Assembly (NCBI RefSeq): GCF_000341105.1
Contig: NZ_ANBB01000002.1
Coordinates: 62,001-126,000, forward strand
Origin: Nocardiopsis potens DSM 45234
Lineage (GTDB): Bacteria; Actinomycetota; Actinomycetes; Streptosporangiales; Streptosporangiaceae
Length of the DNA stretch: 64,000 nt
Direction: 5' to 3'
Shown: one piece after another, positions 1 through 64,000 of the stretch
How positions within the stretch are numbered: position 1 is the stretch's first letter
Layout of the letters: the number at the start of each line of letters is the position of its first letter
Position numbers and translations under genes: made by a program
The notes under the pieces: model-generated
Databases searched by the model: none
The model's input: only the letters and a program-made list of their open reading frames with translations
What the model was told of the DNA's origin: nothing

Positions 1-1
1 C

Positions 2-628
2 ATGCGCACAACCCTGACCACCGCCGCGGCGGGCGCGGCGGCGGCCGTCCTGCTGGCCGGCTGCGGCGGCCCGCAGGCCGCCACCGGCGACGACTCCCCC
101 TACAACGGCAGCGAGGTGCAGGGCGCCTTCACCCTGCCCGACGCCGACTTCACCGACTCCAAGGGCGAGGAGTACAACCTCAGGGAGGACTCGGCCGGCG
201 CCTACACCGCGGTCTTCTTCGGCTTCACCAACTGCCCGGACATCTGCCCGACGACCATGGCCGACATGGCGCAGGCCGTCGCCGAGCTGGACGAGGCGGA
301 GCGGGACCGGCTCAACGTGGTCTTCGTGACCGCCGACCCGGACCGGGACGACCCGGAGCTGCTCGACATGTGGCTGAGCAGCTTCGACCCCTCCTTCACC
401 GGGCTCAGCGGCGACCTGGAGACCACCGACGCCGCAGCCTCCGAGCTGGGCATCTCCATCGACCGCCCGGAGGAGGAGGACCGCAAGGGCGACTACCAGG
501 TCGGCCACGGCAGCCAGGTGCTGCTGTTCTCCCCGGAGGGCGAGTCGGAGCTGATGTGGCGCTACGGGACCGGCCCGGACGCCATCGCCGAGGACTTCGG
601 CGCGCTGCTGGACGAGGAGGGCGCCTGA
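2..628 (+). CDS. SCO1/SenC family copper chaperone lipoprotein
   Basis: Predicted lipoprotein of 208 aa that delivers copper (or acts as thiol reductase) for the CuA site of cytochrome c oxidase on the outer face of the membrane. The N-terminus is a signal peptide ending in the lipobox LLAGC (Cys about residue 21). The thioredoxin-like fold carries the SCO metal motif CPDICPTT (CxxxC) near residue 78 and the expected distal His in VGHGSQ near residue 168. The ATG sits at the window edge, so any upstream promoter or operon partner is out of view. The stop overlaps the next start (TGATG), so it is translationally coupled to the PCuAC chaperone. The probable client, ctaC, lies at 31.6 kb. Confidence 0.93.
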   Translation: MRTTLTTAAAGAAAAVLLAGCGGPQAATGDDSPYNGSEVQGAFTLPDADFTDSKGEEYNLREDSAGAYTAVFFGFTNCPDICPTTMADMAQAVAELDEAERDRLNVVFVTADPDRDDPELLDMWLSSFDPSFTGLSGDLETTDAAASELGISIDRPEEEDRKGDYQVGHGSQVLLFSPEGESELMWRYGTGPDAIAEDFGALLDEEGA

Positions 629-1134
629 TGCCCGCCGCCACCGCGCGCACCGCCGCCGCGGCGACCGCCGCCCTGGCCGCGGCCCTGCTGGCCGGCTGCT
701 CCGGCGGAGCCCCGGAGATCAGCGCGACCGGCGCCACCGTCCGGGTGCCCAGCAACCCCGACGTCACCGCCGGCTACCTGACCGTCGAGAACACCGGCGG
801 CGCCGACGACATCCTGACCGGCGTCACCACCGACGCGGCGGAGGAGGTCCAGATGCACGCCACCGTGGAGGAGGACGGCACCACCTCCATGGAGCAGCGC
901 TACGAGGTCCCGGTCCGGGCCGGCGAGAGCGTCGAGTTCGCCACCGGCGGGCTGCACCTGATGCTGATGGACCCCGGTGAGCTGGAGGCGGGCGACACGG
1001 TGCGGCTCACCCTCTCCTTCGCCGAGTCCGGCGACGTCACCGTCGATGCCGAGGTGGAGGACGTGATGGCCGGCACCGGCGGAGGCGGCGCGGAGGACAT
1101 GGAGGACATGGACCACTCCGGCCACGGCGGCTGA
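628..1134 (+). CDS. PCu(A)C family copper chaperone lipoprotein
   Basis: Protein of 168 aa with a lipobox signal (LLAGC, Cys near residue 24) followed by a compact PCuAC beta-barrel. The Cu(I)-binding pattern is visible as MHATVEEDGTTSM and then GGLHLMLM, matching the family H/M-x10-M...HxM arrangement. The C-terminus ends in a Met/His/Asp-rich tail (EDMEDMDHSGHGG) that could also bind copper. The start is fixed by the TGATG overlap with the upstream SCO gene. A SCO-PCuAC pair is a common copper-relay arrangement for assembling the oxidase CuA centre; that role is inferred from family knowledge. Confidence 0.92.
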   Translation: MPAATARTAAAATAALAAALLAGCSGGAPEISATGATVRVPSNPDVTAGYLTVENTGGADDILTGVTTDAAEEVQMHATVEEDGTTSMEQRYEVPVRAGESVEFATGGLHLMLMDPGELEAGDTVRLTLSFAESGDVTVDAEVEDVMAGTGGGGAEDMEDMDHSGHGG

Positions 1135-1334
1135 CCCCGGCGGCACCGGCGCCCCCGGAGCCGCCGCGCACCGCCGCCGGTGCGCCCCCGCCTCCCGGGC
1201 CGGGGCGTACGGGCGGCGGGCCGGGCGCCGTTCGCTTCAAGGGCGCCGTCTCCGAGGCGATGGCCTTGGCGGTCCGGCCCTGTCAGAGCGCTCTGACAGG
1301 GCCGGACCGCCGAGATCGCCGGGGAGCGGGGCGG
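1135..1334. other. Intergenic, convergent, with long palindrome
   Basis: Space between convergent genes. A weak GC hairpin lies at 1166-1185 (arms GCGCACC/GGTGCGC). The main content is the perfect palindrome at 1268-1311, listed separately. Confidence 0.6.
1268..1311. terminator. Perfect 44-bp palindrome, TGTCAGAGCGCTCTGACA core
   Basis: Two 22-base arms with no spacer, centred between 1289 and 1290. The core AGAGCGCTCT recurs in the palindrome at 51037-51102, and as two separated halves at 2947-2979 and 4539-4570. It lies between convergent genes and could act as a bidirectional terminator, although no T-run follows. It may instead belong to a dispersed palindrome family. Confidence 0.7.
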
Positions 1335-1766
1335 TCACATGCGCTCGGCGGGCGGTGCCGGGGCGCCGGTCACCGGGCAGGGGAGGTCCTCCCAGCGGTT
1401 GGGGCAGCAGACCACCGCGGCGGTGAACCCGTCGCCGTCCTGCAGCCAATGCGCGCACACCAGGTCGGTGCCCTGGTCCAGGGAGTCCAGCCAGAACCCC
1501 TTCCGGGCCCGCGGGGCGTACCACTCCGGCCGCTCGGTCCGGATCCGCGGGAAGACCGCCCGGTACCGGGCCGCCAGCCAGGCGACGGCCTCGGCCGGGT
1601 CCTCCCAGGTCCCCTCGACCATCGACGCCGGCTTCAGCAGCCACCAGCAGACCCGCTGCGGCGGCAGCGGCGACAGCCCGAAGGCGGGGTGGTCGGGGTA
1701 GGTCTCCGGGACCCGGTACTGCCGCTCCTCCCCGGACCCCTGCCAGAGATAGCCGTGGTAGTGCAT
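1335..1766 (-). CDS. Conserved-looking hypothetical protein, 143 aa
   Basis: I do not recognise this family. The 143-aa product begins MHYHGYLWQG and is rich in Trp, Pro and Arg. It has a central predicted helix (PAEAVAWLAARYRAVFP) and no signal peptide or membrane span, so it is probably cytoplasmic. The ATG at 1764-1766 is preceded by a purine-rich GAGGCGGG. It lies 171 bases downstream of the LLM-class oxidoreductase on the same strand and could share its transcript. Codon usage looks normal for the window. Confidence 0.6.
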   Translation of the reverse strand: MHYHGYLWQGSGEERQYRVPETYPDHPAFGLSPLPPQRVCWWLLKPASMVEGTWEDPAEAVAWLAARYRAVFPRIRTERPEWYAPRARKGFWLDSLDQGTDLVCAHWLQDGDGFTAAVVCCPNRWEDLPCPVTGAPAPPAERM

Positions 1767-1937
1767 GCGACGCCCGCCTCAGCGGGGCCCGGGGGCAGGC
1801 CCCTGCTCGGGCCCGGCCTCCGCGCCGGCCGGGCCGTCCCGATCCGCGGGGCGCACCCCGGGCGCGGCCGCCGCGCGGCGCGCCCGGTGCGTCCCATACC
1901 TCCGTTCTCACCCCTCGGCGCGGCGGTCAACCCCGGG

Positions 1938-2840
1938 TCACCGCGCGCCGGTCTTCTCCAGGAGGCGGTCGGCCAGCTCCAGCATCCGGTCGGCGTCCTC
2001 GGCGAGGTACATCAGGTCGACGAAGACGTGCTCCACCCCGGCCTCCCGCTCGGCGGCCAGCGCCGCTTCGGCGATCTCGGCCACCGAGACGGAGCGCGCG
2101 GGGTTGATCCGCAGGACCGCGTCGACGGAGGACGGGTCGCGCCCCTGCCGGGCGGCCTCCTCGCGGATGGCGGCCAGCGGCCCGGCCACCACCTCGGCGG
2201 GGTCGGCGCGCCCGGGCAGCACCGCCACCGGGAGCCAGCCGTCCGCCCGCCGGGCCACCCGCCGCAGCGCACCGGGGGCGAAGGCGCCGAGGTAGATCGG
2301 CGGGCGGGGCCGCTGGACCGGCTTGAGGTCGACGTGGCTCTCCGGGACCTCCCACAGCTCGCCCCGGTACTCGGCCGGGCCGTCCGACCAGAGCTCCTCC
2401 AGCGCGTCCAGGCACTCGTCCAGGCGCCGGCCGCGCTCGCCCATCGGCACCCCGGTGGCCCGGTACTCCTCCGGGGACCAGCCGGTGCCCAGGCCGGGGA
2501 GGAGGCGGCCGCCGCTGATCCGGTCGATCGCGGTGAGCGAGCGCGCGAGCACCGCCGGGGGATACCACGGGGCGTTGAGCACGCTGGTGCCCAGCAGCGC
2601 CCGCTCCGTCGCGCCGGCGGCGGCGGTGAGCAGCACGAACGGGTCGAGCGCCGAGCGGAACTGCGGCGGCAGGGTGTCCGAGCCGCCGTAGCCGACGCTC
2701 GGGTGGACCGGGGCGAGCAGCCGGTCGCCGGCCCACAGGCTGGCCGCCCCCATCCTCTCCGCCTCCCGGGCGAACCGCGCGGCCTCCTCCGGCCGGTGCG
2801 CGGCGGCACCGAACTGGGGGAGGGCGAATCCCAGTCGCAT
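1938..2840 (-). CDS. LLM-class F420-dependent oxidoreductase
   Basis: Luciferase-like (LLM) flavin/F420 oxidoreductase of 300 aa. It starts with the typical first strand MRLGFALPQFG. It contains SNPxxxP-like segments (GTSVLNAPWYPP), the family signature GRLLPGLGTGWSPEEY near residue 115, and RPRPPIYLGAF near residue 190. These place it in the TIGR03619/actinobacterial F420 group. Substrate unknown. An open frame extends upstream, but the ATG at 2838-2840 has a good GAGGAGAG ribosome site 6 bases before it. The upstream region carries a repeated CGCGTACGGT and beyond that repeat element copy 1. Confidence 0.85.
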   Translation of the reverse strand: MRLGFALPQFGAAAHRPEEAARFAREAERMGAASLWAGDRLLAPVHPSVGYGGSDTLPPQFRSALDPFVLLTAAAGATERALLGTSVLNAPWYPPAVLARSLTAIDRISGGRLLPGLGTGWSPEEYRATGVPMGERGRRLDECLDALEELWSDGPAEYRGELWEVPESHVDLKPVQRPRPPIYLGAFAPGALRRVARRADGWLPVAVLPGRADPAEVVAGPLAAIREEAARQGRDPSSVDAVLRINPARSVSVAEIAEAALAAEREAGVEHVFVDLMYLAEDADRMLELADRLLEKTGAR

Positions 2841-2861
2841 AGTGACTCTCCTCGGTGATCC

Positions 2862-2890
2862 GGTTACCGTACGCGGCAACCGTACGCGCG
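2862..2890 (-). promoter_or_regulatory. Repeated ACCGTACGCG upstream of oxidoreductase
   Basis: Two direct copies of ACCGTACGCG (each containing the self-complementary CGTACG), 14 bases apart, lie 20-50 bases upstream of the oxidoreductase start. The position suits a repressor operator, but the regulator is unknown. Confidence 0.3.
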
Positions 2891-2946
2891 GTGCCCGGGC
2901 GCCCGCCGGGCGGGCCCCGCGCCCCGGCGCGCGCCCTCGCCCCTTC

Positions 2947-2979
2947 CCGATGATCTTGACGCTGCGACCCTGGCAGAGC
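2947..2979 (+). repeat. Left half of split palindrome
   Basis: Begins CCGATGATCTTGACGCTGCG and ends TGGCAGAGC. It corresponds to one arm of the intact 66-bp palindrome at 51037-51102 and pairs with 4539-4570 (29 of 32 positions complementary). The break falls exactly at the centre AGAGC/GCTCT. Confidence 0.75.
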
Positions 2980-3060
2980 GCCTTGTCGTCAATTGGCCGC
3001 TGCAATGAGGAACAGCGAGGAACTCGGGGAGGGGCGAGGGACGGAGGGACGGGAAGATGC

Positions 3061-3470
3061 CCCGACCGAGCGCGGCGCCCCACGGGGGGAGGATTCGAGC
3101 GGGCGGCGAGGGCAGGGGTGGGGGCCGGCCGGTCGGTCGGGCGCGGCGCCCCGCGGAGTGAAGGTTCAGGCGGGCGGCGAGGGCAGGGGTGGGGGCCGGC
3201 CGGTCGGTCGGGCGCGGCGCCCCGCGGAGTGAAGGTTCAGGCGGGCGGCGAGGGCAGGGGTGGGGGCCGGCCGGTCGGTCCGGCGCGGCGCCTCACGGAG
3301 CGAAGGTTCAAGCAGGCGGCGACGGCACCGGTGGGGGCGGGGTGCAGGTGGTCGCCCGGGCGCGGCGCCTCACGGGGTGGGGTTCAAGCGGGCGGCGAAG
3401 GCGGCGGTGGGGACCGGCCGGTCGGTCCAGTGCGGCGGAGCAGAGCGAGGCGGCCGGGGCGGGTAGGGGG
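3061..3470 (+). repeat. Left tandem array, 71/76-bp units
   Basis: About five and a half direct units. The landmark GTTCA occurs at 3164, 3235, 3306 and 3382 (steps 71, 71, 76). Each unit contains GCGCGGCGCC, then GTTCARGC, then GCGGGCGGCGA, then CCGGCCGGTCGGTC in the 71-bp type. Units 3131-3201 and 3202-3272 are almost identical. Confidence 0.85.
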
Positions 3471-3990
3471 GCGGGTTCACCGTGCCCGCGTCGTCCGAGC
3501 GCCGGGGCCGGCTGCCCTTGAAACCGCTGCACCTCTCTGACCTGCGTGAATACACACGGTGATGGTGGTGGGGGGTGCCCTGCGCACCGCGAGAGCACCC
3601 CGGTGATTCCTGGGCGCGCATCCCGGCCCGGATCGGCTCTCGGGAGGCCCGATTGGCCCTGATCGGGCTGGTGATCGGGGTTCGAGCCGCCCGGAAGGCC
3701 GGGATGTAGGGGGCCGGAACCCGAGCAGGGGCGATGTGGGGGCGAGATGTCGCTTTTGTTTCCCTGGGAGGTCTCGCTTTGGCCACTCTGGGTGACCGGC
3801 AGGGGGGTGGTGGGGGTCTGGGGGCTTACTACTCGCTGGTAGATGTAATCGGGGTGCCGCCGGGGTGCGCAGGGTGCCCTCGCCCCTGCCTGCTTCCCGC
3901 CGCGAATCCGGCATATAGGGATAAGGTCCCCTAGTGGGCCCGGGCAGGCCCACTCCCGCCTTCGCCGGGGCGCCGCCCCGCTCCCCGCCG
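3471..3990. other. Conserved noncoding core of repeat element, copy 1
   Basis: About 500 bases that align along their length with the reverse complement of 58000-58560. Shared blocks include TTACTACTCGCTGGTAGATG (at 3826), GATCCGGGCCGGGATG-like and GGTTTCAAGGGC-like segments, and a GGCATAT-GGATA-CCCCT segment near 3910-3935. Short insertions and deletions between copies shift every reading frame, which argues against a protein. It contains an operator-like dyad, CTACC-AGCG-AGTAG when read on the minus strand. Confidence 0.65.
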
Positions 3991-4493
3991 AGAGCCCTCG
4001 CGGCCCTGGCCGGCGAACGCGGCGCCCGCCCCTCCCGCCCTCGCTGCCTGCTTGAACCCCGGCCCCGCGAGGCGCCGCACCCGACCGACCGGCCGGCACG
4101 TCCTCCCGCCGTCGCCGCCCGCTTGAACCCTCGCTCCGCGAGGCGCCGCGCTCGGGTGACCGCCTTCGCCCCGGTCCTACCTTCGCCGTCGCCGCCGGTT
4201 TGAACCCTGGCCCTGTGGGGCGCCGTACCCGGGCGGCCCCCGCACTCCGCCCCCACCTCTGCCGTCGCTGCCTGCTTGAGCCCTGGCCCCGTGGGGCGCC
4301 GCGCTCGACCGACCGGCCGGTCCCCCTCCCCGCCCTTGCTGCCTGCTTGAACCTTCGCTCTGTGGGACGCCGCGCCCGGGTAAGGACCTTCGCTCCGCTC
4401 CTTCCTGCGCCGTCACCGCTCGCTTGAACCTGCACTCTGCGAGGCGCCGCGCCCGCCCGACCGACCGGCCGGTCCCCTTCCCTCCCCTCCTCT
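3991..4493 (-). repeat. Right tandem array, 71/77-bp units, inverted
   Basis: About six units in the opposite orientation to the left array. The landmark TTGA(A/G)C follows positions 4051, 4122, 4199, 4275, 4346 and 4423 (steps 71, 77, 76, 71, 77). The long and short units tend to alternate. The short type carries ACCGACCGGCCGGT and the long type CCCGGGT plus a CTTCGCC segment. Confidence 0.85.
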
Positions 4494-4538
4494 TCTTTCC
4501 TCCGGTGGGCGGTGTTGCGACGGACACTGAGGCCACCC

Positions 4539-4570
4539 GCTCTGACAGGGCCGCAGCGTCGAGATCATCG
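4539..4570 (-). repeat. Right half of split palindrome
   Basis: GCTCTGACAGGGCCGCAGCG followed by TCGAGATCATCG. It is the complement of 2947-2979 and resembles the right arm of the 66-bp palindrome at 51037-51102. Confidence 0.75.
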
Positions 4571-4716
4571 CCCTGGGGGAGGGGCCGCCCGGGCCCGGTT
4601 GACCCTGCCCCCGTGTCATGCCCTGCACTGGGGGCACCGAGCCCGCCGTCGGCGGCCCCGGGGCCGGTGGCGCGTCCGGCCGGTCCGGGGACCGCCGGCC
4701 GACCGAAGGACCCCGC

Positions 4717-5643
4717 ATGCCCGCCTACACCGGCTCCGGCCCCTACTGCTACACGCACTCCCTGAGGATGGTGATCGGCCCCTCCGCCCCTCCGCCGGGC
4801 GTCGTCGAGACGCTGACCGGCTCGCCGTTCGGCGCCCAGCTGATCGGCGGCTCCCTGCCGCTCTTCGACCCCTTCGGCTGGGATCCGGAGATCGGCCTGG
4901 ACACCGCCGTCGGCCTGCTCGGCCGGTCCTGCGAGCGGAGCGCCGGAGGGACCGCGGAGGAGGCCCTGGAGCGGCTCCGCGCGGCCTGCGCGCGCGGCCC
5001 CGTCCTGGTCGGGCCGGTCGACATGGGGCTGCTGCTCTACCGGCCCGGCACCCCGGCCCCGGGCGAAGGGGACCACTACGCCGTGGTCCTCGCGGCCGGC
5101 GGCGGGACCGTGCTGCTGCACGACCCGCACGGCCATCCCTACGCGACCCTGCCGGCCCGGGCGTTCGCCGACGCCTGGCGGGCGGAGTCGGTCGACTACA
5201 CCGACGAGCCGTACGTGATGCGGGCCGGATTCACCGAAGAGCGCGCCGTGGACCCCGCCGAGGCGCTGCGCGCATCGCTGCCCGGCGCCGTCCGGTGGCT
5301 GGAGGGGCGCGGCGACCGGCCCGTGCCCCGGGGGACGCTCGGCGGGGCGGCGGCGCTCGAAGCCCTGGCCGCACAGGCCGAGCGGGGCCTCGACGCGCGG
5401 GTGCGCGGCCTGCTGGCGGAGTTCGGCGTCCGCCTCGGCGCCCGCCGTCTCGCCGACGCGGCCGGCTCCCTGTCCCTGATCGGCCTGGAGAAGGCCGCGG
5501 CCGCCGCGGACGAGCAGGCCCGGGCGGTAGGGGCCCTGCAGTACCCCCTGGCCACCGGGGACGACGAAGAGCTGGCCTCGCTCCTGCGCCGCGCCGCCCC
5601 CGGCTACCGGAGGCTCCGCGACGCCCTCACCGCCGAGGCGTGA
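4717..5643 (+). CDS. BtrH N-terminal/C39-like cysteine-peptidase-fold protein
   Basis: Protein of 308 aa whose N-terminal half resembles the BtrH/papain-like fold: a candidate catalytic Cys in GPYCYTHSLR (residue 8-9), a His in GDHYAVVL (near residue 118) and an Asp in LLHDPHGHPY (near residue 136). BtrH in butirosin synthesis is an acyltransferase moving a side chain from a carrier protein; others are peptidases. The C-terminal half is helical (EALAAQAERGLDARVRGLL) and resembles the DUF4872 companion region. The ATG at 4717 is chosen for its GAAGGA site; an in-frame start at 4618 would add 33 low-complexity residues. No carrier-protein or biosynthetic neighbours are seen. It begins 146 bases after repeat element copy 1. 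Confidence 0.6.
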   Translation: MPAYTGSGPYCYTHSLRMVIGPSAPPPGVVETLTGSPFGAQLIGGSLPLFDPFGWDPEIGLDTAVGLLGRSCERSAGGTAEEALERLRAACARGPVLVGPVDMGLLLYRPGTPAPGEGDHYAVVLAAGGGTVLLHDPHGHPYATLPARAFADAWRAESVDYTDEPYVMRAGFTEERAVDPAEALRASLPGAVRWLEGRGDRPVPRGTLGGAAALEALAAQAERGLDARVRGLLAEFGVRLGARRLADAAGSLSLIGLEKAAAAADEQARAVGALQYPLATGDDEELASLLRRAAPGYRRLRDALTAEA

Positions 5644-5720
5644 CCGGAACCCCGAGTCGTGACCGGGGCCCGCCTCCCGGGGCCGGGCGCCGGCCTCGGG
5701 AAAAGGGACGGAAAAGCGAG

Positions 5721-5756
5721 GGGCCGCCGGCGCGCCCGAGCGGCGGCCGGCGGCCC
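5721..5756. terminator. Hairpin between convergent genes
   Basis: Arms GGGCCGCCGG and CCGGCGGCCC with a 16-base loop. It lies between the ends of the BtrH-like gene and glnA. Confidence 0.5.
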
Positions 5757-5767
5757 GTGACCGGTCC

Positions 5768-5789
5768 TCAGCGGCGGATCGGCCGCTGA
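5768..5789. terminator. Hairpin downstream of glnA
   Basis: Arms TCAGCGGC and GCCGCTGA with the loop GGATCG, about 30 bases beyond the glnA stop. Confidence 0.5.
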
Positions 5790-5817
5790 AGGCCCGCGGT
5801 GCCCTTGGACATCGCCC

Positions 5818-7242
5818 TTAGATGTCGTAGTAGAGCTCGAACTCGCGCGGGTGCGGGCGGAGCCGCAGGGAGTCGATCTCCTCGGTGCGCTTGAAGTCGA
5901 TGTAGGTCTCGATCAGGTCCGAGGTGAAGACGCCGCCCTCGAGCAGGAACTCGTGGTCGGCCTCCAGGGCGTCCAGTGCGGCCTCCAGGGAGGCGGGCAC
6001 GGTCTTGACCGCGGCGGCCTCGGCCGGGGGCAGCTCGTAGAGGTCCTTGTCCAGCGGCTCCGGCGGCTCGATCTTGTTCTTCACGCCGTCGATGCCGGCC
6101 ATCAGCATGGCGGAGAAGGCCAGGTAGGGGTTGGCCGACGGGTCCGGGACGCGGAACTCCAGGCGCTTGGCCTTGGGGCTCGGGCCGGTCAGCGGGATGC
6201 GGATGCAGGCCGAGCGGTTGCGCTGGGAGTAGACCAGGTTGATCGGGGCCTCGTAGCCGGGGACCAGGCGGTGGAAGGAGTTGACCGTCGGGTTGGTGAA
6301 GGCCAGCAGCGCGTCGGCGTGCTTGAGCAGGCCGCCGATGTAGTACCGGGCGGTGTCGGAGAGCTGGGCGTAGCCGGACTCGTCGAAGAAGAGCGGCTCG
6401 CCGTCCTTCCACAGGCTCTGGTGGCAGTGCATGCCCGAGCCGTTGTCGCCGAAGAGCGGCTTCGGCATGAAGGTCACGGTCTTGCCGGCGGCGTTGGCCG
6501 TGTTCTTCACGATGTACTTGTAGAGCTGCACCCGGTCGGCCTCCTGGAGCAGGGTGCCGAACTTGATGCCGATCTCGGCCTGGCCGGCGGTGCCGACCTC
6601 GTGGTGCTGGAGCTCGACCTCCAGGCCCGCGTCGATCAGGTTGCGGACCATCCGGGAGCGCAGGTCGCTGTAGTGGTCGACCGGCTCGACCGGGAAGTAG
6701 CCGCCCTTGTAGCGGGGGCGGTAGCCCAGGTTGCCGCCGTCCCGCGCGGCGCCGGTGTTCCAGGCGCCCTCGATCGAGTCGATCTGGTAGAAGCCGGCGT
6801 TGGCCCGGGTCTCGAACCGGACGTCGTCGAAGATGTAGAACTCGGCCTCGGGGCCGAAGAAGGCGGTGTCGGCGATGCCGGTGCTCTTCAGGAACGCCTC
6901 GGCCTTGCGGGCCACGTTGCGCGGGTCCCGGCTGTAGGACTCCAGCGTCAGCGGGTCGTGCACGAAGAAGGTCATGTTCAGCGTCTTGAACTCGCGGAAC
7001 GGGTCCAGGACGGCGGTGCTCAGGTCGGGCAGGAGCAGCATGTCCGACTCGTGGATGGCCTGGAAGCCGCGGATCGAGGAGCCGTCGAACATCTGGCCCT
7101 TGGTGAACGTGTCCTCGTCGACGTTCTCCACCGGGAGCGTGACGTGGTTGACGCCACCGAAGAGGTCGGTGAACCGGACGTCGAGGAACTTCACGTCCTC
7201 GTTGCGGATGAAGGCGAGGGCCTCATCGGCGCTGCTGAACAA
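5818..7242 (-). CDS. glnA: Glutamine synthetase, type I
   Basis: ATP-dependent synthesis of glutamine from glutamate and ammonia; 474 aa, the usual GSI-beta length. Landmarks in order: beta-grasp N-domain with [10 protein letters not shown]; the Asp-50-loop region [10 protein letters not shown]; metal-binding [29 protein letters not shown]; the ATP/glutamate segment NRSACIRIP; and the adenylylation site KDLYELPP with Tyr near residue 400. This indicates control by GlnE as in other actinobacteria. The ATG at 7240-7242 begins [13 protein letters not shown] complete GlnR box lies about 110 bases upstream. The downstream order of RDD, DUF4191, lipA and lipB matches the mycobacterial glnA1 neighbourhood. 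Confidence 0.98.
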
Positions 7243-7351
7243 GACATACCTCCGAGCAGATGTGAGAAGCGGCCCGCGGGTGGGCTCCGTCGTCGGGACT
7301 TCGCTGTCCGCGCCACCTCTCCGGCCACGGTCCCGAAGCTATGACCAGGCC

Positions 7352-7389
7352 GTTTCTTGGCAATGTCTCCAATGTTTCCTCCGCGTTAC
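7352..7389 (-). promoter_or_regulatory. GlnR box upstream of glnA
   Basis: Read on the minus strand: GTAAC-n6-GAAAC-n6-GACAT-n6-GAAAC. This is the four-half-site spacing described for actinobacterial GlnR, with three perfect half-sites and one imperfect (GACAT). It lies 110-147 bases before the glnA start, so glnA is very likely activated by GlnR during nitrogen limitation. Confidence 0.85.
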
Positions 7390-7535
7390 GCTCCCCGGGG
7401 TTTTCGCCGCCGATCCGGGTGTGTCCGGATGAACTCCCTGATCGGCGGTGAAACCGGGCACGGCGGAGGGCGGTGCCCGGGGCCTGGAGGGAAGCCCGGA
7501 ACCGGGGCCCGCGCGGCGCCGATACCGTGGTCCGC

Positions 7536-7970
7536 ATGGAGAGAGAACGCGAGACCGGCGGGGGCGACGACGCCTTCGCCTACCGGGGGAACCGGCTGGG
7601 GATGCCGGAGACGGGGCCGGGGTCGGTCCCCGGAGTGGGGCGCAGACTGCTGGCCCTCGCCCTGGACTGGGGCCTCAGCCTGGCCGTGGCCTACGGCCTG
7701 ATCGGCGCGGACCCGCAGACCGAGCAGCTGACCCCGGTCCTGGTCTTCGCGCTGATGACGGTGGTGCTGCTCAGCCTGTTCGGCACCACCCTGGGCAAGC
7801 GGATCACCGGCATCGGGATCGCCGCCACCGGCGAGCGCTCCTTCCCGTGGCCGCTGGCGGTGGTCATCCGCACCGCCCTGCTCTGCCTGGTCATTCCGGC
7901 CGTCGTCTACGACCGGGACCAGCGCGGCCTGCACGACCGGGCGGCCGGTACGGTCAGCCGGCGGCTGTGA
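7536..7970 (+). CDS. RDD family membrane protein
   Basis: Small integral membrane protein of 144 aa. It has the RDD signature: VGRRLLALALDWGLSLAVAYG (first span with Arg-Asp), a second hydrophobic span (TPVLVFALMTVVLLSLFG) with TTLGKRITGI, and a third span ending DRDQRGLHDRAAGT. Function unknown; this family often flanks glnA and DUF4191 in actinobacteria. The ATG at 7536 is preferred over the upstream open frame because a TACCGT -10-like hexamer lies 7 bases before it with no Shine-Dalgarno, suggesting a leaderless transcript. Confidence 0.85.
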   Translation: MERERETGGGDDAFAYRGNRLGMPETGPGSVPGVGRRLLALALDWGLSLAVAYGLIGADPQTEQLTPVLVFALMTVVLLSLFGTTLGKRITGIGIAATGERSFPWPLAVVIRTALLCLVIPAVVYDRDQRGLHDRAAGTVSRRL

Positions 7971-8001
7971 CCCCGCCGCCCCGCGGGGCGCGGACGCGGA
8001 A

Positions 8002-8034
8002 CGGCGCCGCCCGGATTCGATCCGGGCGGCGCCG
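8002..8034. terminator. Bidirectional terminator hairpin
   Basis: Arms of 14 bases (CGGCGCCGCCCGGA and TCCGGGCGGCGCCG) with the loop TTCGA, between the convergent RDD and DUF4191 genes. Confidence 0.75.
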
Positions 8035-8069
8035 TCGGTACGTGTATGGCGAGAAGCTCGGCCGGGGTC

Positions 8070-8795
8070 TCAGCCCCGTCCCTGCGCCTTGGGCCCCTTC
8101 GGCATCTTGACGCCCTTGGGCATCGGCCCCTTGGGCATCTGGACCGCGGCGGGCAGCGCGCGGAGCCGGTAGCGGACCTCGGCGACCTCGGTCTTGTCCA
8201 GGTTCCGCGGCAGCTTCATCATGTGCTTCTGCAGGTCGCCGATCTTGACCTGGCCCTCGCCGTTGCCCACGACCAGGTCGTAGATGGGCATGTTGTAGGC
8301 CACCCGGGCGACGCGCTTCTTCTCCGCGCCGATCACCTTGCGGAGCCGGTTCGGGTCGCCCTCGCCGACCAGGACGATGCCGGGGCGGCCGACGACCCGG
8401 TGCACCACGTCCATCTGCCGGGTGGCGCCGACGCCGGGGTCCACGCTCCAGTCGCCGCGCATGTTCTCCAGCACCGCCATGCCCGCGCCGAGCTGGCCGT
8501 CGAGCATCTTGTACTGGATCTTCTGGGCCGAGCGGGTGAAGAAGATGAACCCGGCGAGGAAGCCGATCGGGATGCCCAGGCTCATCCAGTAGAGCCAGCC
8601 GCCGGTGAGGACCGCGCCGACCACGGAGAGCGCCACGACCCCGACGAAGATCGCCACCGCGATCGGGATGCTCTTCGGGCTCTGCTGGTGGACGACCTTG
8701 GCGACCATGCCGATCTGCTTGAACCGGCCCGGCTTCTTCTGCCCGGCGGCGTCGGTGGCCTGGGCTGTCTTGGTTTCCTTGGGCTTCTTCGCCAT
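8070..8795 (-). CDS. DUF4191 membrane protein
   Basis: 241-aa protein with a charged N-terminus, two adjacent membrane spans (about residues 43-85: PIAVAIFVGVVALSVVGAV and LYWMSLGIPIGFLAGFIFF) and a cytoplasmic domain containing VVGRPGIVLVGEG and RLRKVIGAEKKRVARVA. The C-terminus has PKGPMPKGVKMPKGPK repeats. The family is actinobacteria-specific and typically adjacent to lipA; no biochemical role is established. It lies 154 bases downstream of lipA on the same strand, with a hairpin between them. Confidence 0.88.
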   Translation of the reverse strand: MAKKPKETKTAQATDAAGQKKPGRFKQIGMVAKVVHQQSPKSIPIAVAIFVGVVALSVVGAVLTGGWLYWMSLGIPIGFLAGFIFFTRSAQKIQYKMLDGQLGAGMAVLENMRGDWSVDPGVGATRQMDVVHRVVGRPGIVLVGEGDPNRLRKVIGAEKKRVARVAYNMPIYDLVVGNGEGQVKIGDLQKHMMKLPRNLDKTEVAEVRYRLRALPAAVQMPKGPMPKGVKMPKGPKAQGRG

Positions 8796-8900
8796 GCTTC
8801 CAGGATATGGGGAACGGACGGGCGGACGTGAAGCGGCGGCCGACGGCCGCCGTTTCAGCTTGATTACTTTGCCGCTTTTGTCCTGCGCGGCGCCGGTCCC

Positions 8901-8931
8901 CCGGGCCGCCCCCGTGTCCAGGGCGGCCCGG
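8901..8931 (-). terminator. Hairpin downstream of lipA
   Basis: Arms CCGGGCCGCCC and GGGCGGCCCGG with a 9-base loop, 19 bases beyond the lipA stop. Confidence 0.55.
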
Positions 8932-8949
8932 AGGCCCGGTCCGGGCAGG

Positions 8950-9894
8950 TCAGAGCTTCGCGGCGACGTCCAGGCCGCGCTTCTCCGCGGCCTGCCGGTA
9001 CAGCCGGCCGGCCCGGTAGGAGGAGCGCACCAGCGGCCCGGACATGACCCCGGCGAAGCCGATCTCCTCGGCCTCGGCGGCCAGCTCCACGAACTCCTCC
9101 GGCTTGACCCACCGGTCGATCGGGTGGTGCAGCTTGGAGGGGCGCAGGTACTGGGTGATGGTGAGCAGGTCGCAGCCGGCCTCGTGCAGGTCCCGCATGG
9201 CCTGGGAGATCTCCTCGCGCTCCTCGCCCATGCCCAGGATCAGGTTGGACTTGGTGACCAGGCCGTCCTCGCGGGCGCGGGTGATCACCTCCAGCGAGCG
9301 CTCGTAGCGGAAGCCGGGGCGGATCCGCTTGAAGATCCGCGGCACCGTCTCCACGTTGTGCGCCAGCACCTCCGGCCGCGACCCGAACACCTCGGCCAGC
9401 TGGTCGGGGTCGGCGTTGAAGTCGGGGATCAGCAGCTCGACGCCGGTGCCGGGGTTGAACTCATGGATCTTGCGGACCGTCTCGGCGTACAGCCACGCCC
9501 CGCCGTCCTCCAGGTCGTCCCGGGCCACCCCGGTGACCGTGGCGTAGCGCAGCTCCATGGTCTGCACCGAGCGGGCGACCTTGGTCGGCTCCATCCGGTC
9601 CAGGGCGGTCGGCTTGCCGGTGGCGATCTGGCAGAAGTCGCACCGCCGGGTGCACTGGTCGCCGCCGATGAGGAAGGTGGCCTCGCGGTCCTCCCAGCAC
9701 TCGTAGATGTTGGGGCAGCCGGCCTCCTGGCAGACGGTGTGCAGGCCCTGCTTCTTCACCAGCGAGTGGAGCTCGGTGTACTCCGGGCCCATCTTCGCCT
9801 TGATCTTGATCCAGGGCGGCTTCTTCTCGATGGGGGTCTGGCTGTTGCGGGCCTCGATCCGCAGCAGCTTGCGCCCCTCGGGAGCGATGGTCAC
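8950..9894 (-). CDS. lipA: Lipoyl synthase (radical SAM)
   Basis: Inserts two sulfurs into octanoyl groups on lipoyl domains, using SAM and two [4Fe-4S] clusters; 314 aa. The auxiliary cluster ligands appear as [12 protein letters not shown], the radical-SAM cluster as CTRRCDFC, and the C-terminal cluster Ser as RSSYRAG. The GTG at 9892-9894 (protein starting [17 protein letters not shown]) is chosen for its AAGGAAGGG site; an open frame extends further upstream but lacks homology-like sequence. It lies 70 bases downstream of lipB, probably in one operon. Its likely substrate protein SucB is encoded 4 kb away. Confidence 0.97.
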
Positions 9895-9964
9895 GCGGAC
9901 CCTTCCTTTCCTCGTCCCTTGTGGGGAGGTCGTCGTCGTGCCGGTGCGCCGGAACGCGTCGGGG

Positions 9965-10693
9965 TCAGGCGGAGGCCGGCTCCACCGGGGCGGCGGCCCC
10001 GGGGAAGTGCGCCGGAACCCCGTCGCTGCGGCTGTGGACGGTCGCACCGAGCACGTCGGCCAGGTGCCGCTCCACGGCGGGCAGCACCTCGGCCACGGTC
10101 ACGTCCCGGCCGACCTCGCGGGAGATGCTGGTGACATCCCCCTCGTCGGACGGGATGCCGCACGGGACGATCCTCTGGAACCACGAGAGGTCATTGTCGC
10201 AGTTGAGGGCGAACCCGTGCATACCCACCCCGCGGGAGATCCGGCAGCCGATCGCGCCGATCTTCCGCTCGATCAGGCCCCGCCCGGGGTCGGCGTCCAG
10301 CCACACCCCGGTCTTGCCCTCGATCCGCCGCCCGGTCAGGCCGTACTCGGCGATGGTGCGGATCATCGCCTCCTCCAGCATCCGGACGTAGGCGACGACG
10401 TCGATCGGGTCGGCCAGCTTGACCATGGGGTAGCCGGTGAGCTGCCCCGGACCGTGCCAGGTGATCTTGCCCCCGCGGTCGATGTCGACGATGGGGGTCC
10501 CGGGGACGGTCTGCCGGCGGTCCCACTCGCCGGTGCGCTTGCCCGCCGTGTAGACGGGCTCGTGCTGGAGCAGCAGCACGGTGTCGGGGATGAGGTCGGC
10601 GACACGGCTCTGGTGGAGTCGCTTCTGGAGATCCCAGCCCTCCTGGTAGGGGACCGGGTCGTCACCGAGCCACGCGAAGACGAGCTCACTCAT
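9965..10693 (-). CDS. lipB: Octanoyl-ACP:protein octanoyltransferase
   Basis: Transfers octanoyl groups from ACP to lipoyl domains, the step before LipA. The 242-aa product has the family segment [16 protein letters not shown], the catalytic Lys in ERKIGAIG and the catalytic Cys in IVPCGI. The ATG at 10691-10693 ([10 protein letters not shown]) has an AGGTGG site upstream. The open frame continues about 400 codons further in low-complexity sequence, which I discard. Conserved lipB-lipA order. Confidence 0.96.
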
Positions 10694-10900
10694 ACATCCC
10701 ACCTTAAAGCCTGGGACACCCGCCGGTCGCTGCCGGGTGATGCAGGCCACCCCGCCGGAAAAGGGGTGGAATAAACCGCTCCGCCGGAGTGTTCGACGCC
10801 GCCCCGTGGCCGGGGCGGGCCGTTCCCGTTTGGCCGCGGCCGCGGGCGGCAATGGACGTTGCGAGCCCCGCCCCCTCCCCGGGGCCGCAGGAGGTGCCGC

Positions 10901-11563
10901 GTGGTCACCGGAGCCGTGCTCGCCGCGCTCGCCGCGGCGGCCGTCCTCGCCGTCGCGGCATGGGCCGCCGCGGCGCGGCGCGGCAGGGCCCTCGCGGAGC
11001 GCTTCGGGCCGGAGTACGACCGCGCCGTACGGGCCGGCGGCGGCGAGCGCGCGGCCCGGCGCGAGCTGGCCCGCCGCCGGCGGCGCCGGGCCGGGATCGA
11101 GGTCCGGCCCCTCACCGCCGAGCGGCGCGCGGCGCACGCCGAGGCCTGGGCCGTGATCCAGCGGGACTTCGTCGACGACCCCTCGGCGGCGGTCCGCGCC
11201 GCGCACCGCCTGGTGGAGAAGGCCGCGACCGAGCGCGGCTACCCCGACGGCGAGCGGCGGGAGGACGACCTCTCCGTCGACCACCCGCACGAGATCGGCG
11301 GCTACCGGCGGGCCTGCGGCACCGCCCGCCGGGACCGGGAGGGCGGGGCCGGAACGGAGGAGCTCAGGGAGGCGATGGTCGGCTTCCGCGGGCTGCTCGC
11401 CGGGCTGCTGGGCGGCACCGGCCCGGCACCGGGGCGGCCGGGCGGCGGGGGAGCGCCCCCGCCGCGCGGAGCGGACGGCACCGGCCTGCGCGGAGCGGCG
11501 GACGGGCCGCCCCCGCGGGCCGCGGACGGAGCGGGCGGAGCAGGAGAGGAAGGGACGCGGTGA
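10901..11563 (+). CDS. Membrane-anchored protein with FVDDP domain
   Basis: 220-aa protein starting at a GTG with a strong GCAGGAGGTG site. An N-terminal membrane span (residues 2-22, VTGAVLAALAAAAVLAVAAWAAA) is followed by an Arg-rich stretch and a helical domain with AEAWAVIQRDFVDDPSAAVRAAHRLVEK and a conserved-looking YRRACG. The tail is low-complexity Gly/Pro/Ala. The domain is shared with the next gene (ARWRDVQGGFVDDPGLSVRDADDLAEE), so the two are diverged paralogs. Overlap with the next start (GTGA) implies translational coupling. Family function unknown to me. Confidence 0.7.
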   Translation: MVTGAVLAALAAAAVLAVAAWAAAARRGRALAERFGPEYDRAVRAGGGERAARRELARRRRRRAGIEVRPLTAERRAAHAEAWAVIQRDFVDDPSAAVRAAHRLVEKAATERGYPDGERREDDLSVDHPHEIGGYRRACGTARRDREGGAGTEELREAMVGFRGLLAGLLGGTGPAPGRPGGGGAPPPRGADGTGLRGAADGPPPRAADGAGGAGEEGTR

Positions 11564-12213
11564 AGCGGGAAGAGCGGCAGGCGGGGGAGGCCCCCGGGGC
11601 GGAGGCGCAGGACACGGCCGAGCGCGAGCGGCGCGAGGCGCGCTGGGACTTCCGGATCCGCGAGCGGCGGCGCTCGGCGGAGGCGGCCCGCTCGCGGCCG
11701 GTGCCGCCGCGGACCGCCCCGGAGGAGCCGGTGCCCGCCGCGGCCGAGCGGGACCCGGTGGCGGATCCGGTGACGGAGCCGGCGCCGGAGCAGGGCAGGG
11801 TGCAGGGGGCGGAGCGGCCGCCCGCGGCCCCGCAGCCGCCCCCGGACGGACCGGTGGACGGGCCGGCCGGGGACCCGGAGGAGCAGGCGATGCAGCCGAC
11901 GGCGGAGCGGGCGCCCGCCGCACCGGTCCCGCCGCCCCGGCCGCCCGCCGGCCCGGAGATCGACGCCCCGGGGGTCCGGGCCCGCTGGCGGGACGTGCAG
12001 GGCGGCTTCGTCGACGACCCCGGGCTCTCCGTCCGCGACGCCGACGACCTCGCCGAGGAGGTCACCGCCGCGGTCATCGCCGGCATCCAGGCCCGCCGCA
12101 CCGCGCTGCGCGGCGCCTGGCAGGCCCCGGCCGATCCGGACACCGAGACCCTCCGCCTCACCCTGCGCGAGTACCGCGCCTTCATCGACCGGCTCCTGGA
12201 CGAGCACGCCTGA
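11560..12213 (+). CDS. Soluble FVDDP-domain protein, paralog of upstream gene
   Basis: 217 aa from the GTG at 11560, overlapping the upstream stop. The first 130 residues are charged and then Pro/Ala/Glu-rich, probably disordered. The C-terminal 85 residues form the shared helical domain: RWRDVQGGFVDDP, DADDLAEEVTAAVIAGIQ and TLRLTLREYRAFIDRLL. No membrane span is seen, unlike its partner. The pair may form a membrane-tethered complex; this is inference from coupling and paralogy. Confidence 0.68.
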   Translation: MKREERQAGEAPGAEAQDTAERERREARWDFRIRERRRSAEAARSRPVPPRTAPEEPVPAAAERDPVADPVTEPAPEQGRVQGAERPPAAPQPPPDGPVDGPAGDPEEQAMQPTAERAPAAPVPPPRPPAGPEIDAPGVRARWRDVQGGFVDDPGLSVRDADDLAEEVTAAVIAGIQARRTALRGAWQAPADPDTETLRLTLREYRAFIDRLLDEHA

Positions 12214-12431
12214 CCTCCGGCCGCGCCCGCACACCACAGCTCAACGTCATCGTGTCGAGGCTCCGCCCGCCACCGCCTGCCCTTGCCGCGCCTTCCCGCC
12301 ATCGTCATGGCGACGTTCGAGGTGGTGCTGTGGTGCGGGCGGGTGGCGCTGCGGGTGGGACTTCACCACAGGGGGCCGTGCCGGTGCCCGGTACAGTCGG
12401 TACGGGCCGGGCGAAACCTTCATCGGCGACT

Positions 12432-13322
12432 TCAGAGAAGTTCGCTCAGGGCGGTGTCGATGTCGGGGTGGCGGAAGGCGAAGCCGGCCGCGGTGAGGCG
12501 GTCGGGGACGGCCCGCTGGTCGATCAGGGCCGCCTCGTCGGCGAAGCCGCCCAGGGCGGCGCGGATCGCGAAGCCGGGGACGGCCAGGACCGCCGGGCGG
12601 TGCAGCGCACGCGCGACGGCCTCGGTGTAGGCGGCGTTGGTGACCGGCTCCGGGGCGCAGAGGTTCACCGGGCCGATGATCCCGGGGCGCTCCAGCAGGA
12701 AGCGGAGCGCCGCCACCTCGTCGTCCAGGCTGATCCAGCTCATGTACTGCGCACCGGAGCCGAGCCGGGCGCCGAGCCCCAGCCGGAACAGCGGGAGCAC
12801 CGTCCCCAGCAGCCCGCCGGAGGCGGACAGCACCATCCCGGTGCGGGAGTGGGCCACCGGGATCCCGGCCTCGGCGGCGGGGGCGGTCGCCGCCTCCCAG
12901 TCGCGGACCAGGTCGGCCAGGAAGCCGGTGCCCCGCGGCGCGTCCTCGCCGGCCGGCTCGCCCCCGGTGTCGCCGTAGTAGCCCACCGCGGAACCGCAGA
13001 CCAGCCGGGCCGGCGGCCGGTCCATCCGGGCCAGCGCCTCGGCCAGGACGCGGGTCCCGCGGACCCGGCTGCCCCGGATGGCCGCCTTGCGGGCCCGGGT
13101 CCACCGGGCCGGCCCGATCGGCACGCCGGCCAGGTGCACCACGGCGTCCGCACCGGAGAGCGGGCCGGTGTCCACGGTGCCGCCGACCGGGTCCCAGCGG
13201 GCCTCCGCGAGGGTGCGGGCAGGCCGCCGCACCAGGTGCACCACCTCGTGCCCGTCCTCGGTCAGCGACCGGCCCAGCGCCGACCCGATCAGCCCGCTCG
13301 CCCCGGAGATCGCGATCTTCAT
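12432..13322 (-). CDS. TIGR01777 family NAD(P)-binding epimerase
   Basis: Extended short-chain dehydrogenase (SDR39U1-like), 296 aa. Rossmann motif GASGLIGSALGRSL at the N-terminus, then the TIGR01777 landmarks VVHLAGVPI, RWTRARKAAIRGSRVRGTR, GSAVGYYGDTG, RTGMVLSASGG, MSWISLDDEV and PGFAIRAALG (the last a DUF1731-like tail). The substrate is not known. The ATG at 13320-13322 starts MKIAISGASG. In Mycobacterium the same gene lies beside lipB and dlaT, matching this context. Confidence 0.92.
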   Translation of the reverse strand: MKIAISGASGLIGSALGRSLTEDGHEVVHLVRRPARTLAEARWDPVGGTVDTGPLSGADAVVHLAGVPIGPARWTRARKAAIRGSRVRGTRVLAEALARMDRPPARLVCGSAVGYYGDTGGEPAGEDAPRGTGFLADLVRDWEAATAPAAEAGIPVAHSRTGMVLSASGGLLGTVLPLFRLGLGARLGSGAQYMSWISLDDEVAALRFLLERPGIIGPVNLCAPEPVTNAAYTEAVARALHRPAVLAVPGFAIRAALGGFADEAALIDQRAVPDRLTAAGFAFRHPDIDTALSELL

Positions 13323-13375
13323 CCTGGCCCCCTGTACTCGGCTCTCCGGCCTGTATGCCCGCTGCGGGCCGCCGA

Positions 13376-13948
13376 TCACGGCCCGGCCGGCGGGCCGGTG
13401 CGCCAGGCGCCCCGGGCGTTCAGCGAGAGCACCAGGGCGGCGATGTTCCACGCGTCGTCCTCGCCCCGGTGGTGCCGCCCCTCCAGCGGGAGCCCGGCGA
13501 CGCCCAGCGCCTGCGCCATCCCGGGGCGCTTCCGCAGGCCGTGCACCTCGGTGAAGAGCACCTTGGCGTTGGTGTGCCGCCTCCCGAACGGGTAGGGGGT
13601 ACCGGTCGCCGCGCACTGCCGGGCGAACTGGAGGCGGTCGTAGTCGCCCCAGGAGGCCCAGGGCAGGGCGCCGGCCCGGTGCTCGGCGGCCAGGATCCGG
13701 CAGGCCTCGGCGAAGTCCGCGCCGCTCTCCGCCTCGGCCGGGGTGATCCCGGTCAGCTCGGTGCAGAACCGGCTGACCGAGGAGCGCGCCGGGCGGACCA
13801 TGATCCGGTGCCGGGCGATCCGCTCGCCGGCCTTCAGGTCGACCACGGCCAACCCGATCTCGATGATCTCGCTGACCTGGCCGGGCGGCGGGGACCCCTC
13901 CCAGCAGGTCGCCTCGACGTCGACGACGTTCAGCAGTCTCTTCTCCAC
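13376..13948 (-). CDS. DEDDh 3'-5' exonuclease, ERI-1/KapD type
   Basis: 190-aa exonuclease fold. The DEDDh residues are visible: D-V-E in NVVDVEATCW (ExoI), the second Asp in ASWGDYDRLQFA (ExoII), and HHRGEDDAWNIA (ExoIII). KVLFTEVHGLRKRPG is typical of the ERI-1-like branch. The substrate could be RNA or DNA; not determinable here. It starts 54 bases upstream of the TIGR01777 gene on the same strand, so the two are probably co-transcribed. Confidence 0.85.
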   Translation of the reverse strand: MEKRLLNVVDVEATCWEGSPPPGQVSEIIEIGLAVVDLKAGERIARHRIMVRPARSSVSRFCTELTGITPAEAESGADFAEACRILAAEHRAGALPWASWGDYDRLQFARQCAATGTPYPFGRRHTNAKVLFTEVHGLRKRPGMAQALGVAGLPLEGRHHRGEDDAWNIAALVLSLNARGAWRTGPPAGP

Positions 13949-14122
13949 GGCGGACGAGCCTAGGGGGCGGCGCCCGGGGCCGCACCGGGTTTTTCCGCCG
14001 AACGCCTGCGCGGCGGACCCTCCCGGGCATACCGTGGAGGCATCCGGAGCCGGAGCACGGCTACCGGAGCCGACCTTTGGTGATGGGGATCACCAGGGGG
14101 ATGGTGAATGGTGGGGTAACAA

Positions 14123-14156
14123 GGCGGGGCGGCGCCCGTTCGGGCGCCGCCCCGCC
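14123..14156. terminator. Strong hairpin downstream of sucB
   Basis: Arms of 16 bases (GGCGGGGCGGCGCCCG and its complement) around a TT loop, between the sucB end and the exonuclease promoter region. Confidence 0.7.
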
Positions 14157-14217
14157 TCTGCGTCCGTGTCCGGCCGCGCCGGAGCGGGCCCCGGGCGCGC
14201 CCGGGGCCCGGGGCCGG

Positions 14218-15615
14218 TCAGGCCAGGCCCAGCTCCGCCTCGAAGGAGCCCTCCTCCAGGCGCTCCCGGACGGTCTGCAGGAACCGCCCGGCGTCGGCGC
14301 TGTCGATCAGCCGGTGGTCGTGGGTGAGCGCCAGGTAGGCCATCGAGCGGACCGCGATGACCTCGCCCAGCTCCGGGTCCTCCACGACGACCGGGCGCTT
14401 GACCACGGCGCCGGTGCTCAGGATCGCCACCTGCGGCTGGTTGATGATCGGCGTGTCGAACAGCGCGCCGACCGCACCGGTCTCGGCCAGGGTGAAGGTG
14501 CCGCCGCTCAGCTCGTCCGGGGCGAGCAGGCCGGTGTGCGCCCGCTCGCTCAGGTCGGCGATCTTGCGGGCCAGCCCGCCCAGGTTGAGGTCGCCGGCGT
14601 CCTTGATGACCGGGGCCAGCAGGCCGCGCTCGGTGTCCACCGAGATGGAGAGGTTCTCCAGGTCGTGGTAGGTGACCTCGTAGCTCTCGCTGTCGATGAC
14701 CGCGTTGAGCTTCGGGTTGGCCTTGAGCGCCTCCACGGCGGCCACCGCGAAGAACGGGAAGAAGCCCAGCTCGACGCCCTCCCGGGCCTCGAACTCGGCG
14801 CCGGCCAGGTCCTGGAGCCGGGCGATGTTGGTCATGTCGACCTCGATCACCTGGGTGACCTCGGCCGAGATGCGCAGCGACTCCGCCATCTGGTCGGCGA
14901 TGTGCCGGCGCAGCGGGGACATCTTCTCGGTGCGCCCGCGCAGCGTGCCGTCGACCGCGGGGGCCGGCTTGGCGGCCTTCGCGGCGGCCGGAGCGGCGGC
15001 GCGCTGCTCCGCCGCGGCCGCGGCGGCGTCCTGCACGTCCTGCTTGCGGATCCGGCCGCCCACCCCGGTGCCGCGCACCGTGGACAGGTCGACGCCGTAC
15101 TCCGCGGCGAGCTTGCGGACCAGCGGGGTCACGTAGGCCTCGGTGACCGCGTCGGTGCCGGACGCCTTCCCGGTGCCGCTGATGGTCTCCACGTCCACCG
15201 GCGGGGTGCGGTCCTCGCGGGTGGCGCGGGCCGGCTCGGGCGCCGGGGCGCGAGCGGGCTCGGGGGCCGGCGCCGGAGCGGGCTCCGGCTGCGCGGCGGG
15301 CGCCGGGGCGGGCTCGGGCTCCGGCTCGGGCTGCGCCTCCTTGGCCGCGGGCGCACCCTCCTCGGCGGGGGCCTCCCCGGACTCGCTGATGACGGCGATC
15401 TCGGCGCCGATGTCGACCGTCTCGTCCTCGGCGACGAGGATCTTGGTCAGCACCCCGGAGACGGGGGAGGGGATCTCGGTGTCGACCTTGTCCGTAGAGA
15501 CTTCGAGCAGCGGCTCGTCGGCCTCGACGGTGTCCCCCTCCTGCTTCAGCCACTGGGTGACGGTGCCCTCGGTGACGCTCTCGCCCAGGGCTGGCATTTC
15601 AACTGAAGTCGGCAT
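14218..15615 (-). CDS. sucB: Dihydrolipoyllysine acyltransferase, E2 of 2-oxo acid dehydrogenase
   Basis: 465-aa E2 subunit. One lipoyl domain (lipoyl-Lys in [12 protein letters not shown], near residue 43), a Pro/Ala/Glu linker, a peripheral-subunit-binding domain ([15 protein letters not shown] ... [13 protein letters not shown]) and a catalytic domain ending [14 protein letters not shown]. The catalytic His-x3-Asp is intact, but the usual Gly after Asp is Ser. In actinobacteria this E2 (DlaT/SucB) can serve both pyruvate and 2-oxoglutarate dehydrogenases, so the name sucB is provisional. It lies downstream of lpd on the same strand. Confidence 0.93.
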
Positions 15616-15693
15616 GGGTCCTCTTCGTGAAGAAGCAGAGAAGCTTGTTGAACCCTCCCCCTCGGCGGCGAAGGGGATTCCCGGCTCGCACGG

Positions 15694-15718
15694 CTCGCCC
15701 GCTCTCCGAGCGGGCGAG
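15694..15718. other. GC hairpin between lpd and sucB
   Basis: Arms CTCGCCCGCTC and GAGCGGGCGAG with a 3-base loop, in the 198-base lpd-sucB gap. It may reduce read-through. Confidence 0.4.
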
Positions 15719-15779
15719 GCTTACGCGGTCGGCGCCGGCCGGGTCGGAACCGGCCCGGAAGCGGTGGACGCGAAAGGAG

Positions 15780-15805
15780 GCGGGGCGGGCGCCGGCCCGC
15801 CCCGC
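15780..15805 (-). terminator. Hairpin downstream of lpd
   Basis: Arms GCGGGGCGGG and CCCGCCCCGC with the loop CGCCGG, 9 bases beyond the lpd stop. sucB probably also needs its own promoter or read-through. Confidence 0.55.
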
Positions 15806-15813
15806 TCGGTGCG

Positions 15814-17190
15814 TCAGTCGTGGACGTGCAGCGGCTTGCCCGCCAGGGCGAGGTGGGCCTCGCCGAGCGCCTCGGACTGGGTCGGGTGCGGGTGGATCAG
15901 CTGGGCGACCTCCGCGGGCAGGGCCTCCCAGTTGTAGATGAGCTGGCCCTCGGCGATCAGTTCGCCGACGCGGCTGCCGACCATGTGCACGCCCAGGACG
16001 GGGCCGTCCTTCTCGGCGATGATCTTGACCGCGCCCTGCGTCTGCAGGATCTGGCTCTTGCCGTTGCCGGCCAGGTTGTAGTTGGTCTCGATGATCTCGA
16101 GGCCGCGCTCCTTGGCCTTGGCCGAGGTGATGCCGACCGAGGCGACCTCCGGCTCGCTGTAGGTGATCCGCGGGACGCCGTCGTAGTCGATGGCCGGCGG
16201 GTTGAGCCCGGCGATCCGCTCGGCGACGAAGATGCCCTCGGCGAAGCCGACGTGCGCCAGCTGCAGGGTCGGGATGAGGTCGCCGACCGCGTAGACGTTG
16301 CCGACGCCGGTGTGCAGGTTCTCGTCGACCTGGACGAAGCCGCGCTCCATCCGGACGCCGTTCTCCTCGAAGCCCAGGCCCTCGGAGACCGGGCCGCGGC
16401 CGATGGCGACCAGCAGCACGTCGGCCTCCAGGGTCTTGCCGCCCTTGAGGGTGACGACGACGCCGGAGTCGGTGGTCTTGACGCTCTCGAACGGGGTGCC
16501 CAGCTCGTACTTGATGCCGCGCTTGCGGAAGGCCCGCTCCAGCAGCTTGGAGCTGGACTCCTCCTCCACCGGCACCAGGTGCGGCAGGGCCTCGACGATG
16601 GTGACCTCGGCGCCGAAGGACCGCCACACGCTGGCGAACTCCACACCGATCACGCCGCCGCCCAGCACCACGGCCGAGGACGGGACGCGCTCGTCCTTCA
16701 GGGCCTGCTCGCTGGTGAGCACCTTCTCGCCGTCGATGTCCAGGCCCAGGGTCTTCGGCTGGGAGCCGGTGGCCAGGACGATGTTGCGGCCCTTGTAGAC
16801 CTTGCCGTCGACGGTGACCTCGTCGGCGCCGGTCAGCTTGCCCTCGCCCTGCACGACGGTGATGCCGCGGGACTTGATCAGACCGGTCAGGCCCTTGTGC
16901 AGGCCGCCGATGACCTTGTCCTTGTAGGCGTGCACCGCGGGCATGTCGATGCCGTCGAAGCTGGCCTTGACACCGAACTTCTCGCTCTCCTTGGCGGAGT
17001 CGGCGACCTCGGCGGCGTGCAGCAGGGCCTTGGTCGGGATGCAGCCCTGGTGCAGGCAGGTGCCGCCCAGCTTGTCTTTCTCGATCAGGGCGACGCTCAT
17101 GTCCAGTTCGGCCGCGCGCAGCGCCGCCGCGTAGCCGCCGCTGCCGGCGCCAAGAATGACGAGGTCGAAGGTGCCGCCGCTCTCACTCAC
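15814..17190 (-). CDS. lpdA: Dihydrolipoyl dehydrogenase (E3)
   Basis: FAD/NAD flavoprotein that re-oxidises dihydrolipoyl groups; 458 aa. Landmarks: FAD-binding GAGSGGYAAALRAAEL; redox disulfide GGTCLHQGCIPTKA; NAD-binding GGGVIGVEFASVW; second FAD contact YAVGDLIPT; C-terminal catalytic HPHPTQSEALGEAH. The GTG at 17188-17190 (start MSESGGTFDLV) has an AAGGAG site 10 bases before; the longer upstream frame is not supported. Gene order pepA-lpd-sucB is conserved in actinobacteria. Confidence 0.97.
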   Translation of the reverse strand: MSESGGTFDLVILGAGSGGYAAALRAAELDMSVALIEKDKLGGTCLHQGCIPTKALLHAAEVADSAKESEKFGVKASFDGIDMPAVHAYKDKVIGGLHKGLTGLIKSRGITVVQGEGKLTGADEVTVDGKVYKGRNIVLATGSQPKTLGLDIDGEKVLTSEQALKDERVPSSAVVLGGGVIGVEFASVWRSFGAEVTIVEALPHLVPVEEESSSKLLERAFRKRGIKYELGTPFESVKTTDSGVVVTLKGGKTLEADVLLVAIGRGPVSEGLGFEENGVRMERGFVQVDENLHTGVGNVYAVGDLIPTLQLAHVGFAEGIFVAERIAGLNPPAIDYDGVPRITYSEPEVASVGITSAKAKERGLEIIETNYNLAGNGKSQILQTQGAVKIIAEKDGPVLGVHMVGSRVGELIAEGQLIYNWEALPAEVAQLIHPHPTQSEALGEAHLALAGKPLHVHD

Positions 17191-17249
17191 GGGAAGGACA
17201 CTCCTTGGTGTGGATGTGATGGTGTTCGTCCGTCGGTGTGACGGTTCAA

Positions 17250-17280
17250 CGCGGCCGGATGCGTGTCTCATCCGGCCGCG
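17250..17280 (-). terminator. Hairpin downstream of pepA
   Basis: Arms of 12 bases (CGCGGCCGGATG and CATCCGGCCGCG) with a 7-base loop, 10 bases after the pepA stop. Confidence 0.7.
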
Positions 17281-17289
17281 TCAGGTGAT

Positions 17290-18792
17290 TCAGTTCTCGG
17301 CCAGGTCCTCGGCGATCCGCACCAGGGTGCGGGTGGCCGAGCCGGTGCCGCCCTTGGGCGTGTAGCCGAAGGGGGCGCCCTGGTTGAAGGAGGGCCCGGC
17401 GATGTCCAGGTGGGCCCAGCGCTGCCCGTCGGAGATGAACTCCTTGAGGAAGACGCCGGCGCTGAGCATGCCGCCCCAGCGCTCGCCCGCCACGTTGGCG
17501 ATGTCGGCGACCGCGGAGTCCAGGCCCTTGCGCAGCTCCTCGGGGAGCGGCATCGGCCAGGCGGCCTCGCCCGCGGCCGCGGCCGAGGCGGTGACCGACT
17601 CGCGGGTCTCGTCGTCGCCGGCCATCACCGCGAAGACGCGGGTGCCCAGCGCGACCAGCTGCGCGCCGGTCAGCGTGGCCACGTCCACGACCAGGTCGGG
17701 CTCGTCCTCCTGGGCGCGGACCAGCGCGTCCGCCATCACCAGCCGGCCCTCGGCGTCGGTGTTGAGCACCTCGACGGTCTTGCCGCCGTACATGGTCAGC
17801 ACGTCGGAGGGGCGCTGGGCGGTGCCGCTGGGCATGTTCTCCGCGATGGCCAGGTAGCCGACCGCGTTCACCTTCGGCTTGAGCAGGGCCAGCGAGCGCA
17901 TCGCGGCGAGCACCGCGGCGGCGCCGCCCATGTCGGACTTCATCCAGTCCATCGACCCGGCCGGCTTGAGCGACAGGCCGCCGGAGTCGAAGGTGATGCC
18001 CTTGCCGACGAAGGCGATGGTGGAGGAGGCCTCGGGGTGGGAGTAGGCCAGCCGGACCAGCCGGGGCGGGTTGGCCGAGCCCTGGCCCACGCCGATGATG
18101 CCGCCGTAGCCGCCCTCGGCGAGCTCCTTCTCGGTGAGGGTCAGCACCTCCATGCCGGTCTCCCGGGCGACCTCCTCGGCCACGCCGGCCAGGTCCTCGG
18201 GGACCAGGTCGGCCGGGGCGGTGTTGACCAGGTCGCGGGTGAGGTTGACCGATTCGGCGATGGTCTGCGCGCGCTCGGCCGCCCGCTCCGCGCCCTCGGC
18301 CGCGGAGACCACCAGCAGCGCCTCGGCGGCGGCCTTCTCCGCGCCGTCGCCGGTGCGGTAGCGGGTGAAGGAGTAGTCGCCGAGCAGCGCGCCGGTGGCG
18401 ACGGCGCCGGCCTGGCCGGCGGTCTCGGCGGGCAGGGCGAGGGCGACGCGGGCCTGCTTGGCGCCCCGCGCGCGCAGCGCGGCGCCGGCCGCGCGGGCCA
18501 GGTGGTCGGGGTCGGGGCCGTCGCCCTGCTCGGGGGCGGGGCCGAGGCCGACGGCGACGACGAGCGGAGCGGTCAGCGCTCCGCCGGAGGGGACGTGGTG
18601 CACCTCCTCAAGGGCGCCGCTCGCCCCCAGCAGCGACAGGGTCCGGGCGAGGCCGCCGGTGAAGGCGGCGTCGACATCGTGAGCGCCCGACGCGGGCTCC
18701 GGGCCGTCGGCTCCGGAGTGGTAGCCGACGACAACCGCGTCGACGTCGAGCGAACAGGGGGATTCCGTAATGACTGACAGCGACGTGCTCAC
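17290..18792 (-). CDS. pepA: Leucyl aminopeptidase, M17 family
   Basis: Cytosolic two-metal aminopeptidase, 500 aa. The C-terminal catalytic domain shows VGKGITFDSGGLSLKP, KSDMGGAAAV and the signature NTDAEGRLVMADAL, which supplies metal ligands. The N-terminal macro-like domain is Ala-rich. The GTG at 18790-18792 is chosen because a TAGCAT hexamer ends 7 bases before it (leaderless pattern) and upstream sequence is not conserved-looking. It lies upstream of lpd, on the same strand, with a terminator between. Confidence 0.95.
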   Translation of the reverse strand: MSTSLSVITESPCSLDVDAVVVGYHSGADGPEPASGAHDVDAAFTGGLARTLSLLGASGALEEVHHVPSGGALTAPLVVAVGLGPAPEQGDGPDPDHLARAAGAALRARGAKQARVALALPAETAGQAGAVATGALLGDYSFTRYRTGDGAEKAAAEALLVVSAAEGAERAAERAQTIAESVNLTRDLVNTAPADLVPEDLAGVAEEVARETGMEVLTLTEKELAEGGYGGIIGVGQGSANPPRLVRLAYSHPEASSTIAFVGKGITFDSGGLSLKPAGSMDWMKSDMGGAAAVLAAMRSLALLKPKVNAVGYLAIAENMPSGTAQRPSDVLTMYGGKTVEVLNTDAEGRLVMADALVRAQEDEPDLVVDVATLTGAQLVALGTRVFAVMAGDDETRESVTASAAAAGEAAWPMPLPEELRKGLDSAVADIANVAGERWGGMLSAGVFLKEFISDGQRWAHLDIAGPSFNQGAPFGYTPKGGTGSATRTLVRIAEDLAEN

Positions 18793-19167
18793 GGGACCGA
18801 TGCTAGTCCTTATGCGGGCCGCGCGGGCACGCGGAACGCGCTCCGCCGGCCCCGGGGCCCCGGCCCCCGGCGTTGCACCGAACGTGAAGAAGCGCGTTTC
18901 TTTCCCCGGTTCGGGTGTGGAACCGCTCGCTGGGTGACGATCTCCTTTTCTTCTGTCACCTGCGGCTTCGCCCCGCTCACCGGCGGTCGGCCCGGCCCGG
19001 GGCGGAGTCGTGTGAAGAAATGTGATGATGCTGACAAGTGCGGTCACCGGGCGCGGCGCCCCGCCCGCCCCGTGACGGCCCCCACCCCGCCCCGATGGTC
19101 CCGCCGCCGCGGCCGCGGCGGAGCGCCCCGATCGGGCCGCGGCGCCGAGGCCATCGGGAAGAGGAGG
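18793..19167. other. Intergenic stretch, no gene seen
   Basis: 375 bases between pepA and the cobS end. Lower GC around 18880-19030 than the surroundings. Only the pepA -10-like element at 18800-18805 is clear; no convincing ORF, tRNA or terminator. Confidence 0.4.
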
Positions 19168-19986
19168 TCAGAGCAGGACCGCGGCGGCGGCCAGCGCGGT
19201 GGCCGAGGCGGTCTCGCAGAGCGCGCCCAGCACGTCCCCGGTGATGCCGCCCAGCCGCCGCCGGGCCCGGAGGAGCAGGGCGAGCGCGGCGCCGACGCCC
19301 AGCGCCGCGGCGGCGGGCAGGGCCAGCGCCGCACCGGCGGAGTGCGCCAGGCCGCAGAGGGCCGCCAGGGCGAGCACCCCGGCCGCGGCGGCCGCCGCGG
19401 CCGGCCGGGAGACGCTGCCCGCGACGAACGCGCCCAGGCCGTCCGGGCGGGCCGGGGGGATCCCCGGGGTGCAGGCCGCGGTGATCGCCAGCCGGCCGGC
19501 GGCGGCCGCCGCCACCAGCGCGGCCGCCGCCGGCCACAGGCCGGTCTCGGCCAGCCGCACCAGGGCGGCCGCCTGGACCAGCACCGCGAACACCAGCGCG
19601 ACCACCCCGAACGGGCCGATGTCGGAGCGCTTCATCACCACCAGCGCCTCATCGGCCGGGCGCCCGCTGCCCAGCCCGTCGGCGAGGTCGGCCAGCCCGT
19701 CCAGGTGCAGCGCCCGGGTGAGCAGCGCGAGCAGGCCCAGGGCGAGCACCGCGGAGAGCGGCCCGCCGGCCCCGAGCAGCAGGCCGGCCGCGAGCACGGC
19801 CGCCCCGGCCGCCCCCAGCCCGGCGCCGACCAGGGGGGCGAGCGCCATCGCCCAGCCGGCCACGGCCCGGTCCACCCGGTCCACCCGCACCGGTATCGCG
19901 GTGAGCGTGCCCACCGCCATCCGAGCCCCGTCCACCGCGTCGCGCACCGCTCCGCGCCCCCTCACCGGCCCTCCGGCCGCCCGCAT
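19168..19986 (-). CDS. cobS: Adenosylcobinamide-GDP ribazoletransferase
   Basis: Membrane enzyme joining adenosylcobinamide-GDP and alpha-ribazole to give adenosylcobalamin; 272 aa. Start of domain LTAIPVRVDRVDR; hallmark Asp-rich motif LHLDGLADLADGLGSGRPADEALVVMKRSDIGPFG; multiple Ala/Leu-rich membrane spans; late motif RRLGGITGDVLGALCE. I take the ATG at 19984-19986; a shorter start at 19920 is possible and neither has a strong ribosome site. It sits 247 bases downstream of the cobU fusion on the same strand. Confidence 0.92.
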   Translation of the reverse strand: MRAAGGPVRGRGAVRDAVDGARMAVGTLTAIPVRVDRVDRAVAGWAMALAPLVGAGLGAAGAAVLAAGLLLGAGGPLSAVLALGLLALLTRALHLDGLADLADGLGSGRPADEALVVMKRSDIGPFGVVALVFAVLVQAAALVRLAETGLWPAAAALVAAAAAGRLAITAACTPGIPPARPDGLGAFVAGSVSRPAAAAAAAGVLALAALCGLAHSAGAALALPAAAALGVGAALALLLRARRRLGGITGDVLGALCETASATALAAAAVLL

Positions 19987-20233
19987 CCGACCCCACCAGT
20001 CTGGCCGAGCCCCCGCCCCCGCCGACCGGCCGGAGGCGGAGCGGCCCCGCCCCGGACCCGCCGGCGGCCCGGCACCCCGCGGGGGCCGGCCCGGTGCTGC
20101 AGAGCCCGCACCGGACCGCCGGCCGGCCGCGCTCGGGACCGCCGCCCCGCGCCCGCACGCCGAAGCGCCGGCCCCCTCGGCGGCGAGCCCGCCGCTCCCC
20201 ACCGCCGGGCGGGCCGCGGAGGAGCGGGACGGC

Positions 20234-21310
20234 TCAGGGAAGCTCGATGATCCGGCCGGCGGCGGCGAGCAGGACCTCCTCGGAGGCGGCGGCGAGCCGC
20301 TGGTTGAGGCGGCCGAGGAGGTCGCGGAAGAGGCCGCCGCTGCGGGTGGCCGGGACGACCCCGGAACCGACCTCGTTGGTGACCGCGACCAGCAGGCCGG
20401 GGAAGCGCTCCCAGGCGGAGAGCAGATCGGCGATGCGCGCCTCCACCGCCTGCCCGGCGTCCGCGGGGGGCTCCTCCTCCCACATGCCGCACTCGCCCAT
20501 CACCCCGGCCAGCCAGGTCCCCGCGCAGTCCAGCAGGACCGCGGAGCCGGAGGCCGCCGCGCGGTCCAGGGCCCCCGCCGCGTCCAGCGTCTCCTCCAGG
20601 CCCCACCAGGGCGGGCGGCGGCCGCGGTGCGCGGCGACGCGCGCGGCCCAGTCCGCGTCGCCGTCGGGGGCCGGGCCGGTGGCGACGTAGACGACCTCGG
20701 GCTCGGCGAGCAGCCGCCGCTCCGCCTCGGAGGACTTCCCGGACCGCGCCCCGCCGGTGACCAGGACGCGGCGCGGACGGGCGGAGGCCCGCGCGCCCGG
20801 GGCGGCCCGGCCCGGCCCACCGGGGAGGACGTCCAGGGCGTCGCCGTCGGCCACCGCCTCGGCGCCCCACAGGGCGGCCCGCCGGGCGAACTCGGCGGGG
20901 GAGTGCACGCCGTGCCCGCCGCCGACCACGGCCACCCCGGACCGGGCGTCCAGGACCCCGGAGCGGCGCAGCGCGCCGATCAGCTCCGGGCGCGCCGCGT
21001 CGACCAGGGCCAGGTCGACCGGTCCTCCCGGGGCGCCGGAGAGGTCGGCGCCGTCCGGCCCGGCGGGCGGGGCGCACAGCAGCCGGGCGCCGTCCGGGCC
21101 CTCCAGGAGCGTCCCGCAGGCCAGCGGAGCGGCGCGGTAGCCGGCCGGCGGCGCACCGGCAAGGCCGCCGGGGCCGATCGGGACGGTTCCGTCGACCAGC
21201 GCCTCCAGCGGACGGCGCGGTGCCTCGGCGGCGCGGTTGCACGAGGCGCAGCGGCATCCCGGCGCAGGCCAGCCGGTCGCCCCCGCGGTTCCGGTGAATC
21301 TGATTCGCAC
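20234..21310 (-). CDS. cobU: CobU kinase/guanylyltransferase fused to an MBL-derived domain
   Basis: 358 aa in two parts. Residues about 180-358 are CobU: P-loop VTGGARSGKSSEAERRL, VYVATGPAPDGDADWAARVAAHR (His of the type guanylylated), LLDCAGTWLAGVM, and NEVGSGVVPATRSGGLFRDLLGRLNQ. It phosphorylates adenosylcobinamide and adds GMP. Residues 1-170 resemble the metallo-beta-lactamase-like domain fused to CobU in Streptomyces (MRIRFTGTAGATGWPAPGCRCASC), but I see no HxHxDH metal site, so that domain looks catalytically degenerate. Start ATG at 21308-21310. Confidence 0.9.
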   Translation of the reverse strand: MRIRFTGTAGATGWPAPGCRCASCNRAAEAPRRPLEALVDGTVPIGPGGLAGAPPAGYRAAPLACGTLLEGPDGARLLCAPPAGPDGADLSGAPGGPVDLALVDAARPELIGALRRSGVLDARSGVAVVGGGHGVHSPAEFARRAALWGAEAVADGDALDVLPGGPGRAAPGARASARPRRVLVTGGARSGKSSEAERRLLAEPEVVYVATGPAPDGDADWAARVAAHRGRRPPWWGLEETLDAAGALDRAAASGSAVLLDCAGTWLAGVMGECGMWEEEPPADAGQAVEARIADLLSAWERFPGLLVAVTNEVGSGVVPATRSGGLFRDLLGRLNQRLAAASEEVLLAAAGRIIELP

Positions 21311-21756
21311 GGGCGCCAGTCAACACCATCGCGACGGACTCCGGCCCGGCCGAGGGGGCCCGCCGGCCGAGGGGAGGCGGTGGCCCGATCCGGCCGCGCG
21401 GCGGCCGCCGGTGCCTTCGCCCCGGGTCCCGGCGGCGGGGCGGAAGCCGGTGCGCCCGTCCGCACGCGGGGCGGTTCAGGCGGGACGTCCCGGCCGAAAG
21501 GCGGGGCCGCTCGCCAGGGCTCCCCGCCCCGCCCGCCCCGGCGGCGAGCCGGCGCGCGCGTCCGCGCGCGGGGCGGTCCCCCGGAGGGCCCGGCCGGGCG
21601 CCGGGTGTTCGAGGTCCGAGGAGGCGGCCGCGGCCGGGCGGGGCGGCGCCGCGTGCACGGGGTAGGGGAGGTGCGGTGAGGCCCGCTCTCCTCCGAGGGG
21701 GCGGAGAGTAGGCTCGGCCGCACCCGGCGGAGGCCGGTGCGAGGAAGGGAGTCCCC
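21311..21756. other. Divergent intergenic with short duplication
   Basis: 446 bases upstream of both cobU and the 68-aa gene. Two similar segments, GTCCGCACGCGGGGCGGT at 21458 and GTCCGCGCGCGGGGCGGT at 21560, are 102 bases apart. A TAGGCT hexamer near 21710 may serve the downstream gene. No ORF is supported. Confidence 0.4.
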
Positions 21757-21963
21757 ATGGCGTGGAGCTGGCGCTACGAGAAGGACGACGGCGAGGTGCT
21801 GCGGGACGAGGAGTTGTCCGCGGAGGTGTTCACCTCGCGCGGGGACGCCGAGTCCTGGCTGGGTGAGGAGTGGCGCGGCCTGGCCGAGGCCGGGGTGGGC
21901 CGGGTGAGCCTGCTGGAGGACGAGCGGGTGCACTACTCGATGCCGCTCTCCGAGGAGGTCTGA
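21757..21963 (+). CDS. Small conserved actinobacterial protein, 68 aa
   Basis: Begins MAWSWRYEKDDGEVL and contains FTSRGDAESWLGEEWRGLAEAGVGRVSLLED. This pattern (Trp-rich start, then a GDAESW helix and acidic strand) is one I recognise as a widespread small Streptomyces/actinomycete family of unknown function. Soluble, acidic. A GAAGGGAG ribosome site precedes the ATG. Confidence 0.75.
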   Translation: MAWSWRYEKDDGEVLRDEELSAEVFTSRGDAESWLGEEWRGLAEAGVGRVSLLEDERVHYSMPLSEEV

Positions 21964-21968
21964 GCGGT

Positions 21969-22000
21969 GGCGGCGGGGGCCGGTGCGGCCGCCCGCCGCC
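21969..22000. terminator. Hairpin between convergent genes
   Basis: Arms GGCGGCGGG and CCCGCCGCC with a 14-base loop, between the 68-aa gene and the aldo/keto reductase end. Confidence 0.5.
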
Positions 22001-22024
22001 GCGACCGGTCGGGGGCTCGGGCGT

Positions 22025-23029
22025 TCAGGGGCGGACGGCCGGGCTGACCGTGCGGGCCGGGTCCCGTTCGACCTTGTCGCCGAGGATCTCGTCGATCCGG
22101 GACATCACGTCGGGGGAGAGGACCACGCCGGCGGCGCGCACGTTGTCCCGGACCTGCTCGGGGCGGCTGGCGCCGATGATCGCCGAGGAGACCGCCGGGT
22201 TCTGCAGCACCCAGGCCACGGCGAGGGCCGCCATGCTCAGCCCGACCTCCTCGGCGACCGGCTTGAGCCGCTGCACCCGGTGGAGCAGCTCGTCGTCGGA
22301 GACCAGGTGGGCGATGTCGCTCGCGCCGCCGTTCGGGTCGGTGGCCCGGGAGCCGGCCGGCGGGGCCTGGCCCGGCAGGTACTTGCCGGTGAGCACGCCC
22401 TGCTCGATCGGGGACCAGACGATCTGGCCGAGCCCCTCCCGCACCGAGGCCGGGACCACGGCCGACTCGATCACCCGCCAGACCATGTTGTACCGCGGCT
22501 GGTTCGAGACGAGCCGGTCGAACCCCATGTCGTCGGCGATCCGCACGGCGCGCTCGATCTCGTCCGCGCGCCACTCCGAGACGCCCACGTAGAGCACCTT
22601 GCCCTGGCGGACCAGGTCGTCGAAGGCGCGCAGGGTCTCCTCCAGCGGGGCGGCGTAGTCGAACCGGTGCGCCTGGTAGAGGTCCAGGTAGTCGGTGCCC
22701 AGCCGGCGCAGCGAGTCCTCGCAGCCGCGGACGATGTGCTTGCGGGAGAGCCCACGGTCGTTCCGGCCCTCGCCCATCGGCCAGTAGACCTTGGAGAAGA
22801 TCTCCAGGCCGTCCCGGCGCTCGCCCTTCAGCGCGCGGCCCAGCACCTCCTCCGCGCGGCCGCCGGCGTAGACGTCGGCGGTGTCGAAGGTGGTGACGCC
22901 CGCGTCCAGGGCGGCCCGCACGCACGCGGCGGCGGAGTCCTCCGCCACCTGGGAGCCGTGGGTGATCCAGTTGCCGTAGGAGATCTCGCTGACCATGAGG
23001 CCGCTGCGGCCCAACCGCCGGTGTTCCAT
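22025..23029 (-). CDS. Aldo/keto reductase, Kv-beta-like
   Basis: NADPH-dependent oxidoreductase with a TIM-barrel fold, 334 aa. Starts MEHRRLGRSGLMVSEISYGN. The catalytic tetrad can be traced: Asp/Tyr in FDTADVYAGG, Lys in FSKVYWP, His in YQAHRFD. The cofactor segments WSPIEQGVLTGKY and IIGASRPEQVRDN place it with voltage-gated-channel beta-subunit-type reductases. Substrate unknown. The ATG is at 23027-23029. Confidence 0.9.
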   Translation of the reverse strand: MEHRRLGRSGLMVSEISYGNWITHGSQVAEDSAAACVRAALDAGVTTFDTADVYAGGRAEEVLGRALKGERRDGLEIFSKVYWPMGEGRNDRGLSRKHIVRGCEDSLRRLGTDYLDLYQAHRFDYAAPLEETLRAFDDLVRQGKVLYVGVSEWRADEIERAVRIADDMGFDRLVSNQPRYNMVWRVIESAVVPASVREGLGQIVWSPIEQGVLTGKYLPGQAPPAGSRATDPNGGASDIAHLVSDDELLHRVQRLKPVAEEVGLSMAALAVAWVLQNPAVSSAIIGASRPEQVRDNVRAAGVVLSPDVMSRIDEILGDKVERDPARTVSPAVRP

Positions 23030-23047
23030 GCGGGCACCCTAACCGCG

Positions 23048-23081
23048 CCGGGCCCCGATCCGGGAGGGGATCGGGGCCCGG
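23048..23081 (-). terminator. Hairpin downstream of DUF3043 gene
   Basis: Arms of 14 bases (CCGGGCCCCGATCC and GGATCGGGGCCCGG) with a 6-base loop, separating the DUF3043 and aldo/keto reductase genes. Confidence 0.65.
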
Positions 23082-23133
23082 GTCGCGCCGGCGTTCCGGT
23101 GGGGGATGCGGGGCGGTGCTGCCCCGGGGGGTG

Positions 23134-23772
23134 TCAGTGCTTGGCCGACTCGATCGGCTGGCCCGGCTTGAGCCGCGGCTTGGGCAGCCGGAGGCGGCGG
23201 ATCTGCAGCTGGCGGGTGGCGGCGTAGAGGCCGATGCCGCGCACGTTGTCGTCGTTGGGGAAGTGCTCGGCGACGTGCTTCTTGACCTGCCGGGAGACGA
23301 AGACGCCCTCGACCACGATGGTCACCATCATCAGCGGCCAGGCGATGTAGGTGACCGCGGCCTGGTACTGGTACGGCAGCGCGATCAGCAGCACGATGAT
23401 CAGCAGCGAGAAGTAGAGGAAGAACTCGCTGGCGCTGCGCCGGGAGTCGACGAAGTCCCGGGCGTAGGCGCGCGCGGGCCCGTAGTCCTGCGGGCGGAAG
23501 TAGCGCTCTTCGCCCTTGGGGGCCCCGGACTTGGCCGCGCTGCGCTGCTGGTCGCGCGCGCGGCGCTCGCGGAACTGCTGGTAGGCCTCCTTGCGGGTGC
23601 GCGGAGCGTTCAGCGGGCGGCGCAGATCGGCCTGGCTTTCGCGGCGTTTAGGGGTGGGGACACCCTTTTTGGGGGTGTATCCCTTGTCCTTGGGGGCTTC
23701 AGTAGTCTCATTACCGGCAGGGCCGGCAGCGGCCGGCTCTTTGGATGCGGAAGCGGAGCGACGTCGGAACAC
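23134..23772 (-). CDS. DUF3043 membrane protein
   Basis: 212 aa. A charged N-terminal half with GVPTPKRRESQADLRRPL and RYFRPQDYGPARAYARDFVDSRRSASEFF, then two membrane spans (about residues 120-165), then RQVKKHVAEHFP and YAATRQLQIRRLRLPKP. This layout is the DUF3043 family, actinobacteria-specific, function unknown. I choose the GTG at 23770-23772 (MFRRRSAS, the usual family start) because TACCCT lies 7 bases upstream, the leaderless pattern; an ATG ten codons earlier (23802) is possible. Confidence 0.88.
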   Translation of the reverse strand: MFRRRSASASKEPAAAGPAGNETTEAPKDKGYTPKKGVPTPKRRESQADLRRPLNAPRTRKEAYQQFRERRARDQQRSAAKSGAPKGEERYFRPQDYGPARAYARDFVDSRRSASEFFLYFSLLIIVLLIALPYQYQAAVTYIAWPLMMVTIVVEGVFVSRQVKKHVAEHFPNDDNVRGIGLYAATRQLQIRRLRLPKPRLKPGQPIESAKH

Positions 23773-23891
23773 ATCCTTCAGGGTAGCCGCTCCCCGCTTC
23801 ATGGCGACCGCTTGCCAGAGCGCGTAGGGTTGTTAGACAGCGCCCGCCGGGAACAGCCGATGTACGGACCGAGAAGGGGACGGCCACGCCG

Positions 23892-24686
23892 ATGAGCGTG
23901 TTTCAGCGACTTTCCATGATCTTCAAGTCCAAGGCCAATAAGGCCCTGGACTCCGTCGAGGACCCGCGTGAGACCCTCGACTACTCTTACCAGAGGCAAC
24001 TGGAACTGTTGCAGAAGGTCCGGCGCGGGGTGGCCGACGTCGCCACGTCCCGCAAGCGCGTCGAGCTGCAGATCCAGCAGCTGGACCAGCAGTCCGACAA
24101 GCTGCACAACCAGAGCCGCGCCGCGCTGCAGCAGGGCCGCGAGGACCTGGCCCGCGAGGCGCTGACCCGCCGGTCCGGGCTGCAGTCCCAGATCGACGGC
24201 CTCAAGCAGCAGCACGAGCAGCTGCAGGGCGAGGAGCAGAAGCTCACGCTGGCCGCCCAGCGGCTGCAGGCCAAGGTGGACGCCTTCCGGACCCGCAAGG
24301 AGACGATCAAGGCCACCTACACCGCGGCCCAGGCGCAGACCCAGATCAGCGAGGCCTTCTCCGGCATCTCCGAGGAGATGGGCGACGTCGGCATGGCGGT
24401 GCAGCGGGCCGAGGACAAGACCGCCGAGATGCAGGCCCGGGCCGGCGCCGTCGACGAGCTGCTCGCCTCCGGCGCGCTGGACGACGTCACCGGCTCCTCC
24501 AAGGACGACATCCAGTCCGAGCTGGACCGGATGGCCAGCACCAGCGGGGTCGAGCTGGAGCTGGAGCAGATGAAGCAGGAGCTGGGCCAGGGCAGCGGCG
24601 GCTCCACCCCGCAGATCGAGGGCGGTTCGGCCACCGGCGGCCAGAACAACCAGGTGCAGCCCTACCGCCAGGGGGAGGGCGCATGA
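23892..24686 (+). CDS. pspA: Phage shock protein A family (PspA/IM30)
   Basis: Peripheral membrane coiled-coil protein, 264 aa, that binds stressed inner membrane. N-terminal amphipathic helix MSVFQRLSMIFKSKANKALD, then a long helical hairpin (about residues 25-200) rich in Gln, Glu and Lys, and a Gly/Ser/Gln-rich tail that is longer than in E. coli PspA. Ribosome site GAAGGGGACGG. Its stop overlaps the next start (ATGA). First gene of a pspA-pspAA-htpX-pspAB set. Confidence 0.95.
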   Translation: MSVFQRLSMIFKSKANKALDSVEDPRETLDYSYQRQLELLQKVRRGVADVATSRKRVELQIQQLDQQSDKLHNQSRAALQQGREDLAREALTRRSGLQSQIDGLKQQHEQLQGEEQKLTLAAQRLQAKVDAFRTRKETIKATYTAAQAQTQISEAFSGISEEMGDVGMAVQRAEDKTAEMQARAGAVDELLASGALDDVTGSSKDDIQSELDRMASTSGVELELEQMKQELGQGSGGSTPQIEGGSATGGQNNQVQPYRQGEGA

Positions 24687-24967
24687 TCGTCCGGATCATG
24701 GGAGAGGGCCAGATCGACCTCACCGAGGCCGACATGGAGCTGCTCAACGACGTCGACCGGACCCTGGAGCAGGCCATCGAGTCGGGCAGCGAGGAGACCT
24801 TCCGAACCGCCCTGCGCGACCTGCTGGCCAAGGTCCGCGAGCACGGCAAGGCGCTGCCGCTGGACTCGCTGGAGCCGTCGGAGTTCATCCTCCCGCATGA
24901 GGACGCCACCATGGAGGAGGTCCGGGCCATGCTCGGCGACGAAGGGCTCATCCCCGACGTCTCCTGA
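24683..24967 (+). CDS. pspAA: PspA-associated protein PspAA
   Basis: 94-aa acidic protein, MIVRIMGEGQIDLTEADMELLNDVDRTLE... ending in HEDATMEEVRAMLGDEGLIPD, the PspAA domain that accompanies PspA in actinobacteria. It is translationally coupled to pspA by a 4-base overlap. Role inferred as partner or regulator of PspA; no catalytic residues are visible. Confidence 0.9.
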   Translation: MIVRIMGEGQIDLTEADMELLNDVDRTLEQAIESGSEETFRTALRDLLAKVREHGKALPLDSLEPSEFILPHEDATMEEVRAMLGDEGLIPDVS

Positions 24968-25016
24968 CCCCGGTGGCTCTCCCCGAGCGAGCGCGCTTCC
25001 CCGTGGGCAGGGGGAC

Positions 25017-25053
25017 GGAAGGCCGCCGCGGCACCGCGCCGCGGCGGCCTTCC
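25017..25053 (+). terminator. Terminator hairpin after pspAA
   Basis: Arms of 16 bases (GGAAGGCCGCCGCGGC and complement) with the loop ACCGC, 50 bases after the pspAA stop. Confidence 0.75.
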
Positions 25054-25209
25054 GCGTGTCCCGCCCTTCTCTAACCCGGCTCTCACCAGGGGATGCCTAG
25101 ACTGGGAGCTACCGGGGCGAGCCGGGAGATGCCCGGCGCCCGCAATCCGGCCCGGATCCCGCGCAGCCGCGCGGACCGGGCGGTGCCCCCGGTCGGAGGA
25201 AGGCGCGCT

Positions 25210-26130
25210 GTGGCTGGTTCGAAGTTCGCTCCCGACCGCGGCCTGACCGCCCGCATGGTCAGCACGATGGCCCTGCTCGGCATCGTCTACGTCGCGTTCA
25301 TCATCGCCCTGATCCTGGTCGGCCTGCCCTGGCCGGTGGTGCTGCTGGTCGTCGCCGGCTTCGCGCTGTTCCAGTACTTCACCTCGGACAAGCTCACCCT
25401 GTACGCGATGGGCGCGCACGAGGTCACCCCCGAGCAGGCCCCGCAGCTGCACGCGGTGGTGGACCGGCTGTGCGCCATGGCGGACATGCCCAAGCCGCGG
25501 GTGGCCGTCGCCGACACCGACGTGCCCAACGCCTTCGCCACCGGCCACAGCGAGAAGAACGCGGTGGTCTGCGCGACCACCGGCATCCTGCGCCGGCTGG
25601 AGACGGAGGAGCTGGAGGCGGTGCTGGCGCACGAGCTGTCGCACGTGGCCCACCGGGACGTGATGGTGATGACCATCGCCGGCTTCCTCGGCGTGGTCGC
25701 GGGCTTCCTCACCCAGATGGGCCTGCGGTTCGCGGCCTTCGGCGGCGGGGGCAACCGGAACAACAACGGGCCCTCCCCGGCGGTGATCGCGCTGGCCGTG
25801 GTGGTGGTCAGCGCGGTGGTCTGGGCGCTGAGCTTCCTGCTCACCCGGATGCTCTCCCGCTACCGGGAGCTCTCCGCCGACCGCGCCGCGGCCTACCTGA
25901 CCGGGCGCCCCTCCGCGCTGGGCAGCGCGCTCACCAAGATCACCGGCGACATGGCCCGCATTCCCAGCCGGGACCTGCGCCAGGCCGAGCCGTTCAACGC
26001 GTTCTTCTTCACCCCGGCCTTCTCCAAGAGCGGGTTCAACATGGGGCGGCTGATCGCCACCCACCCGCCGGTGGAGCAGCGCCTGGAGCAGCTGGCGGCG
26101 ATCTCCCGGCAGCTGGGCACCGGGGCGTAG
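25210..26130 (+). CDS. htpX: M48 family zinc metalloprotease HtpX
   Basis: Integral membrane protease for quality control, 306 aa. Two N-terminal spans (residues 17-65), zinc site LAHELSHVAHRD (HExxH), two further spans (about residues 153-218), and the third ligand region YRELSADRAAA. The GTG at 25210 is chosen for GGAGGAAGG 7 bases upstream; an ATG far upstream adds unconserved residues. It sits between pspAA and pspAB, matching the known actinobacterial PspA/PspAA/HtpX/PspAB module, though a terminator after pspAA suggests a separate transcript. Confidence 0.94.
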   Translation: MAGSKFAPDRGLTARMVSTMALLGIVYVAFIIALILVGLPWPVVLLVVAGFALFQYFTSDKLTLYAMGAHEVTPEQAPQLHAVVDRLCAMADMPKPRVAVADTDVPNAFATGHSEKNAVVCATTGILRRLETEELEAVLAHELSHVAHRDVMVMTIAGFLGVVAGFLTQMGLRFAAFGGGGNRNNNGPSPAVIALAVVVVSAVVWALSFLLTRMLSRYRELSADRAAAYLTGRPSALGSALTKITGDMARIPSRDLRQAEPFNAFFFTPAFSKSGFNMGRLIATHPPVEQRLEQLAAISRQLGTGA

Positions 26131-26190
26131 GCTCGCGGTGCAGAGGACGTTCCGCCGGCCGGGCGGGCGAAGTGGTGAGGAGCAGCCGCG

Positions 26191-26763
26191 GTGAGTTTCT
26201 TCCGGGCCCTGCTGGGCCGCTCGAAGCCGGTCCGACCCGACCTGGACGCGCTGTTCGGGCTCCCCTCGGCGGCGGTGACCCTGGAGGCCGCGGCCGGGTT
26301 CCGCCCGACCGGGACCGGGTCGGTGGCGTTCCGCGCCGCCGAGGGCAAGGCCTTCGCCGACCTGGAGCGGGAGGTCACCGAGCTGCTCAACGCCGACGAC
26401 GGCCCCGCGGTGGAGCCGGCCGAGGACGAGTACGGCTACACCTGGCTGGTGCTGCGCACTCCCGCCGGGGGCGGCCTGTCCGACCTGGTGACCGACGTCC
26501 ACGCGGTCAACTCCTCGCTGGAGGCGGCCGGGTTCGGGCCGTCCCTGCTCTGCTCGCTGGCGGCCTTCGCCGACGGGCGGGGGCGCCGCGCGGCCCTGGT
26601 CTACCTCTACAAGCGCGGCACCTTCTACCCGTTCGCGCCGCTCGGCGGGCAGCGGCGGGACAACGCGCTGGAGCTGCAGCTGGCCGCCTCGATCGGCGGG
26701 GACCTGCCGATCGAGAAGGACAAGGGGCGCTGGTTCCCGGTCTACGGGGCGCCGGGGCTGTGA
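26191..26763 (+). CDS. pspAB: PspA-associated protein PspAB
   Basis: 190 aa. Starts MSFFRALLGRSKPVRPDLDALFGLPSAAVTLE, and contains YTWLVLRTPAGGGLSDLVTDVHAVNSSLEAAGFG and VYLYKRGTFYPFAPL, the PspAB domain. Soluble, no motif of known catalysis. GTG start with GAGGAG site; 60 bases after htpX. Function in the envelope-stress module is inferred from co-occurrence. Confidence 0.88.
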   Translation: MSFFRALLGRSKPVRPDLDALFGLPSAAVTLEAAAGFRPTGTGSVAFRAAEGKAFADLEREVTELLNADDGPAVEPAEDEYGYTWLVLRTPAGGGLSDLVTDVHAVNSSLEAAGFGPSLLCSLAAFADGRGRRAALVYLYKRGTFYPFAPLGGQRRDNALELQLAASIGGDLPIEKDKGRWFPVYGAPGL

Positions 26764-26812
26764 GAAACACCCCGAACCGAGGTTGAATTCCACATAGAGG
26801 AAACCAATTCTC

Positions 26813-26838
26813 GGAAAGCGGATAATTTTGCCGCTTCC
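26813..26838 (+). terminator. AT-rich hairpin after pspAB
   Basis: GGAAAGCGG and CCGCTTCC arms around ATAATTTTG, within an unusually AT-rich spacer (26764-26860). It could be a terminator for pspAB or part of the glycerate kinase promoter. Confidence 0.35.
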
Positions 26839-26876
26839 CCCTGGTCTGCGCGGCCCCGGGCGGGCAGACTGGGCAC

Positions 26877-27989
26877 GTGCGTATCGTTATCGCCCCAGAC
26901 AAGTTCGCCGGCACCCTGAGCGCGATCGAGGCCGCCGAGGCCGTCGCCCTGGGCTGGCGCGACAGCCGTCCCCAGGACGAGGCGGCCACCGTCCCGCTCT
27001 CCGACGGCGGACCGGGCTTCGTCGAGGTGCTGCACGCGGCCCTCGGCGGCAAGACCGTCACCGAGCGCGTCACCGGCCCGCTCGGCGAGACCGTCACCGC
27101 CGACTACCTGCTCGACGGGGAGACCGCCTACATCGAGAGCGCCCAGGCCTGCGGCCTGCACCTGGTCCCCCAGGACCGACGCGACCCCGGCCGCACCACC
27201 AGCCGCGGCGTCGGCGAGCTCATCGCCCGCGCGGTGGCCGCCGGCGCCCGCACGGTCGTCGTCGGCCTCGGCGGCAGCTCCACCAACGACGGCGGCGCGG
27301 GCATGCTCGCCGCGCTCGGCGCGGCCCCCGGCGACTCCCTGGACCGGGGCGGCGCCCCGCTGGCCGCGGTCTCCGCGGTCGACCTGGAGCCGGCCCGCCG
27401 GGCCGTGCAGGGGGTCCGCCTGGTCGCCGCCACCGACGTGGACAACCCGCTGCTCGGCGAGCACGGCGCGAGCGCCGTGTTCGGCCCGCAGAAGGGCGCC
27501 GACCCCGAGCAGGTGCGCGCCCTGGACGCCGCCCTCACCGCGTTCGCCGAGGCCACCGACCCGCTCGGCGGGCTGCGGGTGGAGCCGGGCGCGGGCGCGG
27601 CGGGCGGCCTCGGCTTCGCCCTGCTGCTGCTCGGCGGGACCGTCGAGTCCGGGGTGGCCCGGGTGCTGTCCGCCGTCGACCTGGACGGCCTGGCCGCCGG
27701 CGCCGACCTGCTGATCACCGGGGAGGGCTCGTTCGACTTCCAGTCGCTGCGCGGCAAGCTCCCGCACGGTGTGGCGCAGGTCGCCGCGGCGCACGGGCTG
27801 CCCTGCGTGGTCACCGCCGGAGCGGCCTCGGTCGACCCGGAGGAGGCCGCCGCGGCCGGCGTCACCGCCACCTACTCCCTGGTGGAGTCGGCCGGATCCA
27901 AGGAGGCGGCGATGGCCCGCTCCGCCGAGGAGCTGCGCGCCCTGGCCGCCTCCATCGCCTCCGGGGTGCCGGAGAGCCTGGGCGGCTGA
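26877..27989 (+). CDS. glxK: Glycerate 2-kinase
   Basis: ATP-dependent glycerate kinase (GK1 class), 370 aa. Signature start IAPDKFAGTLSA, PLSDGGPGFVEVL, TTSRGVGELIARA, GLGGSSTNDGGAGMLAALGA, PGAGAAGGLGFALL and ITGEGSFDFQSLRGKLP. Starts at a GTG with almost no leader after the AT-rich stretch; a CAGACT hexamer lies 6 bases upstream. Glycerate kinase beside erpA and adoK matches mycobacterial order. Confidence 0.94.
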   Translation: MRIVIAPDKFAGTLSAIEAAEAVALGWRDSRPQDEAATVPLSDGGPGFVEVLHAALGGKTVTERVTGPLGETVTADYLLDGETAYIESAQACGLHLVPQDRRDPGRTTSRGVGELIARAVAAGARTVVVGLGGSSTNDGGAGMLAALGAAPGDSLDRGGAPLAAVSAVDLEPARRAVQGVRLVAATDVDNPLLGEHGASAVFGPQKGADPEQVRALDAALTAFAEATDPLGGLRVEPGAGAAGGLGFALLLLGGTVESGVARVLSAVDLDGLAAGADLLITGEGSFDFQSLRGKLPHGVAQVAAAHGLPCVVTAGAASVDPEEAAAAGVTATYSLVESAGSKEAAMARSAEELRALAASIASGVPESLGG

Positions 27990-28149
27990 TGGCGGGGCGG
28001 CCGGAGAGGACCTAACCTGGATGGAGCAGCACGGCGCGTCCCGCGTGCCGCCGCGGGCGGGAATGCCCTTCCGGGCCGCGGTGTTGAGGAACGCTGAGGA
28101 GCACCAGGCCGCCTCGGCGGCCGCCCACGCCTTTTGGAGGAGCTAGCAG

Positions 28150-28503
28150 ATGACGGTTAAGACCGACGAGGCCACGGCGCAGGGGATCATCCTGACGGAC
28201 GACGCGTCGGGCAAGGTCAAGGCCCTTCTCGACCAGGAGGGGCGCGACGACCTGCGGCTGCGCGTGGCGGTCCAGCCCGGGGGCTGCTCCGGCCTGCGCT
28301 ACCAGCTGTTCTTCGACGAGCGCGAGCTCGACGGCGACGTGGTGGCCGACTTCAACGGCGTCGAGGTCGTCACCGACCGGATGAGCGCGCCCTACCTCAT
28401 CGGCGCCACCATCGACTTCGTGGACACCATCGAGAAGCAGGGGTTCACCATCGACAACCCCAACGCCACCGGCTCCTGCGCCTGCGGCGACTCCTTCAAC
28501 TAG
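28150..28503 (+). CDS. erpA: Iron-sulfur cluster insertion protein, HesB/IscA type
   Basis: 117-aa A-type Fe-S carrier. The three ligand cysteines are present: GGCSGL near residue 47 and SCACGDSF at the C-terminus. Strong GGAGGAG ribosome site. Likely clients in the window include QcrA and LipA (inference). Followed by a strong terminator. Confidence 0.96.
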   Translation: MTVKTDEATAQGIILTDDASGKVKALLDQEGRDDLRLRVAVQPGGCSGLRYQLFFDERELDGDVVADFNGVEVVTDRMSAPYLIGATIDFVDTIEKQGFTIDNPNATGSCACGDSFN

Positions 28504-28518
28504 CCGGTCCACGGCACC

Positions 28519-28550
28519 GCAGGGCCCGCGCAGCCGAGCGCGGGCCCTGC
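28519..28550 (+). terminator. Intrinsic terminator of erpA
   Basis: Arms of 13 bases (GCAGGGCCCGCGC and complement), 6-base loop, followed by TTTCGT. Confidence 0.85.
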
Positions 28551-28680
28551 TTTCGTGCGCGCACCCCTCCGCACCCCCTAACCCGGGCCCGGCCCCGGGC
28601 AGGGCCCTCCCTGGGAGCGCCGAAGGCTATGTAGGGTGGTTCACCGTCCAGAATCTCCCCGACTGCAAGGAGCACTTCGA

Positions 28681-29649
28681 GTGCGCATCGCGGTTACCGG
28701 TTCGATCGCCACCGACCACCTGATGACCTTCGAGGGGCGTTTCGCCGAACAGCTGATCGCCGACCAGTTGGAGCAGGTCTCCCTGTCGTTCCTGGTCGAG
28801 GAGCTGGATGTGCGCCGCGGCGGTGTCGCGGCCAACATCAGCTTCGGCATGGGCCGCCTCGGGCTCAGGCCGCTGCTCGTCGGATCGGCCGGCGCCGACT
28901 TCGACGAGTACCGGGCCTGGCTGGAGCGGCACGGAGTGGACACCGCCTGCGTCCGCATCTCCGACCGCAGGCACACCGCGCGCTTCGTCTGCACCAGCGA
29001 CCGCGACCAGAACCAGATCGCCTCCTTCTACGCGGGCGCGATGACCGAGGCCCGCGAGATCGACCTGGGCGCCCTGGTCGAGGAGCACGGCATCGAGCTG
29101 GCCCTGATCGGCGCCGACGACCCGCAGGCGATGCTGCGGCACAGCGACGCCTGCCGGGACCGCGGCCTGCCGTTCGCCGCCGACCCCTCCCAGCAGCTCG
29201 CCCTGATGGACGGCGAGGACGTCCGCCGCCTCATCGACGGGGCCGCCTACCTGTTCACCAACGAGTACGAGAAGGCCCTCGCAGAGCAGAAGACCGGCTG
29301 GACCGACGAGGAGATCCTGGACCGCGTCGGCATCCGGGTGACCACCCTGGGGGGCAAGGGCGTCCGGATCGACCGCAAGGGCGAGCCGCCGATCAGCGTC
29401 GACGCCGCCGAGGTCGCCACCAAGGCCGACCCCACCGGCGTCGGCGACGCCTTCCGGGCCGGCTTCCTCGCCGCCACCGCCTGGGGCCTGCCGCTGGAGC
29501 GCGCCGCGCAGGTCGGCAACGCCACCGCGGTGCACAGCCTGGAGGTCGACGGGCCGCAGGAGTACGAGCTGACCAAGGCCGGGCTGCTGGCCCGGATCTC
29601 GGCCAGCTACGGCGAGCAGAGCGCCGCCGAGGTCGAACCGCACCTGTGA
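28681..29649 (+). CDS. adoK: Adenosine kinase, PfkB/ribokinase family
   Basis: 322-aa sugar kinase closely patterned on mycobacterial AdoK: TGSIATDHLMTFEGRF, SLSFLVEELDVRRGGVAANISFGMG, GSAGADFDEYRAWL, ADPSQQLALMDG, LFTNEYEKAL, TTLGGKGV and the ATP/anion-hole motif DPTGVGDAFRAGFL with catalytic Asp. Phosphorylates adenosine to AMP (purine salvage). The GTG at 28681 has AAGGAGC upstream. Position between erpA and ctaC agrees with Mycobacterium. Generic annotation would be carbohydrate kinase. Confidence 0.9.
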   Translation: MRIAVTGSIATDHLMTFEGRFAEQLIADQLEQVSLSFLVEELDVRRGGVAANISFGMGRLGLRPLLVGSAGADFDEYRAWLERHGVDTACVRISDRRHTARFVCTSDRDQNQIASFYAGAMTEAREIDLGALVEEHGIELALIGADDPQAMLRHSDACRDRGLPFAADPSQQLALMDGEDVRRLIDGAAYLFTNEYEKALAEQKTGWTDEEILDRVGIRVTTLGGKGVRIDRKGEPPISVDAAEVATKADPTGVGDAFRAGFLAATAWGLPLERAAQVGNATAVHSLEVDGPQEYELTKAGLLARISASYGEQSAAEVEPHL

Positions 29650-29667
29650 CCGGCCCCGCCGGGACCG

Positions 29668-29702
29668 CCGCGGCCCCCGCCCCGACCGGGCGGGGGCCGC
29701 GG
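29668..29702 (+). terminator. Terminator hairpin of adoK
   Basis: Arms of 15 bases (CCGCGGCCCCCGCCC and complement) with the loop CGACC, 19 bases after the stop. Confidence 0.8.
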
Positions 29703-30065
29703 CGCTTCCCGGGGGCCTCCGGGGAGGCCCGCGGTGCGCGGCGCGCGCCCGCCGCCGGTGCACGGCGCCCGGAGTGGTCGGGGCATCCCCCTCGACCGCG
29801 TAAAGTAGAGGCTCGACCCGCATGCCCGGACCGAACGCCGGCCGCCTCACGGCGGACGGCCGCGCCGCGCGTGCACGACCAGGCCCCGCGCTGAGATGCG
29901 CGGCGGCTTCCAGTCAACGCCAATGCCGCCGCGGCGGGGGTCGGCCGCGCCGGCGCGGGAACGGCGCCGCCCTCGGGCGGCCGGGGCCGTCGTCCGACGC
30001 CTCCCAGAACTAGGCGAGCCTTACCTGGGATTCCCTACGCAAGCAATCCAGTACGGAGGACTTCA
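29703..30065 (+). other. rpsD promoter and leader region
   Basis: Contains a TAAAGT hexamer near 29802 that may be a -10 element, giving a leader of about 250 bases, and a GGAGGACTTCA ribosome site directly before rpsD. I see no recognisable S4-binding pseudoknot, though the leader is long enough for autogenous control. Confidence 0.45.
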
Positions 30066-30677
30066 ATGCGCTACACCGGACCTAAGGTGCGGTTGTCCCG
30101 GCGCGCGGGTACCCCGCTGACCCGTAAGGCGGTCAGCTACTTCGAGAAGCGGCCCTACCCCCCGGGTGAGCACGGCCGCCGCGTCCGCCGCTCCACCAGC
30201 GACTACGCGGTCCGCCAGGCGGAGAAGCAGAAGCTGCGCTGGTACTACGACCTCTCCGAGAAGCAGCTGGCCCGCGTCTACGAGACCGCCAAGAAGCGGA
30301 CCGGCCGCACCGGTGAGGAGATGATCGCCGAGCTCGAGCTGCGCCTCGTCACCGTGGTGCTCCGCTCCGGCCTGGCGCCGTCCATCTACGCGGCCCGCCA
30401 GTTCGTCACGCACGGCCACATCACCGTGGACGGCAAGAAGGTCGACATCCCGTCCTACCGGGTGAAGCCGGGCCAGATCGTCTCGGTCCGCGAGAAGTCG
30501 CGCCAGATGGTGCCGTTCGTCGAGGCATCCGAGGGCGTGCACGCCGACGACAAGATCGCCGGCTACCTCGCGGTGAGCCACAAGGACCTGCGCGTCGCGG
30601 TCGTCGACCGCCCCAAGCGCGACCAGGTCCCGGTGCCCTTCGACGAGCAGCTCGTCGTCGAGTACTACGCGCGCTAG
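30066..30677 (+). CDS. rpsD: 30S ribosomal protein S4
   Basis: 203-aa primary rRNA-binding protein of the small subunit. N-terminal [16 protein letters not shown], then [19 protein letters not shown], and the S4 RNA-binding domain [45 protein letters not shown]. The zinc-binding cysteines of classical S4 are absent, so this is the zinc-independent (C-minus) form. It stands alone rather than in the alpha/S11/S13 operon, as in some other actinomycetes. Confidence 0.98.
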
Positions 30678-30696
30678 AGCCGGAGGCTCTGCCGCG

Positions 30697-30732
30697 GCGG
30701 GGGCCGCGTCCCGGAAGGGGCGCGGCCCCCGC
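30697..30732 (+). terminator. Terminator hairpin of rpsD
   Basis: Arms GCGGGGGCCGCG and CGCGGCCCCCGC with a 12-base loop, 20 bases after the rpsD stop. Confidence 0.75.
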
Positions 30733-30875
30733 GCCGTTCCCGGGGAGCCCCGGCGCGGAGCCGGGGCCGCCCGGGCCCGCGCCGGGGCGTGACGACGAAC
30801 GTCACCATGGTCACGGAACGGCCACGGCGCCGGAGCGGGCGCCGCGGCGCGGAGCCTCGGCCGCCGTCCGCCGGC

Positions 30876-31139
30876 TCAGTAGGCCCGCCGGATGAGGAAC
30901 GCGCTGCCGCGCTCCAGCGGCACCTCCGCGACGAAGCCGTGCAGCTTCAGCCTGCACCACGCCGGGATGTCGGCGGAGGCCGCCGGATCGTCCGCGGTCA
31001 CCGCGATCACCGACCCGATCGGCACCTCGTGCAGCCGCGCCGCGAGCATGATGATCGGGATCGGGCACTTCCGCCCGACCGCCTCCACCGTCACCAGCGG
31101 CCGCTCGTCCGCCTCCGGTCTCCTGTGCCTGCCCGCCAT
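30876..31139 (-). CDS. TusA-like sulfur carrier domain protein
   Basis: 87-aa SirA/TusA fold: VTVEAVGRKCPIPIIMLAARLHEVPIGSVIAVTADDPAASADIPAW. The CPxP motif holds the persulfide-carrying Cys. ATG at 31137-31139 with GGGAGG upstream; an earlier in-frame ATG (31190) would add a Gly/Arg-rich extension. No sulfur-transfer partner is adjacent, so its pathway is unclear. Confidence 0.85.
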   Translation of the reverse strand: MAGRHRRPEADERPLVTVEAVGRKCPIPIIMLAARLHEVPIGSVIAVTADDPAASADIPAWCRLKLHGFVAEVPLERGSAFLIRRAY

Positions 31140-31559
31140 GCGCCTCCCGCCCGGGGCGCGGCCAGGGGAGCCGCGCCCGTCGTATCCCAATCTTTACCCC
31201 CGCCCCCGGCAAAGGGGCACCCGGTTAAGGGTGCTGTAAAACCAGCGATACTCTCGCCTTAGTCCGCGCCCTGTCCGACCGGGAAGGCCCGACGGAGCGG
31301 GGACGGGGAACGGCGGAAACGGCATCGTGACCGCCGCTCCCGGCCGTACGGACCGCCCAGGCGGGACGGGGGCCGGGGACGGAGGAGAGGCCGCGCGCAC
31401 CCGCGGGGAGGCCGCTCGGGACGGCAGCGGAGACACGCTGGCCCGGCAAGCCCGTGACCGGTGGAGCGAACGGTCCGCGATAATGTTTCCCCTTGACAAG
31501 CTTTGGATATACGACCGCCCGCGCTTCGGCTGCGGGCATCACCGCTGGGAAGGCAATCC
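31140..31559 (+). other. Divergent region upstream of ctaC
   Basis: 420 bases between the TusA-like gene and ctaC. Contains a TTGACA at 31493-31498 and a TAATGT at 31481-31486, but no well-spaced promoter pair. It presumably holds the ctaC promoter; open frames here look spurious. Confidence 0.4.
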
Positions 31560-32645
31560 GTGAGTCCGACCCGCCATAGGAATCGGCGCGCCGCACTGCG
31601 CCGATGGGCACCACGTGGCGCCGTGCTCGCCGCGTTGGGACTGGCCGCGACCGGGTGCGCGTCGAACGAGTTCACTCGTTTGGGTGTGCCTGAGCCGATC
31701 ACCGAGCAGGGGCAGCGCGTCCTCGCGCTGTGGCAGGGCTCGTGGGTGGCGGCGTTCGCGGTCGGCATTCTCGTGTGGGGGCTGATCATCTGGTCGATCA
31801 TCTTCCACCGCAAGCGCTCTGAGCAGCTGCCGCCGCAGGTGCGGTACAACATGCCCATCGAGGCGCTCTACACCGTGCTCCCGATCGTGGTGATCGCGGT
31901 GCTCTTCTACTTCACCGCGCGCGACCAGACCTACCTGCTGGAGACCGACGAGAAGGCCGACACCAACGTCGAAGTCGTCGGCTTCCAGTGGAGCTGGGAG
32001 TTCAAGTACCTGGACCAGTCCAAGGCCGAGGCCCTGGAGGAGGCGGAAGCCGCCGCCGAGGCCGAGGGCAAGGAGGCCGACGAGGTCGACCCCGAGGAGG
32101 CCCAGCCGGAGACCCTGTTCTCCGAGGTCGGCACCCCGGACCAGATGCCGACCCTCGTGCTGCGCGAGGGCGACGTCGTCCACTTCGACCTGCACAGCCC
32201 GGACGTCATCCACTCGTTCTGGGTCCCGGCGTTCGCGTTCAAGATGGACGTCATCCCGGGCCACGACAACGAGTTCCAGGTCAAGGTCAACGAGGGAACG
32301 GCCGGCACCTACATGGGCCGCTGCGCCGAGCTCTGCGGCGTCGACCACACCCGGATGCTCTTCAAGGTCGAGGTCATGGAGCCGGAGGCCTACGACGCCT
32401 GGTACGCCGAGCAGGAGGCGGCGGCCGAGGCCGAGGCCGCTGCGGCCGCCGAGCAGGAGGCCGCCGACGAGCAGGCCTCCGAGGAGGCCGCCGAGGCCGC
32501 CGGCTCCGAGCAGCAGGACGGGGGCCAGCAGGGCCGGGACGAGGAAGAGGACGCCCAGGGCGCCTCCTCCGAGGAGGAGCAGCAGGACGGCTCCGACTCC
32601 GCCGGCCAGGCCGAGGGCTCCCAGAACGAGGAGGCAGGCCACTGA
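31560..32645 (+). CDS. ctaC: Cytochrome c oxidase subunit II (CuA subunit)
   Basis: 361-aa lipoprotein-like subunit receiving electrons into aa3 oxidase. Signal with GLAATGCAS, two membrane spans (about residues 53-75 and 94-115), the aromatic-rich entry site GFQWSWEF, and CuA ligands in [10 protein letters not shown] and [16 protein letters not shown]. Two departures: an acidic Ala/Glu insertion after FKYLDQSK (about residues 155-185), and an 80-residue Glu/Gln/Ala tail. The GTG at 31560 has GGGAAGG upstream. The stop overlaps ctaD (TGATG). Confidence 0.96.
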
Positions 32646-34318
32646 TGGCTACGGCTACCCAGTCTCAGGCCGTCAAGCGGCCGACGACCCGCAAGGGGTC
32701 GATCATCGTCAGCTGGCTGACGTCGACCGACCACAAGGTCATCGGGTACATGTACCTGATCACCTCGTTCGGGTTCTTCATCTTCGGCGGCATCCTGGCG
32801 CTGCTCATGCGCGCCGAGCTGTTCTACCCGGGACAGCAGGTGATGTCGTACGAGCAGTTCAACCAGATGTTCACCATGCACGGCACGATCATGCTGCTGA
32901 TGTTCGCGACGCCGCTGTTCGTGGGCTTCTCCAACATCATCATGCCGCTGCAGATCGGCGCGCCCGACGTGGCGTTCCCGCGGATCAACCTGTTCGGGTA
33001 CTACCTGTACCTGTTCGGTTCGCTGATCGCCGTCGGCGGGTTCCTGACCCCGGGTGGCGCGGCGAGCTTCGGCTGGTTCGCCTACACCCCGCTCTCCGAC
33101 GCGGTCCGCTCCCCGGGCCTCGGCGGCGACCTGTGGATCCTCGGCCTGGCCGTCAGCGGTCTGGGCACCATCCTCGGTGCGGTCAACTTCATCACCACCG
33201 GGCTGTGCATGCGCGCCCCCGGTATGACGATGTTCCGGATGCCGATCTTCACCTGGAACACGATGCTCACCAGCGTGCTGGTGCTGATCGCGTTCCCGGT
33301 GCTGACCGCGGCGCTGATCGCGCTGGGCGCCGACCGGATGATCGGCACCCACGTCTACGACCCGGCGCACGGCGGCGCCATCCTCTGGCAGCACCTGTTC
33401 TGGTTCTTCGGCCACCCGGAGGTCTACATCATCGCGCTGCCGTTCTTCGGCATCGCGACCGAGATCCTGCCGGTCTTCAGCCGCAAGCCGATCTTCGGCT
33501 ACAAGAGCCTGGTGGGCGCGACGATCGCCATCGCCGGCCTGTCGGTCACCGTGTGGGCGCACCACATGTTCCCGACCGGCGCCGTGCTGCTGCCGTTCTT
33601 CTCCTTCATGACGTTCCTGATCGCCGTCCCGACCGGCGTGAAGTTCTTCAACTGGATCGGCACCATGTGGCGCGGCCAGATCGTGATGGCCACGCCGATG
33701 CTGTTCACCATCGGGTTCCTGGTGACCTTCCTGTTCGGCGGCCTGACCGGCGTCCTGCTGGCCTCCCCGCCGATCGACTTCCACGTCACCGACTCCTACT
33801 TCGTGGTGGCCCACTTCCACTACGTGGTGTTCGGCACCGTGGTCTTCGCGATGTTCGCCGGGTTCTACTTCTGGTGGCCCAAGTTCACCGGCAAGATGCT
33901 CAACGAGGGCCTGGGCAAGCTGCACTTCTGGGGCCTGTTCCTCGGGTTCCACATGACGTTCCTGGTGCAGCACTGGCTGGGCGCCGCGGGCTTCCCGCGC
34001 CGCTACGCCTACTACCTGCCCACCGACGGGTTCACCGAGCTCAACCTGATCTCCTCCATCGGCGCCTTCATCCTGGGCATCTCCACGCTGGTGTTCTTCT
34101 GGAACATGTGGGTCACCCACCGCAAGGCGGAGAAGGTCGAGGTCGACGACCCGTGGGGCTACGGCTGCTCGCTGGAGTGGGCGACGTCCTGCCCGCCGCC
34201 GCGGCACAACTTCACCTCGCTGCCGCGGATCCGCTCCGAGCGGCCGGCCTTCGACCTGAACCACCCGCACGCGGCGGCCCCTGGAGCGGCCCCCGCAGCA
34301 GCAGGATCCGGGAAGTAG
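32645..34318 (+). CDS. ctaD: Cytochrome c oxidase subunit I
   Basis: 557-aa catalytic heme-copper subunit with twelve spans. Ligands visible: [12 protein letters not shown] (low-spin heme His), [15 protein letters not shown] (CuB His and cross-linked Tyr), WAHHMF (two CuB His), and VAHFHYV (high-spin and low-spin heme His). Proton-pumping type A: the D-channel NxxxxN-like region lies near [14 protein letters not shown] at 32645, coupled to ctaC. The C-terminus is Ala/Pro-rich. Confidence 0.98.
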
Positions 34319-34328
34319 GGCGCACACC

Positions 34329-34754
34329 ATGAAGATGCAGGCATATCTGTTTATGGGCGTCTCGACCTTCTTCGGCCTGGCGGCGGCGCTCTACGGCTAC
34401 TGGGGCTGGGCCGCCGAGGGGAAGATCGAGTGGACGGGCTTCGTCGCCCTGATCGTCTCGATCGGCTTCGGCTGGATGATCGGCTTCTGGCTCTGGCAGT
34501 CCGCCCGCCGCAGCGAGCGGTTCCACGGCCTGCCGCCGGAGGAGCGCCTGGACGGCGACATCGCCGAGAACGCCGGCGAGTACGGGTTCTTCAGCCCGCA
34601 CAGCTGGTGGCCGCTGTTCGTGGCGCTGTCCGTGGCCTTCACCGCGGTCGGCGTGGCGATCGGCTGGTGGATGGTCTTCCTCGGCTTCTTCGCGATCATC
34701 CTCACCGCGATCGGCTGGGTCTTCGAGTACTACCGCAAGGAGTTCCAGCACTAG
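34329..34754 (+). CDS. ctaF: Cytochrome c oxidase subunit IV, actinobacterial
   Basis: 141-aa protein with four predicted spans (MKMQAYLFMGVSTFFGLAAALYG; FVALIVSIGFGWMIGFWLW; LFVALSVAFTAVGVAIGWW; MVFLGFFAIILTAIGWVFEYY) and SERFHGLPPEERLDGDIAENAGEYGFFSPHSWWP, typical of actinobacterial CtaF. It starts 10 bases after ctaD ends; third gene of the ctaCDF operon, closed by a terminator. Confidence 0.95.
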   Translation: MKMQAYLFMGVSTFFGLAAALYGYWGWAAEGKIEWTGFVALIVSIGFGWMIGFWLWQSARRSERFHGLPPEERLDGDIAENAGEYGFFSPHSWWPLFVALSVAFTAVGVAIGWWMVFLGFFAIILTAIGWVFEYYRKEFQH

Positions 34755-34775
34755 CGGCGCACCTCGTGTGACCAA

Positions 34776-34826
34776 CCTCGGCCCGCCCGCTTCCCCTGTG
34801 CCACAAGGGGAGGGGGCGGGCCGAGG
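34776..34826 (+). terminator. Terminator of ctaCDF operon
   Basis: Imperfect 25-base arms (CCTCGGCCCGCCCGC... / ...GGGCGGGCCGAGG) followed by TATTCTTTT. Confidence 0.85.
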
Positions 34827-34976
34827 TATTCTTTTGGGACGGCCCGCCGACCGTCGACCGCTGGTCCGGTACGGGCCGCTTCGACCACCCGGTTTCGGAA
34901 CTTTCTCCTCGGCGCGGACGTCCCACCCAGACGCGCACTGGGTGCCTCCGTGCGCGAGAGTCTGGAGGGCGTACCT

Positions 34977-36272
34977 GTGAAGCTCACTGCGAACCCGTCC
35001 GCGGCCCGCGGGCTCGGCGCGGGACTGGCCGGGACCGTGCTGCTGCTCACGGCCGCCTGCTCGGGGTCGGAAGGCGCGGACCCGGCCGGGGCGGGGAGCG
35101 GTGCCGACTCGGTCAAGGTCACCATCACCCCCGAGGACGGCAGCGCGGACGTCCGCCCCGACCTTCCCCTCAAGGTCGAGGCCGAGGGCGGCACCATCAG
35201 CGACGTCAAGGTCGAGCAGAAGGCCGCCGGCGGTGAGCAGGACGGGGAGCCCACCGAGGCCGACGAGGTCACCGGGGCGCTGAACGAGGACGAGACCGCC
35301 TGGGTCGCGGACTGGAACCTGGTCCCCGGTGCGGAGGTCACCGTCACCGCGGTGGCCAAGGACGGCGAGTCGGGCGAGGAGAGCGAGTTCACCTCGGAGT
35401 TCACCACCCTCCAGGCCGAGGAGGGGGCCCGGCTGGAGCTCCAGTCCAACTTCCCCACCAGCGGCGACACCGTCGGCGTGGGCATGCCGCTCATCGTCAA
35501 CTTCGATCTGCCGGTGCAGAACAAGGCGCGGGTGGAGAACTCCATGGAGGTCGTCTCCGAGCAGCCCAACGAGGGCTCCTGGGCCTGGCTGGACGACCAG
35601 ACCGCGGTGTTCCGCCCCAAGGAGTACTGGGAGCCGAACCAGAAGATCCGGGTCAACCTGCGGCTGGCCGGCGTGGAGGCCTCGGACGGCGTGTACGGGG
35701 TCGAGAACCACCAGCTCAACTTCGAGGTCGGCCGCGAGCAGATCAGCACCATCGACAGCGACACCCACCGGATGGTGGTCGAGCAGGACGGCGAGCAGGT
35801 CAAGGACTTCCCGGTCAGCATCGGCCGGGCCGACACCCGCGCCTACACCACCACCAGCGGCACCCACCTGACCATGGAGAAGTACGAGGAGCTGGTGATG
35901 GACTCCTCCACGGTCGGCGTCCCGGTGGACAGCCCGGAGGGGTACAAGCTGGACGTGGACTACGCCGTCCGCTTCTCCAACAGCGGCGAGTTCACCCACT
36001 CCGCCCCGTGGAACAACTCGCTCGGCGAGGCCAACCTCAGCCACGGCTGCCCGAACATGGCCCCCGCGGACGCCAAGTGGTTCTACGAGAACTCCTACAT
36101 GGGCGACCCGCTGATCGTGGAGAACACCGACCGCGAGCTCGAGTGGGACAACGGGTGGGGCTTCTGGCAGCTCTCCTGGGAGGAGTGGCAGGAGAAGAGC
36201 GCGACCGGCGAGCCGGACCGCACCGACGACACCGGCACCCCGGGCGAGGTCCACGGCGACCCGCAGGAGTGA
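34977..36272 (+). CDS. L,D-transpeptidase with Ig-like domains (lipoprotein)
   Basis: 431-aa exported enzyme making 3-3 crosslinks in peptidoglycan. Lipobox LLTAACSGS, two Ig-like beta domains (about residues 45-150 and 155-250), and a YkuD catalytic domain: HSAPWNNSLGEANLSHGCPNM, with the SHGCxN catalytic Cys near residue 360. The acidic C-terminal tail follows EEWQEKSATG. Layout matches mycobacterial LdtMt2-type enzymes. GTG at 34977 with GGAGGG. It lies between ctaCDF and qcrB. Confidence 0.94.
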   Translation: MKLTANPSAARGLGAGLAGTVLLLTAACSGSEGADPAGAGSGADSVKVTITPEDGSADVRPDLPLKVEAEGGTISDVKVEQKAAGGEQDGEPTEADEVTGALNEDETAWVADWNLVPGAEVTVTAVAKDGESGEESEFTSEFTTLQAEEGARLELQSNFPTSGDTVGVGMPLIVNFDLPVQNKARVENSMEVVSEQPNEGSWAWLDDQTAVFRPKEYWEPNQKIRVNLRLAGVEASDGVYGVENHQLNFEVGREQISTIDSDTHRMVVEQDGEQVKDFPVSIGRADTRAYTTTSGTHLTMEKYEELVMDSSTVGVPVDSPEGYKLDVDYAVRFSNSGEFTHSAPWNNSLGEANLSHGCPNMAPADAKWFYENSYMGDPLIVENTDRELEWDNGWGFWQLSWEEWQEKSATGEPDRTDDTGTPGEVHGDPQE

Positions 36273-36308
36273 CCCCCGGGGCCCCTTCGGCCCGCACGGC
36301 TCTCACAG

Positions 36309-36333
36309 GCCCCTCACCGCACGGTGGGGGGCC
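36309..36333 (+). terminator. Terminator of L,D-transpeptidase
   Basis: GGCCCCTCACC and GGTGGGGGGCC arms, followed by TTTCCC. Confidence 0.7.
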
Positions 36334-36462
36334 TTTCCCGTGCGCGGCGGCCCCCCAGGCCGATCCGAGGGGCGGGAGCGGCAGCGGGCGGCTCAGCGCG
36401 CCGGGGCGCGGGGGCGGAGGAACGGACCGCCCGGCGGGGGAGGGGAGCGGAGCACGGGAACG

Positions 36463-36503
36463 CCGAGAGGCCCGGCCCCCTCTTCGGGGACCGGGCCTCT
36501 CGG
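36463..36503 (-). terminator. Terminator downstream of qcrB
   Basis: Arms CCGAGAGGCCCGG(CCCC) and (GGGGA)CCGGGCCTCTCGG with the loop TCTTC, 46 bases after the qcrB stop. It closes the ctaE-qcrCAB operon. Confidence 0.7.
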
Positions 36504-36548
36504 CTCGGGCGCGCGGGCGGGGCCGGAGCCCTACCCGCCGGGCCGCGC

Positions 36549-38216
36549 TCAGTGCGTCTGAGCGGGCTCCTTCTCCTCCGCCGCACCGTGGTGCAGGTGG
36601 TGGCCGGTGTGGGCCTCCACCCCCTCGAAGGAGACGTTGTCCTTCGTGTACCAGTGGGCGAGCTTGGCGCGGAGCCGGCCCTTGAGGCCGCGGGCGGCCG
36701 GGGCCTCCACACCGTTGGCGTCGGTGGCCGCCTCGATCGAGGAGATGGTCTCCGCGTCGATCCGGTCCACCTCCTCCTTGCTCTCCAGCACGTGCACGGT
36801 GTCCGCCGAGGACTCCTTGTGGACCTCGATGAACTCACCGCTGGGCAGCTGCTGGATGGTGCCGCTCTCGTAGCCGTGCTCCAGCGTCTCCCGGTCCCGG
36901 CGCTGCAGGCCGAGGCAGATCCGCTTGGCGACGATGAACCCGATGATCGGGCCCACGATCACGGCGACCCGGAAGAAGTAGGTCGTCCAGTACAGGCTGA
37001 TGGAGAACGTGTGCGACAGGATGTCGTTCGACCCCGCCAGCCAGAGCAGGCCGTAGAACACGATGCCGGCCACGCCGACACCGGTGCGGACCGGGGCGTT
37101 GCGCGGGCGGTCGGCGACGTTGTGCGCACGGTGGTCCCCGGTGATCCACCGCTCGATGAACGGCCAGGCGCCCAGTCCGCCGAAGATCAGACCCGGAACG
37201 ACCAGGCCCGGGACCAGCACGCCGATCGGGACCGCGTACCCGAAGATCTGGAAGTCCAGCCAGTTCGGGAAGATCCGCAGCGAGCCCTCCATGAAGCCCA
37301 TGTACCAGTCGGGCTGGAGACCCGAGGTGATGGACGTCGGCGTGAACGGGCCGAACAGGTGGATCGGGTTGATCTGCACGAAGGCACTGAGGCCCACCGT
37401 CACCGCGAACACGAAGAAGAAGAACCCGCCGGCCTTCACCGCGAAGCCCGGGAACATCGGGGTGCCCACGACCTTCTTGTTGGTGCGGCCGGTGCCCGGG
37501 TACTGGGTGTGCTTCTGGTGCCACAGGATCATGAAGTGCGCCGCGATGAGCGCCAGCAGGATCCCCGGGATCAGCAGGATGTGCAGCATGTACAGCCGGG
37601 AGATGATGTCCTCGCCGGGGAACTCCCCGCCGAACAGGAACATCGAGACATAGGTTCCGACCAGCGGCAGGGCGAGCATGACGCCCTGCAGGATCCGGAC
37701 GCCCATGCCGGACGGCAGGTCGTCGGGGAGCGAGTAGCCGAAGAGGCCCTCGATCATCGCCAGGGTGAAGATCCCGACGCCGATCAGCCAGTTGATCTCG
37801 CGCGGCTTGCGGAACGCACCGGTGAAGAACACCCGCAACATGTGCACCACCAGCGACGCGACGAAGATCAGCGCCGCCCAGTGGTGGATCTGCCGGACCA
37901 GGAAGCCGCCCCGGACACCGAAGTCGATGTGCAGGGTCGAGGCGTAGGCCTCGCTCATCAGCACGCCGTTCAAGCGCTCGTAGGGACCGTCGTAGACGAT
38001 CTCCTGCATGCTGGGCTTGAACCACAGGGTCAGGAAGACACCGGTGACCAGCAGGATGATGAACGAGTACAGCGCGATCTCGCCGAGCATGAACGACCAG
38101 TGGTTCGGGAAGACCTTGCGCAGGTTCTTCTCACCGGTCTTGGCGAGGTGGAAGCGGTCGTCGATGAAGTTTCCGACGCCGCGGAGCGCCTTGGGCGCCT
38201 GAGAATCGGTGCTCAT
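36549..38216 (-). CDS. qcrB: Cytochrome bc1 complex cytochrome b subunit
   Basis: 555-aa quinol-oxidising membrane subunit. Heme b ligands in RQIHHWAALIFVASLVVHMLRVF and LHILLIPGILLALIAAHFMILWHQKH, and the Qo-site motif PDWYMGF in place of PEWY. Actinobacteria-specific C-terminal extension of about 130 residues, ending in a His/Glu-rich segment (HTGHHLHHGAAEEKEP). Starts 3 bases after qcrA. Last gene of ctaE-qcrC-qcrA-qcrB. Confidence 0.97.
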   Translation of the reverse strand: MSTDSQAPKALRGVGNFIDDRFHLAKTGEKNLRKVFPNHWSFMLGEIALYSFIILLVTGVFLTLWFKPSMQEIVYDGPYERLNGVLMSEAYASTLHIDFGVRGGFLVRQIHHWAALIFVASLVVHMLRVFFTGAFRKPREINWLIGVGIFTLAMIEGLFGYSLPDDLPSGMGVRILQGVMLALPLVGTYVSMFLFGGEFPGEDIISRLYMLHILLIPGILLALIAAHFMILWHQKHTQYPGTGRTNKKVVGTPMFPGFAVKAGGFFFFVFAVTVGLSAFVQINPIHLFGPFTPTSITSGLQPDWYMGFMEGSLRIFPNWLDFQIFGYAVPIGVLVPGLVVPGLIFGGLGAWPFIERWITGDHRAHNVADRPRNAPVRTGVGVAGIVFYGLLWLAGSNDILSHTFSISLYWTTYFFRVAVIVGPIIGFIVAKRICLGLQRRDRETLEHGYESGTIQQLPSGEFIEVHKESSADTVHVLESKEEVDRIDAETISSIEAATDANGVEAPAARGLKGRLRAKLAHWYTKDNVSFEGVEAHTGHHLHHGAAEEKEPAQTH

Positions 38217-38219
38217 CGG

Positions 38220-39341
38220 CTAGTCCCCCTTCTCCGCGTCCCAGAACGTCGGGCCGACCGCACTGGAGAAGTCGCCCTTGGCGATGAGGTACCCCTCGTC
38301 GTCGACACCGATGGGCAGCTGCGGCAGCGGCCGGTGCGCCGGGCCGAAGACGACCTTCGCGCCGTCGGTGGCGTCGAACGTCGACTGGTGGCACGGGCAC
38401 AGGATACGGTGCGAGCCCCGCTCGTACAGGGCCGCAGGGCAGCCCACGTGCGTGCAGATCTTGGAGTACGCGATGATCCCGTCGTGGGTCCAGTTCATCT
38501 GCTGCTCGCTCATCCCGGGCTTGAAGTCGCCCTCGGGGATCTTGATCAGCATGATGACGGTCTTGGCCTGGTCGTTCAGGCTGAGTCCGTGCGGGTGCTC
38601 CTCGTTGTGCGGGTACTCCGGGAAGGCCGTGACCATGGAGCCGTCCTCGGCGAGGTCGGACGCCTTGATCAGCTGGTTGGTCCCCTCGACGACCATCCGG
38701 GTGCCGTCTTCCCACAGCGTCTTCTTCAGCTTGTCGCCGGGGAGCGGGCCGGTGTCGCGGAGCAGCACGATCGGGGCCAGGCCCAGCGGCACCATGGAGA
38801 GCAGCAGCGTCCGCCGGAGCAGCGGCCGCTTGGTGAAGCCGCTCTCGTCGGCGCTCTTCATGAAGAACTCGCTGAACGAGCCCTTCTCCTCCGGGGAGGA
38901 GGGGAGCTCGTCGTAGGGCGAGGAGACCTCGTAGTGCGGCATGATCCGCCGCGCCCACACCGTCATGCCGGCGCCGATGCCGAACAGGGCCAGGGCGAGC
39001 GTGCCGCCCAGCGCCATGTTCGAGTACTGCGCGATCTGCGGGTCGGCGATGGCCTGCTCGCCCTCGGCGTTCGGCCCCCACGCGAAGTAGGCGACGAAGA
39101 AGCCGATGCCGGCGAGGAAGGCGATGAGGAACCAGACGGCGGCGGTCTTCTCCGCGCGCCGCTGCTCCTCCTCGCTGTGCTTGTGCGTCTCCTCCGCGGG
39201 ATAGGGGCCCGCGTGCTCGCGGCGCGGTTCGTCCGCGCCGGAGACGATCGTCTCGCCCTCCGCGGAGGACGGCGTCCCGATGACCCGGTCGTCGGGGCCG
39301 CCGGAGGCTCCGGAGGCGTTGGTGTCGTTGTTATCAGTCAT
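38220..39341 (-). CDS. qcrA: Cytochrome bc1 complex Rieske Fe-S subunit
   Basis: 373-aa subunit. Acidic N-terminus (about 65 residues), three membrane spans (near residues 70, 108 and 175), then the Rieske domain with CTHVGC and CPCHQSTF binding the [2Fe-2S] cluster. The three-span arrangement is typical of actinobacterial QcrA. It overlaps the end of qcrC by 8 bases. Confidence 0.97.
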   Translation of the reverse strand: MTDNNDTNASGASGGPDDRVIGTPSSAEGETIVSGADEPRREHAGPYPAEETHKHSEEEQRRAEKTAAVWFLIAFLAGIGFFVAYFAWGPNAEGEQAIADPQIAQYSNMALGGTLALALFGIGAGMTVWARRIMPHYEVSSPYDELPSSPEEKGSFSEFFMKSADESGFTKRPLLRRTLLLSMVPLGLAPIVLLRDTGPLPGDKLKKTLWEDGTRMVVEGTNQLIKASDLAEDGSMVTAFPEYPHNEEHPHGLSLNDQAKTVIMLIKIPEGDFKPGMSEQQMNWTHDGIIAYSKICTHVGCPAALYERGSHRILCPCHQSTFDATDGAKVVFGPAHRPLPQLPIGVDDEGYLIAKGDFSSAVGPTFWDAEKGD

Positions 39342-40248
39342 GGGCTCGCTGCTTCGCGGTGATCCAGATCGCGCACGCGATGATCAGGGTCAGACCGACC
39401 GTCCAGCCGATCAGGCCCTCGGCGACCTGGCCCACCCGGTTCAGGGCGAAGGGGCCGCCGGCGTCCGGCTCGGCCTGGAGGTCCTTCACGTAGGCGATCA
39501 GCTCCTGCTTGTCATCGGGGTTGATCGCCAGGTCGTTGAACACGGGCATCTGGCCCGGGCCGGTGACCATGGCCTCGTAGATCTGGCGCGGCGTGGCGTC
39601 GGTGAGCTCCGGGGCCCAGTGGCCGCCGGTCAGACCGCCGCCGGCGCCCGACCACGAGTGGCAGTGCGCGCAGTTGGCGAGGTAGAGCTTCATGCCGGCC
39701 TCGACGTCGTCGGCGCCGGCGATGTAGGCGTCGTACTCCGCCTTGTACTCCTCGTTGGCCTTCTCGTAGGCCTCTTCGCTCTCGAAGTCCTCGCGGAGCG
39801 GGGCGTCGCCGGGGACGTCCACCGGGACCGCGGGGCCCTTGCCGATCTCCTGCTCGTAGAAGGCGATCAGGTTGTCGATCTCGGAGCGGGAGAACGCGGG
39901 GTACTTCCGGGGCATCTGCGCGTCGGGGTTGCTCGACGGCATGCGGCCGGTGCTCACCTGGAAGTCGATCGCGGCGCCGCCGGCGGTGGTGATGTCGGGG
40001 GCGTTGCCCGACCCCCCGCCGTTCAGGCCGTGGCAGCTCGCGCAGCTGCGGTTCCAGATGTCCCTGCCCTCGGAGACGTCGACGGCCCCCTCTTCGGGGC
40101 CGCTGCTCTGCGCTGCGAGGACCTGTGCTTCAGCCCGTTCGGCGTTGGGCGCCAGGGCGGCGTACCCGACGCCGAACACGGCGAGCGCGAGTAGGACGAC
40201 GACGTACCCCGCAAGGGGATGCCGTCGCCGCGCGGTAATCCATTTCAC
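39334..40248 (-). CDS. qcrC: Diheme cytochrome c subunit of bcc complex
   Basis: 304-aa membrane-anchored subunit passing electrons directly to CtaC. N-terminal span (YVVVLLALAVFGVGYAAL), two heme c sites CASCHG and CAHCHS, distal Met candidates in GRMPSS and PGQMPVF, and a C-terminal membrane anchor. Two hemes without a separate soluble cytochrome c indicates a bcc-aa3 supercomplex. GTG at 40246-40248; 17 bases after ctaE. Confidence 0.96.
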   Translation of the reverse strand: MKWITARRRHPLAGYVVVLLALAVFGVGYAALAPNAERAEAQVLAAQSSGPEEGAVDVSEGRDIWNRSCASCHGLNGGGSGNAPDITTAGGAAIDFQVSTGRMPSSNPDAQMPRKYPAFSRSEIDNLIAFYEQEIGKGPAVPVDVPGDAPLREDFESEEAYEKANEEYKAEYDAYIAGADDVEAGMKLYLANCAHCHSWSGAGGGLTGGHWAPELTDATPRQIYEAMVTGPGQMPVFNDLAINPDDKQELIAYVKDLQAEPDAGGPFALNRVGQVAEGLIGWTVGLTLIIACAIWITAKQRAHD

Positions 40249-40265
40249 GGTTTCCCCGTTTCGGG

Positions 40266-40892
40266 TTACTGGATGAAGTAGATGGTTGCGAACAGAGCGA
40301 CCCAGACCACGTCGACGAAGTGCCAGTAGTAGGACACAACGATGGCGCTCGTGGCCTGCTGGTGGGTGAAGCGCTTCGCGGCGTACGTACGTCCGAGCAT
40401 GATCAGGAACGCGATCAGACCGCCGATGACGTGGAGGCCGTGGAAGCCGGTGGTCAGGTAGAACATCGAGCCGTAGGCGCTGGACTGCAGAGTCAGGCCC
40501 TCGTGCGCGATGAGCTCGTAGTACTCGTAGGCCTGCCCCAGAACGAAGACGAGGCCCATGAGGAACGAGATGAAGAACCACTTGCGAAGCTTCCGGACAT
40601 CACCGCGCTCAGCGGCCCAGACGCCGAACTGAGCGGTGAAGCTGGAGGCCACCAGGATGACGGTGATGGTCAGGGCCCACGGCACGTTCAGGTGAGCGGC
40701 TGGCCACTCGCCGAGGTCCGGGTTGCCCTTGGTCACCGATCGGATGGTGTAGTACATCGCGAACAGCGCTGCGAAGAACATGAGCTCGTTGGCCAACCAC
40801 ACGATGGTGCCAACGCTCACCAGGTCAGGACGCTTGGCCGCACCATGTACTGGTGTCGGTGCTGTTTCTTGGTTCGCGGTTGCTGTCGCCAC
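40266..40892 (-). CDS. ctaE: Cytochrome c oxidase subunit III
   Basis: 208 aa, five predicted spans. [50 protein letters not shown] and [20 protein letters not shown] are the family landmarks. First gene of the ctaE-qcrC-qcrA-qcrB operon. ATG at 40890-40892. Confidence 0.97.
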
Positions 40893-41225
40893 GCCTGCAT
40901 TATTGCGGCATCTGGCGGGGGTTGGTGCACGACCCCCCGTAAGGCGCCGGTTCGGCGCTGAACTGCGGCGCGGCCCGTCGCCGGGCCGTGATGCCCCCGT
41001 TATCTCCCGCCGCCCCGAAACGGGGCCGGAAGGCCGGTTCGGGCGGGTTCGCGGTCTTCGGTGGTCTCATCTGTGTCACGGAGGGGCGTTTCCGCGCCCT
41101 CCCGGCGTGGCCCGGATCGCACGGGCGGTGGCATCCTGTCGTGTCGAAGGTCTCAAGGCAATAGGCTCGGTCACAACCGCGGTGTGGCGAAGAACCGCCA
41201 CGCGACAAGTGAGGGACGGTCCGAT
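40893..41225. other. Divergent promoter region of ctaE
   Basis: 333 bases. A small hairpin at 41012-41026 (GCCCCG-AAA-CGGGGC) and a TAGGCT hexamer near 41163 that could serve the downstream receiver-like gene. No ORF is supported. Confidence 0.4.
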
Positions 41226-41696
41226 ATGGGTAACGCCGCCAGCTCCTCCACTCCAGCGGACGGCGCGGCCGCCGCGCAGGGCCCCGCGGTGCGGGTGCTC
41301 GTCTACAGCGACAAGGCCGATACGCGCGAGCAGGTCCGCCTGGCCGTCGGCCGGCGCCCGGCGGCGGACGTGCCCCGGGTCGAGTTCGTCGAGTGCGCCA
41401 CCGCGGCGGCGGCGCTCAAGCGGCTCGACGACGGCGGCGTCGACGTGTGCGTCTTCGACGGCGAGGCCGCCCCCACCGGCGGCATGGGCCTGTGCCGCCA
41501 GGCCAAGGACGAGATCTACCGCTGCCCGCCGGTGCTGCTGCTCATCGGCCGCCGCGACGACGGCTGGCTCGCCACCTGGTCGCGGGCGGACAAGGTGGTC
41601 AGCCACCCGATCGACCCGGTCGCCCTGGCCGAGTCGCTGGCCGAGCTGATGCGCGGCCTGTCCGCCGGGCTCGCGGCGGCGCAGGGCCGCCGGTAG
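41226..41696 (+). CDS. Receiver-like (response regulator fold) protein
   Basis: 156 aa with an Ala/Ser-rich N-terminus and one receiver-like domain: VRVLVYSDKADTREQVRLAV, VDVCVFDGEAAPTGGMGLCRQAKDE (Asp at the phospho-acceptor position), PPVLLLIGRRDDGWLATWSRADKVVSHPIDP (no clear switch Thr/Lys pair: Pro follows). No output domain. I consider it a stand-alone or pseudo-receiver found next to trpD in related genomes. ATG at 41226 with GAGGGACGG. Confidence 0.75.
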   Translation: MGNAASSSTPADGAAAAQGPAVRVLVYSDKADTREQVRLAVGRRPAADVPRVEFVECATAAAALKRLDDGGVDVCVFDGEAAPTGGMGLCRQAKDEIYRCPPVLLLIGRRDDGWLATWSRADKVVSHPIDPVALAESLAELMRGLSAGLAAAQGRR

Positions 41697-41706
41697 GCTC
41701 GGGAAC

Positions 41707-41730
41707 CGGGCCCCGGCGCGCCGGGGCCCG
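41707..41730 (+). terminator. 24-bp perfect palindrome after receiver gene
   Basis: CGGGCCCCGGCG and its complement with no spacer, 10 bases after the stop. Confidence 0.6.
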
Positions 41731-42019
41731 ATCCGCAGATCCACGGAACGGACTCCGATCTCCGATGCATCGATACGCCGCCGCCGTGCCCGGCCACGGC
41801 GGTTCACCCCTCCGCTTCTCCTTCTCCTCCCGCGCCGGCCATGCCTGGCAGCGCGGCACGGCCGGCGCCCGATGGCGATGGCGCACCGGCACGCCGTCCG
41901 CACGGCGCTGAGAACCCGACAGGAACGGCGCCCCGCCGGCGCGGCCGGAGAGGGCCTCCGGCCCGGAACCGCCGGCCCCGGGGCGGCCGAGGAGAGCGAG
42001 CACAGAGCGTGAGAGCATC
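41731..42019 (+). other. trpD upstream region
   Basis: Mostly featureless. A possible 48-codon frame at 41765-41911 contains three Trp codons, two of them one codon apart (RWRWR), followed by a small hairpin (41945-41961). A leader-peptide role is only a possibility. Confidence 0.25.
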
Positions 42020-43084
42020 GTGAACACAACCGCGAACAGCACCCGGCGGACCTGGTCCGCGCTGATCAACGCCCTGCTCGGCGGGGAATCGCTGAGCTCC
42101 GCCGACACCGGCTGGGCGATGAACGAGATCATGTCCGGAGCCGCCAGCGACGTGCAGATCGCCGGCTTCGCCGTGGCGCTGCGCGCCAAGGGCGCCGGCG
42201 TCGACGAGGTGGTCGGCCTGGCCGAGGGCATGCTGGACAACGCGGTGCGGATCGAGGTCCCCGGCCGCACCGTGGACATCGTCGGCACCGGCGGCGACCA
42301 GGCGCACACCGTCAACGTCTCCACCATGGCGGCGATCGTCGCCGCGGCGGCCGGGGCCAAGGTGGTCAAGCACGGAAACCGCGCGGCCTCCTCCTCCTGC
42401 GGCACCGCCGACGTGCTGGAGCGGCTGGGCGTGGTGATCGACCTGCCGCCCGCGGTGACCGCGCGGGTCGCCGAGGAGGCCGGCATCACCTTCTGCTTCG
42501 CCCCGCTGTTCCACCCGGCGCTGCGGCACGCCGCCAGGACCCGGCGCGAGCTGGCGGTGCCCACCGTCTTCAACTTCCTCGGCCCGCTGACCAACCCGGC
42601 CGCCCCCCGCGCGGCCGCGGTCGGCGTGTTCGACCAGGGCATGTGCGCCACGGTCGCCGGGGTGTTCGCCCGGCGGGGCGTCTCCGCCCTGGTGTTCCGG
42701 GGCGACGACGGGCTGGACGAGCTCACCACCACGACCACCTCCTCGGTCTGGATCGCCCGCGGCGGGGAGGTGCGCGCCGAGCGCCTGGACCCGCGCGACC
42801 TGGGCATCCCCCGGGCGCTCCCGGAGGACCTGCGCGGCGGCGACGTCGAGGTCAACGCCCGGGCCGTCCGCGACCTGGTGCGCGGCGAGCGCGGCCCGGT
42901 GCGCGACGCGGTGCTGCTCAACGCGGGCGCGGCCATCGCCGCGGTGGAGGAGCCGCCCGGCTCCCTCACCGAGATGCTGGAGCAGGGCGTGGCGCGGGCG
43001 GCGGCGGCGGTCGACGACGGCCGCGCCGAGACCCTGCTGGACCGCTGGGTCGGCGTCAGCCAGGAGCACGCCAAGCGCGGCTGA
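42020..43084 (+). CDS. trpD: Anthranilate phosphoribosyltransferase
   Basis: Second step of tryptophan synthesis, 354 aa. Landmarks: [60 protein letters not shown] (PRPP/anthranilate site), [11 protein letters not shown], and [13 protein letters not shown]. It starts at the GTG 42020 ([12 protein letters not shown]). It is isolated from other trp genes and followed by a strong terminator; the trpD/exonuclease-UvrC neighbourhood also occurs in Mycobacterium. Confidence 0.96.
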
Positions 43085-43122
43085 GCCGCACGGGCCGCGT
43101 TGCGGCCGCCATCGGAAGGGCG

Positions 43123-43155
43123 AGGGCCCCGCTCCGGACGCCGGAGCGGGGCCCT
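43123..43155. terminator. Bidirectional terminator after trpD
   Basis: Arms of 15 bases (AGGGCCCCGCTCCGG and complement) with the loop ACG, between convergent genes. Confidence 0.85.
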
Positions 43156-43190
43156 GCGCCGTCCGCGGCCCCGCCGCGGCCCGGCCCCGG

Positions 43191-43466
43191 TCAGATGCCG
43201 AGCGAGAAGGCGGCCTCCAGGTCGTGCTGGGAGTAGGCGTCGAACGCGATGTGGGTGTCGGAGGAGCGGACCCCCGGGATCTTGTTCACCCGGCCGGGGA
43301 TCACCTCGGCGAGCTCGTCGTGGCGCCGCACGCGGACCAGGGCGATCAGGTCCACGTCGCCGGTGACCGAGTAGACCTCGCTGACCCCCTCGACCTCGGC
43401 GATCTCCTCGGCGACCTCGGGGATCCGGTCGACGTCCGCCTTGATCATGACGATCGCGGTGATCAC
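43191..43466 (-). CDS. Lrp/AsnC ligand-binding (RAM) domain protein
   Basis: 91-aa stand-alone RAM domain: AIVMIKADVDRIPEVAEEIAEVEGVSEVYSVTGDVDLIALVRV ... VNKIPGVRSSDTHIAFDAYS. No helix-turn-helix, so it is not a DNA-binding Lrp itself; such domains bind amino acids or pair with Lrp proteins. The GTG at 43464-43466 with an AGGAGGG site is preferred to an upstream frame of low-complexity sequence. Confidence 0.9.
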   Translation of the reverse strand: MITAIVMIKADVDRIPEVAEEIAEVEGVSEVYSVTGDVDLIALVRVRRHDELAEVIPGRVNKIPGVRSSDTHIAFDAYSQHDLEAAFSLGI

Positions 43467-43575
43467 TGTTGCCCTCCTGGGGTGCTCGGGTGCGGATCGG
43501 AAGCGGCGGCCGGGCGCGGGGCCGCGCGCCCGCCCGCCGGGGCGGGGCGCCCGCGCGGGCCGGGGCCGGCGCGGG

Positions 43576-44331
43576 TCAGTACATGTCGGACAGGCGCGTT
43601 CCGGAGCGCCAGCGGACACGGTGGATCAGCAGGCCGCCGAGGACGCCGGCGATGAACCCGTAGACGTGCGCGGCGTAGGCGACGCTGTCCCCGCCGCCCG
43701 GCGAGGACGGCATGCCGATGTAGAGAACATATTGGAGCACGAAGTAGGTGCCCACGAGCGCCCAGCCGGGCAGCCGGACCGGGAAGACCAGCACCAGGGT
43801 GATCACCCTGCTGCGGAACTGCACCACCAGGTAGGCGCCGAGCACCGCGGAGATCGCCCCGGACGCGCCGACCAGCGGCGACTGCCCCGCCGGGTCGGTC
43901 AGCGCGTAGGCGTACACCGAGACGAGCCCGCAGAGCAGGTAGAGCGCCAGGTAGCGGAGCCGGCCCAGGCGGTCCTCCACCACCGGGCCGAACACGAACA
44001 GGTACACCATGTTGCCGAGCAGGTGGGCCACCCCGCCGTGCAGGAACATCGAGGTGAACGCCGAGATCCAGGCCGCCTCGGCGCCGCCGCCGGGGCACTC
44101 CGGGGGCGGGGGCACCCGCCCGCCGCCGAGCAGCTCCGCCGGGATCGCCCCCCACCGGTTGATGTACACCTCGACGGAGCAGAGCCGGGCCGGCAGGTCG
44201 GCGCCGTACCAGACCGCGATGAGCGACATCGGGGAGAGCAGGTAGACCAGCACGTTGGCGGCGATCAGCAGGTAGGTGGCGACCGGGATCCGGCGCACCG
44301 GGTAGTCGTCGCTCAGCGGGATGCCTGCCAT
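43576..44331 (-). CDS. Rhomboid family intramembrane serine protease
   Basis: 251 aa, about six spans. Catalytic Ser in LVGASGAISAVLGAY and His in AAHVYGFIAGVLGG; the oxyanion-helping TSMFLHGGVAHLLGNMVYLFVFG segment is intact. A long loop between spans 1 and 2 (LPARLCSVEVYINRWG...PPPPECPGGG) contains two cysteines. Lies 24 bases downstream of the exonuclease-UvrC gene, likely co-transcribed. Substrate unknown. Confidence 0.93.
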   Translation of the reverse strand: MAGIPLSDDYPVRRIPVATYLLIAANVLVYLLSPMSLIAVWYGADLPARLCSVEVYINRWGAIPAELLGGGRVPPPPECPGGGAEAAWISAFTSMFLHGGVAHLLGNMVYLFVFGPVVEDRLGRLRYLALYLLCGLVSVYAYALTDPAGQSPLVGASGAISAVLGAYLVVQFRSRVITLVLVFPVRLPGWALVGTYFVLQYVLYIGMPSSPGGGDSVAYAAHVYGFIAGVLGGLLIHRVRWRSGTRLSDMY

Positions 44332-44355
44332 GGGTGCCTGGTCCGTTCAGCTCGG

Positions 44356-46113
44356 TCAGAGGTCGTCGGCCATCGGGGCGCGGGCCCAGTCTGTCAGGTC
44401 GCGGTGGCGCTCCGCCCCGTCGGCCGGGCATGTCCACGGACGGTCCAGCTCGACCAGGCGCACCCCGGGCCGGTCCAGCCACTGCAGCACGCACTCCATC
44501 TCGGCGGCGGTGGCGCGCGGGGCGGGCCCGGGGCCGGGCGGGACGGTCTCGGCGGCGGCGGTCAGCGCGGCGACGAAGGCCTGCGGGTCGGCGCCGCGCC
44601 GCATCAGGGCGCTGCCGGCGAGCCGCCCGTGCCGCACCGCGTGCACCTCCCAGGCGCCCGGCTCCGCCTCCGCCGGGCAGGCCGCCACCAGCTGCGGGAT
44701 CGCGGAGAGCGCACCGAGCCGCTGCGCCCGGGCGGCGCCGCGCAGGAAGGCGGTGAGCCGGTCGCGGCGGACGGCGGCCTCCTCGTACCGCTGCTGGGCC
44801 GCGAGCGAGCCGATGGCGGCGCGCACCGCCTCGATCACCGGGGACGGGTCGCCGGTCATCGCCGCGGCGGCGGCCCGGGCGTGCACCGCGTACTCCTCGG
44901 GCGACTCCCGCCCCTCGCAGGGGGCGCCGCACCGGCCCAGGTCGGCCAGGACGCAGGCGGGGACGGGGCGGGCCGGGGAGAACCGGTGCGTGCACCTGCG
45001 GAGCGGGAACGCCTCCAGGATCGCCTCCCGAGCGAGCTCGGCCTGGCGCACCGACGGGAACGGGCCGAGGTAGGGGGCGCCGTCGTCGCGGACCCGGGTG
45101 ACCCGGGACAGCCGGGGGTGGGCGTCGGAGGTGAGGGTGAGCCAGACGGTCCGCTCGGCGTTGCGGGACCGCCGGTTGTAGGGCGGTTTGCGTTCCGAGA
45201 TCAGCCGGATCTCCCGGACCTCGGCCTCCAGCCCGGTGGCGCAGACGATCGGGGTGACCCCCTCCACCAGGCCGATCATCTCCCGGACCCGGCTCCGGGT
45301 CTCGGCCGCGGTGAAGTAGGAGCGCACCCGGCGGCGGAGCCGGTTGCTCTTGCCGACGTAGAGCGTCTCGCCGCGGGCGTCGGTGAACAGGTAGACGCCG
45401 GGCGCGTCGGGCACCCCGTCGGCCAGGTGCCGCTTGCCGCGCTGCGCGGCGGTGGGCGCGGTGCGGAAGGTGAGCAGCTCCTCGACGCTGTGCACGCCGA
45501 TCGGGCCGAGCCGCTCGAACAGGCCGTGCAGCACGCCGACGGTGGCCCGCGCGTCCTGCAGGGCGCGGTGCGAGGGCCGGTCGGTGACGCCGAAGAACCG
45601 GGCCAGGGTGCCCAGCTTGTGGTCGCGGACCTCCTCCCGGTTGAGCAGCCGCCGGGCCAGCGGCAGGGTGTCCGCGGTCCGCGGGGACGGCCAGCGGCGG
45701 CCCTGGGCCGCGCAGGCGGCCTTGAGGAACCCGATGTCGAACGGGGCGTTGTGCGCCACCAGCACGGTGTCCGGCGGGCCCTGGTCCAGCCCGGCGAACT
45801 CCAGGAAGGCGGGGAGCACCGCGCCGATCGGCGGCGCGGTGGCCACCATCGCCTGGGTGATGCCGGTGAGGAGGGTGATGCTGGGCGGGATCGGCATCTC
45901 CGGGTCCACCAGCGAGGAGAACTCGCCGAGGACCTCCCCGCCGCGCACCTTGACCGCCCCGATCTCGGTGATCGCCGCGGCCCCGGCGCGGCCGCCGGTG
46001 GTCTCCAGATCGACCACGACGAAGGTCCCCTCGGAGAGCGGGGTGCCCATCTCGTCCAGGGAGATCTGGACCGCTTCCGCCTCCGCGGCGCCCCGGTCCG
46101 TTCCGTCGTTCAC
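44356..46113 (-). CDS. DnaQ-like exonuclease fused to UvrC N-terminal region
   Basis: 585 aa in two modules. Residues about 28-190: DEDDh exonuclease (VVVDLETTGG; AHNAPFDIGFL; SHRALQDARATVGVL), like the DNA polymerase III epsilon subunit. Residues about 220-300: GIY-YIG nuclease (PGVYLFTDARGETLYVGKSNRLRRRV). Then UvrC-like PYNRRSRNAE, CTHRFSP...ACVLADLGRCGAPCEG cysteines and a UVR-like helix (QQRYEEAAVRRDRL). No RNase H nuclease domain of full UvrC. The GTG at 46111 is preceded by TACGCT at 6 bases (leaderless). Mycobacterium has the same fusion beside trpD. Confidence 0.93.
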   Translation of the reverse strand: MNDGTDRGAAEAEAVQISLDEMGTPLSEGTFVVVDLETTGGRAGAAAITEIGAVKVRGGEVLGEFSSLVDPEMPIPPSITLLTGITQAMVATAPPIGAVLPAFLEFAGLDQGPPDTVLVAHNAPFDIGFLKAACAAQGRRWPSPRTADTLPLARRLLNREEVRDHKLGTLARFFGVTDRPSHRALQDARATVGVLHGLFERLGPIGVHSVEELLTFRTAPTAAQRGKRHLADGVPDAPGVYLFTDARGETLYVGKSNRLRRRVRSYFTAAETRSRVREMIGLVEGVTPIVCATGLEAEVREIRLISERKPPYNRRSRNAERTVWLTLTSDAHPRLSRVTRVRDDGAPYLGPFPSVRQAELAREAILEAFPLRRCTHRFSPARPVPACVLADLGRCGAPCEGRESPEEYAVHARAAAAAMTGDPSPVIEAVRAAIGSLAAQQRYEEAAVRRDRLTAFLRGAARAQRLGALSAIPQLVAACPAEAEPGAWEVHAVRHGRLAGSALMRRGADPQAFVAALTAAAETVPPGPGPAPRATAAEMECVLQWLDRPGVRLVELDRPWTCPADGAERHRDLTDWARAPMADDL

Positions 46114-46272
46114 CCGCACAGCGTAAACGCGACCGCCCCCGGACGTGGAAAGATGGCCGGAACCATATTTCCTACCGGACCGGATGGGACGGGAATCGGG
46201 GGGAGCCGCCCGTGTCGGCCGGCGGCCTCCGCGTGCCCTGGACCTAGGGTCGAGGGAGAAGGAGGACGCGAA

Positions 46273-46527
46273 GTGAGCATCGAGGCCCCGACCGGCGACC
46301 GGCGCTGGCGCTGCGCCCAGTGCGGCAACCTCACCCGCTTCGACGTGGTGCGGACCGTGCGCTCGCGCGACTACCTCCACTTCGAGCTCTCGGGGGAGAG
46401 CCGGGTGGAGGAGCGCGAGGTGCTGGAGGAGCGGATCGAGCAGGTCCGCTGCCGCTGGTGCAACGCGGTGGACGCGGTGGAGTCCGTGGAGCGCCCGGAC
46501 TCCGCGGAAAGCGGCGCGGGGGCCTGA
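46273..46527 (+). CDS. Small zinc-ribbon protein
   Basis: 84 aa: WRCAQCGNLTRFDVVRTVRSRDYLHFELSGE ... EQVRCRWCNAVDAVESVERP. Two CxxC pairs about 50 residues apart form a likely zinc ribbon. GTG at 46273 with AAGGAGGACG upstream. Stop overlaps the next start (TGATG), so it is coupled to the NYN-domain gene. Function unknown. Confidence 0.85.
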   Translation: MSIEAPTGDRRWRCAQCGNLTRFDVVRTVRSRDYLHFELSGESRVEEREVLEERIEQVRCRWCNAVDAVESVERPDSAESGAGA

Positions 46528-47891
46528 TGGGCTCGCAGGGCGGGGGGAACCCGGGGGAGGAGCGGGACGCGCGGCCGGACCCGCCGGGCGGCGCCGCGGA
46601 CCGGCCGCTGCCCGAGCCGGTGCGCGCCCGGATCATCGAGTACGGCTCGGACGTGCTCGGCGGCCTGCCCGCCGCCGAGGTCCCCGCCGCGCTGCGCCGC
46701 GTCGCCCGGTTCGAGCCGCGCCGCCGGGCCCGGCTGGCCGGCCCGCAGATCGCCGCGCAGCTGGAGACCGACGCCGCCTTCCGCGGCCTGGTCGCCGAGC
46801 GGGTCGAGCAGGTCTGGCCGGAGCTCGCCGAAGGACTCCGCCGCGGCGTGCTGCCGCCCGCGGCCGACCCGGTGGTGGTGGCGGCCGCCGCCTACCTGCT
46901 CCGCCCCGAGGGCTGGGAGGAGATCGTCGGCCGGGTCCACAGCGAACTGGAGCGGCAGGAGACCGCCAAGGAGGCGGACGAGGCCGCCGAGGCGCTGGCC
47001 GGGCTCCGGGCCCGGCTGGAGGAGGAGCGGGCCGAGCACCGCAAGGAGCTCAACCGGCTCCGCGGGGAGCTGCGCGAGTACCGCAGCGAGGTCGCCGACC
47101 TGCGCCGCCGGGTGCACGGCGAGCGGAAGCGGGCCAAGGAGGCCCAGCACCGGGCGGAGCAGGCCGAGGAGCAGGCGCGCGGCCTCTCCGACTCCGCCTC
47201 GGTCCGGCTCGGTTCGGCGGAGGCGGAGAACCGCCGGCTGCGCGGCCGGCTGGCGGCGGCGGAGGCCCAGGTGGAGGCGGCCCGGCGGGCGGTGCGGGCC
47301 GAGCGCAGCTCCGACGACGCCAGGCTGAGGGTGCTGCTGGACGTGCTGGTGGAGTCGGCCCACGGGCTGCGCCGGGAGCTCGCCCTGCCCACCTCCATCG
47401 AGACCCCCGCGGAGCTGATCGCCGAGGACCGGGCCCGCTCCGGGGCCGGGCGGGGCGTCGGCGACCTGGGCCTGCCCGGGGACGACCCGGCCCTGGTCGA
47501 CCGGCTGCTCGCGCTGCCCCGGGTGCACCTGCTGGTCGACGGCTACAACGTGACCAAGACCGGCTACCCCACGCTGCCCCTGGCCGACCAGCGCACCCGG
47601 CTGCTGAACGCGCTGGACGGGCTCGCCGGGCGGAGCAAGGCCGAGATCACCTGCGTGTTCGACGGCGCCGACGTGGACGCCCCGACGGTGCAGGGGCGGC
47701 GGACCCGGGTGCTGTTCAGCGACCCGGGGGAGACGGCCGACGAGCTGATCGTGCGGCTGGTCCGGGCCGAGCCTCCGGGCCGCCCGCTGGCCGTGGTCAC
47801 CGCGGACAAGGAGATCATCGCCGCGGTGCGCGCCGAGGGGGCCCGCGCGGTCCCCTCCGAGCTGCTGCTGCAGCGGCTGGCCCGGGTCTGA
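46527..47891 (+). CDS. NYN-domain (YacP-like) nuclease with coiled coil
   Basis: 454 aa. N-terminal helical region (about residues 30-145), long Arg/Glu/Ala coiled coil (about 150-285), then a PIN-like NYN/YacP domain: VHLLVDGYNVTKTGYP, TCVFDGADVD, VLFSDPGETADELIVRLV and LAVVTADKEIIAAV, with the acidic residues expected of an RNase. Coupled to the zinc-ribbon gene. Probable ribonuclease acting on tRNA or rRNA; inference only. Confidence 0.9.
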   Translation: MGSQGGGNPGEERDARPDPPGGAADRPLPEPVRARIIEYGSDVLGGLPAAEVPAALRRVARFEPRRRARLAGPQIAAQLETDAAFRGLVAERVEQVWPELAEGLRRGVLPPAADPVVVAAAAYLLRPEGWEEIVGRVHSELERQETAKEADEAAEALAGLRARLEEERAEHRKELNRLRGELREYRSEVADLRRRVHGERKRAKEAQHRAEQAEEQARGLSDSASVRLGSAEAENRRLRGRLAAAEAQVEAARRAVRAERSSDDARLRVLLDVLVESAHGLRRELALPTSIETPAELIAEDRARSGAGRGVGDLGLPGDDPALVDRLLALPRVHLLVDGYNVTKTGYPTLPLADQRTRLLNALDGLAGRSKAEITCVFDGADVDAPTVQGRRTRVLFSDPGETADELIVRLVRAEPPGRPLAVVTADKEIIAAVRAEGARAVPSELLLQRLARV

Positions 47892-47906
47892 CCCCGCTTC
47901 CCCGAC

Positions 47907-47962
47907 GGTCTCGGTGCCGCGGCCCCGCCGGAGCGCTCCGGCGGGGCCGCGGCACCGAGACC
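47907..47962 (+). terminator. Perfect 56-bp palindrome after NYN gene
   Basis: Two 28-base arms with no spacer (GGTCTCGGTGCCGCGGCCCC... centre GGAGC/GCTCC), 15 bases after the stop. No T-run. Same architecture as 1268-1311 and 51037-51102 but different outer sequence. Confidence 0.75.
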
Positions 47963-48473
47963 ACCGCCCCATCGCCCGGGGCGCGGCACCGGGTCGCCGC
48001 GGCCCCTGATAGCGTCGCGGGGCCGCCCGTGTACGCGGTGTGGCCCATCTGTGATCTGTGTGACCCATCTGTAATGCGGGTTCCGCCGGGGCTGGATCGG
48101 CCGACTGGGCAGGAAGAACGCCCCTGTCGCGGGGGCGGCGCCCCCCGTTACCGCTTCGTTGTTGTGGTTGAGCCTGCTGGGAGGGTCCGCTAGTTTTTCC
48201 CAGGAGCTTGACCGCCCCGCGCACCCCAGCGCAGGAGGCGGGCCCCGGCAGGGTCGACACTTCCGGGTCCGCCGCCGGCCGCCGCGGGGCTCCCCGATGA
48301 ACCCCAGCGGGAGCGCGCGGTCGTGCTGCCGTGTCGAACGGATGCCCGAGCGACTCTTCGCGACCGCGGTCCCCGCTCCCCGGTCCGAGTGCGCCGATCC
48401 GCAGCACTGACCCCCGTCCCCCGTCCCCAGTCCCCACCAAGCGGGGATCGACCAGCAAGGAGCGTGGACCGCC
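47963..48473 (+). other. Promoter and long leader of first NlpC gene
   Basis: 511 bases without a gene. A promoter is visible at 48168-48196; the leader from there is about 270 bases. I could not identify a known riboswitch in it. Confidence 0.45.
48168..48196 (+). promoter_or_regulatory. Promoter of first NlpC/P60 gene
   Basis: -35 TTGAGC (48168-48173), 17-base spacer, -10 TAGTTT (48191-48196). The arrangement repeats before the second NlpC gene at 49597-49625. Confidence 0.6.
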
Positions 48474-49481
48474 ATGGCGAACAACGGTGGTCGGCGCACG
48501 GCCCGCCGGGTAGCGACCGGCCTCGGGGTCGTGGCGGCCGGCAGCCTGATCGCGTCCACCGGTGCCGGCGTGGCCAACGCCGAGCCGGAGCAGAGCAAGG
48601 AGGACGTCCAGGAGAAGCTGGACGAACTCAACGAAGAGGCCGGCAAGGTCGTCGACGAGTACAACAAGGCCAACGAGGACTACAAGGCCGCCAAGGCCAA
48701 GGCCGACGAGCTCGACGAAGAGGTCGGCGACGAGCAGGAGCGCTACGAGGAGCTGCGGGACCAGGTCTCGGAGTTCGCCAGCGCCGCCTACCAGGGCCGG
48801 GACCTGGACTCCACTTCGGTCGTGCTGAGCGTCGACGACCCCTCCGACCTCCTCGACCAGTCCGCGGACGTCAGCAAGCTCTCCGAGGACCAGCAGGCCA
48901 AGCTGGACGAGTTCAGCGACTCCTCCGAGCGGCTGTTCAAGCTCAAGGACGAGGCCGACGAGGCCCTGGAGAAGGCCAAGGACGACAAGGAGGCCGCGGA
49001 GGAGAAGAAGGAGGAGGTCGAGGAGAAGATCTCCGAGCAGGAGGACCTCCTCGCCCAGTTCCCCGACGCCGACGCCTCCCCCGAGGGGGAGGAGACCTCC
49101 TCCGGCGGCGGCTCGGCCGAGGGCGCCTCGGGCAACGCCCGCACCGCCCTGGACTTCGCCCTGTCCCAGGTCGGCAAGCCGTACGTGTACGGCGCCGCCG
49201 GCCCGGACGGCTACGACTGCTCCGGCCTGGTCATGCGCTCCTGGGGCGCGGCCGGCGTGAGCCTGCCCCGCACCACCTACGGCCAGGCCGAGGCGGGCAC
49301 CCGGGTGGGCCGCGACGCGCTGCAGCCCGGCGACATCCTGTTCTTCAGCGGGCTGGGCCACGACGGCCTCTACCTCGGCAACGGCCAGATGGTGCACGCC
49401 CCGCGCACCGGCAAGAACATCGAGGTCGTGCCGCTGGCCGGCTACTGGGACGGCCAGTTCATGTACGGCGTGCGCGTGTAG
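48474..49481 (+). CDS. NlpC/P60 peptidoglycan endopeptidase, RipA-like
   Basis: Secreted hydrolase of 335 aa cleaving peptide stems. Signal peptide (residues 1-36, ending GVANAEP), long Lys/Glu/Asp coiled coil (about 37-205), flexible Gly/Ser hinge, and NlpC/P60 domain (about 215-335) with catalytic Cys in YDCSGLV, His in LGHDGLYLG and a polar third residue near MVHAPRTG. ATG at 48474, AAGGAGCG upstream. The coiled coil resembles the autoinhibitory region of RipA/PcsB-type enzymes that answer to FtsX. Confidence 0.94.
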   Translation: MANNGGRRTARRVATGLGVVAAGSLIASTGAGVANAEPEQSKEDVQEKLDELNEEAGKVVDEYNKANEDYKAAKAKADELDEEVGDEQERYEELRDQVSEFASAAYQGRDLDSTSVVLSVDDPSDLLDQSADVSKLSEDQQAKLDEFSDSSERLFKLKDEADEALEKAKDDKEAAEEKKEEVEEKISEQEDLLAQFPDADASPEGEETSSGGGSAEGASGNARTALDFALSQVGKPYVYGAAGPDGYDCSGLVMRSWGAAGVSLPRTTYGQAEAGTRVGRDALQPGDILFFSGLGHDGLYLGNGQMVHAPRTGKNIEVVPLAGYWDGQFMYGVRV

Positions 49482-49500
49482 CGAGCGCCATATCGGCGGT

Positions 49501-49540
49501 GCGCCGCCCGCCCCCGCTCAGCGCGGAGGGCGGGCGGCGC
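49501..49540 (+). terminator. Intrinsic terminator of first NlpC gene
   Basis: Arms of 13 bases (GCGCCGCCCGCCC and complement) with a 14-base loop, followed by GGCCTTTTT. Confidence 0.85.
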
Positions 49541-49596
49541 GGCCTTTTTCCGGGTTTCGGACAGGTCATAAATCGGGCGCTAAGGTAACGAAATGG

Positions 49597-49625
49597 TTGA
49601 GAGTGGGTCGAGGATCGGCTAGTGT
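49597..49625 (+). promoter_or_regulatory. Promoter of second NlpC/P60 gene
   Basis: -35 TTGAGA (49597-49602), 17-base spacer, -10 TAGTGT (49620-49625). The leader is about 255 bases, again without a recognised riboswitch. Confidence 0.6.
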
Positions 49626-49885
49626 TGCGCGCCGAACCGGATCGTTCCTCTCGCCGCCATCGGGGCGGCTGCGATCCGCACCCGCCGTACTCCGCCGCGC
49701 AGGCCCCCGCCGCGGCCAGGAGACCGGAGGACCGCACGCGCGCCGCCCCTTCACCGCAGCGGCACCCGGCCGCGCCCCCCCGGCGCGCGCGTCCCAGCGC
49801 TCCTTCGCCAAAGGCTCGGCGCCTCAGCAGGCGCCCCTCATGTCCTTCCGGTAGGCGGACCACGGGAGAAAGGTGGGCCACCACC

Positions 49886-50947
49886 GTGGACCAACGACGC
49901 GAGCGCGGCACGCACCGCCGCACCTTCGCGACCGTCGGCTTCATCGCCGCCGGCGCCCTGCTGGCTTCTACCGCCGTCACCGGGACGGCGTACGCCGACC
50001 CGTCCGCGGACGACGTCCGCAGCAAGATCGAGAAGCTCCAGGAGGAGTACGCGGGACTCGCGGAGGCCTACAACCAGGCCAAGGAGGACCACGACGCCGC
50101 CAAGAGCAAGCTGGCCGACATCCGCGAGGAGCGGAAGGGCGTCCAGGAGAAGCTCGAGGAGATGCGGTCGGGCGTGCGCGAGCTGGCCACCGCGGCCTAC
50201 TCCGGCTCCGACTACGGCTCCGTCCCCTTCCTGGCCTCCTCCACCGGCCCGGAGGACGCCCTGGCGCAGGCCTCCGACCTCGGCTACCTGTCCCAGAGCC
50301 AGCAGGACCAGCTGGGCAACTACACCGAGGAGAAGGACAAGCTCGACAAGCTCGAGGCCGAGGCCGACGACACGGCCGACGAGGCCAAGGAGAAGCTGAA
50401 GGAGTCCAAGGAGGCCAAGAGCGACGCCGAGGAGAAGATCGCCGAGCAGGAGGAGATCCTGGACGGCCTCACCGCGGACGAGCGCGCCGAGGCCACCGAG
50501 GGCGTCGACGGCGGCTCCTCTTCCTCCTCCGGCGGCGGCTCCTCCTCCTCGGGCGGCTCCACCGGCGGCGCCTCCTACAACGGCTCGGCCAGCGGAAACG
50601 CCCGGACCGCGATCGACTTCGCCTACGCCCAGATCGGCGACTCCTACAGCCTCGGCGCCAACGGCCCCGACGTGTGGGACTGCTCCAGCCTGGTCCAGGC
50701 GGCCTGGCGCGAGGCCGGGGTGAACCTGCCCCGCACCACCTACGACCAGATCAACGCCGGGACCTCGGTCTCCTACGACAACCTGCAGCCGGGCGACCTC
50801 GTCTTCTTCTACAGCGGGCCGTCCCACGTCGGGCTGTACGTCGGCGACGGCAAGATGGTGCACGCCTCCAACCCGTCCAAGCCGGTCGCGGAGGTGCAGA
50901 TGTCCCCCTACTGGAGCGGGCAGTTCACCGGCGCCATCCGCCCCTGA
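49886..50947 (+). CDS. NlpC/P60 peptidoglycan endopeptidase, second copy
   Basis: 353 aa, paralog of the preceding gene: signal peptide (ending GTAYADP), coiled coil (about residues 38-205), Ser/Gly-rich hinge (SSSSSGGGSSSSGGS), and a catalytic domain with WDCSSLVQAAW, GPSHVGLYVGDG and MVHASNPS. In the catalytic motif CSG is replaced by CSS. GTG at 49886 chosen; AGGTGG upstream. Shares promoter architecture with its neighbour, so both are probably co-regulated in growth. Confidence 0.92.
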   Translation: MDQRRERGTHRRTFATVGFIAAGALLASTAVTGTAYADPSADDVRSKIEKLQEEYAGLAEAYNQAKEDHDAAKSKLADIREERKGVQEKLEEMRSGVRELATAAYSGSDYGSVPFLASSTGPEDALAQASDLGYLSQSQQDQLGNYTEEKDKLDKLEAEADDTADEAKEKLKESKEAKSDAEEKIAEQEEILDGLTADERAEATEGVDGGSSSSSGGGSSSSGGSTGGASYNGSASGNARTAIDFAYAQIGDSYSLGANGPDVWDCSSLVQAAWREAGVNLPRTTYDQINAGTSVSYDNLQPGDLVFFYSGPSHVGLYVGDGKMVHASNPSKPVAEVQMSPYWSGQFTGAIRP

Positions 50948-50988
50948 CCCCGGGGCGCCCGACCCGATCGGGCGCATCCGCCCCCCGC

Positions 50989-51023
50989 CGCGGCGCATCC
51001 GGCCCTGTCCCGGATGCGCCGCG
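50989..51023 (+). terminator. Intrinsic terminator of second NlpC gene
   Basis: Arms of 14 bases (CGCGGCGCATCCGG and complement), 7-base loop, then GCCTTTT. Confidence 0.85.
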
Positions 51024-51036
51024 GCCTTTTCCCACT

Positions 51037-51102
51037 CCGATGATCTTGACGTTGCGGGGGTGTCAGAGCGCTCTGACACCCCCGCAACGTCAAGATCATC
51101 GG
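51037..51102. repeat. Perfect 66-bp palindrome
   Basis: Two 33-base arms without a spacer, beginning CCGATGATCTTGACGTTGCG and centred on AGAGC/GCTCT. It lies just after a normal terminator, so termination is not its obvious role. The same sequence, split, bounds repeat element copy 1 (2947-2979 and 4539-4570), and its core matches 1268-1311. Confidence 0.85.
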
Positions 51103-51144
51103 GGAGGAGCCGCCGGGCCCCGGCGACGCCCTAGACTCGGCCGG

Positions 51145-52293
51145 GTGTCGCGCACTCTGATCGTCACCAACGACTTCCCCCCGCAGACCGGCGGGATCCA
51201 GGCGTTCGTCCACGAGCTGGCGGTGCGCCGGCCGCCGGAGTCGGTCGTCGTCTACTGCTCGGCGCCGAGCGGGCGCCGGGTGCCGCGCAGCGAGGTCGAG
51301 GCGTTCGACCTGGCCCAGCCGTTCCCGGTGGTGCGGGAGCGGACGCCCGCGCTGCTCCCGGTGCCGCGGGTGGTGGACAGGGCGTGCCGGATCGCCCGCC
51401 TGGAGGGCTGCGACACCGCGCTGTTCGGCGCGGCCGCCCCGCTCGGCCTGATGGGCGGGGCGCTGCGCCGGGCCGGAGTGCGCCGCTCGGTCGCGCTCAC
51501 CCACGGCCACGAGGCCGGCTGGGCGCTGCTGCCGGGGGCGCGCTCGGCGCTGCGCCGGGTCGGCGACTCGGTGGACGTCCTCACCTACCTGGGGGACTAC
51601 ACCAGGGCCAGGATCGGGCGCGCGCTCTCCCCGCCGGCGGCCGCCCGGATGCGCCGGCTCGCCCCCGGCGTCGACACCGGGCGCTTCCGCCCCGGCGCCG
51701 GCGGCGAAGAGGTCCGCGAGCGGCACGGGATCGCCGGGCGCCCGGTCGTGGTCTGCGTCTCCCGCCTGGTCCGGCGGAAGGGGCAGGACACCCTGGTGCG
51801 GGCCTGGCCGCGGGTACTGGCCGACGTCCCCGACGCGGTGCTGCTGGTGGTCGGCGGCGGCCCGGACCGGGCCCGGCTGGAGACGCTGGCCGGGGAGCGG
51901 CGCGTCGCGGGGTCGGTGGTCTTCACCGGCGACGTCCCGGCGGAGGAGCTGCCCGCCCACTACGACGCGGGGGACGTCTTCGCGATGCCCTGCCGCACCC
52001 GCAACGGCGGCCTGGACGTCGAAGGGCTGGGCATCGTCTTCCTGGAGGCCTCGGCGGCCGGCCTCCCGGTGGTCGCCGGCGACTCCGGCGGCGCCCCCGA
52101 CGCGGTGCAGGACGGCGAGACCGGCCTGGTCGTCGACGGCGCCCTCCCCGGCCCCACCGCCCGGGCCCTCATCCGCCTGCTGAGCGCCCCGGAGGACGCC
52201 GCCCGGATGGGGGCGCGGGGCCGCGAATGGGTGCGGCGGGAGTGGAGCTGGGACCGGACCGCGGACCGCCTGGACGAGCTGCTCCGGGCCTGA
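51145..52293 (+). CDS. GT4 glycosyltransferase, PimB-like mannosyltransferase
   Basis: 382 aa, GT-B fold. N-terminal LIVTNDFPPQTGGIQAFVHELA (typical of PimB/GT4), acceptor-domain THGHEAGWALLPG, and C-terminal nucleotide-sugar site: SRLVRRKGQDTLVRAWP, GGGPDR, FTGDVPAEELPAHYDAGDVFAMPCRTRNGGLDVEGLGIVFLEASAAGLPVVAGDSGGAPDAV. Likely phosphatidylinositol alpha-mannosyltransferase. GTG at 51145 with TAGACT 7 bases upstream (leaderless). Confidence 0.9.
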   Translation: MSRTLIVTNDFPPQTGGIQAFVHELAVRRPPESVVVYCSAPSGRRVPRSEVEAFDLAQPFPVVRERTPALLPVPRVVDRACRIARLEGCDTALFGAAAPLGLMGGALRRAGVRRSVALTHGHEAGWALLPGARSALRRVGDSVDVLTYLGDYTRARIGRALSPPAAARMRRLAPGVDTGRFRPGAGGEEVRERHGIAGRPVVVCVSRLVRRKGQDTLVRAWPRVLADVPDAVLLVVGGGPDRARLETLAGERRVAGSVVFTGDVPAEELPAHYDAGDVFAMPCRTRNGGLDVEGLGIVFLEASAAGLPVVAGDSGGAPDAVQDGETGLVVDGALPGPTARALIRLLSAPEDAARMGARGREWVRREWSWDRTADRLDELLRA

Positions 52294-52312
52294 GCCGCCC
52301 GGAGGACGGGGA

Positions 52313-52360
52313 AAGGCCCCGGCCGGCCCCTCCCGCCGGGGGAGGGTCGGCCGGGGCCTT
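52313..52360. terminator. Bidirectional terminator
   Basis: AAGGCCCCGGCCGG and CGGCCGGGGCCTT arms with an inner imperfect stem, between the convergent glycosyltransferase and fadD. Confidence 0.75.
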
Positions 52361-52386
52361 CCGCGCGGGCGCCGGGCCCGCCGGGG

Positions 52387-54189
<1,803 letters not shown>

Positions 54190-54252
54190 GTGGTGCTCCT
54201 GGGCGAACGGGGTTCTTCAGACGAGGGAACGTGACGACGGTAACAACAAAGG

Positions 54253-54266
54253 CTACCGGCGGGTAG
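54253..54266 (-). promoter_or_regulatory. TetR-type operator candidate before fadD
   Basis: CTACC-GGCG-GGTAG with 5-base perfect arms. Similar dyads are typical of actinobacterial TetR regulators of lipid genes. A related CTACC-AGCG-AGTAG dyad occurs in the cores of both repeat elements. Confidence 0.4.
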
Positions 54267-54500
54267 AATCCGTTCTCCTTCGGTATCCGATAGTGATCCG
54301 ACCGGCGGGGGAGCGGCGGGCCCGCCCCCGCCGTCGCCGCACCGGCCATCATCGCACCCGCCTGATGCGCGGCGCGGGGCGCCGCGCGCCCGCCCCTGAA
54401 CCTTCTCCGGGTTTCCCCCGGTTCCGGCCCCTGCGGGCACCCCGGCGGCCGCGCCCTCGTTAACGTGGCGGTAGATCCGGAAGAACAGGGGCAGCAGACC

Positions 54501-54977
54501 ATGGCAGAGCCGAACGGGCGCGACACCGGCGCGGGTGCGCGGCGCAGCGGAGAGGACCGGGAGAGCCGGGAGAACCGGGAGAACACGGCCTCCGCCGACA
54601 TCATCGACGACGCACTCCGCCTGGTCGACGCCTTGCAGCGGAAACTCATCGTGGCGGGGGTGCGCAAGGGCGTCTCCGCGGCGACCTCCCCGCCCCCGCG
54701 CACCGGCGACGTGTGGGAAGAGGCCATCCGGGCCGAGCAGCCGCAGCCGGAGGAGCCGCCGCTCGACCGCTTCGTCGGCGTGGTCCGCACCGCCGCGCCG
54801 GAGATCGCCGGCCACCTGGGCCGCGCCGGGGCCGCGCTGTTCGGCGCGCTCGGCGACACCTGGCGCATCGTGGAAGGCGAGTTCGAGCGGCAGCGCCGCG
54901 AGAACGAGGCCCGCGGAGAGGACGCCGGGCAGGGGGCCCGCCCCCGGCCCGAGGTCGGCCCCGGCGGCAAGGACTGA
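54501..54977 (+). CDS. Conserved-looking hypothetical protein
   Basis: 158 aa from the ATG at 54501 (a GTG at 54465 would add 12 residues). Charged N-terminus, then ADIIDDALRLVDALQRKLIVAGVRKGVSAAT and LDRFVGVVRTAAPEIAGHLGRAGAALFGALGDTWRIVEGEFERQR, both amphipathic helices. No signal or full membrane span. It may correspond to the small DUF5304-like protein found near fadD and glk in Streptomyces, which I cannot confirm. Confidence 0.6.
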   Translation: MAEPNGRDTGAGARRSGEDRESRENRENTASADIIDDALRLVDALQRKLIVAGVRKGVSAATSPPPRTGDVWEEAIRAEQPQPEEPPLDRFVGVVRTAAPEIAGHLGRAGAALFGALGDTWRIVEGEFERQRRENEARGEDAGQGARPRPEVGPGGKD

Positions 54978-55016
54978 CCCGGCCGCAGGGACCGCCCCGG
55001 AAGCGACCGGGAACCG

Positions 55017-55200
55017 GCGCGGGACCGATGTGGAGCGCCCCTGGGCCGGCGGGGAACCGACGCAGGGCGCCTTGGGCCGGCGCGGGACCGATGTGGAGCG
55101 CCCTGGGCCGAATCGGAACCGACGCGGAGCGCACCAGGCTGGCAGGGAACCGACGCGGGGTACACCGAGCCGGCGGGGAACCGCCCCGGGGCGACTCGGA
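55017..55200 (+). repeat. 31-bp tandem repeat array
   Basis: Six imperfect units. The landmark ACCG occurs at 55024, 55056, 55087, 55118, 55149 and 55180 (steps 32, 31, 31, 31, 31). Consensus about GGGAACCGACGCGGAGCGCC followed by YTGGGCCGGC. Not a multiple of three, so noncoding. Degenerate ACCG-containing copies continue to about 55250. Confidence 0.8.
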
Positions 55201-55256
55201 ACCGGTCCGGGGCGGTCCGGAACCGAGGCGGAACCGGTCCGGAACCCGTCCGGGCG

Positions 55257-55292
55257 GCCCCGGGGTCGCGGCACCGAGGCCGCGACCCCGGG
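55257..55292. terminator. Hairpin downstream of 31-bp array
   Basis: Arms CCCCGGGGTCGCGG and CCGCGACCCCGGGG with the loop CACCGAGG. Confidence 0.65.
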
Positions 55293-55307
55293 GCCGCGTC
55301 GCGGATT

Positions 55308-55353
55308 GGTCCGGACCTTTGGTTTACTCCAATCGTCTGATTCGGTCCGGACC
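55308..55353 (+). promoter_or_regulatory. Paired GGTCCGGACC operator before glucokinase
   Basis: The 10-bp palindrome GGTCCGGACC occurs at 55308-55317 and 55344-55353, 36 bases apart (start to start), flanking a lower-GC segment that probably holds the promoter. The motif resembles GntR/DasR-type boxes (TGGTC-nn-GACCA). The second copy ends 16 bases before the start codon. Confidence 0.6.
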
Positions 55354-55369
55354 TGCAGAGGAGTCCCCC

Positions 55370-56320
55370 ATGGCGTTGACGATCGGCGTCGACATCGGCG
55401 GAACCAAGATCGCCGCGGGCGTCGTCGACCCGGAGGGGCGCGTGCTGCGCCAGGCCAAGCGGCCCACTCCGCGCGGGGACGGCGAGCGGCTCGCCGAGGC
55501 CGTCGCCGAACTCGTCGATGAGCTGCGCAAGGAGGGCGGCGGCGAGGAGATCGCCGGGATCGGCGTCGGCACCGCCGGGTTCGTCGACGAGCACCGCTCC
55601 CGCATCGTGCTGGCCGGCAATCTCGGCCTGGCCGGCGACCCGGTTCGGGAGCGCATCGCGCGCCGGGTCGACCTGCCCGTGGTGGTGGAGAACGACGCCA
55701 ACGCCGCGGCCTGGGCCGAGGTCCGGTTCGGTGCCGGCCGCGGCTGCCGGGACGCCGTCGTCGTCACCCTCGGCACGGGGGTGGGCGGCGCGGTCATCAT
55801 GGACGGGGAGCTGCGCCGCGGCCGCTTCGGCGCGGCGGGCGAGATCGGCCACTACCGGATGGTGCCCTTCGGGCGCCGGTGCGCCTGCGGCAACCAGGGC
55901 TGCTGGGAGCAGTACGCCAGCGGCAGCGCCCTGGTCGCCGAGGCCCGCGACCTCGCCGCCGTCGACCCGGACCGGGCCGCCGGGCTGCTGGAGGCGGCCG
56001 GCGGCGACCCCGCGCGGATCGAGGGCCCGGAGATCACCCGCGCCGCCCGGGAGGGCGACCAGGGCGCGATCGACTGCTTCGCGGCGGTCGGCGCCTGGGT
56101 CGGCGCCGGCCTGGCCGACCTCGCCGCGATCCTCGACCCGGAGTGCTTCGTCATCGGCGGCGGCGTCTCCGAGGCCGGAGAGCTCCTGCTCGCCCCCGTC
56201 CGGGAGGCCTACGCCCGCGGCGTCACCGGCCGCGCCACCCGCAGACTGGCCGAGATCCGCGCCGCCGAACTGGGCTCCGCCGCCGGCATCATCGGCGCCG
56301 CCGACCTCGCCCTGCGCTGA
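55370..56320 (+). CDS. glkA: ROK family glucokinase
   Basis: 316 aa, ATP-dependent sugar kinase. Phosphate-binding DIGGTKIAAGVVD, GVGTAGFVD, substrate segment ENDANAAAWAE, GTGVGGAVI, and the ROK zinc motif RRCACGNQGCWEQYASG. ATG at 55370 with GAGGAG upstream. It has no helix-turn-helix, so it is an enzyme rather than a ROK repressor. In Streptomyces the corresponding glucokinase also takes part in carbon catabolite repression; whether this one does is unknown. Confidence 0.94.
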   Translation: MALTIGVDIGGTKIAAGVVDPEGRVLRQAKRPTPRGDGERLAEAVAELVDELRKEGGGEEIAGIGVGTAGFVDEHRSRIVLAGNLGLAGDPVRERIARRVDLPVVVENDANAAAWAEVRFGAGRGCRDAVVVTLGTGVGGAVIMDGELRRGRFGAAGEIGHYRMVPFGRRCACGNQGCWEQYASGSALVAEARDLAAVDPDRAAGLLEAAGGDPARIEGPEITRAAREGDQGAIDCFAAVGAWVGAGLADLAAILDPECFVIGGGVSEAGELLLAPVREAYARGVTGRATRRLAEIRAAELGSAAGIIGAADLALR

Positions 56321-56884
56321 CCCGCCCTGCCCTGTCCTGCCCCGCTCGACCCCCGGGAGCGCCCCGGGCCCCACATGCTCGAAGCATGCCGCTCCTTCTT
56401 ACGGCGGTCAGTGCGGGTGGTGCTCCGGGGCGATCCCGTCCTGGGGCCCGGTCGGCCCGGACATCCGGTCGCTGGGCGGGTCTCCGTGTGCTCTGGGCGC
56501 ATCGGGCGACGCAGGACGGGGCGGTCCGCGCGGGGTCGGCGGTGCTCGGGCGGGTCGTCTCTCGGCGGTCCGCGCGGGGCGGACACTCAGGGGGCCTTCG
56601 CCTCGGTCACCCGGTCGGCCCGGATACCCGGTCGCCGGGTGGGCTTCCGTGGGCTCGAAGGGCGCGGCTCGGACAGGGGCGGTAGGGCGCCGCGGTCGCC
56701 TCCTCGGCCCCCGGGCCGGCCCTCTCGCGGTGGTCGGTGCGGGAAGGTGGTGCTCCGGGGCCGCTCCGCCTCGCGGCGGCCGTGCGGCGAAGGCGCGGCG
56801 CAGGTCGGCCGGGGCGGAGAGCCCCGGCGCCGACCGTCCCCCTGCGGAGGAGTGGCGGTCTCCCGGACCGGGTAGGCGGACCGT
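56321..56884. repeat. Gene-free region with diverged duplications
   Basis: 564 bases. A block beginning CCCGGTCGGCCCGGA at 56447 recurs at 56610 (163 bases apart). GTGCGGGTGGTGCTCCGGGG at 56411 recurs in altered form at 56736 (325 bases, twice 163). GGCGGTCCGCGCGGGG also occurs twice (near 56520 and 56568). No supported ORF. Confidence 0.55.
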
Positions 56885-57589
56885 GTGCCGGTACCCGAGG
56901 TGAGGCTGGTCAGCTACAACGTGCGCGCGCTGCGCGACTCCGCCGCCGCGGTGGCCAGGGTGGTCCGGGCGTGCAACCCGGACGTGCTCTGCCTGCAGGA
57001 GGCGCCGCGGCTGCTGCTCTGGCGGTACTGGAGGCGGCGGCTGGCCCGGGACACCGGCCTGGTGCCCGCGGTCAGCCGGCGGCCCGGCGGACTGGCGGTG
57101 CTGGTCCGCCCCGGGGTGGCCGTGCTGGAGGCGCGGCACCGGAGGCTCAGCCGCCGCCCCGGCCTGCACCTGCGGGCGGTCTCGGTGGCGGTGCTGGACA
57201 TCGGCGGCCGCCGCCTCGCGGTCGGCTGCACCCACCTGGACCTGGAGGAGCGCGCCCGGTTGGAGCACGCCCGGGAGGCGCTGGGCCACCTGGACCAAGC
57301 GGCGCTGCGGCACGACGCGCCCGCAGTGCTGGCCGGAGACGTCAACTGCGGCCCGGACGGCGCGGCCTGGCGGTTCCTGACCCGGAGCCTCGCCGACACA
57401 GCGGCCGCCGCCCCGCTCGGTGAGGCCGCCACCTTCACCTCGCGGCGCCCGCGCAGCCGGATCGACGGGGTCTTCACCGACCCCGCCATCGAGGTGGCCG
57501 GCGCGGGCGTCCCGGCCGGCCTGGTGCGCGCCGAGGACATGGCGGCGGCCAGCGACCACCGCCCGGTCCTGGCGCTGCTCCGGATCTGA
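56885..57589 (+). CDS. Endonuclease/exonuclease/phosphatase family protein
   Basis: 234 aa, DNase I-like (EEP) fold. Motifs in order: RLVSYNVRAL, CNPDVLCLQEAPRLL (metal Glu), THLDLEERARLEHA, VLAGDVNCGPDG (DxN), RSRIDGVFTDP and the C-terminal catalytic SDHRPVLALLRI. Cytoplasmic by appearance. GTG at 56885 without a clear ribosome site. Substrate could be DNA, phospholipid or another phosphodiester. Confidence 0.9.
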   Translation: MPVPEVRLVSYNVRALRDSAAAVARVVRACNPDVLCLQEAPRLLLWRYWRRRLARDTGLVPAVSRRPGGLAVLVRPGVAVLEARHRRLSRRPGLHLRAVSVAVLDIGGRRLAVGCTHLDLEERARLEHAREALGHLDQAALRHDAPAVLAGDVNCGPDGAAWRFLTRSLADTAAAAPLGEAATFTSRRPRSRIDGVFTDPAIEVAGAGVPAGLVRAEDMAAASDHRPVLALLRI

Positions 57590-57633
57590 GCGCCCTCTCC
57601 CGGCGGCCTCGGCGCTCCGGCCCGCCGGTGCCG

Positions 57634-57990
57634 CTCGGGCACGGGGCTCCACGGGGTCGGGGTTCAAACAGGCGGCGAGGGCGGGGAGAGGCACCGGCCG
57701 GTCGGTCGGGCGCGGCGCCTCACGGTGCGGGGGTTCAGGCGGGCGGCGACGGCGAAGGTAGGGCCGGAGTGCAGGCGTCGCCCGGGCGCGGCGCCTCGCG
57801 GGGCCGGGGTCCAAACGGGCGGCGAAGGCGGTGGTGGGGAACCGGCTGGTCGGTCGGGTGCGGCGCTCCACGGGGTGAAGGTTCAGGCTGGCGGCGACGG
57901 CAGAGGTGGGGGCGGGGCCGGGCGCTCCAGCCGAGTGCGGCGTCTCGCGGAGCGGAGGTTCAGGCGGGCGGCGAGGGCGGGTAAGGGGCG
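57634..57990 (+). repeat. Left tandem array of copy 2
   Basis: Five units. The landmark GTTCA/GTCCA occurs at 57662, 57733, 57809, 57881 and 57958 (steps 71, 76, 72, 77): regular alternation of short and long units. Confidence 0.85.
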
Positions 57991-57999
57991 GGCGCCGCG

Positions 58000-58560
58000 T
58001 TCACCGGCCCGGCTCGACGCGTGCTCCCGGTGGGGCGGGGCTCCGGAGGGGCGGGCGGGCCCGTCCCGCTAGGGCTCGCCAGGGGGTCATATCCCATATG
58101 CCCGGCTTGTGGCGGGGAACGGGCGGGAGCGGGGGCGCCCTGCGCACCTCCGCAGCACCCCGATTACATCTACCAGCGAGTAGTAAGCCCTGAGGCTCCC
58201 ACCGCCCCCTCATCGATTACCCAGAGTGGCCAAAGCGGGGCCTCTGAAGGGACAAAAGAGACATCTCAACTCCGCCCCTACCCTCCCGGGGTTCCGGCCC
58301 CCTGCTTCCCGGCCTTCCGGGCGGTGTAAACCCCCGCTCACCGGCCCGGCCGGGGGGATTCGGGCCTCTCGGGGGCCGATCCGGGCCGGGATGAGCGCCC
58401 AGGAATCATCGAGGTGCTCTCGCGGTGTGCAGGGCGCCTCCTATGATCATCACCCTGCGTATTTGCCCAGCTCGGGAAGGGGTAGCGGTTTCAAGGGCTG
58501 CCGACCCCGGCGCCCGGGGCGACACGGGCAGGCGACCCCGCCACCCCACCCTGCCCCGAC
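58000..58560. other. Conserved noncoding core, copy 2
   Basis: Aligns with the reverse complement of 3471-3990. The longest exact match I see is 27 bases at 58163-58189, starting ATTACATCTACCAGCGAGTA. Frame-shifting indels separate the copies on either side of this block. Confidence 0.65.
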
Positions 58561-58564
58561 CGCC

Positions 58565-58815
58565 CCCACCCGCTCTGCCGCGCCTGACCGACCGGCCGGT
58601 GCCCCTGCCTGCCTTCGCCGCCCGCTTGAACCTTCACCCCGTGGGGTGCCGCACCCGGCTGGGGCGCCCGGCCTTGTCCCTTCCTGCGCCGTTGCCGCCG
58701 GTTTGAGCCTTCGCTCTGTGGGGTGCCGCGCCTGACCGACCGGCCGGTGCCCCTGCCTGCCTTCGCCGCCCGCCTTAACCCTCGCCCCGTGGGGTGCCGC
58801 GCCCGGGTGATCGCC
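58565..58815 (-). repeat. Right tandem array of copy 2, inverted
   Basis: About three units. The landmark (C/T)TTGA(A/G) occurs at 58625 and 58702, with a diverged CTTAACC at about 58774 (steps 77, 72). Confidence 0.8.
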
Positions 58816-58870
58816 TCCGTCATGTTCCCGCCTTCGCCGGGCGTCTGCGGGGGATCGGGGCCCGGAAACG

Positions 58871-58907
58871 CCGGCGGCGGCCCCGCGGGGTGCGGGGCCG
58901 CCGCCGG
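58871..58907 (-). terminator. Terminator downstream of PlsC-like gene
   Basis: Arms of 16 bases (CCGGCGGCGGCCCCGC and complement) with the loop GGGGT, 22 bases after the stop. Confidence 0.8.
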
Positions 58908-58928
58908 GCGGTGTCTGCGAGCGCCGGG

Positions 58929-59750
58929 TCAGTCCTTCTCTGCGGCGCGCTCCTTCTTCGCGGCGCGCTTCTCCTGGCGCCGGGCCTTCCGCTCGACCTT
59001 GCGCTTGGCCCGGTCGGCGCGGCGGCGCTCCTTGGCGTCGGCGTGCTGCTCCTTGCGCTCCTCCTTGGCCGCCGCCTCCAGCTCGCGCTTGACCGACTGG
59101 GCGTAGCGGTCCACGTACTCCTGGCCGGAGAGGGCCATCAGCGCGTACATGATCTCGTCGGTCACCGCGCGCAGCACCCGCGGGTCCTTCTCCATGCCGT
59201 AGTAGCGGGAGAAGTCGAGCGGTTCGCCGAACACGACCTTGGGGCGGATGCCGAGCTTGGGCACGGTCTTCCCGGGCGGCATGATCTTCTCCAGGTTGAT
59301 CATCGCCATCGGCACGACCGGGGCCCGGGACTCCAGGGCCAGCCGGGCCACGCCGGTGCGCCCGCGGTAGAGCCGGCCGTCGGGGGAGCGGGTGCCCTCC
59401 GGGTAGATGCCGAGCAGCTTGCCCTGCTTGAGCACCTTCAGCCCGGTGCGCAGCGCACCCTCACTGGCCTTGCCGCCGGAGCGGTCGATCGGGATCTGCC
59501 CCACGCCGCTGAAGAACAGCCTGCTCACCAGCCCCTTGACCCCGGTGCCGGTGAAGTACTCGGCCTTGGCCAGGAAGGTGATCTTGCGGGGGAGCGGCAG
59601 CGGCCCGAAGAAGTGGTCCGAGAAGGACAGGTGGTTGCTGACCATGATCGCGGGGCCCTGCCGGGGGACGTTCTCGACCCCGTAGGCGCGCGGTTGCCAC
59701 AGCACCGCGAGCACCGGGCCCAGAATCGCCTTCACAACCCAGTAGAACAC
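58929..59750 (-). CDS. 1-acyl-sn-glycerol-3-phosphate acyltransferase (PlsC-like)
   Basis: 273-aa membrane-associated lysophosphatidate acyltransferase fold. Acyltransferase blocks: SNHLSFSDHFFGPL (HxxxxD is present as NHLSFSD), FLAKAEYF, GQIPIDRSGG, and YPEGTRSPDGRLYRGRTGVARLAL. The last 60 residues are Lys/Arg/Glu/Ala-rich (KEERKEQHADAKERRRADR...), a basic tail that could bind the membrane or nucleic acid. GTG at 59748-59750. Confidence 0.93.
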   Translation of the reverse strand: MFYWVVKAILGPVLAVLWQPRAYGVENVPRQGPAIMVSNHLSFSDHFFGPLPLPRKITFLAKAEYFTGTGVKGLVSRLFFSGVGQIPIDRSGGKASEGALRTGLKVLKQGKLLGIYPEGTRSPDGRLYRGRTGVARLALESRAPVVPMAMINLEKIMPPGKTVPKLGIRPKVVFGEPLDFSRYYGMEKDPRVLRAVTDEIMYALMALSGQEYVDRYAQSVKRELEAAAKEERKEQHADAKERRRADRAKRKVERKARRQEKRAAKKERAAEKD

Positions 59751-59998
59751 CGAGAATCACCCCCGCACCCGCGGGTGGTTTCCGGACATGGATGTCGGTT
59801 CGCCTTCCCGCTACCACGAACAATCGGGGACATCTTCGCATTGCTCGGGGCCGACTACCAATGTCGGGCGCCCGCGCGGGGGCCCGGAGGGGAGCCGGGG
59901 GTGCCCCGCGGAGGGCCGGCGGGTTAAGTTCGAGGCCCGGCCCCCGGCGCGTTCCGCCCCGGGGCCGGCGCGGAGACGGCGAAGACGAGGAGTCCCCC

Positions 59999-60766
59999 AT
60001 GCCGCTGCTGCCCGGAGCCGAACCGCTCAGCCGCACCGGCGGCCCCACAGGGGTGCTGCTCTGCCACGGGTTCACCGGATCACCGCACTCGATGCGGCCG
60101 TGGGCCGAGCACCTCGCCGACGCCGGGCTCACCGTGGAGCTGCCGCTGCTCCCCGGGCACGGCACCAGCTGGCAGGAGATGAACCTCACCGGAAGCGCGC
60201 AGTGGCTCGCCGCGGTCGAGGCGGCCCTGCTGGACCTGCGGGACCGGTGCGACGAGGTGTTCGTGATGGGCATGTCCATGGGCGGCTGCCTCGCCCTGCG
60301 CCTGGCCCAGCTGCACCCGGGCGCGGTGGCCGGGGCGGTGCTGGTCAACCCGTCGCTGGCGCTGGAGACCCCGCTGCTCCTCGCCGCCCCGCTGCTCAAG
60401 CACGTGCTGCCGTCCACCAAGGGGCTCACCGACGACATCAAGCGGCCCGGCGTGCGGGAGGGCGGCTACGACCGGGTGCCGACGGCGGCCGCCGCGACAC
60501 TCCCGGCGCTGTGGCGCGCGACGCGGCGGGGCATGGCCTCGGTGCAGGCGCCGGTTCTGGTCTACCGAAGTCCGGAAGATCATGTCATCGGGCCGCAGAG
60601 TCTGCGTATCCTCACGAGTAGGGCGGTCAATGCGGAGGTGACCGTCCGCTCACTGGACAACAGCTACCATGTCGCCACCCTGGACAACGATGCGGCCGTG
60701 ATCTTCGAGGGAAGCCTCGGGTTCGTGCGCGAGTACGGCAGAAGCGGGGAAGGAAGACAGCGATGA
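59999..60766 (+). CDS. Alpha/beta-hydrolase, carboxylesterase/monoacylglycerol lipase type
   Basis: 255 aa. HGFTGSPHSMRPWAEHLA (oxyanion region), nucleophile elbow GMSMGG, catalytic Asp in YRSPEDHVIG and His in NSYHVATLD. Resembles Est30-type carboxylesterases and bacterial monoacylglycerol lipases. ATG at 59999 with GAGGAG. It overlaps the next start by 4 bases (ATGA). Divergent from the PlsC-like gene; both may act on membrane lipids. Confidence 0.92.
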   Translation: MPLLPGAEPLSRTGGPTGVLLCHGFTGSPHSMRPWAEHLADAGLTVELPLLPGHGTSWQEMNLTGSAQWLAAVEAALLDLRDRCDEVFVMGMSMGGCLALRLAQLHPGAVAGAVLVNPSLALETPLLLAAPLLKHVLPSTKGLTDDIKRPGVREGGYDRVPTAAAATLPALWRATRRGMASVQAPVLVYRSPEDHVIGPQSLRILTSRAVNAEVTVRSLDNSYHVATLDNDAAVIFEGSLGFVREYGRSGEGRQR

Positions 60767-61569
60767 CGAATCGCCGCGGGAACGGGCTGCTCGCGGACGC
60801 CTACGTCCCGCTCATCCTGCTTCCCCCCGCATCGGCCGACCTCATGCTGGAGGCGCTGGGCCGCTCCGGCATCGCGGCCTACGCGGTGCGCCTGGAATCC
60901 GATCCGCTGGACTCCGCACCGGACGTAGCCGACGCCCCGACCGACCACCTCTACGTGGACGAGTCCGAGCGCGACGCCGCCGAGCGGGTGCTCCGCGCCG
61001 AACTGCCCGAGCTCGGCGACGACCTGTCCGCCCCGGGCGGGGGCGCCCCCGCCGCGGAGGGCGCGGAAGACGGGGGGCCCGCGGCCGGCGGCGCCGAGGA
61101 CGACGTCTGGGCCGAGCTGGTCGCCCGCTTCTACGAGTCCGACCCCGAGGGCCGCCCGGCCTGGCCGGACGCGGAGAACGTCTCGGCCGGCGAGGAGGGG
61201 CCGGCGGAGCGCCGCCCCGCGGCCGGCGGCGACCTGCTCGCCCCCGACTACGAGGCCGCCGACGACGGCCCGGAAGAGCGGGAGCGCACCCCCCGGTCCG
61301 GCGAGGAGGACGGCGCGGACCAGGGCGACCACTACGTTCCGCCCCCGCCGCCCCCGCTGCCCCGCGGGGACATGATCGGCCGCCTGGCCTGGGGCGGCCT
61401 GTTCGGCGGCCCCGCCGTCCTGCTCGCCTCCATGCTGGTCGGCGCCCGCCCGGGCTGGCTGGCGTTCTGCGCGGTGGCCGCGTTCATCGCGGGGTTCGTG
61501 GTGCTCGTCGTCCGGATGGGCGACCGCGCCTCCGGCGACAACGGCCCCGACGACGGCGCGGTCGTCTGA
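60763..61569 (+). CDS. Hypothetical protein with C-terminal membrane spans
   Basis: 268 aa. N-terminal globular region VPLILLPPASADLMLEALGRSGIAAYAVRLES resembling a DUF2007-like ligand-binding fold. Then a long acidic Gly/Ala/Glu linker (about residues 85-195), a conserved-looking HYVPPPPPPLPRGDMIGRLAWGGL and two membrane spans (about 208-255). The HYVPPPPPPLPR motif recurs in actinobacterial proteins near glk. Coupled to the esterase. Confidence 0.75.
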   Translation: MTNRRGNGLLADAYVPLILLPPASADLMLEALGRSGIAAYAVRLESDPLDSAPDVADAPTDHLYVDESERDAAERVLRAELPELGDDLSAPGGGAPAAEGAEDGGPAAGGAEDDVWAELVARFYESDPEGRPAWPDAENVSAGEEGPAERRPAAGGDLLAPDYEAADDGPEERERTPRSGEEDGADQGDHYVPPPPPPLPRGDMIGRLAWGGLFGGPAVLLASMLVGARPGWLAFCAVAAFIAGFVVLVVRMGDRASGDNGPDDGAVV

Positions 61570-61679
61570 CCGCTCCGCGTCGATCCCGGCGCCGCCTCGA
61601 CCGGCGTTGAGACGGCGGCGGCGCCGGGACCGACGCTTCAGGGGCGGTGCCGGGACCGGGGAAGGGGAGCGAGCGGGCG

Positions 61680-62885
61680 GTGGGGTTCGAGACGGCGGTG
61701 TGGCGCGCCATCGCGGTGTTCCGCGCGGCCTCCCTGGCCTACGCCCTCTACCAGGCGACCACCCACCGCGAGCTGCTGCTCCACCCTCTGGGGGCGGCCG
61801 CGGTGCTGGCCGTGATGGCGGCCTGGACCGGGTTCGCGACCTACGCCTACGGGCGGGGGCGGTTCGCCGAGCGGCGGCTGGCCGCGGCCGACGTCGCCGT
61901 CGCGTTCGGCTGCATGGCGGCCACCTACGCCGTGGTGGAACCGGGCTACCTGCGGATGGCCCCGCCGCTGACCACCACCTGGTTCGCCGCCGCCGCGCTG
62001 GCCTCGGCGGTGGTCGCGGGGCGCCGGTGGGCGCTCTGCGTCGCCCTGGGGCACGGCGTCGTCGACATCGCCGGCCGGGTGCTGCTCGGCCTGGACATCA
62101 CCGCCGCGGTACCGCGCGGCGTGGTACTGCTGCTGCTGGCCGGGTACTCGATGGGCTACCTCGCGCACTACGCGCTCCGCGCCGAGCGGCGGCTCGCGGA
62201 GGCGGTCGCGATCGAGGCCCGCACCTCCGAGCGGGAGCGGCTGGCCCGCTCCATCCACGACTCGGTGCTGCAGGTACTGGCGATGGTGAGCCGGCGCGGG
62301 GCGGAGATCGGCGGCGAGGCGGCCGAACTCGGCCGGCTCGCCGGCGAGCAGGAGGTCCGGCTGCGCACCCTGATCAGCAGCGGCCCGCCGGCCCGGCCGC
62401 CCGGCCCGGAAGGGGCCGCGCCCCCCGAGCAGGGGTGCCGGTCGCCGATCCGCCCCGGCGGGAGCGGCGGCCCCCCGTCCGGCGGCGGCGACCTGCGCGC
62501 CGCGCTGGCCGGCTACGAGTCGTCGCGGGTCACCTTCTCCGCCCCGGCCGACCCGGTGCCGCTGCCCGCCGACGCGGTCGCGGAGATCGCCGCCGCGGTG
62601 GGCGCGGCGCTGGCCAACGTCGAGCGGCACTGCCCGCCGGAGACCCGCGCCTGGCTCTTCCTGGAGGACGAGGGCGAGGCGGTCACCGTGACCGTCCGCG
62701 ACGACGGGCCCGGAATGCCGCCCACCCGCCCCGCCGAGGCGGAGGCCCAGGGACGCCTCGGCCTCGCCCAGTCCGTCCTCGGCCGCATCCGCGACCTCGG
62801 CGGCGAGACCGAGGTCACCACCGCCCCCGGCGAGGGCACCGAGATCGAGATGCGCGTCCCGCTCTCCCCGGACGCCCGGGGCTGA
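61680..62885 (+). CDS. MacS/DUF5931-type sensor histidine kinase
   Basis: 401-aa kinase of the NarL-partner class. N-terminal six-span sensor region (about residues 5-165: VWRAIAVFRAASLAYALYQ onward), dimerisation helix with phospho-His in ARSIHDSVLQVLAMV, a Gly/Pro-rich linker, and HATPase with AALANVERHC (N box), DDGPGMPP (G1) and GLAQSVLGRIRDLGGETEV (G2). The GTG at 61680 has AAGGGGAG upstream; a GTG at 61647 is possible. Its usual partner, a LuxR-type MacR regulator, is not adjacent. Confidence 0.88.
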   Translation: MGFETAVWRAIAVFRAASLAYALYQATTHRELLLHPLGAAAVLAVMAAWTGFATYAYGRGRFAERRLAAADVAVAFGCMAATYAVVEPGYLRMAPPLTTTWFAAAALASAVVAGRRWALCVALGHGVVDIAGRVLLGLDITAAVPRGVVLLLLAGYSMGYLAHYALRAERRLAEAVAIEARTSERERLARSIHDSVLQVLAMVSRRGAEIGGEAAELGRLAGEQEVRLRTLISSGPPARPPGPEGAAPPEQGCRSPIRPGGSGGPPSGGGDLRAALAGYESSRVTFSAPADPVPLPADAVAEIAAAVGAALANVERHCPPETRAWLFLEDEGEAVTVTVRDDGPGMPPTRPAEAEAQGRLGLAQSVLGRIRDLGGETEVTTAPGEGTEIEMRVPLSPDARG

Positions 62886-62925
62886 GCGCGGCCCCGGGTG
62901 CGGCGCCGGAAAGACCACCGGGAAA

Positions 62926-63576
62926 GTGAACCGCTCGGGGCGCGGCCGCTACGTACCCGCCATGGCGGAACCGGGCGTGTGGGCGTACGAGGCCGGGCGG
63001 GCCGGCCCGGCGGCGATCGCGGCGCCGGCCGGCATCGCGGTGCTGATCGCCGCCGCGACCGCCGGGGCCGGCATCGACCCGGGGCCGCTCGGGGCGCGGG
63101 GGGCCGGCGCGGTGGTCGCCCTGGCCGCCGGGATGGCCGCGGTCGCGGCGGTCGGGCGCGAGCACGCGCTCGAACTGCAGCTCACCCTTCCGGTCTCCTA
63201 CCGGGTGACCGTACTGCGCAGGCTCGCGCCGGTGGCCGTCGCGGCCCTGGCCGGCGGAGCGGCGGCCGCGGCCGCCGCGGCGGCGGGGCACCCCCGGGCC
63301 GGGCCGGCCGAGGCGGTGCTCGGCGCGTGCGGTTTCATCCTGCTGATGATCGGTGCCGGAGCCTGGGGAGCGATCCGCACGGGGTCGGCCGCGGGCGGTT
63401 CGTCCCTGGTGCTCGGGGTGTGGGCGGCGAAGCTCTTCCTCCTGGACCGGCTCGCCGGGCCGCCCGCCCTGCAGGCGGTGCTGTCCGGAGCCGGCGCCGC
63501 GCTGCTCGTCTGCCTCGCCGTGCGGCGGCTGGGCGACACGGAGGCGCTGATGGAGAAGGGGCGGCGGGACGGATGA
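62926..63576 (+). CDS. Membrane protein, ABC-2 permease-like
   Basis: 216 aa from the GTG 62926 (an ATG at 62962 would trim 12). Ala-rich with about five spans (AIAAPAGIAVLIAAATAG; GAVVALAAGMAAVAAVG; VAVAALAGGAAAAAAAA; VLGACGFILLMIGAGAWGA; VLSGAGAALLVCLAV) and a cytoplasmic HALELQLTLPVSYRVTVLRRL segment typical of ABC-2 permeases. Overlaps the next gene by ATGA. No ATPase is visible before the window ends. Confidence 0.65.
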   Translation: MNRSGRGRYVPAMAEPGVWAYEAGRAGPAAIAAPAGIAVLIAAATAGAGIDPGPLGARGAGAVVALAAGMAAVAAVGREHALELQLTLPVSYRVTVLRRLAPVAVAALAGGAAAAAAAAAGHPRAGPAEAVLGACGFILLMIGAGAWGAIRTGSAAGGSSLVLGVWAAKLFLLDRLAGPPALQAVLSGAGAALLVCLAVRRLGDTEALMEKGRRDG

Positions 63577-64000
63577 CGGTGCTTTCGGCGCAGGGGGCGC
63601 TCGGCGCGCTGCGCTACGAGGCGTTGATGGCGGTGCGGCGGCGGATCCTCTGGTACGCGATGGCGCCGCTGTCGCTTCTGGCGCTGCTGGCGTCCGCGGC
63701 CCCGCCGGGCTCCATCGACGACGGCGTCCGGCACGCGGGGCACGCCGCGGTGGTGGTCGCGATGATCTGCGTGCCCGGAGTCGCGGTCGCACTGGCCGAC
63801 CGCCTGGCCGAAGGGACGCGCGCGGGCATGGGGGAGCTGCTCGCGGCCGCGCCGTACGGCGCGGCGGTGCGGCCGGCGGCGATGATCGCGGCGCCGCTGG
63901 GGGTCGCGCTGCTGCCGCCGCTGCTGGTCGTGCTCGGCGCCGGCCTCATGGGGGCGCTGGCCGACGGCGGACCCGCCCCGATCGGGGCGGCCCTGTTCGC
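63573..64000 (+). CDS. ABC-2-like permease subunit, partial at window end
   Basis: Starts at the ATG overlapping the previous stop and stays open to the edge (142 codons). MTVLSAQGALGALRYEALMAVRRRILWYAMAPLSLLALL, then VVVAMICVPGVAVALADRLAEGTRAGMGELLAAAPYG and further hydrophobic spans. The cytoplasmic Arg-rich start followed by spans resembles ABC-2 or hybrid permeases. C-terminus missing. Confidence 0.6.
   Translation, partial: MTVLSAQGALGALRYEALMAVRRRILWYAMAPLSLLALLASAAPPGSIDDGVRHAGHAAVVVAMICVPGVAVALADRLAEGTRAGMGELLAAAPYGAAVRPAAMIAAPLGVALLPPLLVVLGAGLMGALADGGPAPIGAALF

Follow-up and report, generated by a model that had tools for sequence, protein, structure and literature searches.

The 64,000-nucleotide stretch of Nocardiopsis potens DSM 45234 analysed here (the window; contig NZ_ANBB01000002.1, positions 62,001 to 126,000) contains two copies of a long non-coding sequence in which an array of short units is followed by a core and then by the same units inverted. 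The question was what kind of element this is and whether it is confined to these two places. An earlier note described it as a two-copy element, possibly a nonautonomous mobile or structural one. The first goal was to verify the anatomy and determine the copy number and range of the repeat. The second goal was to examine its ends and its sites in related genomes, then to weigh the possible origins. We find that the element is one of roughly 120 copies in a single actinomycete genome, can fold into a giant hairpin, and is probably a mobile element of a build known from flies and plants. It was not found described from bacteria in the papers searched, which excluded most subscription journals.

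Anatomy, copy number and range of the repeat

Both copies exist where the earlier note placed them and have the plan it described. Copy 1 has a left array of direct units at 3067-3437 (+), with steps of about 71 (type A) and 76–77 (type B) bases, followed by a core at 3438-3990 (+) and a right array of the same units inverted at 4023-4478 (-). GTTCA landmarks step 71, 71, 76 on the left, and the inverted landmarks step 71, 77, 147, 77 on the right, where 147 equals the 76+71 given in the note. The left and right arrays pair at 76–83% over 130–166 nt. Copy 2 comprises an array at 57619-57990 (+), a core in the opposite orientation at 58032-58541 (-), and an array at 58577-58839 (-). Its exact landmarks step 71, 148, 77 (148 = 76+72), but the steps of 77 and 72 that the note gave for its other side could not be recovered with the exact landmark, since only one exact site was present there. 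The two copies align in opposite orientation over 1162 columns (3209-4353 against 58805-57661) at 77% identity (E=0). The longest exact shared block, at 3822-3857 (+), is 36 bases rather than the 27 reported in the note. The note also missed the outer ends of copy 1. These are 32-bp half-palindromes at 2948-2979 (+) and 4539-4570 (-), with a B-type inner end at 2982-3010 (+) (3 mismatches to the motif) and an A-type inner end at 4511-4535 (-) (6 mismatches). No outer arms were found for copy 2.

The description as a two-copy element is true of the window but not of the genome. Three core signatures hit the window's own 6.9-Mb, 133-contig genome (G000) 118, 119 and 125 times, with no hits for the reversed patterns. 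The strands are balanced (60/58). Five contigs (C38, C47, C48, C63 and C77) end within about 310 bases of a core signature, so the assembly breaks in copies and copy counts are approximate. After duplicates were removed, 108 distinct G000 copies were examined, including the two in the window, along with 19 places in one congener, G004. Of these 19, 18 have distinct cores and all match the core consensus. A 24-mer signature with up to 3 mismatches hit G004 16 times and the other four congeners (G001, G002, G003 and G005) not at all. The nearest named relatives of a flanking protein are Nocardiopsis species (N. suaedae 90%, N. endophytica 89%, N. halophila 93% over residues 1–245).

In a DNA search of 341 family genomes, long matches appeared only in G000 and G004. 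The other 339 gave only short hits, in 30 genomes, the best being 53.6 bits over 65 bases, but as only two candidates were scored per genome, diverged copies elsewhere are not excluded. One short match, in G005 (C189:9095-9119), is a single 25-base, 96% match to the best conserved core block. A 31-mer search of the 341 genomes found only G000, which is a stringent test because that pattern also misses G004. A 22-mer scan of a wider set of genome contigs found nothing, although the window's own and very near genomes may be left out of that set.

Median core identity between G000 copies is 82% (range 69–94%). Two blocks stand out in an alignment of 102 G000 and 18 G004 cores. CGCGAGAGCACCCCGGTGATTCC, at 3588-3610 (+) by reading of the sequence, is near-invariant in G000 and less so in G004 (mean 0.65). 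CTACTCGCTGGTAGATG, which lies within the 36-base block, is conserved in both genomes (0.93). A protein-coding core was rejected, as 158 of 248 deletion events in the core alignment are 1 nt. Array and context counts were made on 99 G000 copies with long enough flanks. They average 4.8 units on the left and 5.4 on the right, and 96 of 99 have at least two on both sides. Neighbouring units alternate in type 393 times and repeat type 145 times, which bears out the impression in the note that two unit types tend to alternate. Units of one array are only marginally more alike than units of different copies (0.792 against 0.780 for type A, 0.758 against 0.746 for type B), which is evidence against recent local array growth, although G004 copy L137 looks locally amplified by eye. 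Six folds of five copies (both strands of copy 1, one strand of four others) pair the left array with the right array, with z scores of -13 to -48 against six shuffles each. This follows from the inverted arrays and is not separate proof of function.

Ends, solo palindromes and site occupancy

The arrays are bordered on at least one side by an A or B end of about 25–29 bases and/or a 32-base arm in 42 of 99 G000 copies, or 45 of 99 with a looser pattern, whereas the reversed flanks of 117 copies gave 0. Inner ends and arms co-occur, with 47 of 51 A/B ends having an arm on the same side. Both arms are present in 18 copies, which measure 1138–1895 bp from arm to arm. The remaining 54 of 99 copies have no end features under the looser pattern. 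Possession of ends is at most weakly a lineage trait, since the nearest neighbour shares the with/without-ends class in 58 of 99 copies against 49.9 expected.

Two facing arms back to back make a 64-bp palindrome that also exists alone. In the window, solo palindromes occur at 47903-47966 and, as a perfect palindrome, at 51038-51101. A diverged variant at about 1258-1321 (64 bp by our reading) was not picked up by a stricter scan. Other palindromes at 29652-29717, 34775-34827 and 55236-55317 were not matched to this family. The same self-comparison revealed diverged direct repeats at 49097-49461 and 50557-50927 (72% identical) and at 48660-49051 and 50069-50460 (66%), possibly a gene duplication. 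The arm pattern hits 228 times in G000 and 217 times in G004, against 13–15 times in each of the other four congeners, where the reversed control gives 1–5. Among 47 distinct solo palindromes, 1445 of 1504 cells are Watson-Crick, 151 cells have changed on both sides, and 18 of 32 pairs show such compensatory changes. The paired share is partly by construction, because at least 28 of 32 self-matching positions were required. Solo palindromes lie between called genes, a median of 22 bp from stop codons (quartiles 11–66, n=57 flanks; gene calls by GC3 periodicity). In G000 6 are convergent, 9 tandem and 4 divergent of 19; in G004 11 are convergent, 12 tandem, 1 divergent and 3 undetermined of 27. 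They may act as bidirectional terminators, although no U-tract was seen in the 30 palindrome flanks inspected, without RNA data.

Element-free orthologs were found for five sites, without mapping all 108 copies. For copy 1, the 1690 bp at window positions 2892-4581 correspond to 99 bp in G004 (L348), with flanks 88–89% identical and no palindrome. For copy 2, the same gene junction has a spacer of about 46 bp in N. suaedae (L251), by our reading of the stop codons, while in N. endophytica (L269) a short spacer holds a 64-nt imperfect hairpin with 13-nt perfect arms and related ends. L269, an 8.9-kb locus, has three 64-nt hairpins (at 3975, 4803 and 6950) with CG(A/T)TGATCTCG-type ends, perfect over 13, 15 and 28 outer positions. 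Their interiors differ, suggesting that fixed length matters more than interior sequence. A strict pattern found no others in 784 kb of 80 loci, and none in reversed controls. For the G000 copy L178, the same spacer in G004 (L220) holds a near-perfect palindrome and no element. For L164, the G004 spacer is 281 bp without element or palindrome. For L035, the right arm plus right flank match the right half of a palindrome plus flank in G004 (L233), but the left flank is not orthologous. The element is thus gained or lost, which is not a demonstration of transposition itself.

Nine of the 19 G004 places are also occupied in G000, five matched on both flanks and four on one (P about 2e-8 if 3000 sites were equally likely, an assumed number). 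Only one pair, L147 in G004 and L210 in G000, has sister cores (91.8%; FastTree). In the other eight the mean relative rank is 0.6, so the cores are no closer than random copies. L148/L042 aligns without a break through flanks and element at 82%, and could also be a fast-evolving ortholog. Two of the nine sites have the core in opposite orientation. A capture-recapture estimate gives roughly 230–260 usable sites. These results fit either repeated insertion into few preferred sites or overwriting by gene conversion, and we cannot separate the two.

Of the 99 G000 copies, 45 are called between convergent genes, 44 tandem, 6 divergent and 4 undetermined; of 18 G004 copies the numbers are 6, 10, 0 and 2. 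Copy 1 lies between divergent genes and copy 2 between convergent genes. Convergent and divergent junctions are equally numerous on a chromosome, so 45:6 is a strong bias (P=2e-8).

Possible origins of the element

The reading we favour, as somewhat more likely than not, is a family of non-autonomous, foldback-type mobile elements. In this view a transposase or recombinase supplied in trans recognises the ends and/or array units and inserts the element preferentially at the centre of 64-bp palindromes. The inverted arrays would let the core flip by homologous recombination, and ends would decay in older copies while arrays and core persist. Copy number, strand balance, defined ends and differing site occupancy support mobility. 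Shared sites whose cores are not close relatives are as expected from repeated insertion into few preferred sites. Ends occur in the order A-B in 10 copies and B-A in 5, and this, like the opposite core orientations at shared sites, is predicted by array-mediated flipping. Some observations fit poorly. No mobilising transposase was found, though Y1_Tnp was the only transposase searched genome-wide and the window as a whole was not tested for others. No autonomous copy was found either. A search with the end motif gave 22 places, by coordinates mostly near known copies or contig ends, and three others showed arms, ends and array units but no autonomous copy. One of these is the far end of L210 (contig C2, about 242.5–244.6 kb), a copy interrupted by an ISL3-like transposase ORF next to a DinB-like ORF. 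These ORFs were named by reading the translation, without a family search, and the transposase-like one was read as a secondary insertion. No clear target-site duplication was evident by reading the sequence, as a GCGC at the palindrome apex is ambiguous. The copy 1 site in G004 lacks a palindrome, so there the arms came with the element or in an earlier step, and in G004 copy L132 an intact palindrome lies beside the right array rather than being split by it. Finally, copies without ends keep cores as conserved as copies with ends (3.1 against 4.1 mismatches at conserved columns, P=0.14), which mobility alone does not explain. Function or gene conversion after insertion is therefore also likely.

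A possible but less likely alternative is an in-situ functional element, a giant hairpin kept by selection at gene 3′ ends to stop or insulate transcription from both sides, with any mobility ancient. The convergent bias, the conserved cores of end-less copies, the array-to-array folds, and the presence of palindrome and element in the same spacer in different species (L178/L220 and copy 2/N. endophytica) agree with this. Even in 18 close pairs, differences avoid conserved columns (0.017 in columns at least 97% conserved against 0.28 in columns under 60%). Transitions outnumber transversions 5.9:1 in palindromes, 1.9–2.0 in units and 1.4 in core pairs, against 0.56 in flanks. However, gene conversion would also confine differences to variable columns, and the flanks are a mostly coding reference, not a neutral one. 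Sites are empty in relatives without obvious replacement (L348, L251 and L211), copy 1 lies between divergent genes, and the repeat was seen in only 2 of 6 congeners. More doubtful is a set of old, mostly immobile repeats homogenised by non-allelic gene conversion, in which shared sites are ancestral and cores were overwritten within each genome. This would account for shared sites with non-sister cores and for units nearly equally similar within and between copies. The only sister pair, L147/L210, carries in G000 the ISL3-like insertion, which could block conversion (its presence in G004 is inferred from the flank alignment), but a single exception is thin evidence. The empty sites and the median core identity of only 82% also speak against it.

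Two further possibilities are improbable. A transcribed structured non-coding RNA, with the core as the RNA and the arrays as flanks, is suggested by the conserved core blocks and by consensus energies below those of 10 column shuffles on both strands (-44.6 against -9.6 to -32.5; -27.0 against -6.2 to -18.1). The covariation term was not supportive (+3.5 on plus, +0.8 on minus), and one arm of the core's own inverted repeat is invariant while the other varies. There was no Rfam match up to E=1 over 2900-4650 nor at gathering score in the window, and no tRNA in the window. Least likely is a REPIN/RAYT-type palindrome family with incidental insertions. The 64-bp palindromes are repeated, self-complementary and lie between called genes, but G000 and G004 have no Y1_Tnp (PF01797) match, while all four congeners without the repeat have one over the cut-off (two of them partial). 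This origin also does not explain the arrays or core.

Comparison with known elements and implications

The build matches that of the eukaryotic foldback transposons Tetris (PMC4079207) and Galileo (PMC2775673). They have long terminal inverted repeats with internal tandem repeats around a middle domain, and non-coding copies. Tetris has no autonomous partner found and shares its outermost ends with a short MITE, DAIBAM (compare the 64-bp palindrome), and one pair of Galileo copies has a middle segment in opposite orientations. The present element differs in its bacterial host, its two alternating unit types, conserved core blocks across copies, and a palindrome that lies outside the arrays and looks like a target site. 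No homology is claimed. The target choice resembles that of IS elements that insert into REP palindromes (ISPsy8, ISPa11, ISPpu9/10, IS621; PMC1525189). ISPsy8 inserts at the symmetry axis of a predicted hairpin, and ISPa11 lacks the usual direct repeats. Those elements carry a transposase gene, however, and the palindrome here is 64 bp and of a different sequence. Prokaryotic MITEs (QMITE, Chunjie; PMC10969869; also MITEAba12) are likewise non-coding and multicopy with inverted ends, and have shorter relatives. They are typically under 500 bp with TIRs of about 4–30 bp and flanking direct repeats in younger copies, whereas here copies are about 1.1–1.9 kb with array-built arms of hundreds of bases and no clear direct repeats. 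The solo palindromes resemble REP/BIME and REPIN elements (PMC3733652, PMC1525189) in place and number, but no Y1_Tnp (RAYT-type) gene was found in the two carriers. We therefore call this a foldback-like element, not a member of any tested family.

A more speculative reading, which we consider unlikely though not excluded, is a bacterial foldback transposon class that homes to the symmetry axis of a fixed-length palindromic terminator family and, once settled, is kept as a giant invertible hairpin at gene ends. Palindrome and element would then be interchangeable small and giant forms of one system that occupies an estimated 2.5% of the genome (about 120 copies of about 1.4 kb) and seeds rearrangements.

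The element may explain some assembly breaks, and its conserved core gives a handle for finding the protein that moves or binds it. Long inverted repeats are probably unstable in bacteria in general, and a genome that carries about 120 mirror-image array elements of 1–2 kb would challenge that. If the elements home to palindromic terminators, this would be a bacterial counterpart of foldback transposons with a new target choice.
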